Source: Olleya marilimosa CAM030 (GTDB lineage: Bacteria; Bacteroidota; Bacteroidia; Flavobacteriales; Flavobacteriaceae). Taken from it: a stretch of 64,000 nucleotides of DNA. Below the pieces are notes generated by a model. It was not told where the DNA came from, did no database searches, and worked only from the letters and a program-made list of their open reading frames with translations. The DNA is taken from assembly GCF_000518485.1 (NCBI RefSeq), contig NZ_KI912443.1, positions 62,001 through 126,000 of the forward strand. The letters are read 5' to 3'. A program made the translations under genes and the position numbers. Positions 1 to 64,000 of this stretch are shown piece by piece; position 1 is the first letter of the stretch; each line of letters starts with the position of its first letter.

Positions 1-62
1 GTTTGCAGTTTTTGCAATTGCAAAGACTGTAAATAGGTTTGCGAGATTAAGGTTTTACTCAC
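1..62 (-). CDS. Possible 5' end of a leftward gene cut by the window edge
   Basis: Reading leftward, a GTG codon at 62 opens a frame that stays open for 20 codons to the edge (V-S-K-T-L-I-S-Q then a Q/L-rich stretch). A perfect TANNTTTG promoter element (TATATTTG) lies 18 bp upstream on the same strand, so a transcript probably starts near position 73. No ATG is available in this frame. The family cannot be recognised from 20 residues, and the real gene may begin further left. Confidence 0.2.
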   Translation of the reverse strand, partial: MSKTLISQTYLQSLQLQKLQ

Positions 63-79
63 TATAACTTTAGTTTGTG

Positions 80-87
80 CAAATATA
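80..87 (-). promoter_or_regulatory. Leftward -7 promoter element TATATTTG
   Basis: On the minus strand this reads TATATTTG, an exact match to the flavobacterial -7 consensus TANNTTTG. No TTG (-33) was found at the expected distance. It points left, off the window edge. Confidence 0.4.
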
Positions 88-155
88 AGCAATGCATAAA
101 TTATTAGCTTTTAGATTTACAAAATTTAACTTTTTAGAAATGTCCATAGGTAGAT

Positions 156-254
156 GCGTTAAGGATGGAGTGGTTTGTCTGAGCTCCTCGCAGAGAGCGA
201 GCCACGAGAGCCTGGTTTTTTACACCAATTAAAGGGTGTAAAATAAACGCCCAA
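156..254 (+). repeat. Dispersed flavobacterial intergenic repeat, copy A
   Basis: The element begins GCGTTA and ends AAACGCCCAAA, so its ends are nearly complementary. Just inside the right end is a 9-bp hairpin (TTTTACACC at 218-226 with GGTGTAAAA at 235-243). The centre contains GTGG...CCAC and GCTC...GAGC pairings. Two relatives lie near 12.7 kb and 62.8 kb, in the same orientation and with the same right end (CGCCCAAA or TGCCCAAAT). The centre of this copy differs from theirs, so it is a diverged or separate subtype. It sits in the otherwise empty first 327 bases, upstream of the TerB-like gene. Confidence 0.55.
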
Positions 255-295
255 AAAAATAAAAACTTTTAATTTTAAAAGGTGTAGGGTTTGAC

Positions 296-303
296 TATAT
301 TTG
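296..303 (+). promoter_or_regulatory. -7 promoter element of the TerB-like gene
   Basis: TATATTTG matches TANNTTTG exactly and lies 24 bp before the ATG at 328, leaving a short leader. There is no TTG at a good distance upstream. Confidence 0.5.
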
Positions 304-327
304 TAGTCTAAAATTAAACAAAAAAGT

Positions 328-759
328 ATGTCATTTTCAGATTTATTCGATAGTGGATTTAAAAAGCGTAATGAGGATCATTTTGCTGCAATAGTACGTG
401 TAGCAATGAGTGATGGTGTGATTAGTGATGCAGAAAAAGCGTTTTTAGACCGTTTAGCACGTAATTTAGATATTAGTGAAAGCGAGTATAAGCAGATATT
501 AATAGATTATAAAGAGCACCCAATTAATCCTCCAACATCTTATGAGCAACGTTTAGAGCGTTTATATGATTTGTCAAGAATGGTTTGGGCTGATCATATT
601 GAAGGACCTAAACAAACTGCTATTTTGGAGCGTTTATGTGTTGGTTTAGGCTTTAAATCTAGCAATGCTAAATATGTTACACACAAGGCTTTAGAGTTAG
701 TGCATGAAGGTGTTGACTTGGATACTTTTGCTGAAGAAATTAAAACTATGAACAGATAA
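328..759 (+). CDS. TerB family tellurite-resistance-like protein
   Basis: This is a 143-residue cytosolic, mostly helical protein. Residues about 18-110 resemble the TerB/DjlA-like helical fold, including the acidic stretch MSDGVISDAEKAFLDRLA (about 27-44), which is a typical metal-binding type segment of the family. The biochemical role of stand-alone TerB proteins is unsettled, and tellurite resistance should not be assumed. The start is supported by a TATATTTG promoter 24 bp upstream. It is a single-gene unit: the terminator directly downstream is shared with the histidine kinase gene that faces it. No partner Ter genes are nearby. Confidence 0.75.
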   Translation: MSFSDLFDSGFKKRNEDHFAAIVRVAMSDGVISDAEKAFLDRLARNLDISESEYKQILIDYKEHPINPPTSYEQRLERLYDLSRMVWADHIEGPKQTAILERLCVGLGFKSSNAKYVTHKALELVHEGVDLDTFAEEIKTMNR

Positions 760-780
760 TATCTATCTGATTACTATATA

Positions 781-814
781 AAAAAAAGCGAACTGAAAAG
801 TTCGCTTTTTTTTT
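781..814. terminator. Bidirectional rho-independent terminator
   Basis: The sequence AAAAAAAGCGAACT-GAAA-AGTTCGCTTTTTTT has a strong stem flanked by A and T runs, so it works on both strands. It separates the rightward TerB-like gene from the leftward kinase operon and touches the kinase stop codon. Confidence 0.85.
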
Positions 815-2333
815 ATTTTAAATATTCTTCTATTTTTGAAACTAAGGTGTTTTCGTCAAATGGTTTTTGAATGACATCATTAATTCCTGCTTTTTTGTAG
901 CGCTTTAAATCGTCTTTCATAACACGAGCAGTTAGTGCTATTACCGGAATTTTTTTATGTTCACGCTCTGGCATTTTTCTTATTAGCTTGGTGATCTCGT
1001 CTCCATAACTATTAGGTAGTTTAATATCCATTAGTATTAAATCAAACTCAGAGTTTTCTATTCTAGGAATAACGTCTTCTCCTTTTGTTACTATGTCTAA
1101 AAAGTAATTACCTCTAGAGGCTAATATTTTTAATATTGATAGTTGTGTGATTTCAGAATCTTCTACCAATAAAATGCTGAATTTTCTATTGGATTTAGGT
1201 GGTGTAAGGACGTCTTTCTTTTTAGACTTTAGGACTTGGTTTTTGTCCAAAATGAAATTTATGTTAGTAGAAAATGTGCTGCCTTCTCCTACTGTAGAGT
1301 CCACACTTATTCTACTATGTGTTAAGCTTACCAAATGCTTTGCAATTGCTAATCCTAATCCTGCACCTTTATAGGCTTGAGAGTTGTTAAGTTGTGTAAA
1401 GCTAGTAAATATATCTTCTAACTTATCTTCTGGGATACCTATTCCTGTATCTTTTACCTGGAAGTGTATACTTGCTTTCTGAGCTCGGATTTGATTTAAT
1501 GAAGCGTTAAATGTTACTGTGCCTTCTTCTGTAAATTTTATTGCATTTTCTAGAAGATTGCTTAGTACTTGTCTTAATCTTAAAGCGTCACCACCAACTA
1601 TCTCTGGTAGGTTGTCATTAAAATTAGTGATTAACTCTAATCCTTTTTGTTGTGCTTTAATTGCAAATACACTTTGTATGTCTTCTAGTAATTGTTTAAT
1701 ATTAAAAGGACTAATTACTAGATCTAATTTACCTGCTTCAATTTTAGAGATGTCTAAAATGTCTTCAATTAGCTGTTTTAAATAGGTCGATGATGAGTCT
1801 ATTACCCTTAAATAATTTAATTGTTCATCATTTAAATGTGTCTTTTTTAATATGTCAGAGAAGGTAAGGATACCTGTTAATGGGTCTCTTAACTCATGAC
1901 TAAAATTTGCAATAAAGGCATTTTTAAAAGCTTCTTTTTCTTGTAGGTACTCATTTTTTAACTCTAATATTTGAGAATTAATTACCGACTCATTTCTAAC
2001 CTGAGCTGTGGTTTGGTAATTGTCATAATGTGTAGTTAAATCTAGAATTGCTACTAAAGGTGGTTGTTTACCGTCAAAAGTTTTTACAATAATGTCTGTT
2101 ATTATTGTCTGGTTTTCTGGATTTGTTAAGTGAATACAAGAAAATATATGTCTTTTATTAGGCTCTAATAAAGCGCTATGTACACTTTCAAAAAAAGGAT
2201 GGATGTCTGAAAGGTTTTTTCCAACTACATCAGGAAAAATAACATTGTCAGACTCTAGTATATTACCATCTAGATCAACAACAATATATTGATTTACTGA
2301 TTGCGAGTACTCTTTTTTATATTGTTCTAGCAT
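813..2333 (-). CDS. Hybrid sensor histidine kinase with C-terminal receiver domain
   Basis: The 506-residue protein has no membrane segment, so it is probably cytosolic. A PAS-like sensor region occupies about 12-100. A short linker helix precedes HisKA (about 140-205), whose H-box is SHELRDPL with phospho-acceptor His146. The Asp in the box replaces the usual Thr/Asn. A HATPase domain follows (about 245-365) with an N box (LLENAIKF), G1 (DTGIGIP) and G2 (GAGLGLAIAKHL). The receiver domain (about 383-504) has the acidic pocket (LLVEDSE), the phospho-Asp motif MDIKLP, and the conserved Thr/Ala and Lys (ALTA, QKPF). It is the last gene of a leftward operon. Its ATG overlaps the stop of the GTPase gene by one base (TAATG), which suggests coupled translation and a shared pathway. 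There is no DNA-binding output domain. Confidence 0.9.
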   Translation of the reverse strand: MLEQYKKEYSQSVNQYIVVDLDGNILESDNVIFPDVVGKNLSDIHPFFESVHSALLEPNKRHIFSCIHLTNPENQTIITDIIVKTFDGKQPPLVAILDLTTHYDNYQTTAQVRNESVINSQILELKNEYLQEKEAFKNAFIANFSHELRDPLTGILTFSDILKKTHLNDEQLNYLRVIDSSSTYLKQLIEDILDISKIEAGKLDLVISPFNIKQLLEDIQSVFAIKAQQKGLELITNFNDNLPEIVGGDALRLRQVLSNLLENAIKFTEEGTVTFNASLNQIRAQKASIHFQVKDTGIGIPEDKLEDIFTSFTQLNNSQAYKGAGLGLAIAKHLVSLTHSRISVDSTVGEGSTFSTNINFILDKNQVLKSKKKDVLTPPKSNRKFSILLVEDSEITQLSILKILASRGNYFLDIVTKGEDVIPRIENSEFDLILMDIKLPNSYGDEITKLIRKMPEREHKKIPVIALTARVMKDDLKRYKKAGINDVIQKPFDENTLVSKIEEYLK

Positions 2334-2839
2334 TATTTTTTTGCTTCTTTAATTACAGCTTCGGCTAAATTAGTAAAAACATCATCAACGTTAGTACCAG
2401 ATTTGGCGCTTGTATAAAAATCGACAAAGCGTCCAAAAACGTCTTTATTCTGTTTAATAAAATCGTTAGTAACTAAATCTTTTTTATTCCCAATAATTTT
2501 TAGTGGTATGTTAGGATAACGATCTTTTATGTAATCTAAATCATTCTCTAAGCTTTGGTAAGTAGCAGGTCTAGTCATGTCAAAAACATATAAAAAACCA
2601 TTGGTACCTATAAGATATGAAGGTCTGGTATTAGTGATATCATCGTTACCCTCTAAGTCCCAAATTACAAGCGTAATGTCGTCATTTGATTTAGGTAACG
2701 TGACTTCCTTTTTTAATATGTGTACACCAATAGTTACTTTATAGTCTTCGGTAAATGTGTTTTCTACAAATCGTCTGATTAAAGATGATTTACCAACACC
2801 AAAGTGTCCTATTAAAACTATTTTTTTAGATATTTTCAT
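2333..2839 (-). CDS. Small Ras/Rab-like GTPase
   Basis: This 168-residue protein has all five G motifs: G1 GHFGVGKS (11-18), switch Thr36, G3 DLEG (61-64), G4 NKKD (118-121) and G5 TSAK (143-146). The residue after G3 is Asn65 where Ras has the catalytic Gln61, so intrinsic hydrolysis is probably slow and may need a partner. Bacterial relatives such as MglA act as polarity switches with a roadblock-type GAP; that role here is inference. I chose the ATG at 2839. A TTG two codons earlier is possible but would lengthen the overlap with the upstream gene (already 14 bp). No prenylation motif or membrane anchor is seen. Confidence 0.85.
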   Translation of the reverse strand: MKISKKIVLIGHFGVGKSSLIRRFVENTFTEDYKVTIGVHILKKEVTLPKSNDDITLVIWDLEGNDDITNTRPSYLIGTNGFLYVFDMTRPATYQSLENDLDYIKDRYPNIPLKIIGNKKDLVTNDFIKQNKDVFGRFVDFYTSAKSGTNVDDVFTNLAEAVIKEAKK

Positions 2840-3644
2840 TGTCAAAGTAATCTTTTAGTTTAGTGTTAAAAATATCACTGTTTTCTAAATCTGTTTTATT
2901 AATTATGTTTTGTGCAAAATCTAGAAGTTTGTCTTCTAGCTTGCTTCTAAACGTTGCTGTAAAAGCACCCGAAATTACAACAGCAATATAATAATTAGAA
3001 AAATTTTGGAGATGAATATGGTAGTTTTCATATTCGATATATTCTAAATTTTGAATTTGAGTTGTAAAGGCATCTTGCGCAAAACTTTTTATAGCTGTTA
3101 ACATACCAGCAACCGTGTCTTGGTCTATTCCTTCCGTTTTGGAGTACTCTGATACAATTAGTCCAGAGCCACTTTCAATAACCATTATTTGCTCTATTTT
3201 AGATTTAAATTGATCATGGATAATCATATCTCCTTGTGATACTCCTGATTTTTTTGATCTAAATTTCCTTTTAATAGAAGCCCAAGAAAAGGTGTTGTTT
3301 AAGCTTTTATTTATGTTTTCAGAAAGGATTTGTATCTCTTTTTGAACATATTTTTTAATCATTTTACCCATAATTGGATATAAGGCTTCAACTACTGCGT
3401 CTTGAGAGTTTTTAATTTCTTCTTGTAACGTTTGTGTTATTGTTGGACCTAAAGTTTTTGGCATTTCCTTGATAAACGCTTCTAGTTTGTCTTCTAAAAT
3501 AGGGTCTATGTGCTTAGATAAATTATTTTGCTTGTTAATTAGGTCTTCAAGCTTTTTAAGTTTTACTTCTATGGATGAGGCATACTCATGCTCATCTTTA
3601 AGTAAGATGTCCTTAAGGATTTTTAATTTATCTTCTTGGTTCAT
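2826..3644 (-). CDS. Roadblock-like domain protein with coiled coil, GTPase partner candidate
   Basis: The protein has 272 residues. The first 130 or so are helical, charged and predicted coiled coil. The C-terminal part (about 145-255) carries a pattern I associate with proteins often mis-named as OmpA-type 'cell envelope biogenesis' proteins: an IMVIESGSGLIVSEYSK strand-turn, then GMLTAIKSFAQDAF, then an aromatic/hydrophobic strand ending AVVISG. This layout resembles a longin/roadblock alpha-beta fold. No signal peptide, membrane segment or OmpA peptidoglycan-binding motif is present, so the protein should be cytosolic. It overlaps the GTPase gene by 14 bp and follows the coiled-coil gene by 15 bp. 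The ATG at 3644 is preferred over an in-frame TTG at 3650. Its partnership with the GTPase is inferred from context. Confidence 0.65.
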   Translation of the reverse strand: MNQEDKLKILKDILLKDEHEYASSIEVKLKKLEDLINKQNNLSKHIDPILEDKLEAFIKEMPKTLGPTITQTLQEEIKNSQDAVVEALYPIMGKMIKKYVQKEIQILSENINKSLNNTFSWASIKRKFRSKKSGVSQGDMIIHDQFKSKIEQIMVIESGSGLIVSEYSKTEGIDQDTVAGMLTAIKSFAQDAFTTQIQNLEYIEYENYHIHLQNFSNYYIAVVISGAFTATFRSKLEDKLLDFAQNIINKTDLENSDIFNTKLKDYFDNENI

Positions 3645-3659
3645 GCGCAAGTCAATTTG

Positions 3660-4016
3660 TTATTGACTTATTTTTTCGCCTAATTTGGTAAAAAGTTCGC
3701 CTAAAAGTTTGCGATCAACTTTTTTCTCGTTTAAATCGTCTATTTTATCTTCTAAATTGTTTTCAAGCTCTGTAATTCTAATATTAATATCAGTGCTAAG
3801 ATTGTCAATGTTTTGAAGTAATTCAGACTTGACTTCGTCCATTAAGACTTCTAACTCTTTCTTTTTAGTAAGAATGTCCTTTTTTAGTGTTTCAAACTCA
3901 CTATCGTAAGCTTGCATGTTTTCACCAAAAATAAGCTGCTTAATTGCATCTATTTTTGAAGTTGCTTCAGAAGATGCTTGCATGTTGTCTTCTTTGATTT
4001 TGTCTGTATTTGCCAT
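3660..4016 (-). CDS. Coiled-coil protein, first gene of the kinase-GTPase operon
   Basis: This 118-residue, highly charged protein is almost entirely helical. Residues about 38-100 show heptad-like spacing of Leu/Ile/Val with many Lys/Glu, consistent with a long coiled coil. The C-terminal segment DRKLLGELFTKLGEKI resembles the end segment of short proteins found beside bacterial Ras-like GTPases and OmpA-like genes in other phyla; this is recalled and not verified. No enzyme motif, signal peptide or membrane helix is visible. It lies 15 bp upstream of the roadblock-like gene and probably opens the operon. A scaffold or regulator role is a guess. Confidence 0.6.
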   Translation of the reverse strand: MANTDKIKEDNMQASSEATSKIDAIKQLIFGENMQAYDSEFETLKKDILTKKKELEVLMDEVKSELLQNIDNLSTDINIRITELENNLEDKIDDLNEKKVDRKLLGELFTKLGEKISQ

Positions 4017-4065
4017 CAGGATAATTTATGTCTCAAAAATAACAAAAAAATGAACACTTTGTTAA

Positions 4066-5073
4066 TTAATCAGCGTTTTGCATGAATTCTTCAGCTTTAA
4101 GTACCATATTTTTGCTTCCGCAGAAAAAAGGAACGCGCTGGTGTAACTCTGTTGGCTCTATATCCATGATTCTTTTGTAACCATTACTTGCTTTACCATT
4201 AGCTTGTTCTGCTAAAAAAGCCATAGGATTACATTCATACAATAATCTTAATTTACCGTCTTCGTTTTTAGAACTTTTAGGGTACATATAAATACCACCT
4301 TTAATCATATTTCTATGAAAATCAGACACTAAAGACCCAATATATCTAGAAGTGTATGGTCTATCTCCTTCTTCCATTTGGCAGTATTTGATGTAGTTTT
4401 TTACACCTTGTGGAAAATGTGTGTAGTTACCCTCGTTTACAGAGTAAATGTTTCCATCTTCCGGAAATTGCATCTCTGGATGTGATAAATAAAATGTTCC
4501 AATAGCAGGATTTAATGTAAACCCATTAACACCATGACCAGTTGTATATACTAGCATTGTAGATGTACCATAAACTACATAACCAGCAGCTACTTGTTGA
4601 TTTCCTGGTTGTAAAAAATCTTCAATAGTCACAGGTGTTCCTACTGGTGTAACACGTCTGTAAACAGAGAATATAGTTCCAACTGAGACGTTAACATCAA
4701 TATTTGATGACCCATCTAAGGGATCTATTAATACAATATATTTGTTTTGATTGTTGTCATCTTGACTATTAATGCTTATAAAATCGTCTTCTTCTTCACT
4801 AGCAATACCACAGACAATATTACGATTGGTTAGGGTTTGGATAAATTTGTCATTAGCATAAACGTCTAGTTTTTGTTGATCCTCACCTTGTATGTTTGTG
4901 TCTCCTGCAGCACCAATAATATCAACTAATCCAGCTTTATTAACTTCATGATTAACAACCTTGGCAGCAAGACGTATAGAGTTTATTAAACGTGATAGCT
5001 CTCCAGAAGTATATTTAAACGAAGCTTGATTTTCAATAATAAATTCTCCTAGCGTTTGATTTTTTTTAGACAT
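4066..5073 (-). CDS. fbp: Fructose-1,6-bisphosphatase class I
   Basis: The 335-residue enzyme hydrolyses fructose-1,6-bisphosphate to fructose-6-phosphate, the committed step of gluconeogenesis. The metal-binding signature [11 protein letters not shown] is intact, preceded by the acidic EEED segment that supplies other Mg ligands. The C-terminal substrate-binding part ([19 protein letters not shown]) is also present. Length and motifs match class I enzymes. The open frame extends upstream to a TTG, but [11 protein letters not shown] from the ATG at 5073 is the normal family start. Upstream, GATATTTG on the minus strand is a near match to the -7 consensus. It is separated by 49 bp from the kinase-GTPase operon and may be cotranscribed with it. 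Confidence 0.95.
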
Positions 5074-5144
5074 GTGTTTTAGATGTAGTTGTTTGCACAA
5101 ATATCGTATTTTTTAGCAATTATAACGTTGTAGTTGTCCATAAT

Positions 5145-5176
5145 TTGGTTTAGTAAACATTCTTAAACTATATTTG
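5145..5176 (+). promoter_or_regulatory. Flavobacterial promoter TTG-N21-TATATTTG
   Basis: TTG at 5145-5147 and TATATTTG at 5169-5176 are spaced by 21 bp, an exact match to the TTG/TANNTTTG promoter layout. It ends 16 bp before the GNAT start codon and probably drives the GNAT and aspartate kinase pair. Confidence 0.65.
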
Positions 5177-5192
5177 ATTAAATTAAATATTT

Positions 5193-5672
5193 ATGGAGTT
5201 TACTATTCGTTTTGCCGAAAAAAGAGATGTTTCGGCTATGCTTGACTTGATAAAAACACTTGCTGTTTTTGAAAAACAACCAGAAGCTGTTATAGTTACA
5301 GAAGCAGATTTATTAGAACAAGGATTTGGAAAACAACCATTATTTACATGCTTTGTAGCAGAAAAAGATGAAGAAATTGTTGCTATGGCTTTAATATATC
5401 TCCGTTTTTCAACGTGGAAAGGTAAGACCGTACATTTAGAAGATTTAATTGTAAAAGAAAAATATAGAGGAGAAGGTTTAGGGACTTTACTTCTTGACGA
5501 GGTTATCAAATACGGTTATAGTTTAGGTGTAAAACGCATTTGTTGGGAAGTTTTAGATTGGAATGAACCTGCAATAAAATTTTACGAGAGCAAAGGTGCT
5601 ACCTTGTTAAAGGATTGGTTTTTAGTTCAAATGGATCAAACAAGTATTGAAAACTACATCGAAAAACTATAA
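5193..5672 (+). CDS. GNAT family N-acetyltransferase, diamine/thialysine type
   Basis: This is a 159-residue single-domain GNAT enzyme that transfers an acetyl group from acetyl-CoA to an amine. The acetyl-CoA-binding segment VKEKYRGEGLGTLLL (about 87-101) contains the RGxGxG-type loop. Upstream, the strand VHLEDLIV, and downstream, CWEVLDWNEPAIKFYESKGA, match the spermidine/thialysine acetyltransferase subgroup, where the last segment contains the catalytic Tyr region. The substrate cannot be told from sequence; polyamines or thialysine are reasonable guesses. The aspartate kinase ATG begins one base after the stop codon, so the two are translated from one message, which hints at an amino-acid (lysine pathway) link. 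Confidence 0.88.
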   Translation: MEFTIRFAEKRDVSAMLDLIKTLAVFEKQPEAVIVTEADLLEQGFGKQPLFTCFVAEKDEEIVAMALIYLRFSTWKGKTVHLEDLIVKEKYRGEGLGTLLLDEVIKYGYSLGVKRICWEVLDWNEPAIKFYESKGATLLKDWFLVQMDQTSIENYIEKL

Positions 5673-6923
5673 ATGAGAGTATTTAAATTTGGAGGTGCAT
5701 CTGTTAAGGATGCCAATGGTGTTAAAAATCTAATTTCGGTTTTAGATCAAGTTGGACATGATAATACATTAATTATTGTGTCTGCAATGGGTAAAACCAC
5801 TAATGCTTTAGAGCAGGTCATAGGTAATTATTTTGATAATAAACCAGAGTTGCAAAATGCTATACAGTCAGTTGTTACCTATCATAACGATATTATATTA
5901 GCGCTTTTTGAAAATAAAAACCATCCTGTTTTTGAGAGTGTTAAATCACTGTTTGAAGAGCTTAATACTTTTTTAAAAACTAATAAATCTCCTGATTATA
6001 ATTTTGTTTACGACCAAGTGATTGGTTTTGGAGAGTTGGTGTCAACCACCATAATAAGCCATTTTTTAAAATTAAAAGGCTTTGACAATAACTGGATTGA
6101 TGTTAGACAATTAATTAAAACAGATGATTATTACAGACGCGCAAATGTAAATTGGGATGTAACGCAGCAGTTAATTACTAAGCATGTAGATAATGCAAAG
6201 TTAAATATAACCCAAGGGTTTATTGGAAGTGATAAAAACAACTTTACAACAACATTAGGTCGTGAAGGAAGCGATTATACAGCAGCAATCATAGCCTATT
6301 GTTTAAGTGCAGATAGCGTAACAATATGGAAAGATGTTCCTGGTGTTTTAAATGCAGATCCTAGACACTTTAAAAATGCACAATTATTAAACTCAATATC
6401 CTATACAGAAGCTATTGAGCTGGCTTTTTATGGAGCCTCAGTAATACACCCTAAAACATTACAACCACTGCAGCGTAAAGAAATTCCGTTGCACGTTAAA
6501 TCGTTTTTACAACCACAAGCAAATGGTACAATAGTTAGTAAAATTAAAGGCATTGAACCTAAAGTACCTTGTTTTATAGTAAAACAAAATCAAGTCTTAT
6601 TATCCTTGTCTACTTTAGACTTTTCTTATATTGTTGAAGATAATATTAGCGAGATTTTTAATTTATTATCAAAATATAAAATGAAAGTAGATGTTATTCA
6701 AAACTCTGCGATTAGTTTTTCTGTTTGTTTTGACAATAATTACAATAATTTAGAACCTTTATTGTTACATTTAAAAGCTAAATTTAAAGTGACATGTAAT
6801 GATAACGTATCTTTGTACACGATAAGGCATTACAATCAAAAAGCAATTTCCGATTTAGAAGCCGGAAAAACAGTTTTATTAAAACAAATGTTTCAAGAAA
6901 CACTACAAATAGTAACTAAATAA
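5673..6923 (+). CDS. Aspartate kinase, monofunctional
   Basis: The 416-residue enzyme phosphorylates L-aspartate, the first step toward lysine, threonine and methionine. The N-terminal motif KFGGASV (5-11) is the conserved nucleotide/substrate lysine motif. GREGSDYTAA (about 198-207) and WKDVPGVLNADPR (about 219-231) are further amino-acid kinase signatures. The C-terminal 130 residues are weakly conserved and probably form the ACT-type regulatory region, but no clear allosteric consensus can be read. No homoserine dehydrogenase domain is fused. It abuts the GNAT gene and precedes the aminolipid acyltransferase by 43 bp, in which a separate TACATTTG promoter element sits. Confidence 0.92.
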   Translation: MRVFKFGGASVKDANGVKNLISVLDQVGHDNTLIIVSAMGKTTNALEQVIGNYFDNKPELQNAIQSVVTYHNDIILALFENKNHPVFESVKSLFEELNTFLKTNKSPDYNFVYDQVIGFGELVSTTIISHFLKLKGFDNNWIDVRQLIKTDDYYRRANVNWDVTQQLITKHVDNAKLNITQGFIGSDKNNFTTTLGREGSDYTAAIIAYCLSADSVTIWKDVPGVLNADPRHFKNAQLLNSISYTEAIELAFYGASVIHPKTLQPLQRKEIPLHVKSFLQPQANGTIVSKIKGIEPKVPCFIVKQNQVLLSLSTLDFSYIVEDNISEIFNLLSKYKMKVDVIQNSAISFSVCFDNNYNNLEPLLLHLKAKFKVTCNDNVSLYTIRHYNQKAISDLEAGKTVLLKQMFQETLQIVTK

Positions 6924-6933
6924 ATCTATTGAT

Positions 6934-6941
6934 TACATTTG
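6934..6941 (+). promoter_or_regulatory. -7 promoter element TACATTTG before the acyltransferase gene
   Basis: An exact TANNTTTG match begins 10 bp after the aspartate kinase stop and ends 25 bp before the next ATG. It suggests independent expression of the acyltransferase gene. No clear TTG lies upstream. Confidence 0.4.
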
Positions 6942-6966
6942 TAAACTCTAATATGAATAAAATTAA

Positions 6967-8784
6967 ATGGGATTAGTCACTGCAAAAGAAGTTTCAAAAG
7001 CTATAAAACTTGATAAATACGGGTTTTTAGGGACTTTTGTTGGTTGGTTATTAATGAAAGTTTTAAAGATATCTACTTTAAATAAAATCTATAATCGTAA
7101 TAAACATTTATCACATTTAGAATTTTTAAACGGAATTTTAGATGAGTTTCAAATTAAATTTGAAATTCCTGAAGAAGATTTAAAACGTTTACCAAAAGAT
7201 GGCGCATACATTACAGTATCTAATCATCCTTTAGGTGGAATTGATGGCATATTACTTTTAAAATTAATGCTAGAGCAACGCGAAGATTTTAAAATAATTG
7301 CTAACTTTTTACTTCATCGCATAGAACCAATGAAGCCATACATAATGCCTGTTAATCCTTTTGAAGATAGGAAAGATGTAAAGTCTAGTATTGCAGGTTT
7401 TAAAAGTGCAATTTCACATTTACGCGATGGTCATCCTTTAGGGATTTTTCCAGCAGGAGAAGTCTCTACTTACAGAGACGGAAAATTAGTAGTGGACAGA
7501 CCTTGGGAAGAAACAGCTATGAAGTTAGTCCAAAAAGCTAATGTGCCTGTAGTGCCAATATACTTTCATGCTAATAATAGCAAGTTGTTTTATAAATTAT
7601 CTAAGATTAGCGATATTTTTAGGACTGCAAAATTGCCATCAGAGTTATTGACTCAAAAACGAAGAGTAATAAAGGTTAGAATAGGTAAGCCTATATCAGT
7701 TAATGATCAAGCCGAACATGAATCGCTTTCTGATTTTTCAGAGTTTATTAGAAGAAAAACCTACATGCTTTCTAATGCATTTGAGCCAAAAGAAAAAATA
7801 ATAGATACCATTTCCTCTAGCTTAAAATCTCCAAAATCTGTAAAAGCTCCTAAACAAATTGTGACACCTGTTAGTCAGCAGGCTATGATTACTGAGGTTG
7901 ATGCTTTAAGACAGCAGGATTGCAAATTGTTAACTAGTAAAAATTACGAAGTCTTTTTGGCTACTGCCGAAAACATGCCAAACCTGCTACGTGAAATTGG
8001 TCGTTTAAGAGAAATAACTTTTAGAGAAGTAGGAGAAGGAACAAACGAACCTATAGATCTAGATCAATTTGATAACTATTACCACCATTTATTTTTATGG
8101 GATAGTGAGGCTAATGTTTTAGCAGGAGCCTACAGGATGGGATTAGGATCTCAGATTTTTGCCAACTATGGTATTAACGGATTCTATTTACAAGATTTAT
8201 TTGGTTTTGAACCGGAATTATATAAAATGATGAGTGAGTCCATTGAAATGGGACGAGCTTTTATTATTAAAGAGTATCAGCAAAAACCAATGCCTTTATT
8301 TTTACTATGGAAAGGTATTGTACATACTACGTTACGTCATCCTGAGCATAAGTTTTTAATTGGAGGTGTTAGTATCAGTAATCAGTTTTCAGAATTTTCT
8401 AAATCGTTAATGATTGAGTTTATGAAGTCTCATTATTACGATCCTTATGTAGCACAATACGTGCATCCTAAAAAGGAATTTAAAGTAAAACTTAAAGACG
8501 CTGATAAGGACTTTGTTTTTGACGCAACTGAAGCCGATTTAAATAAGTTTGATAAAATTATAGACGAGATTGAACCAGGAGCATTAAGATTGCCAGTACT
8601 ACTTAAAAAGTACATTAAACAAAATGCACGTTTAGTGGCTTTTAATGTTGATCCATTATTTAATAATGCTGTCGATGGTTTAATGTATATTAAAATTGAG
8701 GATTTACCAGAAAGTACTGTTAGACCTGTTATGGAAGAATTTCAAGCAGAATTAGAGCGTAAAGTTACCGAGCAAAATGAGTAA
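6967..8784 (+). CDS. Bifunctional aminolipid acyltransferase, OlsF/GlsF type
   Basis: The 605-residue protein joins two acyltransferase domains. Residues about 60-260 are a PlsC-like O-acyltransferase: SNHPLGGIDG (His87, Asp93; the H-x5-D spacing is usual for this subgroup) and the FPAGEVS motif near 165. Residues about 330-560 resemble the OlsB/hemolysin-like GNAT N-acyltransferase, with LREITFREVGEG and a SIEMGRAFI segment. In ornithine and glycine lipid synthesis, the N-acyltransferase makes the lyso-lipid and the O-acyltransferase completes it. Fused OlsF enzymes are known from Serratia and Flavobacterium. Whether ornithine or glycine is used here cannot be read from the sequence. The stop overlaps the next gene by 8 bp. 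Confidence 0.85.
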   Translation: MGLVTAKEVSKAIKLDKYGFLGTFVGWLLMKVLKISTLNKIYNRNKHLSHLEFLNGILDEFQIKFEIPEEDLKRLPKDGAYITVSNHPLGGIDGILLLKLMLEQREDFKIIANFLLHRIEPMKPYIMPVNPFEDRKDVKSSIAGFKSAISHLRDGHPLGIFPAGEVSTYRDGKLVVDRPWEETAMKLVQKANVPVVPIYFHANNSKLFYKLSKISDIFRTAKLPSELLTQKRRVIKVRIGKPISVNDQAEHESLSDFSEFIRRKTYMLSNAFEPKEKIIDTISSSLKSPKSVKAPKQIVTPVSQQAMITEVDALRQQDCKLLTSKNYEVFLATAENMPNLLREIGRLREITFREVGEGTNEPIDLDQFDNYYHHLFLWDSEANVLAGAYRMGLGSQIFANYGINGFYLQDLFGFEPELYKMMSESIEMGRAFIIKEYQQKPMPLFLLWKGIVHTTLRHPEHKFLIGGVSISNQFSEFSKSLMIEFMKSHYYDPYVAQYVHPKKEFKVKLKDADKDFVFDATEADLNKFDKIIDEIEPGALRLPVLLKKYIKQNARLVAFNVDPLFNNAVDGLMYIKIEDLPESTVRPVMEEFQAELERKVTEQNE

Positions 8785-9811
8785 CAAATTAGTAATCCTA
8801 ATTGCTTTTTTTGTTAGTACGCTAACATTTGCACAAACCTATTCTGGTACTGTCCAAGACGCAGAAACAAATCAATTGTTATCTAGTGTTACCGTTTATT
8901 TTGATGGAACAACCATTGGAGTAATTACAGATCTTGATGGTAATTTTTCTATTACCACACAAAACACCATAAACGCACCATTAGTAATTAGTTATATTGG
9001 TTACCAAACGCTTATAATTGATAAAAAAACGCTTCTAAATAATCCTATAATAAAGCTTAAACCACAAACTACAGATTTAGAGGAGATAGTATTGACTGAT
9101 GATGATTGGTCAAGAGAAAAAAAAATAGAATACTTTAAACGCGAGTTTTTAGGACAGTCAATCCATAGCAAAGATTGTAAGATTATAAACCTGGATAATA
9201 TTAGATTTAGATATAGCAAAGTAGATCAAACTATGTACGCTATGGCAGATCAACCTATAGTTGTAATCAATAAGTATTTAGGTTATAAAGTCGAGTATAA
9301 CTTAGTTGATTTTGAAATCATGTTCCGTACATCAGCTGCTGGATTTGACTATGTTAAAGAAGTATTTTACAGTGGTACTAGTGTTTTTACTGAATTAAAT
9401 AAAAAAGTAAAAAAACGTAATCTTAAAAACCGAAGCTTTGTTTACAAGACCTCATTATTATATTTTATGAGAAGTCTGGCTGCAAGTAATCTTAGGGAAA
9501 ATGGATTTAAGTTATTTAAAAAAGAGGATGAAAAATCTTCCGATCCATTATTTGAAACCATTCAAGAAGCAGTTTTTAAAACTGAAAAAACAGAACAAAA
9601 CACTACAAAAGTCTCCTTTTTAGACGCCAATAAAGTCGTGGTTAGTTTTGATAATTTAGAACAAGCCTTTTTATTGCCAAACTCTGAGGATAAAACATTT
9701 TATATAGATAGTTTTGGTATTCACTTTCCTATTGACAATGTTTTATTTGGAGGTCTATTTGGACAAGATAGATTGGTAAATATGTTACCATCGGATTATA
9801 ATTTACAATAA
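8777..9811 (+). CDS. Secreted CarboxypepD_reg-like domain protein
   Basis: A signal peptide (residues 1-19, ending TLTFAQ) is followed by a CarboxypepD_reg-like beta-sandwich (about 22-95) with GTVQDAETNQLL, ITDLDGNFSI and SYIGYQT signatures. These domains begin many Bacteroidota TonB receptors, but here no plug or barrel follows. The remaining 250 residues have no motif I recognise. Similar proteins are common in flavobacteria and presumed periplasmic or outer-membrane-associated. The gene overlaps the aminolipid acyltransferase by 8 bp, so it is probably cotranscribed. A role in envelope maintenance is only contextual. Confidence 0.8.
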   Translation: MSNKLVILIAFFVSTLTFAQTYSGTVQDAETNQLLSSVTVYFDGTTIGVITDLDGNFSITTQNTINAPLVISYIGYQTLIIDKKTLLNNPIIKLKPQTTDLEEIVLTDDDWSREKKIEYFKREFLGQSIHSKDCKIINLDNIRFRYSKVDQTMYAMADQPIVVINKYLGYKVEYNLVDFEIMFRTSAAGFDYVKEVFYSGTSVFTELNKKVKKRNLKNRSFVYKTSLLYFMRSLAASNLRENGFKLFKKEDEKSSDPLFETIQEAVFKTEKTEQNTTKVSFLDANKVVVSFDNLEQAFLLPNSEDKTFYIDSFGIHFPIDNVLFGGLFGQDRLVNMLPSDYNLQ

Positions 9812-9814
9812 CTA

Positions 9815-10141
9815 TTACTTATTGCAATTTACCTGAGTCTTTACAAAAAAGTCATTTACTACACGTCTGCATTCGTTTAATTGATCCATATCAATTGAGT
9901 AAAACAGGTTTTTACCTTTTACTTTTTGTTTAAGTAACCCAATTTTTCTAATCTCACCAAGATGTTGAGAGATGGTTGGTTGGGATAATCCTGTGCTTTC
10001 TACAAGCGCATTACAATTACAATTCTTGTTTTCGCTTATGTGTTGTATTATGGCAATTCTAGCAGGATGACCCAATACTTTTGTAATAGTTGCTACTTGA
10101 TTTTGAGACGTATTAAACAGTTGTTTTTTTGAAAACCCCAT
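9815..10141 (-). CDS. ArsR/SmtB family winged-helix repressor
   Basis: The 108-residue protein has the ArsR winged-helix fold: a helix with VLGHPARIAIIQHI, the recognition segment STGLSQPTISQHLGEI (about 48-63) and a wing with VKGKNLFYSID. A Cys-x-Cys pair (NCNCNALV, about 40-47) occupies the place of the ELCVCDL metal/arsenite sensor of classical ArsR, so thiol or metal sensing is possible. The ATG at 10141 is chosen. The longer open frame runs through a perfect palindrome (10172-10189) that is probably its own operator. No arsenic, efflux or metal gene is adjacent, so the target regulon is unknown. It converges on the previous gene with a 3-bp gap. Confidence 0.88.
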   Translation of the reverse strand: MGFSKKQLFNTSQNQVATITKVLGHPARIAIIQHISENKNCNCNALVESTGLSQPTISQHLGEIRKIGLLKQKVKGKNLFYSIDMDQLNECRRVVNDFFVKTQVNCNK

Positions 10142-10171
10142 AGTTAATGTATTATTAATATTACTATTAAA

Positions 10172-10189
10172 GTGATATTGCAATATCAC
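10172..10189. promoter_or_regulatory. Perfect 18-bp palindrome, probable ArsR operator
   Basis: GTGATATTGCAATATCAC is a perfect inverted repeat with no spacer, 31 bp upstream of the ArsR start. Size, AT-rich centre and position fit an ArsR-family dimer site, suggesting autoregulation. Confidence 0.65.
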
Positions 10190-10205
10190 AATGATAAATC
10201 TACAT

Positions 10206-10237
10206 AAAAAACCAAAATCAAGCAAGACTTTGGTTTT
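10206..10237 (-). terminator. Leftward terminator after the LEA-like gene
   Basis: On the minus strand AAAACCAAA and TTTGGTTTT form a 9-bp stem with a 12-base loop, followed by a T run. It lies 19 bp beyond the LEA-like stop codon and 17 bp before the ArsR palindrome, insulating the two. Confidence 0.65.
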
Positions 10238-10255
10238 AAATTTGATTTTTTTAAA

Positions 10256-10798
10256 TTATTTACCAAATAACCTTTGGAAAAAGTTTTTAGTTTTTTTAGT
10301 CGTTTCCTCTATAACTTCTTTAGCATCTTCTGCCAAATCTTCTAGTTTATCACCTGCTTCGTCTGCAAATTTTGAAGCTTTTTCTTTGGCGTCATCTAGC
10401 ATCTCTTTTGCATCCTCGTTAATAAATTCAGTTGCTTTAGCTTTAGCTTTTTGATACGTTTCTTTAGCATCATCTGACAACTCGTCAAATTTTTCTCCTG
10501 CTTCTTTAGCTAATTTTGATGCTTTGTCTTTAGCGTCGTCCATAAACTCTTTTGCATCTTCGTTTATAAATTCTGTCGCTTTAGCTTTTGCTTTCTCAAA
10601 CGTTTCTTTGGCATCCTCTTTTAGATCTTCAAACTTAGACTCTGCTTTGTCTACAACTTCTGTAGTCTTTTCTTTAACAGCTTGAAGTGTTTCTTCAGAG
10701 GTTTCCTTAACATCTTCAGAGACGTTGTTTGCAGTGTCTTCTATATTGTTTATAGTTTCTTCTGCATTATTTTCAATATTTTTGTGTTCTTCATTCAT
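10256..10798 (-). CDS. LEA/apolipoprotein-like amphipathic helical repeat protein
   Basis: The 180-residue protein is rich in Lys, Glu, Asp and Ala, with no Cys or Trp and almost no hydrophobic core. It reads as 11-residue amphipathic helical repeats such as AKEFMDDAKDKASKLAKEAG, the pattern of group-3 LEA and YtxH-like stress proteins. Residues 63-110 and 111-158 are a tandem duplication (35 of 48 identical). The C-terminus ends KKTKNFFQRLFGK, a basic aromatic tail that could bind membranes. There is no signal peptide or membrane segment. A role in protecting membranes or proteins from desiccation, freezing or osmotic stress is an inference from composition. It has its own terminator. Confidence 0.7.
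   Translation of the reverse strand: MNEEHKNIENNAEETINNIEDTANNVSEDVKETSEETLQAVKEKTTEVVDKAESKFEDLKEDAKETFEKAKAKATEFINEDAKEFMDDAKDKASKLAKEAGEKFDELSDDAKETYQKAKAKATEFINEDAKEMLDDAKEKASKFADEAGDKLEDLAEDAKEVIEETTKKTKNFFQRLFGK
10325..10612 (-). repeat. In-frame tandem duplication of a 48-codon unit
   Basis: Two adjacent 144-bp units (10469-10612 and 10325-10468) encode 48-residue helical repeats with 35 identical positions. KAKAKATEFINEDAKE is fully conserved. The exact codon-multiple length preserves the reading frame and the 11-residue phase. Confidence 0.75.
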
Positions 10799-10849
10799 GA
10801 TTTATCGATGTTATTTTTCTGAATGCTAATATATTACAATAATAAATGA

Positions 10850-11239
10850 TTATTCTAAAAATGTTTTATCTATAGGTTCCCAAAGTTCAATTTTATTACC
10901 ATCATTATCCAAAATCCAACCAAATTTTCCGTAGCTATATTCTTCAATTTCTCCAAGTACAGTAACGCCTTCTTCTTTCAAAACAGTTATTAATTCTGTT
11001 AAGTTTTCTACACGATAATTAAACATAAAGTCTTTTTTTGAAGGTTCAAAATGCTTACTGTCTTCTTTAAATGGACTCCATTGTGTGGAGCAGTCATTAC
11101 CATCTTTGTCTTTCCACCAAAAGGTTGAACCATAATCATCGGTATTAAAGCCTAAATGCTTTTGGTACCAATCCTTTGATGCTTTTGGGTCTTTGGTTTT
11201 AAAAAATAGACCTCCAATTCCTGTGACGCGTTTTTTCAT
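10850..11239 (-). CDS. VOC family (glyoxalase/bleomycin resistance-like) protein
   Basis: This 129-residue protein is a single VOC module of paired beta-alpha-beta-beta-beta units. It begins with ITGIGGLFFKTKDPKASKDWY-type sequence and ends DNDGNKIELWEP, the usual terminal strand with a Glu ligand position. The His ligand typical of glyoxalase I is not obvious, so enzymatic activity cannot be assigned. Its start overlaps the stop of the DUF1801 gene by four bases (ATGA), so the two are translationally coupled. Confidence 0.85.
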   Translation of the reverse strand: MKKRVTGIGGLFFKTKDPKASKDWYQKHLGFNTDDYGSTFWWKDKDGNDCSTQWSPFKEDSKHFEPSKKDFMFNYRVENLTELITVLKEEGVTVLGEIEEYSYGKFGWILDNDGNKIELWEPIDKTFLE

Positions 11240-11697
11240 TTTTTTAATTTTAATACAGATTCATAAATTGTTATCCATTCCTGAACACTCATTTTACCTA
11301 ATAACTCCTCAATTAAATCATAAGGGATGTCATCCATTTTTTTTAATCTGATACAACTTTTACCCATGTCTAATTTGTATTTACAATGTTTTGGGTATTC
11401 TGTAACAAACCAATCGTATAATTCCTTTTTTGCATATAAACCAGAATGATATATGGCTATAAAATTTTTTTGAGAAGCTACATTAATAAAAGGTAAAGGC
11501 GGAAACGGTTTGCAATGGTAACCTGCTGGATATATAGATTTTGGTACATAATAAGCAAGCATACTATAACCCATTCCTGCTTCTAAGCCTTTTGGCATGT
11601 GTTTTACTATTAAATTATGTAGTTTAGTTATAGGTGCTTTTCTATCCTCTGGAAGTTGATTGATGTAGTCTTCTGGTGTTTTTGCGGTTGAGGTCAT
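11236..11697 (-). CDS. DUF1801 (YdhG-like) family protein
   Basis: The 153-residue cytosolic protein matches DUF1801: the N-terminal PEDYINQLPEDRKAPITKLHNLI helix, the YSMLAYYVP and INVASQKNFIAIYHSGLY strands, and the CIRLKKMDDIPYDLIEELL segment near residue 115-133. The fold is frataxin-like (CyaY-related), but the function of the family is not established. It overlaps the downstream VOC gene by 4 bp. An operon with the hydroxyacid dehydrogenase gene upstream is possible (25-bp gap). Confidence 0.85.
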   Translation of the reverse strand: MTSTAKTPEDYINQLPEDRKAPITKLHNLIVKHMPKGLEAGMGYSMLAYYVPKSIYPAGYHCKPFPPLPFINVASQKNFIAIYHSGLYAKKELYDWFVTEYPKHCKYKLDMGKSCIRLKKMDDIPYDLIEELLGKMSVQEWITIYESVLKLKK

Positions 11698-11722
11698 TAG
11701 GTTTAATTTTATTTTTATGTAA

Positions 11723-12661
11723 CTAGATAAACTGTGATTTAATTTTATCTACTATTGTTTGTGCTAGTTTTTCTTTACTTTCTATGGTCCATCCAGCTAC
11801 GTGTGGTGATAAAATGACATTGTCTGCATTAATTAAATATTTGAAGGCTTCTGGCATTTTATTATCGGTAAAAAGGTTTTCGAATGATGACTTTTCATAT
11901 TCTAAAACATCTAATCCTGCACCTAATATTTGTCCTGTTTTTAAGGCGTTAACTAAATCTGATGTTACTACACTTTTTCCTCTTGCTGTATTTATTAACC
12001 AAAACGGTTTTTTAAAACCGTTTATAAACTTAGCATTAACCATATTAATAGTGGATGGTGTTTCTGGAGTATGTAAACTTAATACGTCTGCTTGATCTTG
12101 CAATTGTGATAAAGTGACTTGTGTAGCGTTAGCATCTGCTACGTTTGGTTTTAGATCATAACACAAGACCTTAACGTCAAAGCCACGTAGTTTTTTTGCA
12201 AAGGCTTTTCCCATATTACCGTAACCAATTAAGCCAACGGTTTTACCATCTAGTTCTAATCCACGATTGTCTTCGCGTAACCATTTGCCTTCTCTAACTT
12301 CTTTGTCGCCTTTATTAAGCTTGTTAAATAGACTTAATAGCATTGCTAAACTATGCTCTCCTACAGCATTGCGATTACCTTCTGGTGCAGCAATTAAAGC
12401 TATGCCTTTACTTTGTGCGTAGTCACAATCTATGTTTTCTAAACCTGCACCAACACGTCCTATAAATTTTAGGTTGGTTGCTGCATCTAAAAAAGTTTTG
12501 TCAATACTAAATCGGCTTCGTATTATAAAACCATCGTATTGATTTATTTTTTGTTGAATATCTGCTTTAGTTGATGTGTAATCTTCATGATTAGTAAAGC
12601 CCAAATCGTTAAGCTGATTAATTAGCAATGGATGATTGGAGTCAAGGTGTAATATTTTCAT
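11723..12661 (-). CDS. D-isomer-specific 2-hydroxyacid dehydrogenase, phosphoglycerate dehydrogenase-like
   Basis: The 312-residue NAD-dependent enzyme has the Rossmann motif GLIGYGNMGKAFA (about 142-154). The catalytic set is present: Arg in NTARGKSVV (about 226), a Glu in the GLDVLEYE region and the His in LSPHVAGWT (about 285). The substrate-loop segment RVGAGLENID is typical of D-3-phosphoglycerate dehydrogenases, which start serine synthesis. No C-terminal ACT domain is present and serC is not adjacent, so another 2-keto acid substrate remains possible. Dispersed repeat copy B lies in its upstream region. Confidence 0.85.
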   Translation of the reverse strand: MKILHLDSNHPLLINQLNDLGFTNHEDYTSTKADIQQKINQYDGFIIRSRFSIDKTFLDAATNLKFIGRVGAGLENIDCDYAQSKGIALIAAPEGNRNAVGEHSLAMLLSLFNKLNKGDKEVREGKWLREDNRGLELDGKTVGLIGYGNMGKAFAKKLRGFDVKVLCYDLKPNVADANATQVTLSQLQDQADVLSLHTPETPSTINMVNAKFINGFKKPFWLINTARGKSVVTSDLVNALKTGQILGAGLDVLEYEKSSFENLFTDNKMPEAFKYLINADNVILSPHVAGWTIESKEKLAQTIVDKIKSQFI

Positions 12662-12716
12662 TTATTAGAGACTGTCTAAATGTGTTAAACAATTTTAATA
12701 AAAGTAATGTTTTTAT

Positions 12717-12809
12717 GCGTTAGTGGTAGCAGTGACATCCTTTTTTTTGCTGCCATATATGGCAAAAAAAAGATATAACGGATGACACGACCTTTAGGTA
12801 ACGCCCAAA
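12717..12809 (+). repeat. Dispersed flavobacterial intergenic repeat, copy B
   Basis: The element runs from GCGTTAGTGGTAGCAG to GGTAACGCCCAAA. The ends GCGTTA/TAACGC are complementary. Internally, CATCC pairs with GGATG, an 8-T run pairs with an 8-A run, and the tip is a perfect GCCATATATGGC palindrome. A small ACCT/AGGT hairpin precedes the right end. It follows the mgtE stop codon by 4 bp (mgtE reads leftward) and occupies the mgtE-hydroxyacid dehydrogenase gap, so it would form the 3' end of mgtE RNA. Confidence 0.65.
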
Positions 12810-12813
12810 TTAT

Positions 12814-14184
12814 TTAAAATCCTAAGATTGATTTTGCAATGATAAAGTACAGTAAAATACCAAAGACGTCGTTACTTGTTGTTATAAATGGTCCTGTTGC
12901 TACTGCTGGATCTATGCCTCTTTTATCTAAAAATATTGGGATAAATGTACCAATTAATGCTGCCATTATAATTACAGCAACTAAGGCTATTGCTATGGTT
13001 ATTGAAATTATATAGGGTGTTTTAAATGCAAAATGTGTTACTGCTATAGCGACTAAGGCTAGTGCTAAACCGTTTACTAATCCTAAGATAGACTCTTTAA
13101 ACAAACGTTTTATGATGTTGCCATCTATACTGTTGTTGGCTAATCCTTGAACTACAATTGCAGAGGATTGTACACCAACATTACCTGCTGTTGCTTGTAT
13201 TAATGGGACAAAACTTAGTAGGATTATAAACTCACCCATGGATCCATTAAATCCTTCGATGATGCTGGCTGCACCAAGTCCGCCAAACATACCAATTAGT
13301 AACCATGGTAATCGTGCTTTGGTTAATTTAAGGATGCTATCATCTGCTTCTACATCTTGCGATATACCAGCTGCCATTTGATAATCTTTGTCTGCTTCTT
13401 CACGAATAACATCAACGATATCATCAATGGTAATACGTCCTAAAAGTGTTTTGTTTTGGTCCACAACAGGAATTGCTTCTAGGTCATACTTTTGCATGAT
13501 TTTTGCGACTTCCTCTACATCTTCTTCCACGTACACATAGTCCACATTGCTGTTGGCTAATTCTGCTATTTTTTGATCACTTTTTGCTGTTAATAAGTCT
13601 TTTAACGACAGTCGACCTAATAGTTTTTCTTGTTTGTCTACAACGTAAATAGAGTGTACGCGACTAACGTGTTGCGCTTGTCCACGAATACGACGCAGAC
13701 AGCCTGCTACTGTCCAAGTTTCGTAAACCTTGACAAGCTCTTTTGCCATTAAACCACCAGCTGTATCCTCGTCGTAGGCTAATAATTCTTGTATTTCGGC
13801 TTTGTGCTCTTGGTCTTCTATTTGCGATATTACTTCTGCTTGACGCTCTTCTGGAAGCTCTGCAATGATATCTGCAGCATCATCTGTATCAAGTTCTTCA
13901 ATTTCTTCAGCAATTTCTTTAGCCGACAGATTTTTTAAAACCTTTTCACGATTGTCCTCATCTAACTCCATTAGGACATCAGATGTGGTTTCTGAATCTA
14001 GAAGCTTGATAACATACATAGCCTCTTCTAGATTTACTTCATCTAAGATTTCGGCAATATCTGCATAGTGAAACTCTTCTAAAAGCGTTTTAAGTGCTTT
14101 ATCGTTTTTTTGTTCGATAAGTAACTCTACTTGCTCAATAAGTGCGTCTGTAAGCTGAAATTGTATGTTTTGATTGTCTTCCAC
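12814..14184 (-). CDS. mgtE: Magnesium transporter MgtE
   Basis: This is a 456-residue inner-membrane Mg2+ channel. The N-terminal helical MgtE_N superhelix (about 20-130) contains repeated acidic turns (ELDTDDAADIIAELPEER). A CBS pair follows (about 135-255; YDEDTAGGLMA opens it). Five membrane helices then span about 285-455 with the signature PLIQATAGNVGVQSSAIVVQG. The N and CBS domains sense cytosolic Mg2+ and gate the pore. No ATG is available: GTG at 14184 is chosen, with TTG one codon earlier as the alternative. It begins 7 bp after the rsmA stop, so it is cotranscribed with rsmA. Confidence 0.93.
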   Translation of the reverse strand: MEDNQNIQFQLTDALIEQVELLIEQKNDKALKTLLEEFHYADIAEILDEVNLEEAMYVIKLLDSETTSDVLMELDEDNREKVLKNLSAKEIAEEIEELDTDDAADIIAELPEERQAEVISQIEDQEHKAEIQELLAYDEDTAGGLMAKELVKVYETWTVAGCLRRIRGQAQHVSRVHSIYVVDKQEKLLGRLSLKDLLTAKSDQKIAELANSNVDYVYVEEDVEEVAKIMQKYDLEAIPVVDQNKTLLGRITIDDIVDVIREEADKDYQMAAGISQDVEADDSILKLTKARLPWLLIGMFGGLGAASIIEGFNGSMGEFIILLSFVPLIQATAGNVGVQSSAIVVQGLANNSIDGNIIKRLFKESILGLVNGLALALVAIAVTHFAFKTPYIISITIAIALVAVIIMAALIGTFIPIFLDKRGIDPAVATGPFITTSNDVFGILLYFIIAKSILGF

Positions 14185-14191
14185 CAAATAA

Positions 14192-14989
14192 TTATTTGTC
14201 GTTTTCGATTAGGCTAGTTAACTCTAAAAATTGTGCAACGCTAAGTTGCTCTGGACGTTTGTCAAAGATAGGGTTTGCTTTTAAATTATCTGACAATTCC
14301 ATTGTTTTTAAACTGTTACGAATGGTTTTGCGACGTTGCTGAAAAGCTTGTTTTACTACTCTGAAAAATAGTTTTTCGTCACATGGTAAACTATAATCTG
14401 CTTTACGTGTTAAACGTAGTACTCCAGAATCTACTCTAGGTGGTGGATTAAATACGGTTGGAGGAACTGTAAACAAGTATTCTGCATCATAAAACGCTTG
14501 AGTTAATACAGATAATATACCGTAAACCTTACTACCTTCTTTGGAGCAAATACGTTGTGCGACTTCTTTTTGAAACATACCAGAAAATTCTGGAATTTGA
14601 TCACGAAGCTCTAATGTTTTAAATACAATTTGAGTTGAAATATTATAAGGAAAGTTACCAATGATTGCAAAAGGTTGGTCCTTAAAAGTTTGGCTTAAGT
14701 CGTATTTTAAAAAATCTTTTTCAATGATTCTTGGCGCTAAATTTAGATAGTTGTTTTGTAGGTATTCTACACTTTCTGTATCTATTTCTATAACGTATGT
14801 TGTGATAGGTTTTTGTAGTAAGTATTTGGTTAAAACACCCATTCCTGGTCCAATCTCTAAGACGTTTTTATAACCATTTAAAGTTAATGCATCAGCAATG
14901 TCTTTAGCAATACCTTCGTCTTCAAGAAAGTGTTGTCCTAAGAATTTTTTTGCTTTAACTTGATGGTTGTTATGTTTTTGATGTGCCAT
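14192..14989 (-). CDS. rsmA: 16S rRNA (adenine1518-N6/adenine1519-N6)-dimethyltransferase
   Basis: The 265-residue enzyme (KsgA) dimethylates two adjacent adenines near the 3' end of 16S rRNA during 30S maturation. The N-terminal [15 protein letters not shown] motif, the SAM-binding motif [12 protein letters not shown] (about 40-51), and the catalytic motif GNFPYNIS (about 110-117) are intact. The C-terminal helical domain contains [13 protein letters not shown]. It heads the pair with mgtE, and DUF4286 is 30 bp upstream. The pairing rsmA-mgtE recurs in flavobacteria as far as I recall. Confidence 0.96.
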
Positions 14990-15019
14990 AAAATAGGTTG
15001 TTTTTCAGCTTAAGCTGAA

Positions 15020-15343
15020 TTATTTAAACGTTACCGAATACTCGTCCACAATTTGAAGCTCTGTTCTAAAGGCTAACATTTTGTCTGCAAATTTTTTAAG
15101 ACCTTCATTTCTAAGTTTGTCAGCGTCTTCTTTGTAATAGGCATCCAAAGCTTCTCTAGAATAAGATTTATATTGAATGGAATAGGTTTGTCCACCCATT
15201 TCTTCATCTACTAAAACCTTTGTAAGTGTTGCTTTTTCAAACTTACCAGTTGCTAACACTGTTGGTATGTGTTGCTTTATCCAGATTAACCACTCGTCGT
15301 GAGCACTGTCATCTATATTTACTGTGACGTTATATATGTACAT
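15020..15343 (-). CDS. DUF4286 family protein
   Basis: The 107-residue cytosolic protein matches DUF4286: an N-terminal YIYNVTVNIDDSAHDEWLIW strand-helix, the QTYSIQYKS strand and a YKEDADKLRNEGLKKFADKMLAF helix. The layout suggests a ferredoxin-like dimeric barrel. The function is unknown. It lies between a GNAT gene (3-bp gap) and rsmA (30-bp gap) on the same strand, so the genes are probably cotranscribed. Confidence 0.85.
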   Translation of the reverse strand: MYIYNVTVNIDDSAHDEWLIWIKQHIPTVLATGKFEKATLTKVLVDEEMGGQTYSIQYKSYSREALDAYYKEDADKLRNEGLKKFADKMLAFRTELQIVDEYSVTFK

Positions 15344-15346
15344 AGT

Positions 15347-15859
15347 CTATAAGTTTTTTGCAAATAACATAAGTTCTGAGTCGTCCTCAAAGGGTTTTAC
15401 CATTTTTATGAAGTTAAAACCTAATTTTTCTATTAAATTAATGGATGCAACGTTATTATCTTTAGTTATTGCTCCAATTTTTTTAAGGTTAAAGTTGTTT
15501 TTTGCTAAATCTAATATTGCTAATGATGATTCTAACCCATAGCCTTTACCTTCATATTCTGGTAACATGGCAAAGCCAATATCTGGTAATTCTAAACTAT
15601 CACGTTTTGTTAAACCGTTTGTACCAATAGGTTTGTTGTTTTCTGCTTTTAGGTGTAGTTTGTAAAATCCAAAACCAAGGGTTTTGTAGTCCTTTAAATG
15701 CCCATTATTAATACGCGCTTTGGCTTGGTCAATAGTATTAACTTTACGATCTCCAATAAACAATTTAAACTTTGGTGTATTAACTAAGTCTATAAAAAAC
15801 TGTGCATCATCCAATGTAAATTTAGTAATTATAAGACGTTTGGTTTCTGCTACAATCAT
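15347..15859 (-). CDS. GNAT family N-acetyltransferase, RimJ/RimL type
   Basis: The 170-residue protein has the Acetyltransf_3 layout: TKRLIITKFTLDDAQFFIDLVN at the N-terminus, a central strand IGFAMLPEYEGKGYGLESSLAI whose GKGYG forms the acetyl-CoA pyrophosphate loop, and KDNNVASINLIEKLGF near 140-155. Such enzymes acetylate ribosomal protein N-termini or small molecules; the substrate cannot be told. It sits 4 bp after the TPR gene and 3 bp before DUF4286, within one leftward unit. Confidence 0.88.
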   Translation of the reverse strand: MIVAETKRLIITKFTLDDAQFFIDLVNTPKFKLFIGDRKVNTIDQAKARINNGHLKDYKTLGFGFYKLHLKAENNKPIGTNGLTKRDSLELPDIGFAMLPEYEGKGYGLESSLAILDLAKNNFNLKKIGAITKDNNVASINLIEKLGFNFIKMVKPFEDDSELMLFAKNL

Positions 15860-15863
15860 AGTT

Positions 15864-17648
15864 TTATTTTAAGGTGTCACCACGTAGTGCTCTAAATTTT
15901 TTACGAGCATCAACAGCATATATGCTATCCGAATGATTAAACAAAAGCTCTTCATACAGTTGTTTTGCTTCTTCTGTTTGGTTTAAATGGTTTGCCAAAA
16001 GTTCTGCCAAATTATATAGTGCATTGTCCATTAAAATACTGTCTTTAAAGTCAGTAATTATACGCTGGTAATTTACTTTAGCATTTTGATACTCTTTTTT
16101 AATTTCAAATAACGTGGCTTGCTTAAGTAAGGCTTGTGGTATGATGACTTCTGTTTTATGTTCTTTCAAAATGCTATTTAAGATAGTTATGGCTTGGTCA
16201 TTTTTATTTTGAAAGGCTAACAAATCGGCTTTAGCGTACTTAGTTAAAGCAACTTGAAGCGAATCTTCTGCTCTGTTATCACTAATTAGTAGTTTTAAAT
16301 CTAAAGCATCATTAGCAGTTAATTGAGAAGTTGAGGATTTTAAGATTTTAAGTTGTGATTCGGCCCATTTAAAATCGCCTTTATAATAACTTGCTTTAGC
16401 TATTTTAAATCTAGCTTCTTGAGCGATAGTACTATTTTTAAGGTTGCGTTCTATTTGTGTGTAATAGATTAAGGCTTCATTAAATTTTTCTTTTAATATT
16501 AAAATGTCACCTAGCTCTAATTTAACTGGAGCTAAATCATATTCTGAAAGTTTATATTTTAATGTGTTTTTTAAGATTAAAATAGCTTGATCTTCCTGGT
16601 TAAAATTAAAGGCTAAAAAGTGTGCGTAATTAATTTGTAAACTTAGTGTTTGTGGTGTTTTTCCATAGGTTTCAAGAACTGTTTCGTATTTATTTTTAAT
16701 GTCATGATAATCACTTGGTGTTGCAATTTTGGTCTTGATTTGTAATACTTTTAAGTGACCGACAAGTTTGGTGTCTATATCCTGTGTGTTGTCTATAATA
16801 TAGTTAAATACTGATATGGCATCGTCGTATTGTTTTTGGTTTTCGGCAATTAGACCTAGTTCTACCAAACGATTTAAGCTTTGCATTTGCCTTTTGTAAA
16901 TTGCTTTTTCTTGTGCAAAAGCTTTATTGTAATCTTTTTGCTGAATGAACAACCAGCTTAGTAACTCATTCCACTTTAAATCTTGTGTTTGCTGTATTTT
17001 TTTTAAAAGTATTTTTTTTAAAAATATATTATTTTCATTGGAAGCATCATCTGTAATAAATTCGCTAATACTTCTTTTTATTGTGTTTAAATAACTGTCG
17101 CTAGTTTCTATTAAGTCTATATAGCTTTTAAACATTTTTTCTACTTCACCTTGTGTACCATATATACGTGCTAACTGCATATTAAACTCAAGACTAGGGT
17201 TAAGCGTCATAGCTTTTTTATAGGTAGTTATGGCTTGATTTAAAAGTGATAAGTTTTCAAAAGTACGACCAACACGATAGGCATTATTTGTGTTGTCGTC
17301 TAAAGTAGCAATAGCTTTGTTATAATATTTGTTAGCACTAATACTATCGTTTTGTAGGTTGTAGTTGTAACCTAATTCTACTAATAATTCTGGATAGTTA
17401 TTAGTGTTAATTACTTCTAGTAATCTAGTTTCAGCGTCTTTATATAGCTCTAATTGTTGTTCTATTTTTACTAATTGTAAAAGGTAGTTGGTGTTATTTG
17501 TGTTTTTGTTGTACAGTTTTTTATAACTGGTTAACGCTTTTTCAAACTCACCATTTATAAAATATTCTCGTGCCACTAAGTCTTCTTGTGCGTTTAATAT
17601 CACAGAAAACAGTAGGAGTATTATTAAAGGGTAGCGTTTAAATATCAT
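15864..17648 (-). CDS. Secreted tetratricopeptide repeat protein
   Basis: The 594-residue protein starts with a signal peptide (MIFKRYPLIILLLFSVILNAQ) and then consists almost entirely of TPR-like helical pairs. Examples are EYFINGEFEKALTSYKKLY (about 28-46), TYKKAMTLNPS, FNEALIYYTQIERNL and a final EEAKQLYEELLFNHSDSIYAVDARKKFRAL. TPR arrays bind peptides or proteins. In Bacteroidota such proteins often sit in the periplasm and scaffold outer-membrane or gliding/T9SS complexes, which is only a possibility here. The ATG at 17648 gives a clean signal peptide; the upstream in-frame extension of 22 residues is Phe-rich and unlikely. It is the first gene of the TPR-GNAT-DUF4286-rsmA-mgtE run. Confidence 0.85.
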   Translation of the reverse strand: MIFKRYPLIILLLFSVILNAQEDLVAREYFINGEFEKALTSYKKLYNKNTNNTNYLLQLVKIEQQLELYKDAETRLLEVINTNNYPELLVELGYNYNLQNDSISANKYYNKAIATLDDNTNNAYRVGRTFENLSLLNQAITTYKKAMTLNPSLEFNMQLARIYGTQGEVEKMFKSYIDLIETSDSYLNTIKRSISEFITDDASNENNIFLKKILLKKIQQTQDLKWNELLSWLFIQQKDYNKAFAQEKAIYKRQMQSLNRLVELGLIAENQKQYDDAISVFNYIIDNTQDIDTKLVGHLKVLQIKTKIATPSDYHDIKNKYETVLETYGKTPQTLSLQINYAHFLAFNFNQEDQAILILKNTLKYKLSEYDLAPVKLELGDILILKEKFNEALIYYTQIERNLKNSTIAQEARFKIAKASYYKGDFKWAESQLKILKSSTSQLTANDALDLKLLISDNRAEDSLQVALTKYAKADLLAFQNKNDQAITILNSILKEHKTEVIIPQALLKQATLFEIKKEYQNAKVNYQRIITDFKDSILMDNALYNLAELLANHLNQTEEAKQLYEELLFNHSDSIYAVDARKKFRALRGDTLK

Positions 17649-17693
17649 AGTTGTAAATATAAAAATACGAAAGCTAGAAAATGTAAATATTGT

Positions 17694-17727
17694 GTAAAAA
17701 AAATGCCCGAACAAAGTTCAGGCATTT
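17694..17727 (-). terminator. Leftward terminator
   Basis: AAATGCC-GAAC / GTTC-GGCATTT forms a stem with one internal mismatch, followed on the minus strand by eight T. It can only end a leftward transcript from the right, that is, the 39-residue microprotein gene, because the next gene in that direction is serS. Confidence 0.7.
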
Positions 17728-17818
17728 AGCCAATCTAATAAATGTGCTATTAATCATATATATATTCAATATAAGATTCAATTACTTGATTGGGGTTTAT
17801 CTATGTAATTTAAATATT

Positions 17819-17938
17819 TTATTGTTTTACTTGTGCTATCGTTACTTTGTTGATGTCTTGGTCGTTGTTTTTGTTTAAAACTTTCACCATAACAGCTAAA
17901 AGAAACATGAAAAGCAGTAGTCTTGCAATAGTTTTCAT
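17819..17938 (-). CDS. 39-residue single-span membrane microprotein
   Basis: The frame starts MKTIARLLLFMFLLAVMVKV and then turns polar (LNKNNDQDINKVTIAQVKQ). It is a single hydrophobic helix (about 6-21) with a basic N-terminus and a short hydrophilic tail, typical of small inner-membrane proteins. Support comes from the ATG start, a 40-codon frame with a clean hydrophobic/hydrophilic division, its position in an otherwise empty 430-bp gap between serS and the TPR gene, and a strong leftward terminator 92 bp downstream with no other gene to serve. No good ribosome-binding site is seen, as is common in Bacteroidota. No homologue is recognised. Confidence 0.5.
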   Translation of the reverse strand: MKTIARLLLFMFLLAVMVKVLNKNNDQDINKVTIAQVKQ

Positions 17939-18082
17939 AATTAGTAGGTTATGTTGGGTCAATCAAAGTAAACTTATTTTTTGCTAACCACAAAACAAAA
18001 CGCCCTAAAAACGACAAAACAACGTGTTTTTTAACTTTTAATCGATGAATTAAACTTTTATAATAAGAAAAAACTTACAAAA

Positions 18083-19360
18083 TTAGTTAATGTATTCAAA
18101 GCCAGTGTATGGTACTAACACTTCTGGAATTTTAATACCGTCTGGTGTTTGATAGTTTTCTAATATTCCTGCTAATACTCTAGGCAACGCTAATGAGCTT
18201 CCGTTTAATGTGTGTGCTAACTCATTTTTACCTTCACTGTTTTTAAAACGTAGTTTTAAACGATTGGCTTGAAAGGTTTCAAAATTTGAAACACTAGATA
18301 TTTCTAGCCAACGGTCTTGTGCTGTTGAGAATACTTCAAAGTCATAGGTTAATGCAGAAGTAAAACCAGTGTCACCACCACATAATCTTAGAATTCGGAA
18401 TGGTAAATTAAGTTCGTTTAATATAGATTTGACATGATCCACCATACCATCTAATGCTTTGTATGAATTATCTGGATGCTCAACACGTAAGATTTCTACT
18501 TTATCAAATTGGTGTAAACGATTTAATCCACGTACGTGTGCACCATAACTTCCTGCTTCAACTCTAAAACATGGTGTGTATGTTGTTAAGCATTTTGGTA
18601 AGTCTTTTTCGTCTAACAAGTCATTTCTATAAATATTAGTTGCAGGAACTTCTCCAGTTGGAATTAAAAATAAGCTTGGACTAACATTAGTTGCGTGATA
18701 CATTTGTCCGTCTTTATCTGGTAATTGTCCAGTTGCAAAAGCAGATGCCTCGTTTACTAAATGTGGGACTTGTACTTCCTCATAACCTGCTGCTGTATTT
18801 TTATCTAAAAAATAAGCAATTAAAGCACGTTGTAATTTGGCTCCTTTACCTTTGTATACAGGAAAACCTGCTCCAGTAATTTTGGTTCCTAGCTCAAAAT
18901 CTATGATGTCATATTTTTTTGCTAATTCCCAATGTGGTAAAGCACCATCATGTAATTTAGGGATTTCGCCTTCTGAGTAAACTTCCTCGTTATCCGCTTC
19001 GTTATTACCTTTTGGTACGGAAGCGTGTGGGATATTTGGAATTTTGTATAATAATTGGTTTAAGGCTTCGGCTGTTGAAGTAAGTTTGTCGTTTAGTTCT
19101 TTAGATTCGTCTTTAAAATCTGCTGTTTTAGCTTTTAAAGCATTTGCTTTTTCGGCTTGACCGGATTTAAAAAGTATACCGATTTCTTTAGAGATAGCAT
19201 TGGACTCTGCTAAAACAGTATCTAACTTAGTTTGTAAAGCACGACGCTCTTCATCTAAATTTATTACCTCTTCAATCAAAGTAGTAGCGTCCAAGTTTCT
19301 GACAGCTAGTCTATTGATAACTAAATCTTTGTTTTCTCTAATAAATGGTACTTGTAACAT
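18083..19360 (-). CDS. serS: Seryl-tRNA synthetase
   Basis: This 425-residue class II synthetase charges tRNA-Ser. An N-terminal antiparallel coiled coil (about 28-105, charged and Lys/Glu-rich) binds the long variable arm of tRNA-Ser. The catalytic core carries motif 2 (FRVEAGSYGAHVRGLNRLHQF) and motif 3 (NGSSLALPRVLAGILE). IPTGEVP and the downstream ISSVSNFETFQANRL are serine-specific segments. Length and motifs are normal. It is followed leftward by the microprotein gap and preceded by the HTTM gene with a 121-bp gap that contains nothing I can name. Confidence 0.97.
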   Translation of the reverse strand: MLQVPFIRENKDLVINRLAVRNLDATTLIEEVINLDEERRALQTKLDTVLAESNAISKEIGILFKSGQAEKANALKAKTADFKDESKELNDKLTSTAEALNQLLYKIPNIPHASVPKGNNEADNEEVYSEGEIPKLHDGALPHWELAKKYDIIDFELGTKITGAGFPVYKGKGAKLQRALIAYFLDKNTAAGYEEVQVPHLVNEASAFATGQLPDKDGQMYHATNVSPSLFLIPTGEVPATNIYRNDLLDEKDLPKCLTTYTPCFRVEAGSYGAHVRGLNRLHQFDKVEILRVEHPDNSYKALDGMVDHVKSILNELNLPFRILRLCGGDTGFTSALTYDFEVFSTAQDRWLEISSVSNFETFQANRLKLRFKNSEGKNELAHTLNGSSLALPRVLAGILENYQTPDGIKIPEVLVPYTGFEYIN

Positions 19361-19481
19361 ATGTTTTGTTTTGGGTGTTACTTTATGGCTTGGTACTAGA
19401 TAAGTGTAGCACTAGGTCACAATTTGTAACTTCAAATTATATGTTGTAAAAGTAGTAAGATTTTGGTTGCTTTAAAATAAA

Positions 19482-20801
19482 TTATTTATCTAATTGTGAG
19501 GGTAGGACCCAATCACTATGCTTAAAGGGTTGCCATTTGACACTTGCTAAATCTGTTTTAGTATCAATAAGTGTTTTATGTGGTCGACCATTAACGCTAA
19601 CTTTAGCTTTGACATATACTGCGATATCCTGACCTTTTGACTTATAGTCTTTTTTTAAATGTTGCGCAAATTGCCATATTACGTCAGGTCTTGTTGTGAC
19701 TAAGCGTTGTTGTTTTTTTGTTAAATAATCGTTTAAATCTATTAAGGTTTCTTTGTTGGTATCTTTATCGACTACTTTAAAGGTTGCGTATCCAGATTTT
19801 GATCTAAGCATCATACGCCAAGACAATCTGTGACCTTCTTCAGTCCATAAAACATTATCTTTAATAAAATGATGACGTAAAGGTAGAATGATTTGAATTA
19901 TAAAATATATGGTTGTAGCTCCTATTAAAATGGGTTTGTAATTAGGTACTATAACTTGGTTAACCTTATACAAGGGTTTGTTTTTAAGAAATATTTTTTT
20001 GACTATTTCTGGAGCAAAAAAGAATAAACTAAAGGCTAACGCTAAATAAGGGAAAATTCCTACTTGAAATACAATTGAGTTAAATAAATGAAATATTATA
20101 GAACTATAAAAGGCTAGTTTTCTGGTTGGTTTAAAAAGCAATAAAGGAATTATTAATCCATCATATAGAATACCTCCATAAGCAACAAAAAAAGGTAGGT
20201 ATTGATTTTGTAGTAGTTGTCCAATAATTGGATAGTTAATTTTGTTTTCTAATAATTGTCTAGGTACGCTTAAATCTAACCAATCAGGATACATCTTGGT
20301 AATAGACGCATAGGTATATAAAATGAATAACTGCACTACAAAAATCCATTTACACCAGCTAGGCATACTTATTTTTTTTATCTCAGGATTGAGTTTTGCG
20401 TCAATTGAAGCATAGTTGTTAGCCGGTAAAAACACCATAATTCCGCTTAATAGACATAGCAAGTAATAGTGGTTGTTGTAAGATGATTTTTGCATTAAAT
20501 ATGTCGCTGTCCACATAACTGTGAAAGTAATCATGCTTAATCTGTACTTATAGCCAACCATTATTAGTAGTCCAAAGCAGCCCATTATAAAGTAATATAA
20601 ATACATCCAGTTACCAGGTAATGGTTGTAGAAAATCAAAACCAATAAAGTTGAATGTAAATTTTGGTTCTATTAATGTATTTTTAATCCATCCTGTAAAA
20701 ATGGCTCCTACAGATTCTAGAAAACACAACAGACCAAAAATAATTCTGAAAACTATTAAGGCACTATTGTCAATATGTTTAAATAGAAATTTATTTATCA
20801 T
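19482..20801 (-). CDS. HTTM domain membrane protein (vitamin K-dependent carboxylase-like)
   Basis: The 439-residue protein has about six or seven membrane helices in the first 310 residues and a soluble C-terminal part of about 120. Residues 1-270 match the HTTM family: LIVFRIIFGLLCFLESV, the YNNHYYLLCLLSGIMVFLPANNYAS segment and QLFILYTYASITKMYPDWL, which contains the Lys that is important in vitamin K-dependent gamma-carboxylases. Eukaryotic members carboxylate glutamate using reduced vitamin K. The role of bacterial members is not known, although menaquinone could serve as cofactor. It overlaps ribF by 11 bp, so the two are translationally coupled. Confidence 0.82.
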   Translation of the reverse strand: MINKFLFKHIDNSALIVFRIIFGLLCFLESVGAIFTGWIKNTLIEPKFTFNFIGFDFLQPLPGNWMYLYYFIMGCFGLLIMVGYKYRLSMITFTVMWTATYLMQKSSYNNHYYLLCLLSGIMVFLPANNYASIDAKLNPEIKKISMPSWCKWIFVVQLFILYTYASITKMYPDWLDLSVPRQLLENKINYPIIGQLLQNQYLPFFVAYGGILYDGLIIPLLLFKPTRKLAFYSSIIFHLFNSIVFQVGIFPYLALAFSLFFFAPEIVKKIFLKNKPLYKVNQVIVPNYKPILIGATTIYFIIQIILPLRHHFIKDNVLWTEEGHRLSWRMMLRSKSGYATFKVVDKDTNKETLIDLNDYLTKKQQRLVTTRPDVIWQFAQHLKKDYKSKGQDIAVYVKAKVSVNGRPHKTLIDTKTDLASVKWQPFKHSDWVLPSQLDK

Positions 20802-21705
20802 ACGTCTTTAAAAATTCTGATGCATTATGGTTGTCAATTTCTAATTGCCTTTTCAGTAAGTCTAAACTATCAAATTTTTGTTCGTCCCTTAGTCTGTGCA
20901 ATAATTGTACTGACAATTTTTTGTCATATAAAGACTTATTTAAGTTGAAAAAATGAATTTCGATGCTTTGATCAGTACCACTAACAGTTGGATTGATGCC
21001 AATATTCATCATTCCAAATTCAAGTACATTGTCAATTATAGCTTGAACAATATAGACACCTTGTTTAGGAATAAGCTTGTAGGTTTCTTCGATTTTTAGA
21101 TTAGCAGTTGGATAGTTTATTGTTTTACCAATGCCTTTTCCTTTTATAATGGTTCCTGTCAGCATAAAGTTATACCCTAAGTAGGTATTTGCTGTTTTAA
21201 TATCACCATCGTTTAATGCAGCTCTAATTTTTGTAGAACTTATGGCAACATCATTTATATCTTGCATAGAGATTTCTTCTACATCAAAATCAAATTGCTC
21301 TCCAAACTGTCTTAGGTCATTAATATTAGCATTTCTGTTACGACCAAAATGATGATCATAACCTATAATGACATGCTTTGCTTTTAATTGATCAACTAAA
21401 ATGTCCTCTACAAATGCCTCTGCGGTTAATCTAGAAAAGTCTTTAGTGAATTTTTTTACAACCAAATTGGTTATTCCAAAACGTTTTAACAATAACTCTT
21501 TTTCACTTATTGTATTAATTAGCTTAATGTTAGCGTCTTTTTGAAGTACCATCCTTGGATGTGGGAAAAATGTTAACAAAGAAGGTTGAAGTCCTTTATT
21601 ATTTGCAACTTCTACTAACCGTTTTATTATTTTTTGATGTCCAATATGGACACCATCAAATGTGCCTATAGTTAATACAGTGTTTTGTGTTTGATTTGTT
21701 TTCAA
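20791..21705 (-). CDS. ribF: Bifunctional riboflavin kinase / FAD synthetase
   Basis: The 304-residue enzyme converts riboflavin to FMN and then FAD. The N-terminal nucleotidyltransferase domain has TIGTFDGVHIGHQ (about 12-24) and the later IGYDHHFGRNRNANI and ISSTKIR motifs. The C-terminal flavokinase domain (about 180-300) has KGKGIGKTINYPTANL and GMMNIGINPT. Only a TTG start (21705) is available, because an in-frame TAG lies six codons upstream. The N-terminus is a few residues shorter than the relatives I remember, but the catalytic region is complete. It overlaps the HTTM gene by 11 bp. Confidence 0.93.
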   Translation of the reverse strand: MKTNQTQNTVLTIGTFDGVHIGHQKIIKRLVEVANNKGLQPSLLTFFPHPRMVLQKDANIKLINTISEKELLLKRFGITNLVVKKFTKDFSRLTAEAFVEDILVDQLKAKHVIIGYDHHFGRNRNANINDLRQFGEQFDFDVEEISMQDINDVAISSTKIRAALNDGDIKTANTYLGYNFMLTGTIIKGKGIGKTINYPTANLKIEETYKLIPKQGVYIVQAIIDNVLEFGMMNIGINPTVSGTDQSIEIHFFNLNKSLYDKKLSVQLLHRLRDEQKFDSLDLLKRQLEIDNHNASEFLKTYDK

Positions 21706-21730
21706 CTTTCTAATATTATACTACAAAAGT

Positions 21731-21765
21731 AAAAAAGCCAATTGGATTTAATCCAATTGGCTTTT
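21731..21765 (-). terminator. Terminator after the M43 protease gene
   Basis: GCCAATTGGAT-TTA-ATCCAATTGGC is a perfect 11-bp stem extended by A/T runs to about 15 bp. It lies between the protease stop codon and ribF, with the T run on the minus strand. Confidence 0.85.
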
Positions 21766-21786
21766 AAGATTATTGTATTTATCTTT

Positions 21787-24525
21787 TTATTTCTTGATAA
21801 AAGGGATTGTTACAGCATTTCCAGCTTTAGATATTTTAATAAAATACATTCCATTACTAAATGGAGTTGTATCTATTGTAAGATCTTGAGTGTTGTTAAT
21901 GTTGTTTTCCGTAATTAACTGTCCAAGCATATTGTAAACTTTGTAAGCACTTGGTAAGTCATTATCATTAGCAGCTTTAATAGTCAATACGCCAACTGAT
22001 GGGTTAGGGTATATTGATAAAGTGCTAGCTAATTCAAAATTATTAACCGATAGGAATGCTAATTGAGACCCAAAATAGTATGTGTCTGCGATACCTGTAG
22101 TAAACGATGCAGATAATATTAAGTCAGTACCAAAAGCACTAATTGTAACAGGAACAACTTCGTTAGTGCCTTCTTTTTTAACTTGTAACGCACTTCTGTC
22201 ATTTCCGGTAGCAGTTTCCCATGCAGCTATTTCTGCTTCCGTAAAGTAGAAGTTAATTGTAGACGCATCACTAGAACTAGCATTTGTAGTAGTAATATCA
22301 AAAGTTTTAGCAGTTACAAAACCAGCAGCATCAGTTGCTCCTGCATAAGTTACTGCTGCAGCTCCAGCGGTTGCTGCATCTCTAGATACAGCTACAGTGG
22401 TACATCCATAATCAAATCCTCCAGTGTTATCAATGTCTAACATGATGTTTCCTGTTGTAACATCAGTTGAGTAAGCTTGACCAGTAGCAGTTAAATTAAC
22501 TTGGTCTGGTGTTGCAGTGTTAACATCAGTTTGGACAAGCGTATTTACCTGTGCTGTAACAGCAACATTATCTATTGCTAAAAAGTCCTGGTCTGTACAA
22601 TCCCAGTGTCTAAAAGCAATGAAAACATTAGGTTGACCAGCAAAAGCAGAAATATCAAAGGTGTGAGCCACAACTGTTCCTGTGTTTCCAGCATCTCCTA
22701 ACGTTTCTGTCATAGACGTTGGAGAACTAACTAAAGTAGTAATGTTATTTGTGTTTCCTACATAAATACTGTATTTCTCCTCATCCCAACTTGCGGCTGC
22801 AACTTGTGTAGTCCAACTTAAGGTTACTGTTCCAGAAGCAGTAGATAAATCTATTGCTGGAGTAACAGCCCAATTGTCAGGAGTTAAAGGAACTTGAATC
22901 CATGAACGAGACATTAAGCTTGGATTTGGTACAGGATCTAATGTGTACTGGTCACCAAAACTATTACCATCACCATCAGCATCTGTGGTTGTCCAATCTG
23001 AAATATCCTCGTCGTCAAAGTCATCGCTAAAATAAGTGACATTTGCAGTGTTTGAAACTACAGCGTCATCATTTAATATAGTAAGGTTGTAAGGTACTGT
23101 TGATACCGTAGCATCACCAGTAGTTGTTAAGTTTAGTGTTAATTCAATTGTTTCATCTGCTTCAACAAAATTATCATTAAAAACTCTTAATGTAACAGCA
23201 TTGCTAGGTGTAGTAGATCCTGCAGCAAACGTAACTGAGTTATTCATTAACATAAAATCTTCATTTTCTGTTGCTGTTCCACTATTTACTAAGGTTACTG
23301 TTGATGCAGCTGTACCTCCTAATGAAATTGTTAAATCAATTGTAAAATCTTGGAAGTTACAATCACTACCTTCGGCTACTTGTCCAGGAGAAGGTGTTCC
23401 AGAAGATGTATTAATAAATGGAATTGTAGAAGAGTTACAAGCATTAGAGCTAGATAATTCCATTCTACGAGGCGAATTAGCCATTACTATTAACATTCTG
23501 TCTTTTTGATTTTGAGTAAAATTATTCATACAGATGTCATTTGAGTAATCCATATAATTGGTGGTTAAATCTGCAACATTATCACAAGTTGTTGTTGCTG
23601 GGCAGTTACCACCACTTGATGTTTGTTGCGTTGGTGTATCTGCGCAAAAGTCATTTCCACAGTTAGCATCACCCCAAATGTGTCTTAACCCTAAATAGTG
23701 TCCAACTTCATGAGTCATTGTTCTACCTCTATCATAAGGTGCGTTTAATATAAAGGTTCCATCATTACTACCTATATCTCCAAAAGTTGAGTATGCAGCA
23801 ACAACACCATCAGAGTTTGCAGCTCCATTATTTGCGTTTAATCCTGGTAATCCAGAAGCGTTAGGGAATTGTGCATAACCTAAAAGTGTAGGGTCAGTGA
23901 ATTGTACTGACCACATGTTCATATATCTTGTCGGATCCCAAATTGTAGCAGGTTTAAGTACAGTGTCAGTACTACCTCCTGGTCCAGACCATGTTGTTCC
24001 TAAAGCAGTTGAGTCAAAACGGTTAATACCATTGGTTGGGTTTCCATTTTCATCTTGTTGAGCAAGACAAAATTCTATTTCCACATCAACTCCAGTACCA
24101 TCACCAGGTGTACCTGATAATTTTCTAAAATCTTCATTCATGGCATCAATTTGAGAAATTACTTGAGCGTCAGTAATGTTTGGCGCTACACCAATTGCTT
24201 GACCAGAGTGTACTACGTGTACAACTACTGGAATTGAAATTACAACCATACTTCTGCTATCTGGATTGGCAAGACGCTCTTGCCTAGCTTCTTCTATTTT
24301 GGTAGCCATCCAGTTTTCAAATTGATCATCCGTAGCTCTCTCAGGAAATTGTTGAGCTAAGTAAGCCTCGTATTCTGTACTTGAACATTTTACATAACCA
24401 GTGTCCTGAAGACTACGAGCATTTTCAGGAGTAAGATTTTGTTGATTGTTATTTTTCTTTTCACTTTGAGCAACCAAGCTTAAAGTAAATAAAAGAGAAA
24501 AAAGGTAAAGGGTAATTTTTTTCAT
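21787..24525 (-). CDS. T9SS-exported M43 (pappalysin-type) zinc metalloprotease
   Basis: This is a 912-residue secreted protein. A signal peptide (1-20, ending VAQ) is followed by a prodomain (about 21-95) and an M43 catalytic domain (about 96-360) with HEVGHYLGLRH (zinc ligands His272, His276, His282; Glu273) and a Met-turn in TNYMDYSND. A Calx-beta module follows (about 390-480). A jellyroll 'choice-of-anchor'-type domain (about 500-660) has DWTTTDADGDG and IAFRHWDCTDQDFLAIDNV. The last 80 residues are a type A T9SS sorting domain (LSIYPNPSVG ... NGMYFIKI ... FIKK). The ATG at 24525 is chosen over a TTG one codon upstream. It is divergent from another T9SS protease and probably degrades extracellular protein. 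Confidence 0.92.
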   Translation of the reverse strand: MKKITLYLFSLLFTLSLVAQSEKKNNNQQNLTPENARSLQDTGYVKCSSTEYEAYLAQQFPERATDDQFENWMATKIEEARQERLANPDSRSMVVISIPVVVHVVHSGQAIGVAPNITDAQVISQIDAMNEDFRKLSGTPGDGTGVDVEIEFCLAQQDENGNPTNGINRFDSTALGTTWSGPGGSTDTVLKPATIWDPTRYMNMWSVQFTDPTLLGYAQFPNASGLPGLNANNGAANSDGVVAAYSTFGDIGSNDGTFILNAPYDRGRTMTHEVGHYLGLRHIWGDANCGNDFCADTPTQQTSSGGNCPATTTCDNVADLTTNYMDYSNDICMNNFTQNQKDRMLIVMANSPRRMELSSSNACNSSTIPFINTSSGTPSPGQVAEGSDCNFQDFTIDLTISLGGTAASTVTLVNSGTATENEDFMLMNNSVTFAAGSTTPSNAVTLRVFNDNFVEADETIELTLNLTTTGDATVSTVPYNLTILNDDAVVSNTANVTYFSDDFDDEDISDWTTTDADGDGNSFGDQYTLDPVPNPSLMSRSWIQVPLTPDNWAVTPAIDLSTASGTVTLSWTTQVAAASWDEEKYSIYVGNTNNITTLVSSPTSMTETLGDAGNTGTVVAHTFDISAFAGQPNVFIAFRHWDCTDQDFLAIDNVAVTAQVNTLVQTDVNTATPDQVNLTATGQAYSTDVTTGNIMLDIDNTGGFDYGCTTVAVSRDAATAGAAAVTYAGATDAAGFVTAKTFDITTTNASSSDASTINFYFTEAEIAAWETATGNDRSALQVKKEGTNEVVPVTISAFGTDLILSASFTTGIADTYYFGSQLAFLSVNNFELASTLSIYPNPSVGVLTIKAANDNDLPSAYKVYNMLGQLITENNINNTQDLTIDTTPFSNGMYFIKISKAGNAVTIPFIKK

Positions 24526-24669
24526 CAAAGGGTTTTTTAGTTTAATCCGATAAATTTATGTAAAAATTGCTAATTATGATGTTAAATTTTAAAGGGAATA
24601 AGGATTTTTATCTTATTTGTTTAAGAATTCTTATTATTTTAGTAGAATATTCAACCAACACCAACTATC

Positions 24670-27600
24670 ATGAAAACAAGATTACTCAATTTATTTACAA
24701 TACTTATGATGTTTTCATTTGTATTCTCCTACGGTCAACAAGACTATTGGATTAAATCTTCAGAGGTTAAAACAGTTAATTTGGAAAAAGTTAGACGTGC
24801 CTCTTTTCCGGATAATTATCAAGTTTTTTCATTAAACATTGAAAAATTTAAATTAGCAATAAAGGACGCACCTTTAAGAGGGGAAAATATAGGGAAGTCT
24901 AATGTTATTGCATATTTTCCAGATGCAACAGGGAATTTAGAAAGATTTAGTATTTCTGAATCTCCAATAATGGAGTCAGAATTAGCAGCAAAAAATCCGA
25001 TGATTAAAACTTATAAAGCTGTAGGTGTTGATGATCCAACAGCTACAATGAGGTTTAGTTTAACCCAATTTGGCTTACATACAATGTCATTATCAGGAAA
25101 AAGAGGGTCTTTATTTATCGATCCTTATACCGTTACTAATGATTTTTATATTGTTTATCAAAGAAGTGCTTTAGGTCAAGATTTACAAGGTTTTGAATGC
25201 TTAACAGATGAAAACATAGAGCTTAGGTCACTTACTAATGAAACAGCAAGAGCTTTAGCTGATACCGACGATATGCAACTTAGAACGTACCGCTTAGCAC
25301 AATCTTGTAATGGTGAATATGGAGCGTTATTTGCTGGAACTGGAACAGATGCTCAAAAAAAACAGAATATTCAAGCCCAAATGGCAATTACTATTAACAG
25401 AGTTAATGAAGTGTATGAAAGGGATTTAGCTATTACATTGGTTTTTATTAATCAAAATGATCAGTTAATATATTACAATCCAACTACAGACCCATGGAAT
25501 GGTGAGTTTAACACTAAAACACAAGAAGTTATATCTACAACTTTAAATGATGAAAGTTTGTATGATATTGGACATAACTTTAACACTTCCGGAGGAGGTA
25601 GTGCAGGTTGTTTAGGGTGCGTTTGTCTTGATGGAGCACCTCCTTATACAGGAAATCAAAAGGGTAGAGGTTATACTGGACGACCAAATCCTACAGGAGA
25701 TCCGTTTGATATTGATTATGTAGCGCATGAAATGGGACACCAATTTGATGGATGGCATAGTATGAATACTTGTAGTCGTTCTGGTAATGGTATGACAGAA
25801 GTAGAGCCAGCTTCTGGAAGTTCAATTATGGGTTATGCTGGTATTTGTGCTACTAACGTGCAATCTAATAGTGATGCGCATTTTAATTATGTAAATATTA
25901 GAGATATTTCTGCCAACATCCAACCAGGTGGAACTAGTGATTGTGGAGTTACTATGGCTCTTACCAATCAACCTCCAGTTGCAGATGCAGGTTCTGATTA
26001 TTCAATTCCGCCAAGTACAGCATTTGTATTAAGAGGGTCGGCTACAGATCCAGATGGATTAGCAAGTTTAACTTATAATTGGAGTCCTAATGATCCATCT
26101 CAGGCGCCAACAAATGGAGCTCCACAGCCAAACTGGACTACAGGTCCAATGTATAGATCAATATTACCAACAGATTCTCCAGATAGATACATGCCTAGTT
26201 ATAGTGACGTTGTTGCTGGTAATTTAACACCAACATGGGAAGTAACACCAGCTGTTGCTAGAACCATGAACTTTTCATTTATAGTTAGAGATAATGGTAG
26301 TGGTTTTGCAAATGGTATTGGTCAAACTGATGCAGATTTAATGGTTGTTGATGTTGTAGGCACACAGCCTTTTACTGTTGTTACTCCACCAGCTTGGGGA
26401 TCAGGAAGTGATCAAACTTTAATATGGAATGTTGGAGATACTGATGGAACAGTTATTAATTGCCAATTGGTAAATATTAAGTTTTCTACAGATGGAGGTT
26501 TAACTTACCCAATAACTTTAGCATCTAATACAGCTAATGATGGTTCAGAAGTTGTAACTATACCTGCAATTGCTGATACTGATAATGCAAGGGTAATGGT
26601 TGAGGCTGCGGATAATATTTTTTATGCAATGTCTAGCGTGTTTTCAATAAGTAATACGCCTTCTTTTGTTCTTAATAATGCAACAGGAGATCAAGTTGCT
26701 TGTAGTATAGATGCGGTTGATTACAATGTAGATATGATAACTGTAAATGGTTTTTCAGAGTCAACTAATTTCACGTCTTCAATCAGTCCTGCTTTGCCAA
26801 GCGCAAATGTGGTGTTTACACCTTCAAGTCTAAATTCTGATGGAACGACTCAAGTTACTGTTTCTGGTTTATTAGCAGCTGCAGCAGGAGATTACACAAT
26901 CACAGTAACAGGCACATCTGCAACACAAACTAAAGCTGTAGATTTATCTTTAACTGTTATTGATGGTATTTGTGCATCTGTTGCTAATACAAGTTATCAA
27001 ACTAGTACGACTTTAGTTCAATTTGCAGATATAAACAATTCTTCTGGTAAGCCATCTGGTTATAGTGATTATACAGGGTCTACTATTGCAACTCAAACAA
27101 CAGATGTTAATAGAGGTTCTACTTATCCACTAGTGACTCACCAAAATACAGATGGTGCATATACTTGTGTGACAAGCGTATGGATTGATTGGAATCAAAA
27201 TTGCTTATTTGAAGCAAATGAAACCTATGACTTAGGTACTGCTTTTAATGTAACAAATGGACCTTCAGGAAACTCTGGTATGATGGTTACTGTACCTTCT
27301 GATGCAGTCATAGGAGCAACTACTATGCGTGTAACGACTAAATATGCAGCTGCTTCTAGTTCTTGCGAGAATAGTCATGACGCTGAGGTTGAGGACTATC
27401 GTATTAATGTTATGGCTCCACTTTCAGTAGAAGAATTTTCTGGTTTAAGTAGTTTTAATGTTTATCCTAATCCAAATAATGGAGCGTTTGTTATTCAAAT
27501 GAATAACAATAATCTTGGTAGTGATGTTAATGTTATGGTTTATGATGTTAGAGGACGACGAGTTTTTAATGAGTCTTTTAAAAATTCTACAGAATTTAAT

Positions 27601-27696
27601 CAAACCATAAAATTAAATAATGTGGAGTCTGGACTTTACTTGTTAAGTATTACTGACGGAAAATCTACTGCAACTAAAAAGTTAGTTATTAAATAA
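24670..27696 (+). CDS. T9SS-exported reprolysin-like metalloprotease
   Basis: The 1008-residue secreted protein has a signal peptide (1-23, ending SYGQ) and a propeptide (to about 205). A zinc metalloprotease domain of the M12B-like type (about 206-430) carries HEMGHQFDGWH (His353, His357, His363; Glu354) and the Met-turn IMGYAGIC. Beta-rich modules follow: an Ig/PKD-like unit after PPVADAGSDYSIP (about 438), then further beta domains. A GEVED-type domain (about 780-915) has VWIDWNQNCLFEANETYDLG and AEVEDYRINV. A type A T9SS sorting domain closes the protein (FNVYPNPNNGAF ... GLYLLSI ... KLVIK). It is expressed away from the M43 gene across a 144-bp gap. Confidence 0.92.
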   Translation: MKTRLLNLFTILMMFSFVFSYGQQDYWIKSSEVKTVNLEKVRRASFPDNYQVFSLNIEKFKLAIKDAPLRGENIGKSNVIAYFPDATGNLERFSISESPIMESELAAKNPMIKTYKAVGVDDPTATMRFSLTQFGLHTMSLSGKRGSLFIDPYTVTNDFYIVYQRSALGQDLQGFECLTDENIELRSLTNETARALADTDDMQLRTYRLAQSCNGEYGALFAGTGTDAQKKQNIQAQMAITINRVNEVYERDLAITLVFINQNDQLIYYNPTTDPWNGEFNTKTQEVISTTLNDESLYDIGHNFNTSGGGSAGCLGCVCLDGAPPYTGNQKGRGYTGRPNPTGDPFDIDYVAHEMGHQFDGWHSMNTCSRSGNGMTEVEPASGSSIMGYAGICATNVQSNSDAHFNYVNIRDISANIQPGGTSDCGVTMALTNQPPVADAGSDYSIPPSTAFVLRGSATDPDGLASLTYNWSPNDPSQAPTNGAPQPNWTTGPMYRSILPTDSPDRYMPSYSDVVAGNLTPTWEVTPAVARTMNFSFIVRDNGSGFANGIGQTDADLMVVDVVGTQPFTVVTPPAWGSGSDQTLIWNVGDTDGTVINCQLVNIKFSTDGGLTYPITLASNTANDGSEVVTIPAIADTDNARVMVEAADNIFYAMSSVFSISNTPSFVLNNATGDQVACSIDAVDYNVDMITVNGFSESTNFTSSISPALPSANVVFTPSSLNSDGTTQVTVSGLLAAAAGDYTITVTGTSATQTKAVDLSLTVIDGICASVANTSYQTSTTLVQFADINNSSGKPSGYSDYTGSTIATQTTDVNRGSTYPLVTHQNTDGAYTCVTSVWIDWNQNCLFEANETYDLGTAFNVTNGPSGNSGMMVTVPSDAVIGATTMRVTTKYAAASSSCENSHDAEVEDYRINVMAPLSVEEFSGLSSFNVYPNPNNGAFVIQMNNNNLGSDVNVMVYDVRGRRVFNESFKNSTEFNQTIKLNNVESGLYLLSITDGKSTATKKLVIK

Positions 27697-27714
27697 TCTA
27701 ACCTTTAAATATAA

Positions 27715-27748
27715 TAAAAAAGGAAGCTTATAGAAGCTTCCTTTTTTT
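27715..27748. terminator. Bidirectional terminator between the protease and pth
   Basis: AAAAAAGGAAGCTT-ATAG-AAGCTTCCTTTTTT is a perfect stem with A/T runs on both sides. It lies between two converging genes and includes the pth stop codon. Confidence 0.88.
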
Positions 27749-28382
27749 ATTTTCCATTAAAATTATTCATGGTGTTATTTATACCTGCAGTACCAAAAGA
27801 TTTTATTATTTCAGCGCTCTTTTCGTATCGTTCTGGAAGTTTTTTGTTTTCATCTTCTTCCCATTCTCCTAACACATAGTCGACTTGTCTTCCTTTTGTA
27901 AAAGCATCACTTATACCAAATCTAAAGCGGTTGTACTTTGAGGAGTTTAATTTTTCTTGAATATCCTTTAGTCCGTTATGTCCACCATCACTACCTTTAG
28001 TTTTTATTCTAATAGTCCCAAAAGGTAGATTTAAGTCGTCTGTAATAACAAGTAGATTGTCTAAAGGAATTTTTTCTTTTGTTAGCCAATACAACACAGC
28101 TTTACCACTTAAATTCATGTAAGTACTTGGTTTTAGTAAAATAAACGTTCGTCCTTTAAATCTAAATGTTGCTACGTCTCCTAGCTTTTGAGTTTCAAAT
28201 GTAGCCTCCTCTTTATTAGCTAAAAAGTCTAATATTTTAAAGCCTATGTTATGACGTGTATTCTCATACTTTTCTCCAATGTTACCTAAGCCTACGATTA
28301 AAAATTTTTTCATGGGATCTAGTTCTTCTATAAAATTTGAGGATTTATAGTTTGTAAACAGTTTAAAAATCCATTTAAGCAT
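27747..28382 (-). CDS. pth: Peptidyl-tRNA hydrolase
   Basis: The 211-residue enzyme recycles peptidyl-tRNA released prematurely from ribosomes. Signatures are FLIVGLGNIGEKYENTRHN (catalytic His44), KPSTYMNLSGKAV, DDLNLPFGTIRIK and GGHNGLKDI with the conserved Asn and Asp. The catalytic domain itself begins at the internal Met24 (28313). The ATG at 28382 adds a basic, hydrophobic 23-residue N-terminal extension of a kind I recall in other flavobacterial Pth proteins, so I keep the longer start. It forms a protein-synthesis and nucleotide cluster with rplY and prs, separated from rplY by a terminator. Confidence 0.95.
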   Translation of the reverse strand: MLKWIFKLFTNYKSSNFIEELDPMKKFLIVGLGNIGEKYENTRHNIGFKILDFLANKEEATFETQKLGDVATFRFKGRTFILLKPSTYMNLSGKAVLYWLTKEKIPLDNLLVITDDLNLPFGTIRIKTKGSDGGHNGLKDIQEKLNSSKYNRFRFGISDAFTKGRQVDYVLGEWEEDENKKLPERYEKSAEIIKSFGTAGINNTMNNFNGK

Positions 28383-28403
28383 ATTGTCTGTTTTTGTAAA
28401 AAT

Positions 28404-28438
28404 AAAAAAAGCATCCTAAATTAAAAGGATGCTTTTTT
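28404..28438 (-). terminator. Terminator after rplY (GCATCC-type)
   Basis: AAAAAAAGCATCCT ... AGGATGCTTTTTT forms a 7-bp GC-containing stem with A/T runs. It lies 22 bp beyond the rplY stop. The same GCATCC/GGATGC stem recurs near 41.9 and 43.3 kb. Confidence 0.85.
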
Positions 28439-28459
28439 ATATTTAATTTTAAAAGAGAT

Positions 28460-29095
28460 TTAGTCTTTTACTGCTGCTACATCATCTGTTTCAGTTGCTG
28501 GAACATCATCTGCATCTTCTTCATCATCGTCATCGTCTACTGTTACTGCAGCTCTAGAACGTCTTACTAAACATACAACAGTGTTATCTGGGTGCATGAA
28601 AGTGTAAGCTTCATTTTCTAACTTAGTTATGTATAATTTATTACCGATTTTAAGATCTTCGATGTTTGCATCGATAAAATCAGGTAAGTTTCCTGGTAAA
28701 GCTTTAACACGTAAGCTACGTCTGTTTTTACGTAATACACCACCACTTCTTACACCTCTTGGGTTACCAATAAAGTTAAGTGGTATATCCATAGTGATTT
28801 CTTTGTCTTCAAATACTTGGTAGAAATCTACGTGTAAGATATTATCTGTTACAGGGTGAAATTGAATGTCTTGTAAAATAGCGTTAAAAACTGTTCCACC
28901 TTCTAATTCGATTACAACTGTGTGCGCATTTGGTGTGTATACCAATTTAGAGAATGCTAACTCAGCTGCTGAAAAATGAACTGGTTTGTCTCCTCCGTAT
29001 AGTACGCAAGGAACCTGACCAGCATTACGTAAGGCTTTTGTTGCTTTCTTGCCCACGCTTTCTCTTTGAGATCCGTTGATTGTAATTGACTTCAT
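28460..29095 (-). CDS. rplY: 50S ribosomal protein L25 (Ctc form)
   Basis: The 211-residue protein binds 5S rRNA in the large subunit. The N-terminal L25 domain (1-90) has [21 protein letters not shown] and VPCVLYGG, with the HVDFYQVF strand. The C-terminal beta domain (about 95-185), seen in long Ctc-type L25, has [17 protein letters not shown] strongly acidic tail (about 185-211, [11 protein letters not shown]) ends the protein and is common in Bacteroidota. It lies 52 bp after prs, so a shared transcript is plausible, as is usual for prs-rplY-pth in many bacteria. Confidence 0.96.
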
Positions 29096-29147
29096 TTTAT
29101 TATTTATGTTTAATTATTAAATACGTAATTGATGTAGCTATTACGAA

Positions 29148-30089
29148 CTACATTAAAAATTTTGAACTAATAGATTTATTGTAATGTACATTTTGCATGA
29201 CTTCAGCAAATAAATCTGCGCAGCTTAAAACTTTTATTTTTTTGCTTTCTTGTTTTAGAGGAATAGAGTCTGTTACAATCAATTCTTCCAATTTAGAATT
29301 TTCTATACGCTCATAAGCGTTACCAGATAATATTGGATGTGTACAAATAGCTCTTACGCTTAAAGCGCCACGCTCCATCATTAAATCTGCAGCTTTAGTA
29401 AGTGTCCCAGCAGTATCTACCATGTCGTCTACCAAAACAACATTTTTTCCGGTAACATCTCCTATTAATTCCATATGAGAAATAACATTGGCTTTTGCAC
29501 GTTGTTTGTAGCAAATTACAACGTCACTTTCTAATGCTTTAGAATAGGCGTATGCACGTTTGGATCCTCCCATATCTGGAGAAGCAATAGTCAAATTATC
29601 TAACTTTAAATCTTTTAAATATGGTAAAAAGATGGTTGAAGCAAATAAATGATCTACAGGTTTTTCAAAAAATCCTTGTATTTGGTCAGCATGCAAATCC
29701 ATAGTAATAATTCTAGTAGCTCCAGCTGCTTCTAACATTTTTGCTACTAATTTAGCAGCAATTGGCACTCTAGGTTTATCTTTACGGTCTTGTCTTGCCC
29801 AACCAAAGTAAGGTAATACAGCGGTAATGTGTCTTGCAGACGCACGCTTAGCTGCATCAATCATTAATAACATTTCCATTAAGTTTTCCGAACTTGGATT
29901 AGTTGATCCAATAATAAAGATACGAGTCCCTCTAATAGATTCTTCGTATGATGGTTGAAACTCTCCATCACTATAGGTAGATGTTATTACTTTGCCTAAA
30001 TCTGATCCATAAGCATGAGCGATTTTCTCTGCTAACGCTTTACTTTGCGTAATGGAAAATATTTTAGCTTCTGGCTTTGTGTTTGGCAT
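29148..30089 (-). CDS. prs: Ribose-phosphate pyrophosphokinase
   Basis: The 313-residue enzyme makes PRPP from ribose-5-phosphate and ATP, feeding purine, pyrimidine, NAD, histidine and tryptophan synthesis. Motifs present are YFGWARQDRKDKPR (flexible loop and Arg), the metal/catalytic MDLHADQIQGFF and the PRPP loop VVLVDDMVDTAGTL. Length and motifs are typical of class I PRPP synthetases. A TAAATTTG promoter element lies 52 bp upstream of the start codon. Confidence 0.96.
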   Translation of the reverse strand: MPNTKPEAKIFSITQSKALAEKIAHAYGSDLGKVITSTYSDGEFQPSYEESIRGTRIFIIGSTNPSSENLMEMLLMIDAAKRASARHITAVLPYFGWARQDRKDKPRVPIAAKLVAKMLEAAGATRIITMDLHADQIQGFFEKPVDHLFASTIFLPYLKDLKLDNLTIASPDMGGSKRAYAYSKALESDVVICYKQRAKANVISHMELIGDVTGKNVVLVDDMVDTAGTLTKAADLMMERGALSVRAICTHPILSGNAYERIENSKLEELIVTDSIPLKQESKKIKVLSCADLFAEVMQNVHYNKSISSKFLM

Positions 30090-30141
30090 CGTTAATCTGT
30101 TGTTTGGTAGCTTTTTATACTACATGATTTTTAATGAGGTG

Positions 30142-30149
30142 CAAATTTA
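30142..30149 (-). promoter_or_regulatory. -7 promoter element TAAATTTG of prs
   Basis: On the minus strand TAAATTTG matches TANNTTTG exactly, 52 bp upstream of the prs ATG. No TTG is found at the right distance. Confidence 0.5.
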
Positions 30150-30213
30150 GTATAATTTTTGAGGATTAAAAGATATTAGACGCTATTTTTAAGTGATATT
30201 TCTAAAATATACT

Positions 30214-30221
30214 TATTTTTG
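30214..30221 (+). promoter_or_regulatory. -7 promoter element TATTTTTG of tRNA-Leu
   Basis: TATTTTTG matches TANNTTTG and ends 12 bp before the mature tRNA 5' end, a suitable distance for a stable-RNA promoter. Confidence 0.5.
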
Positions 30222-30233
30222 TCATCTCAAATT

Positions 30234-30313
30234 GCTCAAGTGGCGGAATTGGTAGACGCGTCGGATTCAAAATCCGATTCTTCGGAGTGTGGGTTCGATT
30301 CCCACCTTGAGTA
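30234..30313 (+). tRNA. tRNA-Leu(CAA)
   Basis: The 80-nt cloverleaf has an acceptor stem GCTCAAG/CTTGAGT (one G-T pair) and a D arm with GGAATTGGTAGACGC, typical of Leu. The anticodon stem TCGGA/TCCGA encloses the loop TTCAAAA, giving anticodon CAA (reads UUG). A long variable arm follows, then a T arm GTGGG-TTCGATT-CCCAC. The discriminator base is A, as required for leucine. The 3' CCA is not encoded. A strong terminator follows. Confidence 0.95.
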
Positions 30314-30316
30314 CTT

Positions 30317-30362
30317 AAAAAGCCTTTAAAACATTGTTTGTTAATGTTTTAAAGGCTTTTTT
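30317..30362 (+). terminator. Strong terminator after tRNA-Leu
   Basis: AAAAAGCCTTTAAAACATT pairs perfectly with AATGTTTTAAAGGCTTTTT around a 7-base loop, then more T. It ends the single-tRNA transcript. Confidence 0.88.
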
Positions 30363-30406
30363 GTGTTGTGTAAATAAGTAATTATAAGCGCGTAAAATAC
30401 TTGTTG

Positions 30407-31417
30407 TTATTTTGAAGAATCTCTTAATACTATATCAGTTTCTATGGTTTCAACTGTTGTATTTGTTATTTTCTTTTCCAATTTATTTATTAAAAGAGTA
30501 GCAGCTCTTTCTCCTATAATTTCTCCATGTTGACTAATTGTACTTAATCTTGGGTTGGAGTGTCTTGCTAAAATTCCGTTTGAGAATGCTAAAACAGATA
30601 ATTCTGATGGTATTTTAATGCCTTTTTCATTTGCTATTTTCATTGCAGCAATAGCTACAGACTCGTCAGAAGCAATAAGTGCATCGAAAGTATGGTCAAA
30701 TAATGGTTTTACGACAGCTTCATGTTTTTTATAATATATTTCATGAGTTGTTATTATAATGTCGTCGTCTTTTTCTAAATTATTGTTTTTTAAACCGGCT
30801 AAAAAACCTTCGTATCTTAGCTTTCCTATGCTTAAGTCCATGTTTGCACCAGCAAAAGCTATTTTTTTACAGCCTTTATTTTTTAAGTAATTTACAGCAT
30901 TTACAGATGCCATAAAATCGTTAGTTATTACTTTATCACAATCTATGTCTTCAACCACGCGATCAAACATGACTAAAGGGATCTCTTTAGCAATACAAGA
31001 TTTAAAATGGTCAAAAGATGCTTCGGTTTCAGTTTCTTCAGCTACTGATAATATAAAACCATCGACTACACCTGTAGATAGCATTTCAATAGTTTCGATT
31101 TCTTTGTTAAGTGAGTCGTTAGAGATGCAGGTGATTATTTTATAACCTTTTTTTGTAGCTGTTTTTTCTATTCCTTTTAATACTTGCGCAAAATAGTAGT
31201 TAAGCATGTTTGGAATTATAATTCCAATGGTTTTAGTGCGTTGGTTTTTTAAGCTTAATGCGTTAAAATTAGGCGTGTAATTTTTTTCTTTAGCGTATGC
31301 TTTTATTTCTTCTGAAGTAGATTTACTAATCTCTGGACTATCGTTTAATGCTTTAGAAACTGTCGAAATTGAAACACTAAAATGATTCGCAATATCTTTT
31401 AAAGTAATTTTTTTCAT
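30407..31417 (-). CDS. LacI family transcriptional regulator
   Basis: The 336-residue repressor-type protein has an N-terminal LacI HTH (TLKDIANHFSVSISTVSKALN, about 4-24) with the hinge helix region around 50-58. A periplasmic-binding-like effector domain follows (about 60-330) with TIGIIIPNMLNYYFAQVLKGIE and FDALIASDESVAIAAMKIA. Such regulators normally sense a sugar or sugar phosphate. It follows manA by 7 bp on the same strand, so effector and target are probably in mannose/fructose metabolism. No matching palindromic operator stood out in the manA promoter region. Confidence 0.9.
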   Translation of the reverse strand: MKKITLKDIANHFSVSISTVSKALNDSPEISKSTSEEIKAYAKEKNYTPNFNALSLKNQRTKTIGIIIPNMLNYYFAQVLKGIEKTATKKGYKIITCISNDSLNKEIETIEMLSTGVVDGFILSVAEETETEASFDHFKSCIAKEIPLVMFDRVVEDIDCDKVITNDFMASVNAVNYLKNKGCKKIAFAGANMDLSIGKLRYEGFLAGLKNNNLEKDDDIIITTHEIYYKKHEAVVKPLFDHTFDALIASDESVAIAAMKIANEKGIKIPSELSVLAFSNGILARHSNPRLSTISQHGEIIGERAATLLINKLEKKITNTTVETIETDIVLRDSSK

Positions 31418-31424
31418 AGTAATT

Positions 31425-32396
31425 TTATAAATAAACTTCTAGTAACTCACAAGATGTTGAAGATAAAGAAATGTTTTTAATACTTGCAGGAAGTAATAAG
31501 GTTTCACCTTTTTTTAATGTAAAAACATCATTTTTCCACTCTATTTGGGTGTTTCCGTCTACACACATGTATATCACAAAGGAATCAAGATTGGAATAAT
31601 CCTTTGTAATGTTGCCTTCTACTTTTAGAAAATTAGTTTTAAAATATGGCGAATGAACTAAAGTATTAGATTGATTTACGGTTTTGTTATAGTGTGTTTT
31701 GTAAGTGTCGTGTACGGAAAAATCTATGACATCTTTAGCTAAATCGTTATGTAATTCTCTTTTTTCACCTGTAGTATTATCAACTCTGTCGTAGTCGTAA
31801 ATTCTGTATGTAATGTCAGATGTTTGTTGTATTTCGGCTAACAAAACACCAGCTCCAATAGCATGGACACGTCCTGTTGGAATATAAAAAGTATCTCCTT
31901 TACTTACAACTTCATGGTTCATTACGTCTAAAATCTTACCATCCTTTAAATATTGTTCATATTGTTTTGGAGATAGGTCTTCTTTAAATCCAATGATTAA
32001 TTCAGCTTCTTTTTCGGCTTGCATAACATACCACATTTCGTTTTTTCCAAAAGAATTGTGTCTTGATTTAGCGATTTCATTACTTGGGTGAACTTGTATA
32101 GATAAAGGTGTTTTTGCATCAATAAATTTAATTAATAGAGGAAAGTTGTTTCCAAATGCAGTATAAACGGTTTCACCTAAAAAATCACCTTTAAACCTTT
32201 CGGTTAATTGTTTTAGTGTCAATCCTTTAAGTGGGCCTTCTATTACAAGAGTTTCGTCATTATTAACGTCAGAAATCTCCCATGATTCACCAATCAAATT
32301 TTCTGAATAGTTTTTGCCAAGTTCAGTTTTTAGTTTTTCGCCTCCCCAAATTCTGTATTTATAAAGCGGTTGAAATTTTAAAGGGTATAATTCCAT
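31425..32396 (-). CDS. manA: Mannose-6-phosphate isomerase, class I
   Basis: The 323-residue cupin-type zinc enzyme interconverts mannose-6-phosphate and fructose-6-phosphate, supplying GDP-mannose synthesis or allowing growth on mannose. The zinc ligands are recognisable: Gln101 and His103 in IQVHPSN, Glu120 in GKNEMWYVM, and His178 in PTGRVHAIGAG. The family's YRIYDYDR segment (about 217-224) contributes to the active site. It is the first gene of an operon with the LacI-type regulator, and a TAAATTTG promoter element lies 27 bp upstream. Confidence 0.94.
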   Translation of the reverse strand: MELYPLKFQPLYKYRIWGGEKLKTELGKNYSENLIGESWEISDVNNDETLVIEGPLKGLTLKQLTERFKGDFLGETVYTAFGNNFPLLIKFIDAKTPLSIQVHPSNEIAKSRHNSFGKNEMWYVMQAEKEAELIIGFKEDLSPKQYEQYLKDGKILDVMNHEVVSKGDTFYIPTGRVHAIGAGVLLAEIQQTSDITYRIYDYDRVDNTTGEKRELHNDLAKDVIDFSVHDTYKTHYNKTVNQSNTLVHSPYFKTNFLKVEGNITKDYSNLDSFVIYMCVDGNTQIEWKNDVFTLKKGETLLLPASIKNISLSSTSCELLEVYL

Positions 32397-32422
32397 AGGT
32401 GTAAAAGGTGGTGTTTAAAGTT

Positions 32423-32430
32423 CAAATTTA
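32423..32430 (-). promoter_or_regulatory. -7 promoter element TAAATTTG of manA
   Basis: The minus strand reads TAAATTTG, exact to TANNTTTG, 27 bp before the manA ATG. It probably drives manA and the LacI-type gene together. Confidence 0.5.
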
Positions 32431-32553
32431 CCAAACTATAGTTATATTTTATAGTTTTTTGTCAAAGTCTTTTTTTTAGGCTGTATTTAGTTTATAATTT
32501 GGCTAGCATTTTTGTTTTTATGTATATTTACCACAACCCTAAAAACTAATTTT

Positions 32554-33144
32554 ATGTTCCAAGAATTTTGGATAAATGTTCAGTATGGTATTAACCATGT
32601 ACTAGATATTAACGCTTACGACCACGTCTTGTTTTTAATAGTTTTAGCAGTGCCATATCTTTTTAAAGATTGGAAACGTGTGTTATGGCTGGTAACAATG
32701 TTTACTGTTGGTCATACAATTTCATTAATTTTAGCTAGTTATGGTAAGGTAAAAATAGATGGTAATTTAATAGAGTTTTTAATTCCTGTTACAATTTTAA
32801 TAGTGGCTGTTTATAATGTGTTTACAGCAGGTAAGACTGCCAAAAGTCAAAAAATAGGACTTTTATTTGTGTCTACTTTATTTTTTGGATTAGTTCACGG
32901 ATTTGGATTTGCAAGAGAGTTTAGGATGAGTCTTGACCAAGGCGATAGTAAATTATTACGACTAGCAGAGTTTGCTTTAGGAATAGAAATTGCGCAAATA
33001 ATTATTGTATTTGTAGTGCTATTTTTAAGTTACATTTTTCAAACCGTATTTAGATTTTCTAAGCGGGATTGGGTTATGGTAATATCTGCAGTTGTTGTTG
33101 GATTAGTAATTCCTATGTTGCTAAATAGTCCACTTTTAGACTAG
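32554..33144 (+). CDS. HupE/UreJ family membrane protein
   Basis: The 196-residue protein has about six membrane helices. The HupE/UreJ pattern is present: GINHVLDINAYDHVLFLIVLA near the N-terminus, MFTVGHTISLIL in helix 3, and LFFGLVHGFGFAREF around 110. The paired His residues of GH, DHVLF and HGFGF are the proposed metal-binding sites. HupE proteins have been linked to nickel or cobalt uptake, but no nickel enzyme is nearby, so the substrate is open. The ATG at 32554 gives a start matching the family; an upstream in-frame ATG at 32512 would add 14 residues. Confidence 0.87.
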   Translation: MFQEFWINVQYGINHVLDINAYDHVLFLIVLAVPYLFKDWKRVLWLVTMFTVGHTISLILASYGKVKIDGNLIEFLIPVTILIVAVYNVFTAGKTAKSQKIGLLFVSTLFFGLVHGFGFAREFRMSLDQGDSKLLRLAEFALGIEIAQIIIVFVVLFLSYIFQTVFRFSKRDWVMVISAVVVGLVIPMLLNSPLLD

Positions 33145-33166
33145 TTATCATTAAAGTTTTCATAAA

Positions 33167-33199
33167 CTTCATATTTAAAATTGTGATTAAAATATGAAG
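33167..33199 (+). other. Inverted repeat upstream of the dCMP deaminase gene
   Basis: CTTCATATTT (33167-33176) and AAATATGAAG (33190-33199) form a perfect 10-bp inverted repeat with a 13-base spacer. It is not followed by a T run on either strand, so it is a weak terminator at best. It could be an operator or a factor-dependent hairpin at the end of the HupE transcript. Confidence 0.35.
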
Positions 33200-33261
33200 G
33201 GATTATCTTCGTTTATATCTAAGCGCGACTTATCATGCGTTTTAATTTCTATTATTTAATT

Positions 33262-33693
33262 ATGTCAGACCTAAAACAACTCAAATACGATAAAGCTTAT
33301 TTAAGAATTGCAACTGAATGGGGAAAATTATCCTATTGCAAGCGTAAACAAGTTGGTGCTGTTATAGTTAAAGATAGGATGATCATTTCAGACGGTTATA
33401 ATGGTACGCCTAGCGGATTTGAAAATTTTTGTGAAGACGAGGAAGGTTATACTAAATGGTATGTTTTACATGCAGAAGCTAATGCTATTTTAAAAGTAGC
33501 GTCCTCTACACAATCTTGTAAAGGTGCAACCTTGTACATTACAATGTCACCATGTAAGGATTGTAGCAAGTTAATACATCAAGCTGGCATAATACGTGTA
33601 GTGTATAATCAAGGTTACAAAGATAATTCTGGTTTAAAATTTTTAGAAAAAGCAGGAATTGATATTCAATTAATAGAGCAATTAGAAGACTAA
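33262..33693 (+). CDS. Deoxycytidylate deaminase
   Basis: The 143-residue zinc enzyme deaminates dCMP to dUMP for dTTP synthesis. The catalytic HAEAN motif (His70, Glu72) and the PCKDC motif (Cys98, Cys101) supply the zinc site, and GYNGTPSGFENFCED (about 45-60) is the nucleotide-binding segment of ComEB-like dCMP deaminases. The ATG at 33262 is chosen over an in-frame ATG nine codons upstream, because MSDLKQLKYDKAYL matches family starts. The stop overlaps the S41 protease start by one base (TAATG), a common flavobacterial pairing. Confidence 0.92.
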   Translation: MSDLKQLKYDKAYLRIATEWGKLSYCKRKQVGAVIVKDRMIISDGYNGTPSGFENFCEDEEGYTKWYVLHAEANAILKVASSTQSCKGATLYITMSPCKDCSKLIHQAGIIRVVYNQGYKDNSGLKFLEKAGIDIQLIEQLED

Positions 33694-35285
33694 TGTCTAA
33701 ATCCAAAACATATTTTCCTTTAATAATAGGTGTTGCAATTGCAGCAGGAATCTTTATTGGTGGAAAGTTAAATTTTGGCGATTCATCGGATAGATTATTT
33801 ACCTCTAATAGTAAAAAGGATAAGCTTAATAGGTTAATAGATTATATTGACTACGAGTACGTAGAGGATGTTAATACTGACAGTATTGTAGATGTTACTG
33901 TTAATGGAATATTAGATAACTTAGATCCACACTCGGTTTATATTCCAAAAGAAAATATGCAAAAAGTTGCCGAAAACATGAAAGGTAACTTTGTTGGTAT
34001 TGGTATAAATTTTTACACATTTAAAGACACTATAACAGTAATTAAAACTATTGAAAATGGTCCAAGTGCAAGAGTAGGTATTGTTGGAGGAGATAGAATC
34101 ATATCTGCTAATGGCGAGTCGCTTTTGGGTGGAGGTTATAATAACGATACGTTAGTAGATAAGCTTAAAGGAGAGCGTTATACGCAATTGTTGCTAGAAG
34201 TGTATAGAAAAGGAGAGCCTAAATTATTAACTTTTAATGTTACTAGAGATGAGGTGCCAATAAAAAGTGTTGACGCAGCATACATGCTAACAAATCAGTT
34301 AGGATATATAAAAATTAATCGCTTTGCTGAAAGTACTTATAAAGAGTTTAAAAAGGCATTACTGAGTTTAAAAAAACAAGGAGCAACAAGTCTGGCTTTA
34401 GACTTAAGAGGTAATCCTGGTGGTTTTTTAGAGGTTGCAGTAAATATTGTTGACGAGTTTTTGGAAGATGATAAACTAATAGTTTACACAAGAAATAAAA
34501 AAGGAAAAGAGGACAGGAGTTATGCAACCAAAAAAGGTGACTTTGAAAAAGGACAGGTGTATGTAATGATAGATGAAAGCTCTGCTTCTGCATCAGAGAT
34601 TATTGCAGGTGCTTTACAGGATAATGATAAAGGGACTATTGTAGGTAGACGATCTTATGGTAAAGGGTTGGTGCAACGTGAAATGAAACTAGGAGATGGT
34701 AGTGCAGTTAGGTTAACTGTGTCAAAATATTATACACCAACAGGACGATCCATCCAACGATCTTATGATAACGGAAATAGAGACTATTATGATGATTATT
34801 CTGATCGTTTAAATAGTGGAGAACTTTTAGACGAAAGTAAAATTGAAGTCGCAGACTCCTTAAAGTTTACAACACCAAAAGGAAACATTGTGTATGGAGG
34901 AGGAGGTATAATACCTGACGTTTTTGTTCCGTATGACACTAAAATGTTAAACGAAACGTTGACTTTTCTTGAAAAAAGAGGGTATTTAAATAACTTTATT
35001 TTTGAGGAATTAGAAAAAGAACGTGAAGTGTATAAAAACATGTCTAAAGAAGACTTTTTTAATAACTTTAAAATCACAGATGAAGTTGTAAAGTCCTTTG
35101 AAGACTTTTTAAAAATTAAAACGCGCTCTAATATAGTTTTTGTAGCTTATAAAGAGGAAGTTAAGCATTATCTAAAGGCGACTTTAGCAGAGCAATTATT
35201 TGGTTTTGGGGCTTACTTTAAAATCCTAAATAAGCATGATGTAATGATTGATAAGGTTATAGATTTGTCCAATAACCAAAATTAA
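33693..35285 (+). CDS. S41 family C-terminal processing peptidase
   Basis: The 530-residue protease has an N-terminal membrane anchor/signal (about 7-23), a helical region, a PDZ domain (about 85-165; VGIVGGDRIISANGESLLGG) and the S41 catalytic domain (about 195-370). The catalytic Ser lies in DESSASASEIIAGAL and the Lys in RRSYGKGLVQ. The C-terminal 150 residues are a helical extension usual for Bacteroidota. CtpA-type enzymes process or degrade periplasmic proteins, often controlling peptidoglycan hydrolases. It overlaps the dCMP deaminase gene by 1 bp and the facing FAD-protein gene by 4 bp. Confidence 0.93.
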   Translation: MSKSKTYFPLIIGVAIAAGIFIGGKLNFGDSSDRLFTSNSKKDKLNRLIDYIDYEYVEDVNTDSIVDVTVNGILDNLDPHSVYIPKENMQKVAENMKGNFVGIGINFYTFKDTITVIKTIENGPSARVGIVGGDRIISANGESLLGGGYNNDTLVDKLKGERYTQLLLEVYRKGEPKLLTFNVTRDEVPIKSVDAAYMLTNQLGYIKINRFAESTYKEFKKALLSLKKQGATSLALDLRGNPGGFLEVAVNIVDEFLEDDKLIVYTRNKKGKEDRSYATKKGDFEKGQVYVMIDESSASASEIIAGALQDNDKGTIVGRRSYGKGLVQREMKLGDGSAVRLTVSKYYTPTGRSIQRSYDNGNRDYYDDYSDRLNSGELLDESKIEVADSLKFTTPKGNIVYGGGGIIPDVFVPYDTKMLNETLTFLEKRGYLNNFIFEELEKEREVYKNMSKEDFFNNFKITDEVVKSFEDFLKIKTRSNIVFVAYKEEVKHYLKATLAEQLFGFGAYFKILNKHDVMIDKVIDLSNNQN

Positions 35286-35887
35286 ATCTTATCGTGCACT
35301 TTAGTGTGCTTGCCATTATTCCATAAGGTTAAAATATCCGTTCCTACATGAGCACCACTTCCAGAAGCTATGGCAAACTGACTTCTCCAACCAGCTAAAG
35401 TACCAGCAACATAAAGGTTGTGTTTTATTAAATGGTCTGTGTTTTCTAGCCAAATCCTATCTTTTTCAATCGCAGCTTTTGGATGTGGTTTAACGTAGTT
35501 TTCTAATCCAGATATGGTTAATAAATTAGTGTAGCCAACAGCAATAACGACACGTTTAGTGGTGTAAGTATTTTTATTTGTGGTAACACTGTAGCCTAAA
35601 TCTATTTCAGTAATCTGTTCCGCTTTTTCCTTGTCAATCTGTAAAACTTCAGGGTAAAGGTTGGATAATTGCGTTAAGCCATCTTCAAGTAGGTCTTTGC
35701 CTAAAGTACCTGGTTTTAATCCTAAAACATTATTAAACAATGCGTTTTGTAAATGTGAGCTTTTTTGATGTGTAATTAAGGCTACTTTTTTTCCTTCAGC
35801 AAAAGGTTTTTTCAGTCCAGATCCTAAAATTAAAGCGCAAGATAATCCTGCAGCTCCAGCGCCAATTATTATAGTATCAAAATCCAT
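35282..35887 (-). CDS. FAD-dependent oxidoreductase, short thioredoxin-reductase-like
   Basis: The 201-residue protein has the FAD-binding GAGAAGLSCA motif (8-17) after the DTIIIG strand, and a C-terminal FAD segment NLYVAGTLAGWRSQFAIASGSG (about 157-178) of the thioredoxin-reductase type. The NADPH-binding domain and the redox CxxC of thioredoxin reductase are both absent, which explains the short length. The protein is complete, since start and stop fit the neighbours. It may use another electron partner. It is convergent with the S41 gene (4-bp overlap) and downstream of a 65-residue membrane protein gene (1-bp overlap). Confidence 0.8.
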   Translation of the reverse strand: MDFDTIIIGAGAAGLSCALILGSGLKKPFAEGKKVALITHQKSSHLQNALFNNVLGLKPGTLGKDLLEDGLTQLSNLYPEVLQIDKEKAEQITEIDLGYSVTTNKNTYTTKRVVIAVGYTNLLTISGLENYVKPHPKAAIEKDRIWLENTDHLIKHNLYVAGTLAGWRSQFAIASGSGAHVGTDILTLWNNGKHTKVHDKI

Positions 35888-36084
35888 TAGCTTTTACTTT
35901 TTAATTCTATTTTTTTTGAAATACGTAAAATATGAACTAAACAAATAGCACATAATGAGGCTAGTATGGTAATTATAGCTACAATACTTTTTCCTTCAAA
36001 AAGTGCAGAAAAATTAAGGTTTGTAGCATTGTATATTATTAGAATAACAGATATAATAGTTGTGATGTATGTAAATAGTTTCAT
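35887..36084 (-). CDS. Small two-span membrane protein
   Basis: The 65-residue protein has two hydrophobic helices (about 3-22 and 35-55) and a basic C-terminal tail (RISKKIELKSKS). The family is not recognised. Its stop overlaps the start of the FAD oxidoreductase gene by one base, so both are translated together. The coupling suggests a membrane partner or anchor for that protein, but this is inference. Confidence 0.7.
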   Translation of the reverse strand: MKLFTYITTIISVILIIYNATNLNFSALFEGKSIVAIITILASLCAICLVHILRISKKIELKSKS

Positions 36085-36112
36085 TAAAATAATTTTTATA
36101 AAAATACAACAA

Positions 36113-36694
36113 TTAGTTTAAAAGCACTTTGATATTGTCTGTAAACAGTTTGACTGCAATTGCTAATAATACTACGCCAAATACTTTTCTAATAATACTA
36201 ATTCCGTTTTGGCCAATAAGGCGTTCAATACGTTTTGATGTTTTTAAAACAATATAAATTACAATCACGTTTAAGATTACTGCTATTATAATATTTTTAA
36301 TATCATATTCGGCACGTAACGATAATAACGTGGTTAAACTTCCTGGTCCAGCTATCAAAGGGAAAGCTAACGGAAACACTGATGCAGTTAAAGGGTTAGT
36401 GTCTTCTTCTTTATAAAGTGTTATTCCTAAAATCATTTCTAAAGCAATAAAAAACAATATAAATGATCCAGCTACAGCAAAAGAGCTAACGTTAATACCA
36501 ATAAGGTTTAATATGCTTTTACCTAAAAACAAAAATGAGATTAATATAATTCCAGCTATAATTGATGCTTTTTCACTTTGTATGTGTCCTACTTTTTTGC
36601 GTAAATCAATAATTATAGGAATGTTACCTACAATATCGATTACAGCAAAAAGCACCATAAATACAGTAAATATTTCTTTAAAATTAATTGACAT
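36113..36694 (-). CDS. MarC family integral membrane protein
   Basis: The 193-residue protein has six predicted membrane helices and MarC signatures: VDIVGNIPIIIDL-type sequence near 17-33, AFPLIAGPGSLTTLLSL (about 108-124) and the C-terminal IIRKVFGVVLLAIAVKLF. Earlier claims that MarC controls antibiotic resistance are not supported in later literature as I recall, and its transport substrate is unknown. It is the first gene of a leftward group with the 65-residue protein (28-bp gap). Confidence 0.9.
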   Translation of the reverse strand: MSINFKEIFTVFMVLFAVIDIVGNIPIIIDLRKKVGHIQSEKASIIAGIILISFLFLGKSILNLIGINVSSFAVAGSFILFFIALEMILGITLYKEEDTNPLTASVFPLAFPLIAGPGSLTTLLSLRAEYDIKNIIIAVILNVIVIYIVLKTSKRIERLIGQNGISIIRKVFGVVLLAIAVKLFTDNIKVLLN

Positions 36695-36818
36695 GACTCT
36701 TGATTTTGATTATTTAAAAATTTTCGGCAAAAGTAGTCTTAATTCATTGAATTGTAGTACTAAACAAGCAATAAGTTTCTTGTTTTAAAATTATAGCTTC
36801 TACTTTAGCTAGATACTT

Positions 36819-36826
36819 TATATTTG
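36819..36826 (+). promoter_or_regulatory. -7 promoter element TATATTTG of the DUF3109 gene
   Basis: TATATTTG is an exact TANNTTTG match that ends 22 bp before the ATG at 36849. No TTG at a suitable distance was seen. Confidence 0.5.
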
Positions 36827-36848
36827 CAAAAAAGATATAAGTTATTTT

Positions 36849-37418
36849 ATGTTTCAATTAGGTAAAACTATAGTGTCTGAGGCTATAATCGAAAAGGATT
36901 TTATGTGTAATTTATCTGCATGTAAAGGAGCTTGTTGTATTGATGGAGATGCTGGTGCACCTCTAACTAAAGACGAAGCTCAAATATTAGAAGATATTTA
37001 TCCTAAAGTTAAACCTTTTTTACGTAAAGAAGGTATCGCTGCTATTGAAGCTCAGGGAACATCTATAGTTACAGATTTTGGAGACATAGAAACACCTTTA
37101 ATCAATGGTGCTGATTGCGCTTATGTTATTTTTGATAAGAAAAAAACTGCGCTTTGTGGTATTGAAGAAGCTTATAATCAAGGCGAGGTTAAATGGAAAA
37201 AACCCGTCTCTTGTCATTTGTACCCAATAAGGGTTAAGGATTATACCGAATTTTCTGCTGTAAACTATGATAAATGGGATATCTGTGATGATGCTTGTAC
37301 TTTAGGAAAAGAATTGCAAGTTCCAATTTACAAATTTGTAAAAGAAGCACTTATCAGAAAATTTGGAGAAGATTGGTATGCTGAGCTTGAAAAGGTTGCA
37401 GATACAATGACTAAGTAG
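36849..37418 (+). CDS. DUF3109 family cysteine-rich protein
   Basis: The 189-residue protein has conserved Cys in CNLSACKGACC (20-30), C-A-Y (about 96), ALCG, SCHLYP and WDICDDAC, nine in all. The pattern matches DUF3109 and is related to the YkgJ-type CxxxCxxCC iron/zinc cluster proteins. A metal or Fe-S cofactor is likely, but the reaction is unknown. There is no signal peptide or membrane helix. It is monocistronic with its own promoter, and the long nrd leader follows. Confidence 0.88.
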   Translation: MFQLGKTIVSEAIIEKDFMCNLSACKGACCIDGDAGAPLTKDEAQILEDIYPKVKPFLRKEGIAAIEAQGTSIVTDFGDIETPLINGADCAYVIFDKKKTALCGIEEAYNQGEVKWKKPVSCHLYPIRVKDYTEFSAVNYDKWDICDDACTLGKELQVPIYKFVKEALIRKFGEDWYAELEKVADTMTK

Positions 37419-38179
37419 TTTTGCAATACTAGCGTCTTTAGTGCCTCCATAAACAGTATATAAATTTAAGTCATTTGTTTTGTTTTGTTTTGGTCAAAAA
37501 TAAAGCAGAAAAATAGGTGTATCTCTTTCTTACTTTTTACTTAAAAAGATAAAAGGAGTAGTAACATTTTAGTTAGTCTACTTTTAAAAAAAATAAGTAA
37601 TTTTTAACTTTAAACAAGTTTAATTTTGATGCTAATTAGTGTTAGACTTTAAAGTGATTTTCTATTCTAGTAACACTTATTGTTTTACGTTGTTAATTAG
37701 CAAAATTTGGTTGCAAATACATTTAAGAATACAAAGTTTTTTTAATGAATTTTATTTTGTTTTTTAATAATCATTTCAAAATATATTTTTTGCGTTTATC
37801 TGTATGTTGCTGATAAATAAGATGGTATAAAACTGCTTTTAGCTAAAGGTTTCATAGCGACTACAGTGTTAGTCAGTTAGCAGGTTGGTACATATTTAAA
37901 ATTATGTACAATAAAAAATGACCATTAAACTACAAATTATTTTTGTTTGTTTATGTGTTTTTATGGATTAATTTCAATGTTAAAAAAATATTAAAATGTT
38001 AAAAAATCCGAAACGCCAACAACAGCCACTTGTAGACCTACATTTCAACAATCGATGTTAAAAACTTTGGAAACATTTAGCTTAAACAACCTTTTTAAAT
38101 CATAGATTATTTCCAATCTTTGTTAGTCCCAAGTCAAAGCTTAAAGTCGCAAATTATAATCACAGAAAAACACAATACA
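37419..38179 (+). promoter_or_regulatory. 760-bp gene-free leader upstream of nrdBA
   Basis: No convincing coding frame was found. The distal part has a 7-bp inverted repeat (GTACATA at 37888-37894 and TATGTAC at 37903-37909, spacer 8). The proximal 200 bp contain three copies of ATGTTAAAAA (37977-37986, 37996-38005, 38055-38064). Between the second and third copies lies an unusually GC-rich block for this region (near 38008-38040, CCGAAACGCC and ACAGCCACTTGTAGACC). A near -7 element AATCTTTG is at 38115-38122. This is probably the control region of ribonucleotide reductase, which is normally tuned to the cell cycle or dNTP level. The regulator is not identifiable; no NrdR consensus was found by eye. 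Confidence 0.5.
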
Positions 38180-39160
38180 ATGTCGCAAGAAGTAGAGCCA
38201 ATTTTAGCAGAAAATAAAGATAGATTCGTAATTTTTCCTATTCAACACCATGATCTATGGGAATGGTATAAAAAATCAGAAGCTAGCTTTTGGACTGCAG
38301 AAGAGATTGACTTACATCAGGATCTTACAGATTGGAAAAACAAGTTAAATGATGACGAGCGTTATTTTATAAAACACATTTTAGCATTTTTTGCTGCTAG
38401 TGATGGAATTGTAAATGAAAACTTAGCAGAAAACTTTGTTAACGAAGTACAATACAGTGAAGCTAAATTCTTTTATGGTTTTCAAATCATGATGGAAAAT
38501 ATACACAGTGAAACGTATTCTCTTTTAATCGATACTTACGTTAAAGACGAAAAAGAAAAAGACGGTTTATTTCATGCGATAGATACTTTTCCTGCTATTA
38601 AGAAAAAAGCAGATTGGGCTTTAAAATGGATTGAGTCTGATAGTTTTGCAGAGCGTTTAATTGCATTTGCAGCTGTAGAAGGTATCTTTTTCTCAGGTGC
38701 ATTTTGTTCAATATTCTGGTTAAAAAAACGTGGTTTAATGCCAGGATTAACATTCTCTAACGAGTTAATTTCTCGTGATGAAGGTGTACACTGTGATTTT
38801 GCAGTACACTTACATGAAAATCACTTAGTAAATAAAGTGCCAAAAGATCGTATTAGAGAAATTTTAATTGATGCTTTAAATATTGAGCGTGAGTTTATTA
38901 CAGAGTCTCTTCCTGCTAGTTTAATTGGGATGAATGCTAAATTAATGTCACAATATTTAGAGTTTGTAACTGATAGATTATTAGGAGAATTAGGTTGTGA
39001 AAAAGAATATAACACAACTAATCCGTTTGATTTTATGGATATGATTTCCCTACAAGGAAAAACAAACTTTTTCGAGAAAAGAGTATCAGAATATCAAAAA
39101 GCTGGTGTCCTTAATAAAGAAGAAGAATCAGACAAATTTAGTTTTGATGCCGATTTTTAG
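38180..39160 (+). CDS. nrdB: Class Ia ribonucleotide reductase, beta (radical) subunit
   Basis: The 326-residue subunit carries the diiron-tyrosyl radical. Iron ligands and radical Tyr are intact: the Asp/Glu in WTAEEIDL, then MENIHSETY (Glu, His and the radical Tyr with the same spacing as E. coli Glu115-His118-Tyr122), then AAVEGIFF (Glu) and [11 protein letters not shown] (Glu, His). The C-terminus FSFDADF is the acidic/aromatic tail that docks on NrdA. The ATG at 38180 is preferred over a TTG 20 codons upstream. The ATP-cone is in NrdA, not here. nrdA follows after 246 bp without an intervening terminator. Confidence 0.96.
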
Positions 39161-39406
39161 GCAATAAAACTTCAGTTCTAAAGGGTTTAGTGTAATCTAC
39201 AAAACCAATATTTAGAGTCAACAAAATTTAAAATTAATAACAACGGTTATATTTTCGGCTTTAAGCCAAAAACAACCAATTGTTAGTATAAATTACCCCT
39301 TACAACTAAATTTAACAAGCTGTTAATCAGTCTGTTTTAAATTTGGAATAAAAAATTAACCCTTTTTCTGAAATGGTGTTCAGAAATAAATAAAACGTGT
39401 AAAAGT

Positions 39407-41881
39407 ATGTATGTAATCAAAAGAGACGGAAGAAAAGAGCAAATCATGTTCGATAAGATCACAGCAAGAGTAAGAAAACTTTGCTATGGATTAAATGAGT
39501 TAGTAGATCCATTAAAAGTTGCCATGCGTGTGATTGAAGGGTTATATGATGGAGTAACAACTAGTGAACTTGATAATTTAGCAGCAGAGGTTGCAGCAAC
39601 TATGACAACAGCTCATCCGGATTATGCTAGATTAGCAGCACGTATATCTGTATCTAATCTACATAAAAATACTAAAAAGACGTTTTCAGAGGTAATGCAC
39701 GACCTTTATGTTTACGTTAACCCAAGAACAGGTAAAAAAGCACCTTTATTATCTGACGAAGTATATAACGTTATTCAAGAAAATAAGGATAGACTAGACT
39801 CTACTATTATATATAACAGAGATTTTGGATACGATTATTTTGGGTTTAAAACACTAGAGCGTTCTTATCTATTAAAAATAAATGGTAAAATAGCAGAGCG
39901 TCCACAACATATGTTAATGCGTGTTTCAATAGGTATACATTTAAACGATTTAGATGCAGCTATTGAGACTTACGAGTTAATGTCCAAAAAATACTTTACA
40001 CACGCAACACCTACACTTTTTAACTCTGGTACACCAAAACCACAAATGTCTTCTTGCTTTTTATTAACCATGAAGGATGATAGTATTGATGGGATTTATG
40101 ATACTTTAAAGCAAACAGCTAGAATATCTCAGTCAGCTGGTGGTATTGGATTATCTGTACATAACGTACGTGCTACAGGTAGTTACATTGCAGGAACAAA
40201 TGGTACATCAAATGGTATCGTACCAATGTTACAAGTATTTAATGATACTGCACGTTATGTAGATCAAGGAGGTGGAAAGCGTAAAGGAAGTTTTGCTATC
40301 TATCTAGAACCTTGGCATGCAGATATTTTTGAATTTTTGGATTTAAAAAAGAATCATGGTAAAGAGGAAATGAGAGCAAGAGATTTATTCTATGCTATGT
40401 GGATTCCAGATTTATTCATGAAACGTGTACAAGAAGATAGCACATGGACTTTAATGTGTCCAAATGAATGTCCAGGAATGGCAGATGTACACAGTGACGT
40501 ATTTGAAGCCTTATATATTAAGTATGAAACAGAAGGTAAAGGTCGTAAAACCATTAAGGCTAGAGAGCTTTGGGAAAAAATCCTAGAATCTCAAATCGAA
40601 ACGGGAACACCTTACATGTTATATAAAGATGCGGCTAACCGTAAGACAAACCAAAGTAACTTAGGGACTATCAAGTCGTCTAACTTATGTACAGAGATTA
40701 TGGAATACACAGCTCCAGATGAGGTAGCTGTTTGTAACTTAGCGTCTATAGCATTACCAATGTTTATTAAAAATGGCGAGTTTGACCACAAGGAGTTATT
40801 CCGTATAACTAAACGCGTAACAAAAAACTTAAACCGAGTAATTGACCGTAATTACTATCCAGTAGAAGAAGCTAAAAACTCTAACATGCGTCACAGACCA
40901 GTAGGTTTAGGTGTGCAAGGTCTAGCAGATACGTTTATTAAATTACGTATGCCTTTTACAAGTGATGAAGCTAAAGCATTAAATCAAGATATATTTGAAA
41001 CGCTTTACTATGCTGCTGTAACAGCAAGTATGGAAGAAGCAAAAGCAGATGGACCATACCAAACTTATGAAGGATCTCCTATTAGTAAAGGACAATTCCA
41101 ACATAACCTATGGAATATCCAAGAGGACACGTTAAGTGGTCGTTGGGATTGGGATAAGTTAAGAGCAGATGTTATGAAACATGGTGTTCGTAACTCGTTA
41201 TTAGTCGCTCCAATGCCTACAGCCTCTACAAGTCAAATATTAGGTAATAACGAGTGTTTTGAGCCTTACACATCTAATATTTATACGCGTCGTGTATTAT
41301 CAGGAGAGTTTATTGTAGTAAACAAACATTTATTAGAAGACTTAGTAGAATTAGGACTTTGGAATGATAGTTTAAAAAACGAAATCATGCGTGCTAATGG
41401 ATCTGTACAAGGTGTAGAGGCTATACCGCAACACATTAAAGATTTATATAAAACAGTATGGGAGTTAAGTATGAAAGATATAATAGATATGTCTCGTCAA
41501 AGAGGATATTTTATTGATCAATCACAATCACTTAACTTGTTTTTAGAAGGTGCTACTATGGCTAAATTAACGTCAATGCATTTTTACGCTTGGAAGAGTG
41601 GATTAAAAACAGGTATGTATTACTTACGTACTAAGAGTGCAGTAGATGCTATTAAATTTACTGTAGAAAAAGAGAAAAAAGCAGAACCTATTGCAGAAGC
41701 AGTAGAGGTTGTGGATACAGAAGCTATATTACAAAAGCAACAACAAGCAGCTAACACAGCAGCTAAATTTGCTAATACAGCTAGTGCAGAAGCAGAACCT
41801 ATGACAGCAGAAGAAATGAAAGCATTAATCGCTCAGGCTAAAGAAGCGGAAGGTGATGACTGCTTAATGTGTGGTTCTTAA
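39407..41881 (+). CDS. nrdA: Class Ia ribonucleotide reductase, alpha subunit
   Basis: The 824-residue catalytic subunit reduces ribonucleoside diphosphates. The N-terminal ATP-cone (1-90, [18 protein letters not shown]) gives allosteric activity control. The active-site Cys are in [18 protein letters not shown] (thiyl Cys plus the nearby Glu) and [10 protein letters not shown]. The C-terminal swinging arm ends CLMCGS, the CxxC that accepts electrons from thioredoxin or glutaredoxin. A long Ala/Glu-rich linker (about 760-810) precedes it. It is cotranscribed with nrdB, and a terminator follows 48 bp downstream. Confidence 0.97.
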
Positions 41882-41928
41882 TAATCTACTAGTAAGATTA
41901 TAAACTTGCTAGTATTAAGTGTTATATG

Positions 41929-41960
41929 AAAAAAAGCATCCATATTTGGATGCTTTTTTT
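41929..41960 (+). terminator. Terminator after nrdBA (GCATCC-type)
   Basis: AAAAAGCATCCA-TATT-TGGATGCTTTTT forms a stem with flanking A/T runs. The GCATCC stem is shared with two other terminators in this window. Confidence 0.88.
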
Positions 41961-42011
41961 TGTTTAAAAACTACAATAAATACTATATTACTAGACTAAA
42001 GTAAAGTTTTA

Positions 42012-42518
42012 ATGGAGGTATCTCAAAGTATAATATTACAATCAGAATGTAAACATTGTGAAACACCAGTTAAAGAAGACCACTCTTTTTGTTCTGAATG
42101 TGGTTTTCCATTAAAAGGAAGTGATCAGGATGTTGCTAAGTTTTATGCTAAACGCGTAATGGATAAGCGTAAAACAAACAATGCTCACGAAAAAATAAAA
42201 GCTGCTAGAAAAACACTATTTATAATAGCAGCAATTATAACCGTTTTTGGTTTTTTTATCTATTATAAAACACAAGATTTAGTGCCTTTAACCATAAATT
42301 TAGTAGTAAGTGTTGTGTATGTTGTTTTAGGTGTTTGGTCTAAACAGCGACCTTTAATTGCATTAATTTTGGGCTTATTGTTATACTTAACTTTAATTAT
42401 TATTACAGCTATTGCAGATCCATTAACACTAGTCGCAGGAATACTATGGAAAATATTAATCATTGGATATTTAGCCAAAGGGATTTATTCGGCATCCTCA
42501 ATAAATAAGGTTGCTTAA
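42012..42518 (+). CDS. Zinc-ribbon membrane protein
   Basis: The 168-residue protein starts with a zinc ribbon (CKHCETPVKEDHSFCSECG, about 13-31; two CxxC knuckles) and a charged helical linker. Four hydrophobic segments follow (about 68-85, 90-108, 114-135, 141-160). The family is not recognised. The next gene, overlapping by one base (TAATG), also starts with a zinc ribbon and is a membrane CPBP protease-like protein. The two probably act together at the membrane; the role is unknown. Confidence 0.72.
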   Translation: MEVSQSIILQSECKHCETPVKEDHSFCSECGFPLKGSDQDVAKFYAKRVMDKRKTNNAHEKIKAARKTLFIIAAIITVFGFFIYYKTQDLVPLTINLVVSVVYVVLGVWSKQRPLIALILGLLLYLTLIIITAIADPLTLVAGILWKILIIGYLAKGIYSASSINKVA

Positions 42519-43264
42519 TGATTATTTTGTGTAAAAATTGTAATTATATTTTTGAAACAGAAGTAAAGTTTTGTTCGCAATGTGGACAAGCTGTTGTTAA
42601 AAATGTATCTTCTACTAAACTTAAAAAAGTAGCCACTATCATTGGTTTTTACGTAGCCATGTTAGTGTATATGCTATTAGTGTATTATGTAGAGACTACG
42701 TTTCCTAATAATTTAGAAGCCGAAATTATTGTAGTCATAGGTTTTGCATGTATTGTATTGGGTTTTGCATCATTTGATTTAAAACCTGTATTACAATTAT
42801 ATAACAACAAAGCTATTAAGTTTAAGCATATAGTTTTTGCGGTTATTACACCTGTAGTAACAAGCTTTGTAGTTTATTTTTTTATTGGATTTATAAATAG
42901 TTTAGTAGCAGAAGGCGCATCTGTTAACTATTTTCAGGAGTATTTGTATTTAGATTATCCTTTATTTTGGGCCACTTTTTTTATAGCTTTAATGCCTGCG
43001 GTTATTGAAGAGTTAGCATTTAGAGGTGTGCTTTTTAACGCCTTAAAAGAGGTTACAACTACAAGATTAACCATTATTGCTACTGCATTTTTATTTGCGG
43101 TCATTCACTTTTCTATATTCTCCTTTTTATGGATTTTCCCGTTTGGATTATTATTAGGGTTTTTAAGAAGTCGTTACAATACGCTATGGCTAGGAATGAT
43201 TATTCATTTTATCCATAATTTTATAATTTTAATGATTGATTATTATAATTTCTACAATTATTAA
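42518..43264 (+). CDS. CPBP family intramembrane metalloprotease with N-terminal zinc ribbon
   Basis: The 248-residue protein has an N-terminal zinc ribbon (CKNCNYIFETEVKFCSQCG, about 5-23). About seven membrane helices follow with the CPBP (Rce1-like) motifs: PAVIEELAFRGVLF (EExxxR, about 164-177), FAVIHFSIF (His, about 198-206) and GMIIHFIHNFI (second His). Rce1-type enzymes cleave within the membrane; bacterial members include bacteriocin-immunity-like proteins. All catalytic residues are present. The fused zinc ribbon is also seen in the partner gene upstream. Confidence 0.88.
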   Translation: MIILCKNCNYIFETEVKFCSQCGQAVVKNVSSTKLKKVATIIGFYVAMLVYMLLVYYVETTFPNNLEAEIIVVIGFACIVLGFASFDLKPVLQLYNNKAIKFKHIVFAVITPVVTSFVVYFFIGFINSLVAEGASVNYFQEYLYLDYPLFWATFFIALMPAVIEELAFRGVLFNALKEVTTTRLTIIATAFLFAVIHFSIFSFLWIFPFGLLLGFLRSRYNTLWLGMIIHFIHNFIILMIDYYNFYNY

Positions 43265-43265
43265 T

Positions 43266-43299
43266 AAAAAAAAAGCATCCAATTTCTGGATGCTTTTTT
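43266..43299. terminator. Terminator between the CPBP and OmpA genes (GCATCC-type)
   Basis: A9-GCATCCA-ATTTC-TGGATGC-T6 is a strong stem-loop between converging genes and can serve both. Confidence 0.87.
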
Positions 43300-43320
43300 A
43301 ATAAATTATATCGTGTCTAA

Positions 43321-44172
43321 CTAGTTTTGTGCCATTAAAGCAAAAAACTTATCAATGTTAGGTAGTATTAAAATACGCGTACGTCTGTTTCTAGAACGTC
43401 CTTCGCTAGTGTCGTTATCTGTAACTGGTTTATAGCTGCTTCTACCAGATGCAATTAATTTTTCTGGTGCAACACCAAAGTCTTTTTGTAGTTTTCTAAC
43501 TACAGAAGTGGCACGTAAGACACTTAAATCCCAGTTGTCTGCAACTTTATCTGTACTGATTGTTCTAGAGTCTGTATGACCTTCAATCATGACATCTAAG
43601 CTAGGCTCTGAGTTAATAACGTCTGCTAATTTTTGTAAGATTTTATCAGCTTTTTTGCTAACTCTGTAGCTTCCGCTGTTAAATAACATTTTATCAGAAA
43701 TAGAAATCATAACTACAGTTTCCTCGATGCTAATCGCGATATCATCACTTTCATCTAAATCTGTAGTGTCAACAAAACGTTTTAAATTTAATGATACAGC
43801 CATATTCATTGAGTCTTCCAATGTTGTAACATATTTCATTACCTCTGGACTTACACGACTTAACGTTTCGCGCATACCAACTTTAGCTTTTTCAGAAATA
43901 ACAGCTTTGTTTCCAACTGCATCAAATTTAGTTTGATTTTCTTCAGTTAATACACCTACTTCATTAGTCAGATTATTAATTTTAGAATTATACTCGTTAA
44001 CTCTAGCTTCAATTTTTGCAAATTTAGCTTCTAATTCTTCTTTTTCAACCTGAGTCTTTTGTAATTCACTTGTTATTTCTCCTTTTTCTTGTTCTAAAGC
44101 AACAAATTTCTTTTTAGAAACACATGATGACAATATTACTAAAGCGAATAAGGCTATTGATGTTTTTTTCAT
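43321..44172 (-). CDS. OmpA family peptidoglycan-binding lipoprotein
   Basis: The 283-residue protein has a lipoprotein signal (ALVILSSC, lipid-modified Cys16). A coiled-coil stalk (about 25-85, Glu/Lys-rich) follows, then an OmpA C-terminal domain (about 165-275) with MIEGHTDSRTI, NWDLSVLRATSVVRKL and the EGRSRNRRTRILI motif that binds diaminopimelate. It should anchor the outer membrane to peptidoglycan. The stalk and lipid anchor resemble Pal and MotB-like proteins. It is monocistronic. The 277-bp gap upstream, before the divergent chrA, has no feature I can name. Confidence 0.9.
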   Translation of the reverse strand: MKKTSIALFALVILSSCVSKKKFVALEQEKGEITSELQKTQVEKEELEAKFAKIEARVNEYNSKINNLTNEVGVLTEENQTKFDAVGNKAVISEKAKVGMRETLSRVSPEVMKYVTTLEDSMNMAVSLNLKRFVDTTDLDESDDIAISIEETVVMISISDKMLFNSGSYRVSKKADKILQKLADVINSEPSLDVMIEGHTDSRTISTDKVADNWDLSVLRATSVVRKLQKDFGVAPEKLIASGRSSYKPVTDNDTSEGRSRNRRTRILILPNIDKFFALMAQN

Positions 44173-44449
44173 AAATACATTAATTTTTAGTTATAATATT
44201 TACGAATACAATATTGTTTTGGATGTTTTAAACTTTGTTTTGGTAATATTTTACAAGTTGTTTTAATAAGGGTTAATGTTGTAATGTATTGATTGTGTGT
44301 GGTTAAAAGGTGAGTATTACGTGTTTCTTTTTTTTTAAATGAACGACATTTACTTTATAATTAAGTAGCTAACCAAAGTTACATGCACTTGTTTTTTCTG
44401 TTTTTAAATATTTAATTTAGCTAAAAGTAATAATGAATATTAAATTAAA

Positions 44450-45574
44450 ATGGATACTAAACTTAAAGAGGTTGCAGGTGTATTTTTTAAATTAGGTTGT
44501 TTTGCTTTTGGTGGACCAGCTGCACATATTGCAATGATGGAGGAGGAGGTTGTAACCAAACGTAAATGGATGACTAGAGCTTATTTTTTAGATTTAATAG
44601 GCACTACTAATCTAATTCCAGGACCAAATTCTACCGAAATGACGATGCATTGTGGTTATGAACGTGCTGGTAAAAAGGGATTGTTTATAGCAGGAATTGC
44701 ATTTATATTTCCTGCCATTATAATTACAGCAGTATTAGCTTATTTGTATGTTAAGTATGGTAATCTTCCTGAGGTTGCACCTTTTATTATTGGTATTAAG
44801 CCAGCTGTTCTAGCAATTATTGCTTCTGCAATTATCAAACTGGGTAAAAAAGCTATAAAAACGTTGGAGCTAGGATTAATAGGCTTATTAGTTTTCATAG
44901 CCAGTTTGTTGGGTGTTAATGAGATTTTAGCGCTGCTTTTAGCAGGTATAATTGGTATGTTATATTTTTATTTTAAGAATAAATCATCTAATTCGATTCA
45001 AACAATTGTGCCATTTTTTTTGATCAGTGGTCTAAGTACTTCACTTTTAAAAATAACAGCAATTAATGTGTTTTGGATCTTTTTAAAAGTTGGTGCTATA
45101 TTGTACGGAAGCGGTTATGTGTTGTTTGCTTATTTGGATGCCGAGTTAGTAACTAAGGGATGGTTAACTAGGGTTGAGTTATTGGATGCAATTGCTGTTG
45201 GCCAATTTACACCTGGTCCAGTATTATCTACCTCCACATTTATTGGTTACCAACTCTCTGGTTTTGCAGGTGCCTTAGCTGCAACAACAGGTATATTTTT
45301 ACCTTCTTTTTTATTTGTTCTTATTTTAAATCCATTGATTCCAAAAATGCAAAAATCTAGTTTATTGCGCTATTTTTTGGATGCTGTAAATGTTGCAGCA
45401 GTTGCAGTTATGTTAGCGGTTTTAGTGGTAATGACAAAAGACACTTTAATTGATTGGCAAACCATTGTAATAGCGTTGTTAGCTTTATTATTAGTATTTA
45501 AAACTAAAGTTAGTACTATTTGGGTGATTATAATTGGAGCTGTTTTAGGTTATTTACTTTATAGATTTATGTAA
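44450..45574 (+). CDS. chrA: Chromate transporter family protein, two-domain ChrA
   Basis: The 374-residue membrane protein consists of two homologous CHR halves. The first has KLGCFAFGGPAAHIAMMEEE and LIPGPNSTEM (about 57-66). The second has GAILYGSGYVLFAYLDAELV and AVGQFTPGPVLSTSTFIGYQ (about 246-265). About ten helices are predicted. Long-chain ChrA proteins export chromate, and many also move sulfate-like anions. There is no chrB regulator or other resistance gene nearby, so a housekeeping anion role is possible. Confidence 0.9.
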   Translation: MDTKLKEVAGVFFKLGCFAFGGPAAHIAMMEEEVVTKRKWMTRAYFLDLIGTTNLIPGPNSTEMTMHCGYERAGKKGLFIAGIAFIFPAIIITAVLAYLYVKYGNLPEVAPFIIGIKPAVLAIIASAIIKLGKKAIKTLELGLIGLLVFIASLLGVNEILALLLAGIIGMLYFYFKNKSSNSIQTIVPFFLISGLSTSLLKITAINVFWIFLKVGAILYGSGYVLFAYLDAELVTKGWLTRVELLDAIAVGQFTPGPVLSTSTFIGYQLSGFAGALAATTGIFLPSFLFVLILNPLIPKMQKSSLLRYFLDAVNVAAVAVMLAVLVVMTKDTLIDWQTIVIALLALLLVFKTKVSTIWVIIIGAVLGYLLYRFM

Positions 45575-45576
45575 AC

Positions 45577-45610
45577 AAAAAAAAGCTACCTGATAAGGGT
45601 AGCTTTTTTT
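45577..45610. terminator. Bidirectional terminator between chrA and the phosphate permease
   Basis: AAAAAAAAGCTACC-TGATAAG-GGTAGCTTTTTTT has a 6-bp GC-containing core with A/T runs, placed between two converging genes. Confidence 0.87.
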
Positions 45611-45628
45611 GCTTTAAAGTTTATTAAT

Positions 45629-47914
45629 TTATTCTTCTTCCAGAGTTGCAGGAGTAACAGAAGCATCATGTGCGTTATGGTACTCTTCTAAAAGATTCAT
45701 AGTTGCGCTAAGTAAATCTTTAGTTTCTGATAATAAATTAAAATATAATGTCGTGTTTTTAGGACTAGATTCTTCAGTTCTTGTACGCTCTACTTGTTTT
45801 AATATTTTAGAGGTTACAAGTTCCATTATTTCATTTTTTCTTCCTAAGATATCTCCAATTTGCTCAAATGAACGTGAGTTAAAAGCATTTTGAGTATTGT
45901 TGAAAAATAAATCAAAACGCTCATCAATTTCTTTAAGCTCTTTTATTTGACTGAACTTTAATTTTTTATGGTTGTTGTTTACATGTTTATGACTCATTTT
46001 AGTAATGTAGTCCAACGACTGTGTCATATCTTGTAAATACCCTAAAATATTAATATAAAAGTTACTTGCATTTAAACTAGATTCATCTAAATTTTTAATA
46101 AAATAGAAGATGTTGTCTCTTAGTGCATCCACTTCCGTAGAAAGCTTTATAACTTGTTTTTTATTCTTTTTAAGCAATGCGCTATCTTGTTTAGCTAAAC
46201 CGTTAATAGCATTAGTGTAAATTTTATTTCCTCTTTTTACAACGTTAGCAATGTTCTTAGCACTTTCGTGAATAACACCTTGTACAGAGCTGCTTTCTGA
46301 GTCTGTTAAGCTGTCTTCTGGTGCAATTTTGTTAGATGTTTCCTTATGTGATAAATAGTTTCTAACTAATAAAATAGCAGTAAGTAATAATAATATTGGT
46401 GTCATCACTTTAGGATTCCACTTAATTAAAAAGACAACAGTTCCTGCTGCAAAAAAGGCTCCAATAGCAGTTCCAAACCAACCACCAATTACATTTAGTA
46501 CACCAGCTACTCTATAAACAGCACTCTCACGTCCCCAAGCACGATCTGCAAATGATGTACCCATTGCTACCATAAATGTAACATAAGTTGTAGATAATGG
46601 TAGTTTCATTGATGTTGCAATTGCAATTAATACACCTGCAACCATAAGGTTAACTGATGCTCTAATCATATCAAAAGCAGGTAAATCTTTACTTTGTGTT
46701 TTAGTTAAAGCTTTAGCGCTAGGCTTTTGAAAGCTTTTGTCAATCTTAGCTTGTGTTGATTTAGGTACAATTGCGCTAAAGTAATCAGATAACGCTGATG
46801 TTCCTTTTACAATTCCTCTAGACAGCATGTTTGGTTCAAACTTTTCATGCGTATCACCTTGGCTTGATAAGTTAATTTCAGTTTCGGCAACTGTTTTTGC
46901 TTTTTTAGAAAACCATAACGTTAATACCATAATAGCTCCAGAGATGAACAATAATAAAGGTTCTGCTGGTACTTTTTTCTCTAATATAGCCATAGAGAAA
47001 TCTGCTGGTAACGTTCCTGATGTAGTAAATGCTGTTTGCATAGCATCAAACGAGTGGTATGCTGCCATAGGTACACCAATAAAGTTAACCAAATCATTTC
47101 CAGAAAAAGCTAATGCTAAACCAAAAGTTCCAACCGCAATTACGATTATTAAAACACTTTTTTTAGTGATTTTTTGAAAAGCATAAGAAAATAATGTCCA
47201 TACAATTACACTTCCAATTAGTATGTATAATTCATTTCCTTCAACAACACCATTAATGCTTTTGTAAAAAGGTGTGCCTTTAAGCCCTTTTAAGAATATA
47301 AAGTATGTGATTGAAGCTAAAGAGATTCCTCCAAAAATAGCACCGAAATATTTAGATTTTGTTTCGTATTGAAATGTAAATATTAAACGTGAAACCCACT
47401 GTACTAATGCACCAACTGTAAATGCTATAAAGACTGACATTACAATTCCGGTAATAATCTCGATAGCTTTTTTGGTGTTTATATAGTCACCTAAGTCTGC
47501 AAATGTTTGTGTGTCTGAAGCACTAATTTTAATTAATGACATTACAACCGCAGCACCAAGTAAGTTAAATACAATAGAAACGGTAGTGGATGTAGGTAAT
47601 CCTAATGTGTTAAAAAAGTCAAGAAGTAAGATGTCAGTAATCATTACTGCCATAAAAATGTACATGATTTCTTCAAAACTAAACATAGCAGGTACAAAAA
47701 TACCTTTACGAGCAACTTCCATCATTCCGCTTGAAAATACAGCTCCAATAAAAATTCCTAAACTAGCAACTATCATAATAGTACGCATAGAAATAGCCTT
47801 AGAGCCTATTGCTGAGTTTAAGAAGTTGATGGCATCATTACTAACACCTACAACAATATCAACTACTGCTAATATTGTTATGGCAATCAACATAAATAAA
47901 TAAATATTATCCAT
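45629..47914 (-). CDS. PiT family inorganic phosphate permease with PhoU-like C-terminal domain
   Basis: The 761-residue protein is longer than classical PitA (about 500). The membrane part (1-500) has the two PiT signature halves: VGVSNDAINFLNSAIGS (about 22-38) with LGLPTSTTVSIVFNLLGAA, and a second half with MKLPLSTTYVTFMVAMGTSFADRAWG (about 433-458). The last 200 residues are cytosolic and helical (DALRDNIFYFIKNLDESS and a final EEYHNAHDASV), PhoU-like in layout and probably regulatory. It would import phosphate by cation symport. A candidate PHO box (two AATGTT 11 bp apart) overlaps its promoter, and the OprP-type porin gene lies 78 bp upstream on the same strand. Confidence 0.9.
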   Translation of the reverse strand: MDNIYLFMLIAITILAVVDIVVGVSNDAINFLNSAIGSKAISMRTIMIVASLGIFIGAVFSSGMMEVARKGIFVPAMFSFEEIMYIFMAVMITDILLLDFFNTLGLPTSTTVSIVFNLLGAAVVMSLIKISASDTQTFADLGDYINTKKAIEIITGIVMSVFIAFTVGALVQWVSRLIFTFQYETKSKYFGAIFGGISLASITYFIFLKGLKGTPFYKSINGVVEGNELYILIGSVIVWTLFSYAFQKITKKSVLIIVIAVGTFGLALAFSGNDLVNFIGVPMAAYHSFDAMQTAFTTSGTLPADFSMAILEKKVPAEPLLLFISGAIMVLTLWFSKKAKTVAETEINLSSQGDTHEKFEPNMLSRGIVKGTSALSDYFSAIVPKSTQAKIDKSFQKPSAKALTKTQSKDLPAFDMIRASVNLMVAGVLIAIATSMKLPLSTTYVTFMVAMGTSFADRAWGRESAVYRVAGVLNVIGGWFGTAIGAFFAAGTVVFLIKWNPKVMTPILLLLTAILLVRNYLSHKETSNKIAPEDSLTDSESSSVQGVIHESAKNIANVVKRGNKIYTNAINGLAKQDSALLKKNKKQVIKLSTEVDALRDNIFYFIKNLDESSLNASNFYINILGYLQDMTQSLDYITKMSHKHVNNNHKKLKFSQIKELKEIDERFDLFFNNTQNAFNSRSFEQIGDILGRKNEIMELVTSKILKQVERTRTEESSPKNTTLYFNLLSETKDLLSATMNLLEEYHNAHDASVTPATLEEE

Positions 47915-47963
47915 AATTTTTAATTAAAATAAGTTTGCAAATATCTTTACTGTTTTCGAGTGC

Positions 47964-47980
47964 AATGTTATGACAATGTT
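47964..47980. promoter_or_regulatory. Candidate PHO box before the phosphate permease
   Basis: AATGTT at 47964-47969 and at 47975-47980 are exactly 11 bp apart (GCAATGTTATG, ACAATGTTATG). On the coding strand the repeat ends in TTG, which serves as a -33 element 17 bp before GATATTTG, a one-mismatch -7 element. A PhoB-type response regulator is the expected binder; this is inferred from the period and the gene. Confidence 0.55.
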
Positions 47981-47992
47981 ATGTTTTTTTTG

Positions 47993-49195
47993 TTAAAAAT
48001 GTAGGTCAAATCCAAGTCTAAAGGTAATATTATCTTGGTTACCACTTACAGTTGTGTAACTTAAGTCGGTTTGTACTTTTAATTTGTGACCTACAATGTA
48101 TCTAGAGCCACCTAAAGTATACTGATCCGTTGGTAAGTTTCCTGTTATGGCATCATAAGTTACGGTAGTGTATCTAGCTGCAATTTCATAATTACTTTTA
48201 AACAGATAACCAGCTTGAAGGTTAAGTGCATTACCAGTAAGTACGACATCACCAGTAGGTGTTAAACCATCTGTGTCAATAGCTATTGGTTGATCAGCAT
48301 CTCTGTTTGCATATTCTCCCATAAAACTAAATCCTTTGTATTTAAACATTGCATCTGCAAAAATAGTAGACACATTAGTTTCATACAATGAACCATCGCT
48401 TTTAAACATATAATTTCCTAAACCGCTTCGTTCTCTAACAGCATTTTCGTTAAAGTTGTAAGTAAAACCTAACATTAGTTTTGGTTTCGCTTCTCTTTTT
48501 AAGTCAGCCTGGACATAATCACCTTTTGATTGAAACTTGCCAAAAGGTAAAAACTCTACACGAGCTGTATATTGAAGTCCACCTTCATTACCTTCTGAAA
48601 CATTTCGACCTTCACCTTGAGAAATTGCTAATTTTTCACGCATTAAAAAATTGTCACCTAATTTTGATGTATGACGTAATTGAACACCTAAGTCACGATC
48701 AATATTAAAACGACTATTTAATAAAGAACGGTCAATTAATTGAAGATTTGCTGAAGATACAACACGCTCTATATTACCAGGTAATTTTGTTTGTCCAGCC
48801 CAAAGCTCCCAATTATCTGCAAATTGCCACATAATAACAGCGTCTAGAATGTATCTAGGTGTGTTACGGTTAAATTGATTTGCTCCAGAAAGATCTCTGT
48901 TAGATAAACCTAATTCTATTTTGTATTTTAATTTTGGACTGTAGGCAAAACCATCAAACTTTAAACGTGCACGTCGCACAATAAAATTGTGTTCTGGACT
49001 TGTATATTGCGACCCATCATGATCCCAAGAGGATATAGATCTAACTTGAAAGCGAGGTGCAAATTTTATGCTAAAAGAACTGTCCTTTGCTGTAAAATTA
49101 ATAAGTCCTTTACCAAAAGAGGTGTCGCTAATTTCTTGCGCATAAGCAGACAGCGTCAAGCACAACAATAGTGCAATGGATAAAATAAGTTTCAT
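47993..49195 (-). CDS. Phosphate-selective porin, OprO/OprP family
   Basis: The 400-residue outer-membrane beta-barrel has a signal peptide (1-19, ending AYAQ), then FSIKFAPRFQVRSISSWDHDG and NFIVRRARLKFDGFAYSPKLKYKIELG, the typical first strands of OprO/P porins. WELWAGQTKLPGNIERV and DLGVQLRHT lie in the middle, and a C-terminal Phe closes the last strand (FRLGFDLHF). OprP-type porins form trimeric anion channels, often phosphate or polyphosphate selective. Charge distribution for selectivity cannot be judged here. It is upstream of the PiT permease gene and has two 11-bp-spaced repeats just above its probable -7 element (TTTATTTG, 49221-49228). Confidence 0.85.
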   Translation of the reverse strand: MKLILSIALLLCLTLSAYAQEISDTSFGKGLINFTAKDSSFSIKFAPRFQVRSISSWDHDGSQYTSPEHNFIVRRARLKFDGFAYSPKLKYKIELGLSNRDLSGANQFNRNTPRYILDAVIMWQFADNWELWAGQTKLPGNIERVVSSANLQLIDRSLLNSRFNIDRDLGVQLRHTSKLGDNFLMREKLAISQGEGRNVSEGNEGGLQYTARVEFLPFGKFQSKGDYVQADLKREAKPKLMLGFTYNFNENAVRERSGLGNYMFKSDGSLYETNVSTIFADAMFKYKGFSFMGEYANRDADQPIAIDTDGLTPTGDVVLTGNALNLQAGYLFKSNYEIAARYTTVTYDAITGNLPTDQYTLGGSRYIVGHKLKVQTDLSYTTVSGNQDNITFRLGFDLHF

Positions 49196-49232
49196 TATAA
49201 GGTATTAGTTTTTGTCGCTGCAAATAAATAAC

Positions 49233-49252
49233 TCTAATGTTAACTTAATGTT
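49233..49252. promoter_or_regulatory. Candidate PHO box before the OprP-type porin
   Basis: The coding strand reads AACATTAAGTTAACATTAGA, two AACATT units exactly 11 bp apart. The probable -7 element TTTATTTG starts 7 bp after the core repeats. The same 20-mer occurs, in the opposite orientation, at 54158-54177. Confidence 0.6.
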
Positions 49253-49282
49253 TCCTAAGTATTAACCTTTTAAATTTTAACG

Positions 49283-49312
49283 AAAAAAGACTGCTTTGGC
49301 CAAAAGCAGTCT
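49283..49312 (-). terminator. Orphan leftward terminator in the phosphate-region intergenic gap
   Basis: AGACTGCTTT and AAAGCAGTCT form a perfect 10-bp stem with a 5-base loop, followed on the minus strand by six T. No annotated leftward gene lies between it and the palindromic terminator at 49950. It may therefore end an unannotated small RNA starting near 49385 (GATATTTG, a near -7 element, on the minus strand at 49392-49399). Confidence 0.5.
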
Positions 49313-49504
49313 CATTAGAAATCATAATAATGTAGTCGACAAAAACTAATAGATTATATGACATACTAATTGTGTTGTCTTAAGACAGTAACAAATATCA
49401 ACATACAAAGTGATTTTAATGTAATGCTAATATTATGTAATTATTAAGTGTTGTTATGTTAATTAATGTTTCTTAAGGTTTGATTTTTAGGTACCTAAAA
49501 TTCC

Positions 49505-49543
49505 AATGTTAATTTAATGTTACCTAAATGTTGCATAAATGTT
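49505..49543 (+). promoter_or_regulatory. Candidate PHO box array, four 11-bp direct repeats
   Basis: AATGTT starts at 49505, 49516, 49527 and 49538, a perfect 11-bp period (consensus about TAAATGTTANN). The array ends 10 bp before an exact -7 element (TATCTTTG), where PhoB-type activators usually bind in place of the -35 element. Four units could hold two dimers. Confidence 0.65.
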
Positions 49544-49553
49544 ATCTAATATG

Positions 49554-49561
49554 TATCTTTG
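49554..49561 (+). promoter_or_regulatory. -7 promoter element TATCTTTG
   Basis: This is an exact TANNTTTG match, 25 bp before the ATG at 49587. Transcription should start near 49568, which argues against the ATG at 49569 as the start codon. There is no TTG -33, as expected for an activator-dependent promoter. Confidence 0.6.
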
Positions 49562-49586
49562 AGATATAATGTTAAAACCCATAATT

Positions 49587-49946
49587 ATGAAGAAATCAAT
49601 TTTAGTTTCAATTGCTTTTTTATTTACTGTGGTTTCTTTTGCTCAAGACAAAAGAGATTTAAAACTTAATAAAAACACTAATTTAATAGAAGTTGTTTAT
49701 TATCACGACAATGGAGTTGTAAGCCAAACTGGTGCTTACACTACAGATGGTAAGCTACAAGGTGAGTGGTTAAGTTTTGACGCAGCAGGCAAGAAACAAG
49801 TTTCAGCAAATTATGATAATGGTAAAAAAGTCGGCAAGTGGTTTTATTGGAATGAAACCACTCTTAAAGAAGTAGATTATACTAATAACAAAATTGCTAA
49901 TGTTAGCGAGTGGGAAGTGAAAAATCCAGTAGCTATTAGTAACTAA
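49587..49946 (+). CDS. Small secreted MORN/YwqK-like repeat protein
   Basis: The 119-residue protein has a signal peptide (1-19, ending SFAQ), then YwqK/MORN-type beta repeats such as EVVYYHDNGVVSQTGAYTTDGKLQGEW and KKQVSANYDNGKKVGKWFYW. Similar flavobacterial proteins are often labelled YwqK antitoxin or, wrongly, nicotinic acid mononucleotide adenylyltransferase. No toxin gene is adjacent and the protein is exported, so an antitoxin role is unlikely. The ATG at 49587 is chosen on promoter position and signal peptide quality. Upstream lie four 11-bp repeats, the strongest candidate PHO box array in the window, so it is probably phosphate-starvation induced. Function unknown. Confidence 0.8.
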   Translation: MKKSILVSIAFLFTVVSFAQDKRDLKLNKNTNLIEVVYYHDNGVVSQTGAYTTDGKLQGEWLSFDAAGKKQVSANYDNGKKVGKWFYWNETTLKEVDYTNNKIANVSEWEVKNPVAISN

Positions 49947-49949
49947 GTT

Positions 49950-50003
49950 ATACACATCAAAAAAAAAGCCTTGCATATGCAAGGCTTTTTTTTTGATGTG
50001 TAT
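49950..50003. terminator. 54-bp perfect palindromic bidirectional terminator
   Basis: A 27-bp arm is perfectly repeated inverted with no spacer. The core is GCCTTGCAT/ATGCAAGGC, flanked by nine A and nine T, then ACACATC/GATGTGT. It ends the rightward YwqK-like gene and the leftward beta-helix lipoprotein gene. Confidence 0.92.
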
Positions 50004-50009
50004 TTAGGT

Positions 50010-51179
50010 TTAGTTGATTGTCCAACCAGCTCCCCAAGATGTGTAGTCTGTTCCAGTAGCTGTGTCTTCGCCAGTGAAAAAGTCAGCATCTGTAAAAGTT
50101 ATAGTAGTATCGTTTTTAACTTTAGTTAAAACGTCAACAAAAGTTACTCCTGTTACTTGTAGGTCATCGCTTACAACTCCGTTTCCTGTGTCAGCATCAT
50201 CTAAATCAAAACCTTCAGCATATCCTGTTATCATGATATTGCTAAATAATCCTTGAGTACCAGCTCTTAATCTAACAGCTTCTGATGAGTTAGCCGATCC
50301 TTCACCAATAATAGTTACGTTGTTTACAGTTGGTTTAGAGAATATTCCTGTTGCATTACTAAAGTCAGTATTGTATCCATCTGCTTCAATTGCTTTATCA
50401 TCTGTTGCTCTGTTAGAGATGTAAACATTGTTTAATGTTCCAGAAAAACCTTCTGTCCAATCTACTGAGTCATCTTCTGCATTGATTACAGAGACGTAGC
50501 TTGCATTAACTGTTCCACCAAAAAACTCAATTCCATCATCTTTTCCTGCATAAGCTTGGATGTAATTAACAGATGTTCCGTTACCTACACCATAAAAAGA
50601 GAATCCGTTATTTTCAGATTGTCCATCAGCTGCACCACCAGAATACTCTACACGTACATAGCTTAAAGATCCAGAATTATCGTTTGCAACATTTCCACCG
50701 TAAGGTAAACTTGCAATTTCAGAAGTTGCAGTGTTTGTTCCTGTAACAGAGTTGATAGGTGCTTTTCCTAGTAAGATTAATCCTCCCCAATCTCCAGCAG
50801 CAGGACTTGCAGCGTCAGATGTAAAAACAATAGGGCAATCTGCAGTACCATTAGCTATGATTTGTGCACCTTGAGATATTGCAATATATACATCTGCTCC
50901 AGATGATAATGCCTTAATAGTCATACATGGCGGAATAGTCAAAGTGGTTCCACTTGCCATAATTAAAGATCCATTTAACTTATAAGTGTTGTTAGCATCT
51001 AATGTTAAGTCTTCAGTATAAGTACCAGACAAGAAAATAGTTGAAGGGTCAGTTGGACCTCCTCCAGACGTGTTGTTTGTTACACTGTTGTCGTTAATTA
51101 CAATATCAGATGTGTCATCAGTAGAGCAAGAGAATACTGTTGCTGCTAATGCTAAGCCTAAAATTATTTGTTTTTTCAT
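50010..51179 (-). CDS. Beta-helix lipoprotein encoded with a TonB receptor
   Basis: The 389-residue protein has a lipoprotein signal (AATVFSC, Cys18), then a Ser/Thr/Asn/Gly-rich beta-strand protein. Repeats such as SYVRVEYSGG, NYIQAYAGKDDGIEFFGG, SYVSVINAEDDSVDW and NVYISNRATDDKAIEADG recur about every 24-27 residues, a right-handed parallel beta-helix pattern with regularly placed Asp. It lacks a T9SS sorting domain, so it should be a periplasmic or surface lipoprotein. It lies 44 bp after the TonB receptor gene and is probably its operon partner, a position often taken by a surface substrate-capture lipoprotein. The substrate is unknown; phosphate-containing ligands are suggested only by the neighbourhood. 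Confidence 0.75.
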   Translation of the reverse strand: MKKQIILGLALAATVFSCSTDDTSDIVINDNSVTNNTSGGGPTDPSTIFLSGTYTEDLTLDANNTYKLNGSLIMASGTTLTIPPCMTIKALSSGADVYIAISQGAQIIANGTADCPIVFTSDAASPAAGDWGGLILLGKAPINSVTGTNTATSEIASLPYGGNVANDNSGSLSYVRVEYSGGAADGQSENNGFSFYGVGNGTSVNYIQAYAGKDDGIEFFGGTVNASYVSVINAEDDSVDWTEGFSGTLNNVYISNRATDDKAIEADGYNTDFSNATGIFSKPTVNNVTIIGEGSANSSEAVRLRAGTQGLFSNIMITGYAEGFDLDDADTGNGVVSDDLQVTGVTFVDVLTKVKNDTTITFTDADFFTGEDTATGTDYTSWGAGWTIN

Positions 51180-51223
51180 TGTTTTTAGTTTTTTAGTTGT
51201 ATTATGTTTTTGTGTTATATTTA

Positions 51224-54028
51224 TTAAAATTTATATTTAAGTTGAAGTCCTAAATTCATACCTCTTTTGTAATCTGTAACACCTTTTCCGTTTGCAGACA
51301 CTACTAATACATCGCCTTGATTTTGGTCTTCTCTAACGTATTGGATAGTTGGGTTTAAAAGATTTTTAGCGCTTAAGTTGATTTCAAAATTATCATTGAT
51401 TGTATTTTTCCAGATAAAGTCTAAAGTTGGAACACTTTTTTCTACAATGTTACCTAAGTCACCAGAACCTAATGCATCGATACGATCAGAGAAGTATGAA
51501 AATACTAAGTTGGCAACAGGCTTATAGTTTTTAAAGGTTGGTGAGTAGCTGATGTCTGCATTTAAGATAAATGGCGAAGCACCTTGTAATTCGTCTTCGG
51601 TTTTATTAAAAGCTAAATCAAATGTTCCATCTATGTTTTCATATAAATCTTGATTAGTTTTCATGTACGTTGCATTAACTCCAAATGATAAATTGGTGTT
51701 TTGATCTGCATCAACTAATAGGTCTTTTCTTAATTCTACTTCAACACCATAAACAGTTGCTTGATCTCCTGTTCTAACATAACGTTGAGTACCTGTTGCA
51801 TCACCAACAACAACAAGATTTATTGGATTGTCAATTTGTTTGGTAAATGCACCTATTGAAAAGATTTCACTTTTACTAAAAAACCACTCATATTTTAAAT
51901 CAATATTTAAAACCTCAGAGTAACCAAGTGCATCTGGATTACCACCAATACGTGTAGATACGTCTTCGTAAACAAAAGGAGCTATTTCTTTAAACTCTGG
52001 TGTAGATACAGTTTTGCTTGCAGATAATCTTAGGTTTTGATCATCCGTTAGGCTATATTTAACGTTTAAACTAGGTAAAATAAATGTTTCTTCAGATACT
52101 TTAGAGTCCACACCATTGTTTCCTAAGTTAATCACATTGTAATCAATACTTTGTTCAAAATTTTCTAATCTTACGCCAGGTACAAACAACCATTTTTCTC
52201 CTGCTTTAATTTGGGCATCTACATAACCAGCATAAATGTTAAGCTTACCATTATAAGTGTTTTCAAAAAGTCCAGGTCTGTTAGTGTTAGAAAGTGTTGG
52301 GTAAGGTTTTAGTACTTTAATTTCGTATAAACCATTAGATGAAGGATTAAGATTTAAGTTGTCAAGATTAAACACTGAATCAAAATTATTAACATCTGTT
52401 ATTTGATAATCGCTATCAACTATATCGTAACCATATCTAACATTATTAAATTGTCTTGTTTTGTTACGACCATTGTATCCAAAATTAAATTTTAGATTGT
52501 CATTAACCTCATAAGCTAAATTAATACGTCCATTGTACTCATCATCTTCAATTTTTTGAAAGTAACGTTGGTTATCAAATACTACATTGCTGTAAAAGGT
52601 TGGGTTTGTTGTTGGGTCATTATCTAAAGCGTAGTCGTAGTTTTCTACACTAAAACGCTTACGGTCTGGTTGGTCTGAAAACACTTTGTTGTATCCAAAT
52701 CCCCAATCTAATTCAAAATTACCCGATTTGTGATTTCCTATTAATTGATTGACAAACATTTTAGTTTGGTCAAATTGTATGTTTTGTTGGTAAAACCCTT
52801 TGTCTGTGTTTAAAATAGCATCTCTACTTCTTCCTTGACCATCTGTACCATAATATCCTACTTCGTCAGAAGAACTATTAATAAATACTGAGTTAAAGCT
52901 TAAGTTATTATCAGAGTTTATTTTGTAATTGATGTTTGCCATAGCTGTTGATGTTGTAGAGTATTCAAACTCTTCTGCAGCTTCAAACGCTTTTTTCTCT
53001 ACTGTAGAAAAATCTACAGATCGACCTTGTCTATACTCGTAATTGTTTTCAAATCCACCAGTAACAAAAAAGCTTAATCTAGAACCGTTTTCAAAATTAA
53101 ATGAACTACCTCCAGATGCACCATAGGCAACATTAATAGGTGTGTCTATAGCTACAGGATCTACACCATGAGATAGAATAATTGCAAATGGGTTATGCTC
53201 GTTTCTTCCGTAAAATCCAAAATAACCAGTACCTTCACTACGTACAAAGTTTTTATCTACAGCATTAGTGTTAAATCCACTGCCTGTAAAAGCATCTACA
53301 AAACTTCCTCCTTTATGTTCTTTAGAGGTAATGTCTACATTACCTGCAGCAAAATCTCCGTAAAATTGAGCTGCATAAGCTTTACTAATGGATACATTTT
53401 GGATAACATCCGAAGAGAATAAATTTAAATCTATGTTTTTCTTGTTAACGTCATTAGATGGTAATGATAATCCATTCATGGTTGTGTTAAGGTATCTGTC
53501 TCCAAGACCTCTTACATATACGTTGCTTGATCCTTCTTGTTTAGACACTCCAGATATTTTAGCAACAGCACCAGCAGCATCACTTACTCCTTTTCTAGAT
53601 AACTCTTCTGCACCAATACTCTGTTTGATTTCGATAGCTTTTTTTTGATCTAGTAATAAAGCGGTTTCACTTTCACGTTTGGTAGTAACAGTTTCAAGTA
53701 TTACTTCGTCTAAAGACGCAGCACTGGCTCCCATTGCAACATTAATAGTTGTTGTTTTTCCGGCTTCAACAATTGCAGCTATAGTTTGTGTTTGATAACC
53801 AACAAAACTAAATTCTACATTGTATGAACCTGGTTTTAAGTCTGAAAACAAATATTTACCATTGTCATCAGACGTTGTACCTATAGTAGTGCCAGTAATT
53901 AAAATGTTGGCAAAAGCAAGAGGTTCGTCGTTAAATTCTTTATCAGTTAAAGTTCCTGATATTGATCCATTTTGAGAATAAGTTACGATGCTAAATAAAG
54001 CAAAAACTAAGTATGTTAAATTTTTCAT
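51224..54028 (-). CDS. TonB-dependent receptor with CarboxypepD_reg-like N-terminal domain
   Basis: The 934-residue outer-membrane transporter has a signal peptide (1-19, ending VTYSQ) and a CarboxypepD_reg-like domain (about 20-105; GSISGTLTDKEFNDEPLAFANI). The plug is at about 130-240 (SNVYVRGLGDRYLNTTMNGL) and the 22-strand barrel runs to the C-terminus (LGLQLKYKF, terminal Phe). No SusD-like partner is present; a beta-helix lipoprotein follows instead. The ATG at 54028 gives a clean signal peptide; the longer frame begins 17 codons upstream without a hydrophobic stretch. The promoter is TTG-N17-TTTCTTTG at 54052-54079. The transported compound is unknown. Confidence 0.92.
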   Translation of the reverse strand: MKNLTYLVFALFSIVTYSQNGSISGTLTDKEFNDEPLAFANILITGTTIGTTSDDNGKYLFSDLKPGSYNVEFSFVGYQTQTIAAIVEAGKTTTINVAMGASAASLDEVILETVTTKRESETALLLDQKKAIEIKQSIGAEELSRKGVSDAAGAVAKISGVSKQEGSSNVYVRGLGDRYLNTTMNGLSLPSNDVNKKNIDLNLFSSDVIQNVSISKAYAAQFYGDFAAGNVDITSKEHKGGSFVDAFTGSGFNTNAVDKNFVRSEGTGYFGFYGRNEHNPFAIILSHGVDPVAIDTPINVAYGASGGSSFNFENGSRLSFFVTGGFENNYEYRQGRSVDFSTVEKKAFEAAEEFEYSTTSTAMANINYKINSDNNLSFNSVFINSSSDEVGYYGTDGQGRSRDAILNTDKGFYQQNIQFDQTKMFVNQLIGNHKSGNFELDWGFGYNKVFSDQPDRKRFSVENYDYALDNDPTTNPTFYSNVVFDNQRYFQKIEDDEYNGRINLAYEVNDNLKFNFGYNGRNKTRQFNNVRYGYDIVDSDYQITDVNNFDSVFNLDNLNLNPSSNGLYEIKVLKPYPTLSNTNRPGLFENTYNGKLNIYAGYVDAQIKAGEKWLFVPGVRLENFEQSIDYNVINLGNNGVDSKVSEETFILPSLNVKYSLTDDQNLRLSASKTVSTPEFKEIAPFVYEDVSTRIGGNPDALGYSEVLNIDLKYEWFFSKSEIFSIGAFTKQIDNPINLVVVGDATGTQRYVRTGDQATVYGVEVELRKDLLVDADQNTNLSFGVNATYMKTNQDLYENIDGTFDLAFNKTEDELQGASPFILNADISYSPTFKNYKPVANLVFSYFSDRIDALGSGDLGNIVEKSVPTLDFIWKNTINDNFEINLSAKNLLNPTIQYVREDQNQGDVLVVSANGKGVTDYKRGMNLGLQLKYKF

Positions 54029-54051
54029 TTTGACTATTAAAATTCTTGGTG

Positions 54052-54079
54052 CAAAGAAACCTTGATATTGTAAAGTCAA
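54052..54079 (-). promoter_or_regulatory. Promoter of the TonB receptor gene
   Basis: On the minus strand TTG (54079-54077) and TTTCTTTG (54059-54052) are 17 bp apart. The -7 element differs from TANNTTTG at one base. It is followed 23 bp on by the ATG. Confidence 0.45.
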
Positions 54080-54157
54080 GGTTAACTGCAGATTAATAGT
54101 TAGTCACCAAAAAGTTAGCTAAAGGTTACCAGAATAGTTTTAGTGTTACTTTTTCAA

Positions 54158-54177
54158 AACATTAAGTTAACATTAGA
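54158..54177. promoter_or_regulatory. Candidate PHO box between the TonB receptor and dgt
   Basis: AACATTAAGTTAACATTAGA contains two AACATT units exactly 11 bp apart and is identical over 20 bp to the site before the porin. It lies 7 bp upstream of a TTG (54185) that, with TATCTTGC at 54206, forms the likely dgt promoter. It is also about 80 bp upstream of the TonB receptor promoter, so either gene, or both, may be the target. Confidence 0.55.
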
Positions 54178-54230
54178 AAGTACTTTGCTTTATTATTCAA
54201 ATAGTTATCTTGCAATACTAAATTTTGAAT

Positions 54231-55574
54231 ATGAATTGGGAACAATTATTATCGTTAAAACGCTTTGGCGACACTAATAAAAGATTAAGAAAAGAACAAG
54301 ATGAAACTAGATTAGGGTTTGAAGTAGACTATGATCGTGTTATTTTTTCGTCAGAGTTTAGAAGTCTACAGGATAAAACTCAAGTTATTCCTTTGTCTAA
54401 AACTGATTTTGTACATACGCGATTAACACATAGTTTAGAGGTGAGTGTTGTAGGACGTTCTTTAGGTAGAAAAGTAGGACAAAAAATTTTAGAAAAGCAT
54501 CCACATCTTCAAAATATACATGGCTATTTACCAAACGATTTTGGAGCAATTGTAGCTTCAGCAGCATTAGCACATGATATAGGTAATCCGCCTTTTGGTC
54601 ATTCTGGAGAAAAAGCAATTGGCGAATTTTTTATCTCTGGAGAAGGTCAGCATTATAAAGAAGAGTTAACAGCTAGTCAATATCAAGATTTATGTGATTT
54701 TGAAGGTAATGCCAACGGTTTTAAAATAGTAACACAAAGTCGTGCAGGCAGAGAAGGTGGTTTAAGATTAAGCTATGCTACATTAGGGGCTTTTACAAAA
54801 TATCCAAAAGCATCATTACCTAAAAAGCCTACAAAGCATATTGCAGATAAAAAGTATGGTTTTTTTCAAACAGAAAAAGATTCATTTAAAGACGTTGCAG
54901 AAGAGTTAGGGTTAATCCCAAGAGGTGATGCTAATAGTTTAAGTTATTCTCGTCATCCTTTAGCTTTTTTAGTCGAAGCTGCAGATGATATATGTTACAC
55001 AATAATAGATTTTGAAGACGGAATTAATTTAGGGTTAATTGAAGAGGAATACGCGTTAGAGTATCTGATTAATTTAGTACGAAACTCCATTAATACTAAT
55101 AAATACCATAAGCTAACTAATACTAAGGATAGGGTAAGTTATTTACGTGCATTAGCTATTAATACATTAATTAATGAAGCAGTAACCATTTTTATGGAAA
55201 ACGAAGAAGCTATACTTGACGGTCAGTTTAGTATTAGCTTATTGGATAAAAGTAAGTACGAAGCACAAATCAATGATATTATAAAATTAAGCATTGATAA
55301 AGTATATCAATCTAAAGATGTAGTTGATAAAGAAATTGCTGGTTACCAAATATTAAATTCATTATTAAATACTTACAGTAAAGCTGTAAATAATACCTTT
55401 TTAGGAAAAGCTACAAATTATGATAAACTAATAATGAAAGGTTTACCATCAACATTAGACTTTAATATAGATAGTTTGTATGTAAGATTGCTAAATGTAT
55501 GTCATTATGTGTCTTTGATGTCTGATAGTCAAGCTATTATCGAATATAAAAAAATAAAAGGGTTTAGTTTATAG
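54231..55574 (+). CDS. dgt: Deoxyguanosinetriphosphate triphosphohydrolase
   Basis: The 447-residue HD-domain enzyme hydrolyses dGTP to deoxyguanosine and triphosphate. The HD motif is intact: His in RLTHSLEVSVVGRSLG (about 67-82), AHDIGNPPFGHSGE (about 114-127), and the later Asp in LVEAADDICYTIIDFEDG. FSSEFRSLQDKTQV near 42-55 is typical of the dGTPase N-terminus. The ATG at 54231 is preferred over TTG two codons earlier. It recycles nucleotides, releases triphosphate and could supply phosphate. The upstream PHO-box-like site may therefore be meaningful. Confidence 0.93.
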   Translation: MNWEQLLSLKRFGDTNKRLRKEQDETRLGFEVDYDRVIFSSEFRSLQDKTQVIPLSKTDFVHTRLTHSLEVSVVGRSLGRKVGQKILEKHPHLQNIHGYLPNDFGAIVASAALAHDIGNPPFGHSGEKAIGEFFISGEGQHYKEELTASQYQDLCDFEGNANGFKIVTQSRAGREGGLRLSYATLGAFTKYPKASLPKKPTKHIADKKYGFFQTEKDSFKDVAEELGLIPRGDANSLSYSRHPLAFLVEAADDICYTIIDFEDGINLGLIEEEYALEYLINLVRNSINTNKYHKLTNTKDRVSYLRALAINTLINEAVTIFMENEEAILDGQFSISLLDKSKYEAQINDIIKLSIDKVYQSKDVVDKEIAGYQILNSLLNTYSKAVNNTFLGKATNYDKLIMKGLPSTLDFNIDSLYVRLLNVCHYVSLMSDSQAIIEYKKIKGFSL

Positions 55575-55665
55575 TTTGTATTATTTCTAAAAAAATGAAT
55601 TTTTAACAATAAAACTCTTAAAAAAATATTAAAAACCGGTATTTTTATAGTCTTAAAAAAATAAA

Positions 55666-58600
55666 ATGAAGAAGAAAATTATTATCCTAACGTCATGCGT
55701 TTTAGTATGTCTGGCTTTTTTTACCCTAACTAAAGTAAAAAATTCTGAAGTTTCTGAGATGGCTAACGCCAAAGAAATTCACAAAAATCATTTAGAAAAC
55801 AGTCCTTTTAAAGAGGTTTTAAAATTAACTAAACCCGAAAGAAAAGCTGCTGGATTAACTCCTAACAAATACTACGAACAAGAGTGGGAGTTAACAATGG
55901 ATCCTATCTTAGGAAGACCAACAACTGAAAAATTAAGACTAATTAGAGAAGCACAACAAGCTAAAAGACAGGCTTTTTTAGCCTCAGGTAGAGTACCAGG
56001 AGATGCTATTGATAACAGTTGGATAGAAAGAGGTCCTAATAATGTTGGAGGTAGAACAAGAGCTATCATGTTTGATCCTAATGACACAACTAACGAAACC
56101 CTTTTTGCAGGTGGAGTTAGTGGAGGGTTATGGAAAAACACTAATATTTCTGACGCTAATTCTAGTTGGATTAGAGTTGATATCCCAGAAAATTTAGCGG
56201 TTAGCTGTATCACTTATGATCCAAATAACACAAATATATTTTATGTAGGAACAGGAGAATCATACGTAGGAGGAGATGTAAATGGAGATGGTGTATGGAA
56301 ATCTGAAGATGCAGGTATGACTTGGTCTAAAGTCCTTGGTGGTATCTCAGGACCAACAACAACACAAACTATTATAAATAACATTACAGTAAATGCGCCA
56401 AGCAGTATTGCTGGAGATTATATATCTAATCCTACAAGTATTTTTGGTGGAAGTATTGATACTGTAATTACAGCTGAGTTTATTTTGGCAGATGGAACCG
56501 TACCATTTACTGGTACCAATGGACAAACATCAAATAACCCTAATGAAGGTTGTGGACCGTCAACAATAGACATGACTGGAAAAATCGCTTTAATAAGAAG
56601 AGGGGTTTGTACATTTATTGAAAAAGTTAAATCAGCGCAAGATGCAGGGGCAATTGGAGCGATTATAATGAATAATGTGGATGACGCACTAATTAATATG
56701 TCAGGAGATGATGACTCAATTGTAATACCTGCTGTTATGATATCTCAAGCAGATGGTAATCTTATTGAAGCAGCTATTAATGCAGGTACTGTAACAGGAT
56801 CTTTAAATCCACAAATAGGAGTTTTAAACGGTACTTTAGTGCCAGGAATTCAGTTTGTAAACGATATAAAAGTAAGAGATAACAATGGTGTTTCAGAAGT
56901 TTATGTTGCAGCAGGAGATAGTTTTTATGGAGCTGCAAATACAGCAACATTTTTAACAGGACCAGAGTTTGGTTTATACAAGTCAACAGATAATGGAACT
57001 AACTGGAACGAAGTAGTTTTACCTACAACAACTTTTGGTAATAAGTTTTGTCCAAACGATATAGAAATTGGTGCAGATAACAAAATATGGTTATCTACAA
57101 CTAATAGTACTGTGTTTGGTGATGGTGGAGGAAATATCCTTAATTCTACAGATGGGATAACGTTTACAGTTAAACGCACTGTTCCAGACGCGACTAGAAC
57201 TCAAATAGCTGTCTCGTCCTCGAATGCAGATGTTGTTTACGTATTAGCACAAGGTAGTACTGCTGCAGCGCCAGTTTTAATGGAGAAAACCACGGATGCT
57301 TTTACTACTAACACAACAATGAGTTTACCTAACGATGCAGATACAGGTATTGCAGCTAATGATTTTACAAGAGGGCAAGCATTCTATGATTTAATGTTAG
57401 AAGTAGATCCAAATAACGATCAGATTATCTTTGCAGGTGGAATTGATTTGTTTAAATCCTCAAACGCAGGAAATAGCTGGAGCCAATTTAGTCATTGGTA
57501 TGGTGGTTTTGGATTTCAAGATGTGCATGCAGATCAACATGCTATGACCTTTGCTAATGGATCATCAACAGTAGTTGCTTTTGGTAATGATGGTGGTGTG
57601 TATTATTCTGCAAATGCAGGATCAACTACAACTTCAAGAAATAAAGACTTTAACACGTCTCAATTTTATACGGTAGGTGTAGCTCCAACAACTGCTTTTA
57701 CAGGAGATTATTTTGCAGGAGGACTGCAAGATAACGGGACACAATTATTTGAAAATGCTAATCCAAATCAAACAGATGCTACTATTGAAGCTTATGGTGG
57801 AGATGGTGCTTTTACATTTTTTGATCAAGACGGAACAGATCAATATTTTGTAAGAAACTACGTTTACAATTCAGGGATTAACGTTTATAATTTTGCAACA
57901 AGCTCTAATGTTACTATCAACAACGAAACAGCTTCAAATGGAGCGTTTATTAATCCTCAAGCATTAGATTCTAATTTAGATATTTTATATTCTAATTATT
58001 CATCAGGAGGAAACAGCATTATTAGAAGGTATTCAGGGATTAAATCTCAGTCTACACTTCAAGCAGTAAGTTTAACAGACCCATTATTAACAAGCACACC
58101 AACTGCTTTTACGGTATCTCCTCATACCACGACCTCGTCTAAAGTTTTAGTAGGTACAATATTAGGAGATGTGTTTTTAATAGAAAATGCAAATCTAGCT
58201 TCACCAACTTTTACACAATTAGATCCTTCAAATGTGATTTTTGGAAGTGTTTCTGATTTAGAATTTGGAGCTACTGAAAATGAAATTTTCTTAACAGTTC
58301 ATAATTATGGTGTTCAGAGTATTTGGTATTCTAACGATGGTGGTTTAGTATGGCAAGCTAAAGAAGGTGACTTACCTGATATGCCAGTTAAAGCCATTTT
58401 ACAAAATCCTTTAAGTCCTGACGAAGTTATTATTGGAACAGAATTAGGCGTTTGGTTTACAAATAACTTCTCTGATGCTAACCCAAACTGGAATCAAGCT
58501 TTTAACGGAATGTCAAATGTTAAAGTAACAGACCTAGATTTAAGAGATGACAATATGGTTTTTGCATCTACTTATGGTAGAGGAATCTTTTCTGGTGAGT

Positions 58601-59679
58601 TTAAAATTGATGCTAATGGTGACGAAGATGGTGATGGTGTCCTTAATGGAGTAGACAATTGTGTTAATACCGCTAATGCAGATCAAGCAGATGCAGACGG
58701 AAATGGTATTGGAGATGCATGTCAAGATACGGATGGTGACGGAATATTAGATATTAATGATAATTGTCCACTAAACGCTAACCCTGGTCAAGAAGATGCA
58801 GATGGAAATGGTGTTGGAGATGCATGTCAAGATACAGATGGTGACACTATTTTTGACGATGTTGATAACTGTATAGCAATACCAAATGCTGACCAACAAG
58901 ATACTAACGGAAACGGAATTGGTGATGTTTGTGATACTAGTTATACTAATGCTGATAATATCGCTTTACAAATTATTTCAGAAACTTGTGATGGTCAAGA
59001 TAACGGAAAAGTTATAGTTACTGTAAATGAAACTTATGTGGATTACGTTACAACTTTAGTAGGTAATGGATTAAACTTATCTCAGTCGTTTACTAATAAC
59101 ACCTATACTTTTGAAGATTTACCTGTTGGTTCTTATACAGTTTGTGTTGCTGTGGATGATATTGCGATCGATTATCAACAGTGTTTTGAAATTAATATTG
59201 AAGAAGCTGGTGTTATAGAATTACAGATTGCTAACAGCAATAATCTAAATTCTGATACAACTAATGTTGAGGTTAGTAGAGGTACTGCTCCATATACTGT
59301 CCTATTTAACCAAGAAGTAATAATGATTACATCTGATACTAATTTTGATTTAGATCTTGTGGGTAACGGAGAGTTAGAGATAAAAACTTCAAAAGCATGT
59401 GAAGGTACTTTTAGAAAAACAATTCAAAATGCCATTAGCTTAAAAGCTAGTCCTAATCCAGTAATTGATAATCTTAAAATAACAATTCCAAGTTCAGATA
59501 CTAAATCTACAATCGGAATTCAAATTTATGATGTTACAGGTAAGTTAGTGCTTAATAATAACTACCAAAAAACTAGCGCAAGTTATATACAAGTTCCTTT
59601 TGCAAATCTAAACTCAGGAATCTATTTTATAAAAGTAGATTTAGATACTCCAGAGGTTTTAAAAATTATAAAAAAATAA
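55666..59679 (+). CDS. T9SS-exported multidomain protein with sortilin-like, PA and thrombospondin-3 repeats
   Basis: The 1337-residue protein has an N-terminal signal/anchor (about 3-24). Sortilin/BNR-type beta-propeller blades follow (WIERGPNNVGGRTRAIMFDP, VWKSEDAGMTWSKV, LYKSTDNGTNWNEV, LFKSSNAGNSWSQF). A PA domain (about 235-395; CGPSTIDMTGKIALIRRGVCTF) is inserted between blades. The propeller ends near 970 (SNVKVTDLDLRDDNMVFASTYGRG). Calcium-binding thrombospondin type-3 repeats (about 985-1090; DGDGVLNGVDNC and DADGNGIGDAC units) follow. A beta domain with PVGSYTVCVAVDD and a C-terminal T9SS sorting domain (LKASPNPVIDN ... GIYFIKV) close it. No protease catalytic motif is visible. It is probably a surface or secreted binding protein. 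Confidence 0.9.
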   Translation: MKKKIIILTSCVLVCLAFFTLTKVKNSEVSEMANAKEIHKNHLENSPFKEVLKLTKPERKAAGLTPNKYYEQEWELTMDPILGRPTTEKLRLIREAQQAKRQAFLASGRVPGDAIDNSWIERGPNNVGGRTRAIMFDPNDTTNETLFAGGVSGGLWKNTNISDANSSWIRVDIPENLAVSCITYDPNNTNIFYVGTGESYVGGDVNGDGVWKSEDAGMTWSKVLGGISGPTTTQTIINNITVNAPSSIAGDYISNPTSIFGGSIDTVITAEFILADGTVPFTGTNGQTSNNPNEGCGPSTIDMTGKIALIRRGVCTFIEKVKSAQDAGAIGAIIMNNVDDALINMSGDDDSIVIPAVMISQADGNLIEAAINAGTVTGSLNPQIGVLNGTLVPGIQFVNDIKVRDNNGVSEVYVAAGDSFYGAANTATFLTGPEFGLYKSTDNGTNWNEVVLPTTTFGNKFCPNDIEIGADNKIWLSTTNSTVFGDGGGNILNSTDGITFTVKRTVPDATRTQIAVSSSNADVVYVLAQGSTAAAPVLMEKTTDAFTTNTTMSLPNDADTGIAANDFTRGQAFYDLMLEVDPNNDQIIFAGGIDLFKSSNAGNSWSQFSHWYGGFGFQDVHADQHAMTFANGSSTVVAFGNDGGVYYSANAGSTTTSRNKDFNTSQFYTVGVAPTTAFTGDYFAGGLQDNGTQLFENANPNQTDATIEAYGGDGAFTFFDQDGTDQYFVRNYVYNSGINVYNFATSSNVTINNETASNGAFINPQALDSNLDILYSNYSSGGNSIIRRYSGIKSQSTLQAVSLTDPLLTSTPTAFTVSPHTTTSSKVLVGTILGDVFLIENANLASPTFTQLDPSNVIFGSVSDLEFGATENEIFLTVHNYGVQSIWYSNDGGLVWQAKEGDLPDMPVKAILQNPLSPDEVIIGTELGVWFTNNFSDANPNWNQAFNGMSNVKVTDLDLRDDNMVFASTYGRGIFSGEFKIDANGDEDGDGVLNGVDNCVNTANADQADADGNGIGDACQDTDGDGILDINDNCPLNANPGQEDADGNGVGDACQDTDGDTIFDDVDNCIAIPNADQQDTNGNGIGDVCDTSYTNADNIALQIISETCDGQDNGKVIVTVNETYVDYVTTLVGNGLNLSQSFTNNTYTFEDLPVGSYTVCVAVDDIAIDYQQCFEINIEEAGVIELQIANSNNLNSDTTNVEVSRGTAPYTVLFNQEVIMITSDTNFDLDLVGNGELEIKTSKACEGTFRKTIQNAISLKASPNPVIDNLKITIPSSDTKSTIGIQIYDVTGKLVLNNNYQKTSASYIQVPFANLNSGIYFIKVDLDTPEVLKIIKK

Positions 59680-59685
59680 AAAAAG

Positions 59686-60399
59686 ATGAATAAGATATTA
59701 AAATTAATACCTGTATTAGCAGTAGCAGCTGTTTTTACTGCATCATGTAGTAGTAGTGATGATGGAGGAGGAGCAGGTGTTGCTCCAACAGTACCAAATA
59801 CTGCTCCAACAGCAGTCTCAAATTTAGTGTACCCAAGTTCAGATTTATTATGTATTGATAGTAACATTACCTTTGAATGGGCAGCAGCTACTGATGTAGA
59901 TAATGATGTTTTAGAATATACAATCAGAGTTGCTACAGATAGAGATCAAACTAACATCATAGCACAACAAACAACTACTAATACTTCAATAACAATCCAA
60001 CTAGGAGCAGGAACTGCGTATTATTGGAACGTTACGGCTTCAGATGGAGAGGATAATGCAGCAGCATCATCTACCTTAGCTTTCTATACAGAAGGAAACG
60101 GAGTTTCTAATTATGCACCATTTACAGCAGCATTAAATGCACCAGCTGTAGACGCTTTAGTTGATGCAGGAACAACTACATTAGATTGGACAGGATCAGA
60201 TGTTGATGTTGCAGACACCTTAACCTATGATTTATATTTTGGAACGACATCAAGTCCTGCTATTAGTCAATCTGATTTAACAGTATCAACTTTTGATGTT
60301 ACAACAGTAGCTGGTACAACGTATTATTGGAGAGTAGATACTAAAGATAACAACGGAGTAAAAAGTATTGGTCAAGAGTGGTCGTTTACCACAAACTAA
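59686..60399 (+). CDS. Lipoprotein with two fibronectin type III-like domains
   Basis: The 237-residue protein has a lipoprotein signal (AVFTASC, Cys21) followed by a Ser/Asp/Gly-rich linker (SSSDDGGGAG). Two tandem beta-sandwich domains of Fn3 type (about 40-135 and 145-237) each start with a Pro/Ala-rich strand and contain a TAYYWNVTASDGEDN or TTYYWRVDTKDNNGV strand, the usual YYWRV motif. It lies only 6 bp after the large T9SS protein gene and must be cotranscribed. It may be a surface partner or anchor for that protein; this is inference. Confidence 0.82.
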   Translation: MNKILKLIPVLAVAAVFTASCSSSDDGGGAGVAPTVPNTAPTAVSNLVYPSSDLLCIDSNITFEWAAATDVDNDVLEYTIRVATDRDQTNIIAQQTTTNTSITIQLGAGTAYYWNVTASDGEDNAAASSTLAFYTEGNGVSNYAPFTAALNAPAVDALVDAGTTTLDWTGSDVDVADTLTYDLYFGTTSSPAISQSDLTVSTFDVTTVAGTTYYWRVDTKDNNGVKSIGQEWSFTTN

Positions 60400-60422
60400 T
60401 ACATTATTTAGCTTATAATTTT

Positions 60423-60458
60423 AAATGGCAGACTAATTTTTTAGTCTGCCATTTTTTT
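60423..60458. terminator. Bidirectional terminator between the Fn3 lipoprotein and dxs
   Basis: AAATGGCAGACTAA ... TTAGTCTGCCATTT is a perfect 14-bp stem with a short T loop and T runs on both strands. It overlaps the last codons of dxs. Confidence 0.9.
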
Positions 60459-62210
60459 TAGTAATTCACTCAAACTCTTTGGGTCAAGCTGAATAGATTG
60501 CTGTAATTCTAAAACGGTTCCGTGTTCTATAAACTGATCAGGAATTCCTTTTGTAATTACCGTATTTTTATAATTATGTTTTACTGAAAATTCAGCTATT
60601 GCACTACCAAAACCACCTATAACAGAACCGTCTTCAATGGTAACAATAGTCTTATGTGTTTTAAAAATATTATGAAGCATCTCCACATCCAATGGTTTTA
60701 CAAAACGCATGTCATAATGAGAAAATTCTGAGGTGTCTTCAATTAAATCGAATGCTTCAGTAGCGTTTTTAGCCATATTACCAATAGAAAGTACAGCTAT
60801 GGATGTTCCTTGTTTTAAGCACTCACCTTTACCAATTTCAATTTTAGAAAACGGTTGTTGCCAATCTAGATTTTCACCTCGTCCTCTTGGGTATCTAATA
60901 GCAATGGGTTGTTTTAAACCCAACTGCGCAGTGTACATAATGTTACGTAAATCGACCTCGTGTCTTGGTGCAAAAATTATCAGGTTAGGGATGCAACGTA
61001 AATAAGCTAAATCGTAAACACCATGGTGTGTTGCACCATCTTCGCCAACCAAACCTGCACGATCTAAACAGAAAATTACAGGTAATTTTTGCAAAGCAAC
61101 ATCGTGTATAACTTGGTCATAAGCGCGCTGCAAAAATGTTGAGTAAATATTACAAAACGGTACCATACCTTGAGTAGCTAGTCCAGCAGCAAATGTAACT
61201 GCGTGTTGTTCAGCAATTCCAACATCAAAAGCACGATCCGGAATTTGCTCCATCATGTACTTTAATGAGCTTCCGGTTGGCATTGCTGGTGTAATCCCAA
61301 TAATTTTTTCGTTTTGTTTTGCTAGTTCTACAATAGTATGTCCAAAAACATCTTGATATTTTGGTGCTTGTTTGGTGTTTGATTTTGGATTTAATTCGCC
61401 AGTATCTTTATTAAATTTTCCTGGCGCATGATAGGTGACTTGGTTTTCTTCGGCTTGACGTAACCCTTTCCCTTTTGTAGTTATAACATGTAAAAACTTT
61501 GGTCCTTTTACATTTTTTAAACGCTTTAATTCATAAATTAACAGCGGTAAATTGTGGCCATCTATTGGTCCAGAATAGTCAAAATTTAAAGCTTCAAAAA
61601 TATTGTCTTGCTTTTCAGTCCCTTTTTTAACGTTGGTCAAATATTGCTTTAATGCACCAACACTAGGGTCAATTCCAATAGCATTGTCGTTTAAAATAAC
61701 TAATAGGTTGGCATCTGTAACGCCTGCGTGATTCAGTCCTTCAAAAGCCATTCCGCTTGCAATTGAGGCATCTCCAATAACCGCAATATGTTGCGTGTCT
61801 AAATCACTTTTTAATCTAGAGGCAATTGCCATACCTAAAGCTGCAGATATAGAAGTTGAGGAGTGCCCAACACCAAAAGTATCAAAGTTACTTTCTGACC
61901 TATTTGGAAAGCCACTTAAACCACCAAGTTGTCTGTTGGTTTCAAAAGTATCGCGTCTACCAGTTAAAATTTTATGTCCATAAGCTTGGTGTCCAACATC
62001 CCAAACTAATTGGTCTTTTGGTGTGTTAAAAACATAATGCAGTGCAATAGTTAACTCTATTACACCGAGACTTGCACCAAGATGTCCTTCTTTTGTGGCC
62101 ACAATATTGATAATAAAATCGCGAAGTTCTTTAGCAAGAATAGGTAAGTCGTCTTGTTTTAAAAGACGAAGCTGTGTTGGATTTTGTATTTTATTAAGGA
62201 AATTACTCAT
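60441..62210 (-). CDS. dxs: 1-deoxy-D-xylulose-5-phosphate synthase
   Basis: The 589-residue thiamine-diphosphate enzyme makes DXP from pyruvate and glyceraldehyde-3-phosphate, the first step of the MEP isoprenoid pathway and a precursor source for thiamine and pyridoxal. Motifs are WDVGHQAYGHKILTGRRD, the ThDP-binding GDASIASGMAFEGLNHAG ... NDN stretch, RAGLVGEDGATHHG, and VGIAEQHAVTFAAGLA with the catalytic Glu. The open frame extends 64 codons upstream, but MSNFLNKI at 62210 is a normal start and the upstream part would overlap tadA on the opposite strand. It diverges from tadA across a 60-bp gap. Confidence 0.96.
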   Translation of the reverse strand: MSNFLNKIQNPTQLRLLKQDDLPILAKELRDFIINIVATKEGHLGASLGVIELTIALHYVFNTPKDQLVWDVGHQAYGHKILTGRRDTFETNRQLGGLSGFPNRSESNFDTFGVGHSSTSISAALGMAIASRLKSDLDTQHIAVIGDASIASGMAFEGLNHAGVTDANLLVILNDNAIGIDPSVGALKQYLTNVKKGTEKQDNIFEALNFDYSGPIDGHNLPLLIYELKRLKNVKGPKFLHVITTKGKGLRQAEENQVTYHAPGKFNKDTGELNPKSNTKQAPKYQDVFGHTIVELAKQNEKIIGITPAMPTGSSLKYMMEQIPDRAFDVGIAEQHAVTFAAGLATQGMVPFCNIYSTFLQRAYDQVIHDVALQKLPVIFCLDRAGLVGEDGATHHGVYDLAYLRCIPNLIIFAPRHEVDLRNIMYTAQLGLKQPIAIRYPRGRGENLDWQQPFSKIEIGKGECLKQGTSIAVLSIGNMAKNATEAFDLIEDTSEFSHYDMRFVKPLDVEMLHNIFKTHKTIVTIEDGSVIGGFGSAIAEFSVKHNYKNTVITKGIPDQFIEHGTVLELQQSIQLDPKSLSELLKKMAD

Positions 62211-62270
62211 TGCTTTACAAATGTAGTACTTGAAATTGTATTTTTGATTTTTAATAGTCAACTTTCTGAT

Positions 62271-62720
62271 ATGATAAACCCATATGACGATACTTATTTT
62301 ATGAAAAAAGCACTTCAGGAAGCTGAGGAAGCTTTTGATAAAGGCGAAATACCTGTTGGAGCTGTCATTGTAATTAAAGATCGCATTATTGCTAGAGCGC
62401 ATAATTTAACAGAGCTTTTAAACGATGTTACAGCTCATGCCGAAATGCAAGCTATTACTGCTGCTGCCAATTTTTTAGGCGGAAAATATTTAAAAGATTG
62501 TACGTTGTATGTCACTTTAGAGCCTTGCCAAATGTGTGCTGGTGCTTTGTATTGGAGTCAAATTTCTAAAATTGTTTATGGAGCTAGGGATGAAGATCGT
62601 GGTTGTATTGCATTAAATACAAAGCTACATCCAAAAACTAAAATGGTTGGTGGAGTGTTAGCTGAGGAAGCATCAGCTTTATTAAAACGTTTTTTTATTG
62701 AAAAACGAAACTTAAATTAA
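62271..62720 (+). CDS. tadA: tRNA-specific adenosine deaminase
   Basis: The 149-residue zinc enzyme converts A34 to inosine in tRNA-Arg(ACG). Zinc-site motifs HAEMQAI (His56, Glu58) and PCQMC (Cys86, Cys89) are present, and the flanking segment SQISKIVYGARDEDRGC matches TadA. The ATG at 62271 is chosen; the upstream open frame crosses the dxs promoter region. Guanine deaminases are close relatives, but the length and the SQISKIVYGARDED segment fit TadA better. A dispersed repeat follows 23 bp downstream. Confidence 0.9.
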   Translation: MINPYDDTYFMKKALQEAEEAFDKGEIPVGAVIVIKDRIIARAHNLTELLNDVTAHAEMQAITAAANFLGGKYLKDCTLYVTLEPCQMCAGALYWSQISKIVYGARDEDRGCIALNTKLHPKTKMVGGVLAEEASALLKRFFIEKRNLN

Positions 62721-62743
62721 TGGACTATTGTTTGCGGTTTAGT

Positions 62744-62853
62744 GCATTAGCGATAGTAGCGACATCCTTTTTGTTTTACTAAAAAAAAACAAAAAGATAC
62801 AGTGGATAGCGCGACCCTTTGTAGCTTTTCAGCGGAAAAGGGTAATGCCCAAA
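62744..62853 (+). repeat. Dispersed flavobacterial intergenic repeat, copy C
   Basis: The element runs from GCATTAGCGATAGTAGCGAC to GGGTAATGCCCAAA. Its ends GCATTA/TAATGC are complementary, with a compensatory change relative to copy B (GCGTTA/TAACGC). CATCC and an AAAAAGATACAGTGGATAG segment face each other as in copy B. A right-side hairpin ACCCTTT/AAAGGGT replaces ACCT/AGGT of copy B. It abuts the 3' end of the leftward 79-residue gene, the same placement as copy B has at mgtE. Confidence 0.65.
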
Positions 62854-62860
62854 TAAAACC

Positions 62861-63100
62861 CTAAAATCGTCTTTTATCGCCTTCTTTTTTACGCATGTCT
62901 TCTATCTTTTCTTTGGTTAACATGTATTCTTTGGCATCTCTGTCTTTCCATCTGTGGTAGGTAAATAAAGGGATGACTATAAAAAACAAACCTAAAACAC
63001 CAAAGCCTATTAGTTTTTGTCCATAGTCAACTTCTAGCCAATAGCCACAAATTATGCTTGCTACAGATGCGATAAATGATAATGCAATTAGGTATTTCAT
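62861..63100 (-). CDS. Small two-span membrane protein
   Basis: The 79-residue protein has two hydrophobic helices (about 4-22 and 30-47) followed by a charged, basic tail (YHRWKDRDAKEYMLTKEKIEDMRKKEGDKRRF). The family is unknown. It lies 44 bp after the ClC gene on the same strand and may be cotranscribed. Repeat copy C sits just beyond its stop codon. Confidence 0.7.
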   Translation of the reverse strand: MKYLIALSFIASVASIICGYWLEVDYGQKLIGFGVLGLFFIVIPLFTYHRWKDRDAKEYMLTKEKIEDMRKKEGDKRRF

Positions 63101-63144
63101 GTTTTAAAAAGACGTTATTTTTTGTAAAGATATAAAATGCGTTA

Positions 63145-64000
63145 CTAAGTCGTCGTGTAGTTAATTAATTGACGTCTGTAAGCAGTTAATAATTTAGATT
63201 TTGAAACAAAACCAATGTATATACCATCTTTAATTACAGGTAGATTCCAAGCGTTTGAGTCTTGAAATTTTGTCATAACCGTTTTCATAGAGTCATTTTT
63301 ATAATCAATAATATCTGGTGGATTATGCATTAAATCTTCTACTAAAGTCGTATCGTATAGTGCTTGATTAAACATGATTTCTCTGACATCATCCAACAGG
63401 ATTATACCAACTAAAGCTTTGTTTTTATTAACCACAGGAAATAGATTTCTGGTAGATTTTGCAACGCCTTTATGTAGCATGTCTCCAAGCGTCATGTTTG
63501 GGTTTAGTTTTACAAAATTGGTTTCTATTACACTATCTAAAGACATTAGGGTTAATACACTTTGGTCTTTGTTGTGGGTCAATAACTCACCTTTTAAAGC
63601 TAACTCTTTGGTATAGATGGTAAAATCTATCGCGTTTTTTTTAATAATGAATGACATACTTACAGCTATCATTAATGGGATAAATAATTCATAACCTCCA
63701 GTAATTTCGGCAATTAAGAAAATGGCTGTTAATGGTGCGTGCAGTACTCCTGCAATTAATCCAGCCATACCAATCAAGGTAAAATTGGTTTCCGACACAA
63801 TAAATCCTAAACCTAAGTTGTTGATTATTTTGGCAACCACATTACCCAATGCGCTACCCATTACCATGGTTGGAATAAAAATTCCTCCAGCTCCTCCAGC
63901 TGCAAATGTGGTAGTCATTGCTATGGCTTTAAATACAGTAATCCCAATTAATAATCCAATGACTACCCAAATATTATCCTTTAAATGGTCAAAAGGAGTT
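63145..64000 (-). CDS. ClC-type chloride channel/antiporter with CBS domains, 5' part beyond the window
   Basis: The frame is open to the window edge, so the N-terminal half is missing; 284 codons are visible. The C-terminal membrane part has TTTFAAGGAGGIFIPTMVMGSALGN, the GxFxP anion-binding segment, and LAGVLHAPLTAIFLIAEITGGYELFIP. Two CBS domains follow (about 160 codons; LMSLDSVIETNFVKLNPNMTLGDML and LVEDLMHNPPDIIDY). ClC proteins carry chloride passively or exchange it for protons; the gating Glu lies outside the window, so the mechanism cannot be told. The internal ATG at 63918 is not the start. Confidence 0.9.
   Translation of the reverse strand, partial: TPFDHLKDNIWVVIGLLIGITVFKAIAMTTTFAAGGAGGIFIPTMVMGSALGNVVAKIINNLGLGFIVSETNFTLIGMAGLIAGVLHAPLTAIFLIAEITGGYELFIPLMIAVSMSFIIKKNAIDFTIYTKELALKGELLTHNKDQSVLTLMSLDSVIETNFVKLNPNMTLGDMLHKGVAKSTRNLFPVVNKNKALVGIILLDDVREIMFNQALYDTTLVEDLMHNPPDIIDYKNDSMKTVMTKFQDSNAWNLPVIKDGIYIGFVSKSKLLTAYRRQLINYTTT

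Follow-up and report, generated by a model that had tools for sequence, protein, structure and literature searches.

Putative PhoB boxes built on an 11-bp repeat and a candidate small RNA upstream of oprP in a phosphate gene cluster of Olleya marilimosa and related Flavobacteriaceae

In Olleya marilimosa CAM030, paired AATGTT units at a spacing of 11 bp stand before the genes for a PiT-type phosphate permease, an OprP/OprO-family porin (oprP), a small YwqK-like protein and a TonB-dependent receptor, and a conserved RNA element lies directly upstream of oprP. Our best explanation is a PhoB-box regulon together with a candidate small RNA that acts on oprP, and we give this joint explanation a probability of roughly 0.8. 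A PhoB-like regulator, whose gene is followed by that of a PhoR-like kinase on another contig, would bind the 11-bp repeats. When phosphate is low, it would occupy AATGTTA repeats in tandem upstream of oprP and PiT, of the YwqK-like gene and the receptor/lipoprotein pair, and of the gene that encodes it. A small RNA of about 106 nt, made from the same strand directly upstream of oprP, would add a second layer: its loop would form a duplex of about 13 nt with the oprP leader, next to the AUG, and this duplex would most likely keep ribosomes from entering. The Pho regulon is known as a kind, and the present data appear to extend it to a defined flavobacterial operator. The small RNA, a conserved and structured candidate with one predicted target, is the newer part of the finding. 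Phosphate can limit marine bacteria, and the motif could serve as a tool for reading phosphate regulons in flavobacterial genomes, where it would tie uncharacterised receptors and lipoproteins to phosphate.

The window, which is the whole 64-kb stretch of DNA that was analysed (32% G+C), belongs to a genome of 3.34 Mb in 27 contigs, and the features of the cluster are collected in Table 1. Two of the four targets had been called phosphate-uptake genes by family, and Pfam matches for PiT (PF01384) and OprP (PF07396) bore this out. A profile search of the genome found one Porin_O_P match, which is oprP, and the closest named relative of the porin was from Olleya namhaensis (86% identity, in a search that may omit records very near the window). 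The lipoprotein-like protein had no sequence match in Pfam, NCBIfam or PDB. Between the convergent YwqK-like and lipoprotein genes, a strong inverted repeat with A- and T-runs (49957-49997) reads by eye as a two-way terminator. On the other side of the cluster, dgt is adjoined by a gene (55666-59679) for a 1337-aa protein with thrombospondin type 3 repeats, a PA domain and a type IX sorting tail.

Table 1. Features of the cluster, in positions of the window.
Feature	Position	Strand	Remark
PiT-type phosphate permease, 761 aa	45629..47914	-	Pfam PF01384, E 1e-29
Box 1, AATGTT-N5-AATGTT, 49 bp before PiT start	47964..47980	+	Reverse orientation relative to PiT
OprP/OprO-family porin (oprP), 400 aa	47993..49195	-	Pfam PF07396, E 2.1e-11
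oprP leader segment CGACAAAAACTAATA, proposed small RNA target, ends 7 nt before ATG	49203..49217	-	Complement of loop seed
Box 2, before oprP, 11 bp from TTTG	49236..49252	+	Reverse orientation relative to oprP
Intrinsic terminator of candidate small RNA	49283..49313	-	10/10 stem pairs with compensatory changes
Candidate small RNA, about 106 nt: 5' hairpin, long hairpin with loop seed, intrinsic terminator	49283..49388	-	5' end estimated
Loop seed TATTAGTTTTTGTCG	49337..49351	-	Perfect complement of 49203-49217
GATATTTG, -7-like element of putative small RNA promoter	49392..49399	-	Similar element in many relatives, by eye
Degenerate 11-bp repeat upstream of small RNA, TTAATAATTAC ATAATATTAGC ATTACATTA, weak box	49417..49447	-	Two-mismatch site
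Box 3, four tandem 11-bp units before YwqK-like gene, then TATCTTTG	49505..49543	+	Forward orientation
Small YwqK/MORN-like protein, 125 aa	49569..49946	+	MORN_2 below cut-off (23.3/29.6 bits); secreted, by eye
Lipoprotein-like protein, 389 aa	50010..51179	-	Lipobox by eye; beta-helix as read in the original prediction
TonB-dependent receptor, 934 aa from ATG	51224..54028	-	PF00593, PF07715, PF13715
Box 4, 129 bp before TonB receptor ATG, 56 bp before dgt	54158..54174	-	Forward orientation to receptor
dgt, dGTP triphosphohydrolase, syntenic neighbour	54225..55574	+	TIGR01353 above cut-off

The original prediction had located ten AATGTT/AACATT hexamers at 47964/47975, 49236/49247, 49505/49516/49527/49538 and 54158/54169 (the last pair as AACATT on the + strand), and all ten were found there. 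They belong to one 11-bp unit, as had been proposed, with the correction that the boxes occur in two orientations. The window contained six exact AATGTT pairs at 11 bp, all of them intergenic, and 100 dinucleotide shuffles of the window gave a mean of 0.06 and a maximum of 1. No other spacing from 6 to 40 showed more than two exact pairs in the window. Thousands of equally good sites across the genome had been named as the outcome that would speak against the motif; the scan of the whole genome gave eight exact pairs, the six described here and two in coding sequence (in a 353-aa ORF and in an ORF reading as mutS). Relaxed forms of the motif showed no genome-wide excess, with 110 one-mismatch sites against 158 for the reversed control and, for a longer pattern with up to three mismatches, 314 against 383. 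The signal therefore sits in the exact pair, not in loose matches, and we do not claim weak sites elsewhere because the loose motif was no commoner than its reversed control. At up to two mismatches there were 37 sites in the genome, of which 30 had a locus and 29 of these were inspected; outside the cluster only the phoB-like promoter was convincing. One of the two-mismatch boxes, which may be chance, lies at position 35529 of contig C3 and is flanked by an endonuclease/exonuclease/phosphatase-like gene (by eye) and a gene for a secreted carboxypeptidase-like-repeat protein.

Conservation was measured in a family sample of 120 genomes, one per genus, in which 63 genomes besides this one held an oprP ortholog at E <=1e-100. 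The relative loci set comprised 60 loci (1.15 Mb), made up of 55 oprP-ortholog loci and five chosen by the receptor; PiT, OprP, the YwqK-like protein, the lipoprotein, the receptor and dgt were all found by tblastn in 33 of the 60, some of them weakly. The results showed 85 exact pairs at spacing 11 in these loci, 17 at 22, 10 at 33 and 0-4 at each of the others (7 to 40). The named loci (79 testable of 80) showed the same spacings, with 145 exact pairs at 11, 32 at 22, 12 at 33 and 0-8 at others, and 48 of the 79 had an exact box within 130 bp of oprP.

In related genera the 11-bp units were conserved upstream of the oprP, PiT, YwqK-like and TonB receptor orthologs; the original prediction had proposed this comparison as a check. 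Within 260 bp upstream of oprP, 55 relatives had 35 exact sites at spacing 11, and the other spacings averaged 0.0. The corresponding figures were 13 against 0.0 for PiT in 56 relatives (a stretch that can reach the YwqK-like box in genomes where oprP is absent) and 34 against 0.1 for the YwqK-like gene in 42 relatives. For the TonB receptor, with one mismatch allowed, 24 spacing-11 sites were counted in 46 relatives, and the other spacings averaged 1.4. Of these 24 sites, 13 pointed forward (116-141 bp) and 11 pointed in reverse (79-100 bp). The control genes ompA (9 genomes) and chrA (5 genomes) had no spacing-11 site with up to one mismatch. The half-site consensus here is AATGTTA, and a refined 18-mer, AATGTTANNTTAATGTTA, gave 76 exact matches in 62 of the 120 genomes, counted anywhere in the genome, against 3 for its reversed control. 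Counted by genome with the window included, exact sites were present at oprP in 34/56, PiT in 10/57, the YwqK-like gene in 25/43, dgt in 11/48 and the receptor in 3/44. Exact sites are absent from many orthologs, and this counts against the PhoB-box reading. The motif, its spacing and its conservation were observed directly, and from them we infer PhoB binding and a phosphate response.

The fourth site had been placed between the TonB receptor and dgt. The pair is present, and we prefer the receptor to dgt as its target because the distance is conserved, being 129 bp here and 116-141 bp for the forward sites of 13/46 relatives. The intergenic region is shared with dgt, the exact box between dgt and the receptor side has the opposite direction in ten relatives, and dgt keeps its standing as a candidate.

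Three OmpR-type regulators were found in the genome. One of them is encoded on contig C6, followed by a PhoR-like kinase and, on the other strand, a PF04101 glycosyltransferase. Its best matches were the PhoB models TIGR02154 and NF053854, and the scores lay below the curated cut-offs (215.6/296.2 and 215.1/270), so we call the protein PhoB-like. A forward box with one mismatch lies 173 bp upstream of its gene. As a 19-mer site this box belongs to the genome's best five; of the other four, three fall in the window and one in coding sequence. In the 300 bp before phoB in 29 relatives, with two mismatches allowed, there were 32 sites at spacing 11, and the other spacings gave 5-18 except 33 (20). 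A forward site with up to two mismatches was present before phoB in 19 of the 29, often 69-85 bp from the start, and 8 of the 29 had no site at this threshold. The proposal of a local phosphate regulon at four promoters was therefore right about the shared operator motif and too narrow in calling it local, since a weaker copy stands before the PhoB-like gene on the other contig. Taken together, the comparisons suggest that the 11-bp repeats are most likely flavobacterial PhoB boxes, a putative assignment. The phoB gene was divergent from and adjacent to the TonB receptor homolog in 17 of the 83 relatives that hold both. In these 17 genomes (G087, G086, G056 and others) the phoB-receptor gap was 184-279 bp, an alternative arrangement of the same genes.

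The E. coli Pho box has the half-site CTGTCAT, and the Bacteroidota promoter element is TAnnTTTG. The boxes described here are like those of the proteobacterial Pho regulon, as generally known, in being 11-bp tandem direct repeats before phosphate genes and the regulator gene, and in lying at preferred distances from the promoter element. They differ in the half-site (AATGTTA, not CTGTCAT), in the TAnnTTTG promoter and in their two orientations. We met no written-out PhoB box for Bacteroidota in the parts of the literature searched. PhoB of B. fragilis binds the pstC promoter, and no box sequence was found in the sections of that report consulted (PMC3547664); putative Pho boxes are mentioned in plcP clusters of marine bacteria (PMC4796936). 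For R. anatipestifer PhoP, a flavobacterial regulator of the PhoB/PhoP type that is also treated in an earlier paper (PMC5399024), the DAP-seq core TTTAACA fits TGTTA, and the sections consulted describe no 11-bp phosphate box (PMC9603813); the two regulators are likened by motif, not by orthology.

The closest published gene set is the PUSIV/phoBR operon of F. johnsoniae (Fjoh_0541-0549; PMC8115612), in which a TonB receptor and a pectate-lyase-fold lipoprotein beside phoBR were strongly induced by low phosphate. The two gene sets are alike in OprP, the receptor with its lipoprotein and the glycosyltransferase, and the C6 phoBR-like neighbourhood consists of the genes listed around F. johnsoniae phoBR in the sections of that study consulted. 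They differ in that phoBR and the glycosyltransferase lie here on another contig (compared by gene content, not sequence orthology) and that the cluster also takes in PiT, the YwqK-like gene and dgt (PMC8115612). The F. johnsoniae locus numbers, as far as given there, suggest that phoB and the receptor are adjacent, as in the 17/83 relatives (PMC8115612); this PUSIV feature is absent here, with the phoBR-like pair on C6. The receptor, its lipoprotein and the YwqK-like protein had been linked to phosphate scavenging from the motif. The conserved boxes favour this link, and for the receptor and lipoprotein it was already published for F. johnsoniae.

The direction and position of the boxes differed between genes. 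They point forward towards the YwqK-like gene, phoB and the receptor of the window, and reverse at oprP and PiT, where they are nearer the start than the forward boxes. The distance from box end to TTTG was 11 bp at 27 of 34 oprP promoters and 22 bp at 9 of 10 PiT promoters, i.e. one unit apart; at the YwqK-like gene it was 36 bp at only 12 of 25. By their placement, the forward boxes (YwqK-like gene, phoB, receptor of the window) look like activation sites. PhoB represses a pit gene in Sinorhizobium, and the reverse boxes at oprP and PiT may likewise be repression sites, at which PhoB would turn off low-affinity routes under phosphate limitation. This idea is tentative and we lean somewhat against it. 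The orientation and distance, unlike those of the forward boxes, speak for it, and so would the response of F. johnsoniae, where the receptor and lipoprotein were strongly up and low phosphate brought no induction of oprP (fold-change column -1.3, apparently log2, FDR 0.245; PMC8115612). Against it, no convincing Pst system was found in this genome (two weak PF12849 matches fell in loci with LysR-like and membrane-protein ORFs), so that shutting off PiT would be costly, and the receptor promoters of relatives carry reverse sites too (11/24), which blurs the orientation rule.

It is improbable that a different member of the OmpR family, rather than PhoB, recognises the 11-bp repeats. Two more regulators of this type are indeed encoded in the genome, and R. 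anatipestifer PhoP, with an ArcA-like motif at 579/583 peaks, has many non-phosphate targets in the sections of the report consulted (PMC9603813). On the other hand, CtrA and RprY models gave the best matches to the two further regulators of this genome, none of them reaching its cut-off, and the box recurs before the PhoB-like gene in relatives and before phosphate genes. Also counting against the joint explanation are the sub-threshold PhoB model scores, the relaxed motif without excess, the uninduced oprP of F. johnsoniae and the 8 of 29 relatives with no site before phoB.

The RNA element sits between oprP and the YwqK-like gene and was overlooked in the original prediction. It was found by aligning 34 oprP-YwqK intergenic regions, and it lies on the oprP strand with a terminator and T-run. 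The fold z-score of the element was -3.68 in the window and -3.3 to -6.1 in six relatives. In a plain alignment of 44 sequences, all ten pairs of the terminator showed compensatory changes; this alignment misplaces the long stem in divergent rows, and folding it recovers only the tip and the terminator. In a model-fitted alignment of 59 rows, which leans towards its own model and includes 10 weak rows (<=33 bits, other strand or off-site), 30 of 32 pairs had compensatory changes, and there were 240 double-change cells against 72 when shuffled and at most 73 with partners slid. A search of Rfam 15 (4227 models) with the region 47800-54400 at E up to 1 gave no match at 49283-49399.

The RNA model matched 61 of the 120 family genomes with 65 hits, and 72 of the 80 named oprP loci. 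Of the 65 hits, 49 were 78-187 nt upstream of the oprP ortholog on the same strand and 7 were elsewhere in oprP genomes; the remaining 9 fell in genomes without that ortholog, and 5 of these were strong (58-104 bits). No hit was found in 12 of the 64 oprP genomes, by a search whose filters lose some weak matches. Across the order (246 genomes, same filters), hits above 50 bits occurred only in Flavobacteriaceae, in five genomes and this one. Beyond the family, 14 genomes gave weak hits of 32-39 bits, which we do not take to be the RNA. Three of the five strong hits without the ortholog were inspected (G110, G071 and G107, as distinct from G047 and G014). In G110 and G071 the same leader precedes a porin-like gene that is only distantly related (25-27% identity). 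G107 (L214 / L096) keeps the RNA upstream of PiT, without the porin and without the complementary leader; this genome and the 12 oprP genomes that gave no hit speak against the joint explanation. In a further genome (G103) the oprP ortholog is on another contig, and the leader lies at the end of the contig that carries the RNA. Upstream of the RNA, the degenerate repeat was examined with three mismatches allowed, and spacing 11 led modestly with 78 reverse sites, followed by spacing 22 with 56. PhoB control of the small RNA through this repeat is a possibility.

The loop of the element is complementary to the oprP leader. A perfect complement of at least 12 nt, and up to 21, was present in 35 of 55 loci tested. 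Cognate pairs were more stable than swapped pairs in 43 genomes (-19.98 vs -18.30 kcal/mol; 0/20,000 permutations, kinship uncorrected) and in 72 named loci (-19.06 vs -18.47 kcal/mol; 7/20,000 permutations, kinship uncorrected). The core GACAAAAACT is nearly invariant and hence uninformative for covariation. Beside it, pairing was kept through two-sided changes at +10 (41/42 vs 33.8 expected; 0/2000 shuffles) and +12 (35/42 vs 23.2; 0/2000), and weakly at +11 (43/2000 shuffles), and it ceased at +13 and 5' of the core. In a second set, +12 alone repeated (50/64 vs 39.4; 0/2000 shuffles), and neither +10 (293/2000) nor +11 was significant. On the porin tree, most +12 changes fell in one part with two more elsewhere, and the +10 changes amounted to two to four events by reading of the tree, so the covariation of the pairing rests on few independent events, which counts against the joint explanation. 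When the genome was searched for other seed targets at up to two mismatches, 33 sites came up, and the control gave more (59). Among 12 seed sites inspected, one was the RNA itself, and only the oprP leader had up to one mismatch just before a start codon; a two-mismatch site lay 18 nt before a 274-aa ORF. Complementarity and covariation were directly observed, and from them we infer separate transcription of the RNA and the direction of its effect. The candidate small RNA would most likely block oprP translation.

The same observations could be read in two other ways. The element may be an attenuator in a long oprP leader, with terminator and pairing in cis on one transcript. In favour of this arrangement, the element shares the strand of oprP and immediately precedes it, separated from the gene by an intrinsic terminator. 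Downstream of that terminator, oprP nevertheless has its own box and TTTG at a fixed distance, so that it need not be transcribed from an upstream start, and G107 keeps the RNA without the porin; we regard an attenuator as rather unlikely. There is a slimmer chance that the complementary segments are two inverted sites for a DNA- or RNA-binding protein and that their complementarity is incidental. The nearly invariant core and the small number of independent compensatory events would fit such sites, whereas the pairing kept at +10 and +12 by two-sided changes, its stop at +13 and 5' of the core, and the position of one copy in the loop of a covarying RNA hairpin argue for pairing. A bolder form of the scheme is doubtful; in it, the direction of a box would decide whether PhoB activates or represses, and PhoB would also control a loop-seeded RNA that silences a phosphate porin. 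If it were true, a circuit of transcription and RNA would be kept across much of the Flavobacteriaceae, and the RNA and its target leader would outlive replacement of the porin itself (two genomes).

To our knowledge, few small RNAs with known targets have been described in the phylum Bacteroidota. MicF and MicC of enterobacteria are porin-repressing small RNAs, and the candidate is like them in being a small RNA with a terminator and putative pairing to a porin mRNA near the start codon. It differs in having no Rfam match, in its loop seed, in being encoded beside its target and in belonging to another phylum. Literature searches for a small RNA that targets oprP gave nothing relevant. In F. 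psychrophilum, of the same bacterial family, 85 new RNAs were reported, and one of these Rfp small RNAs, Rfp18, has a tested role; the main text of that study, as consulted, is without mention of oprP, a porin or PhoB (PMC9723704). One relative carries a second copy of the RNA (G088:C11:89988-90091, 72.6 bits) about 2 kb from its TonB receptor homolog, with another copy before oprP.
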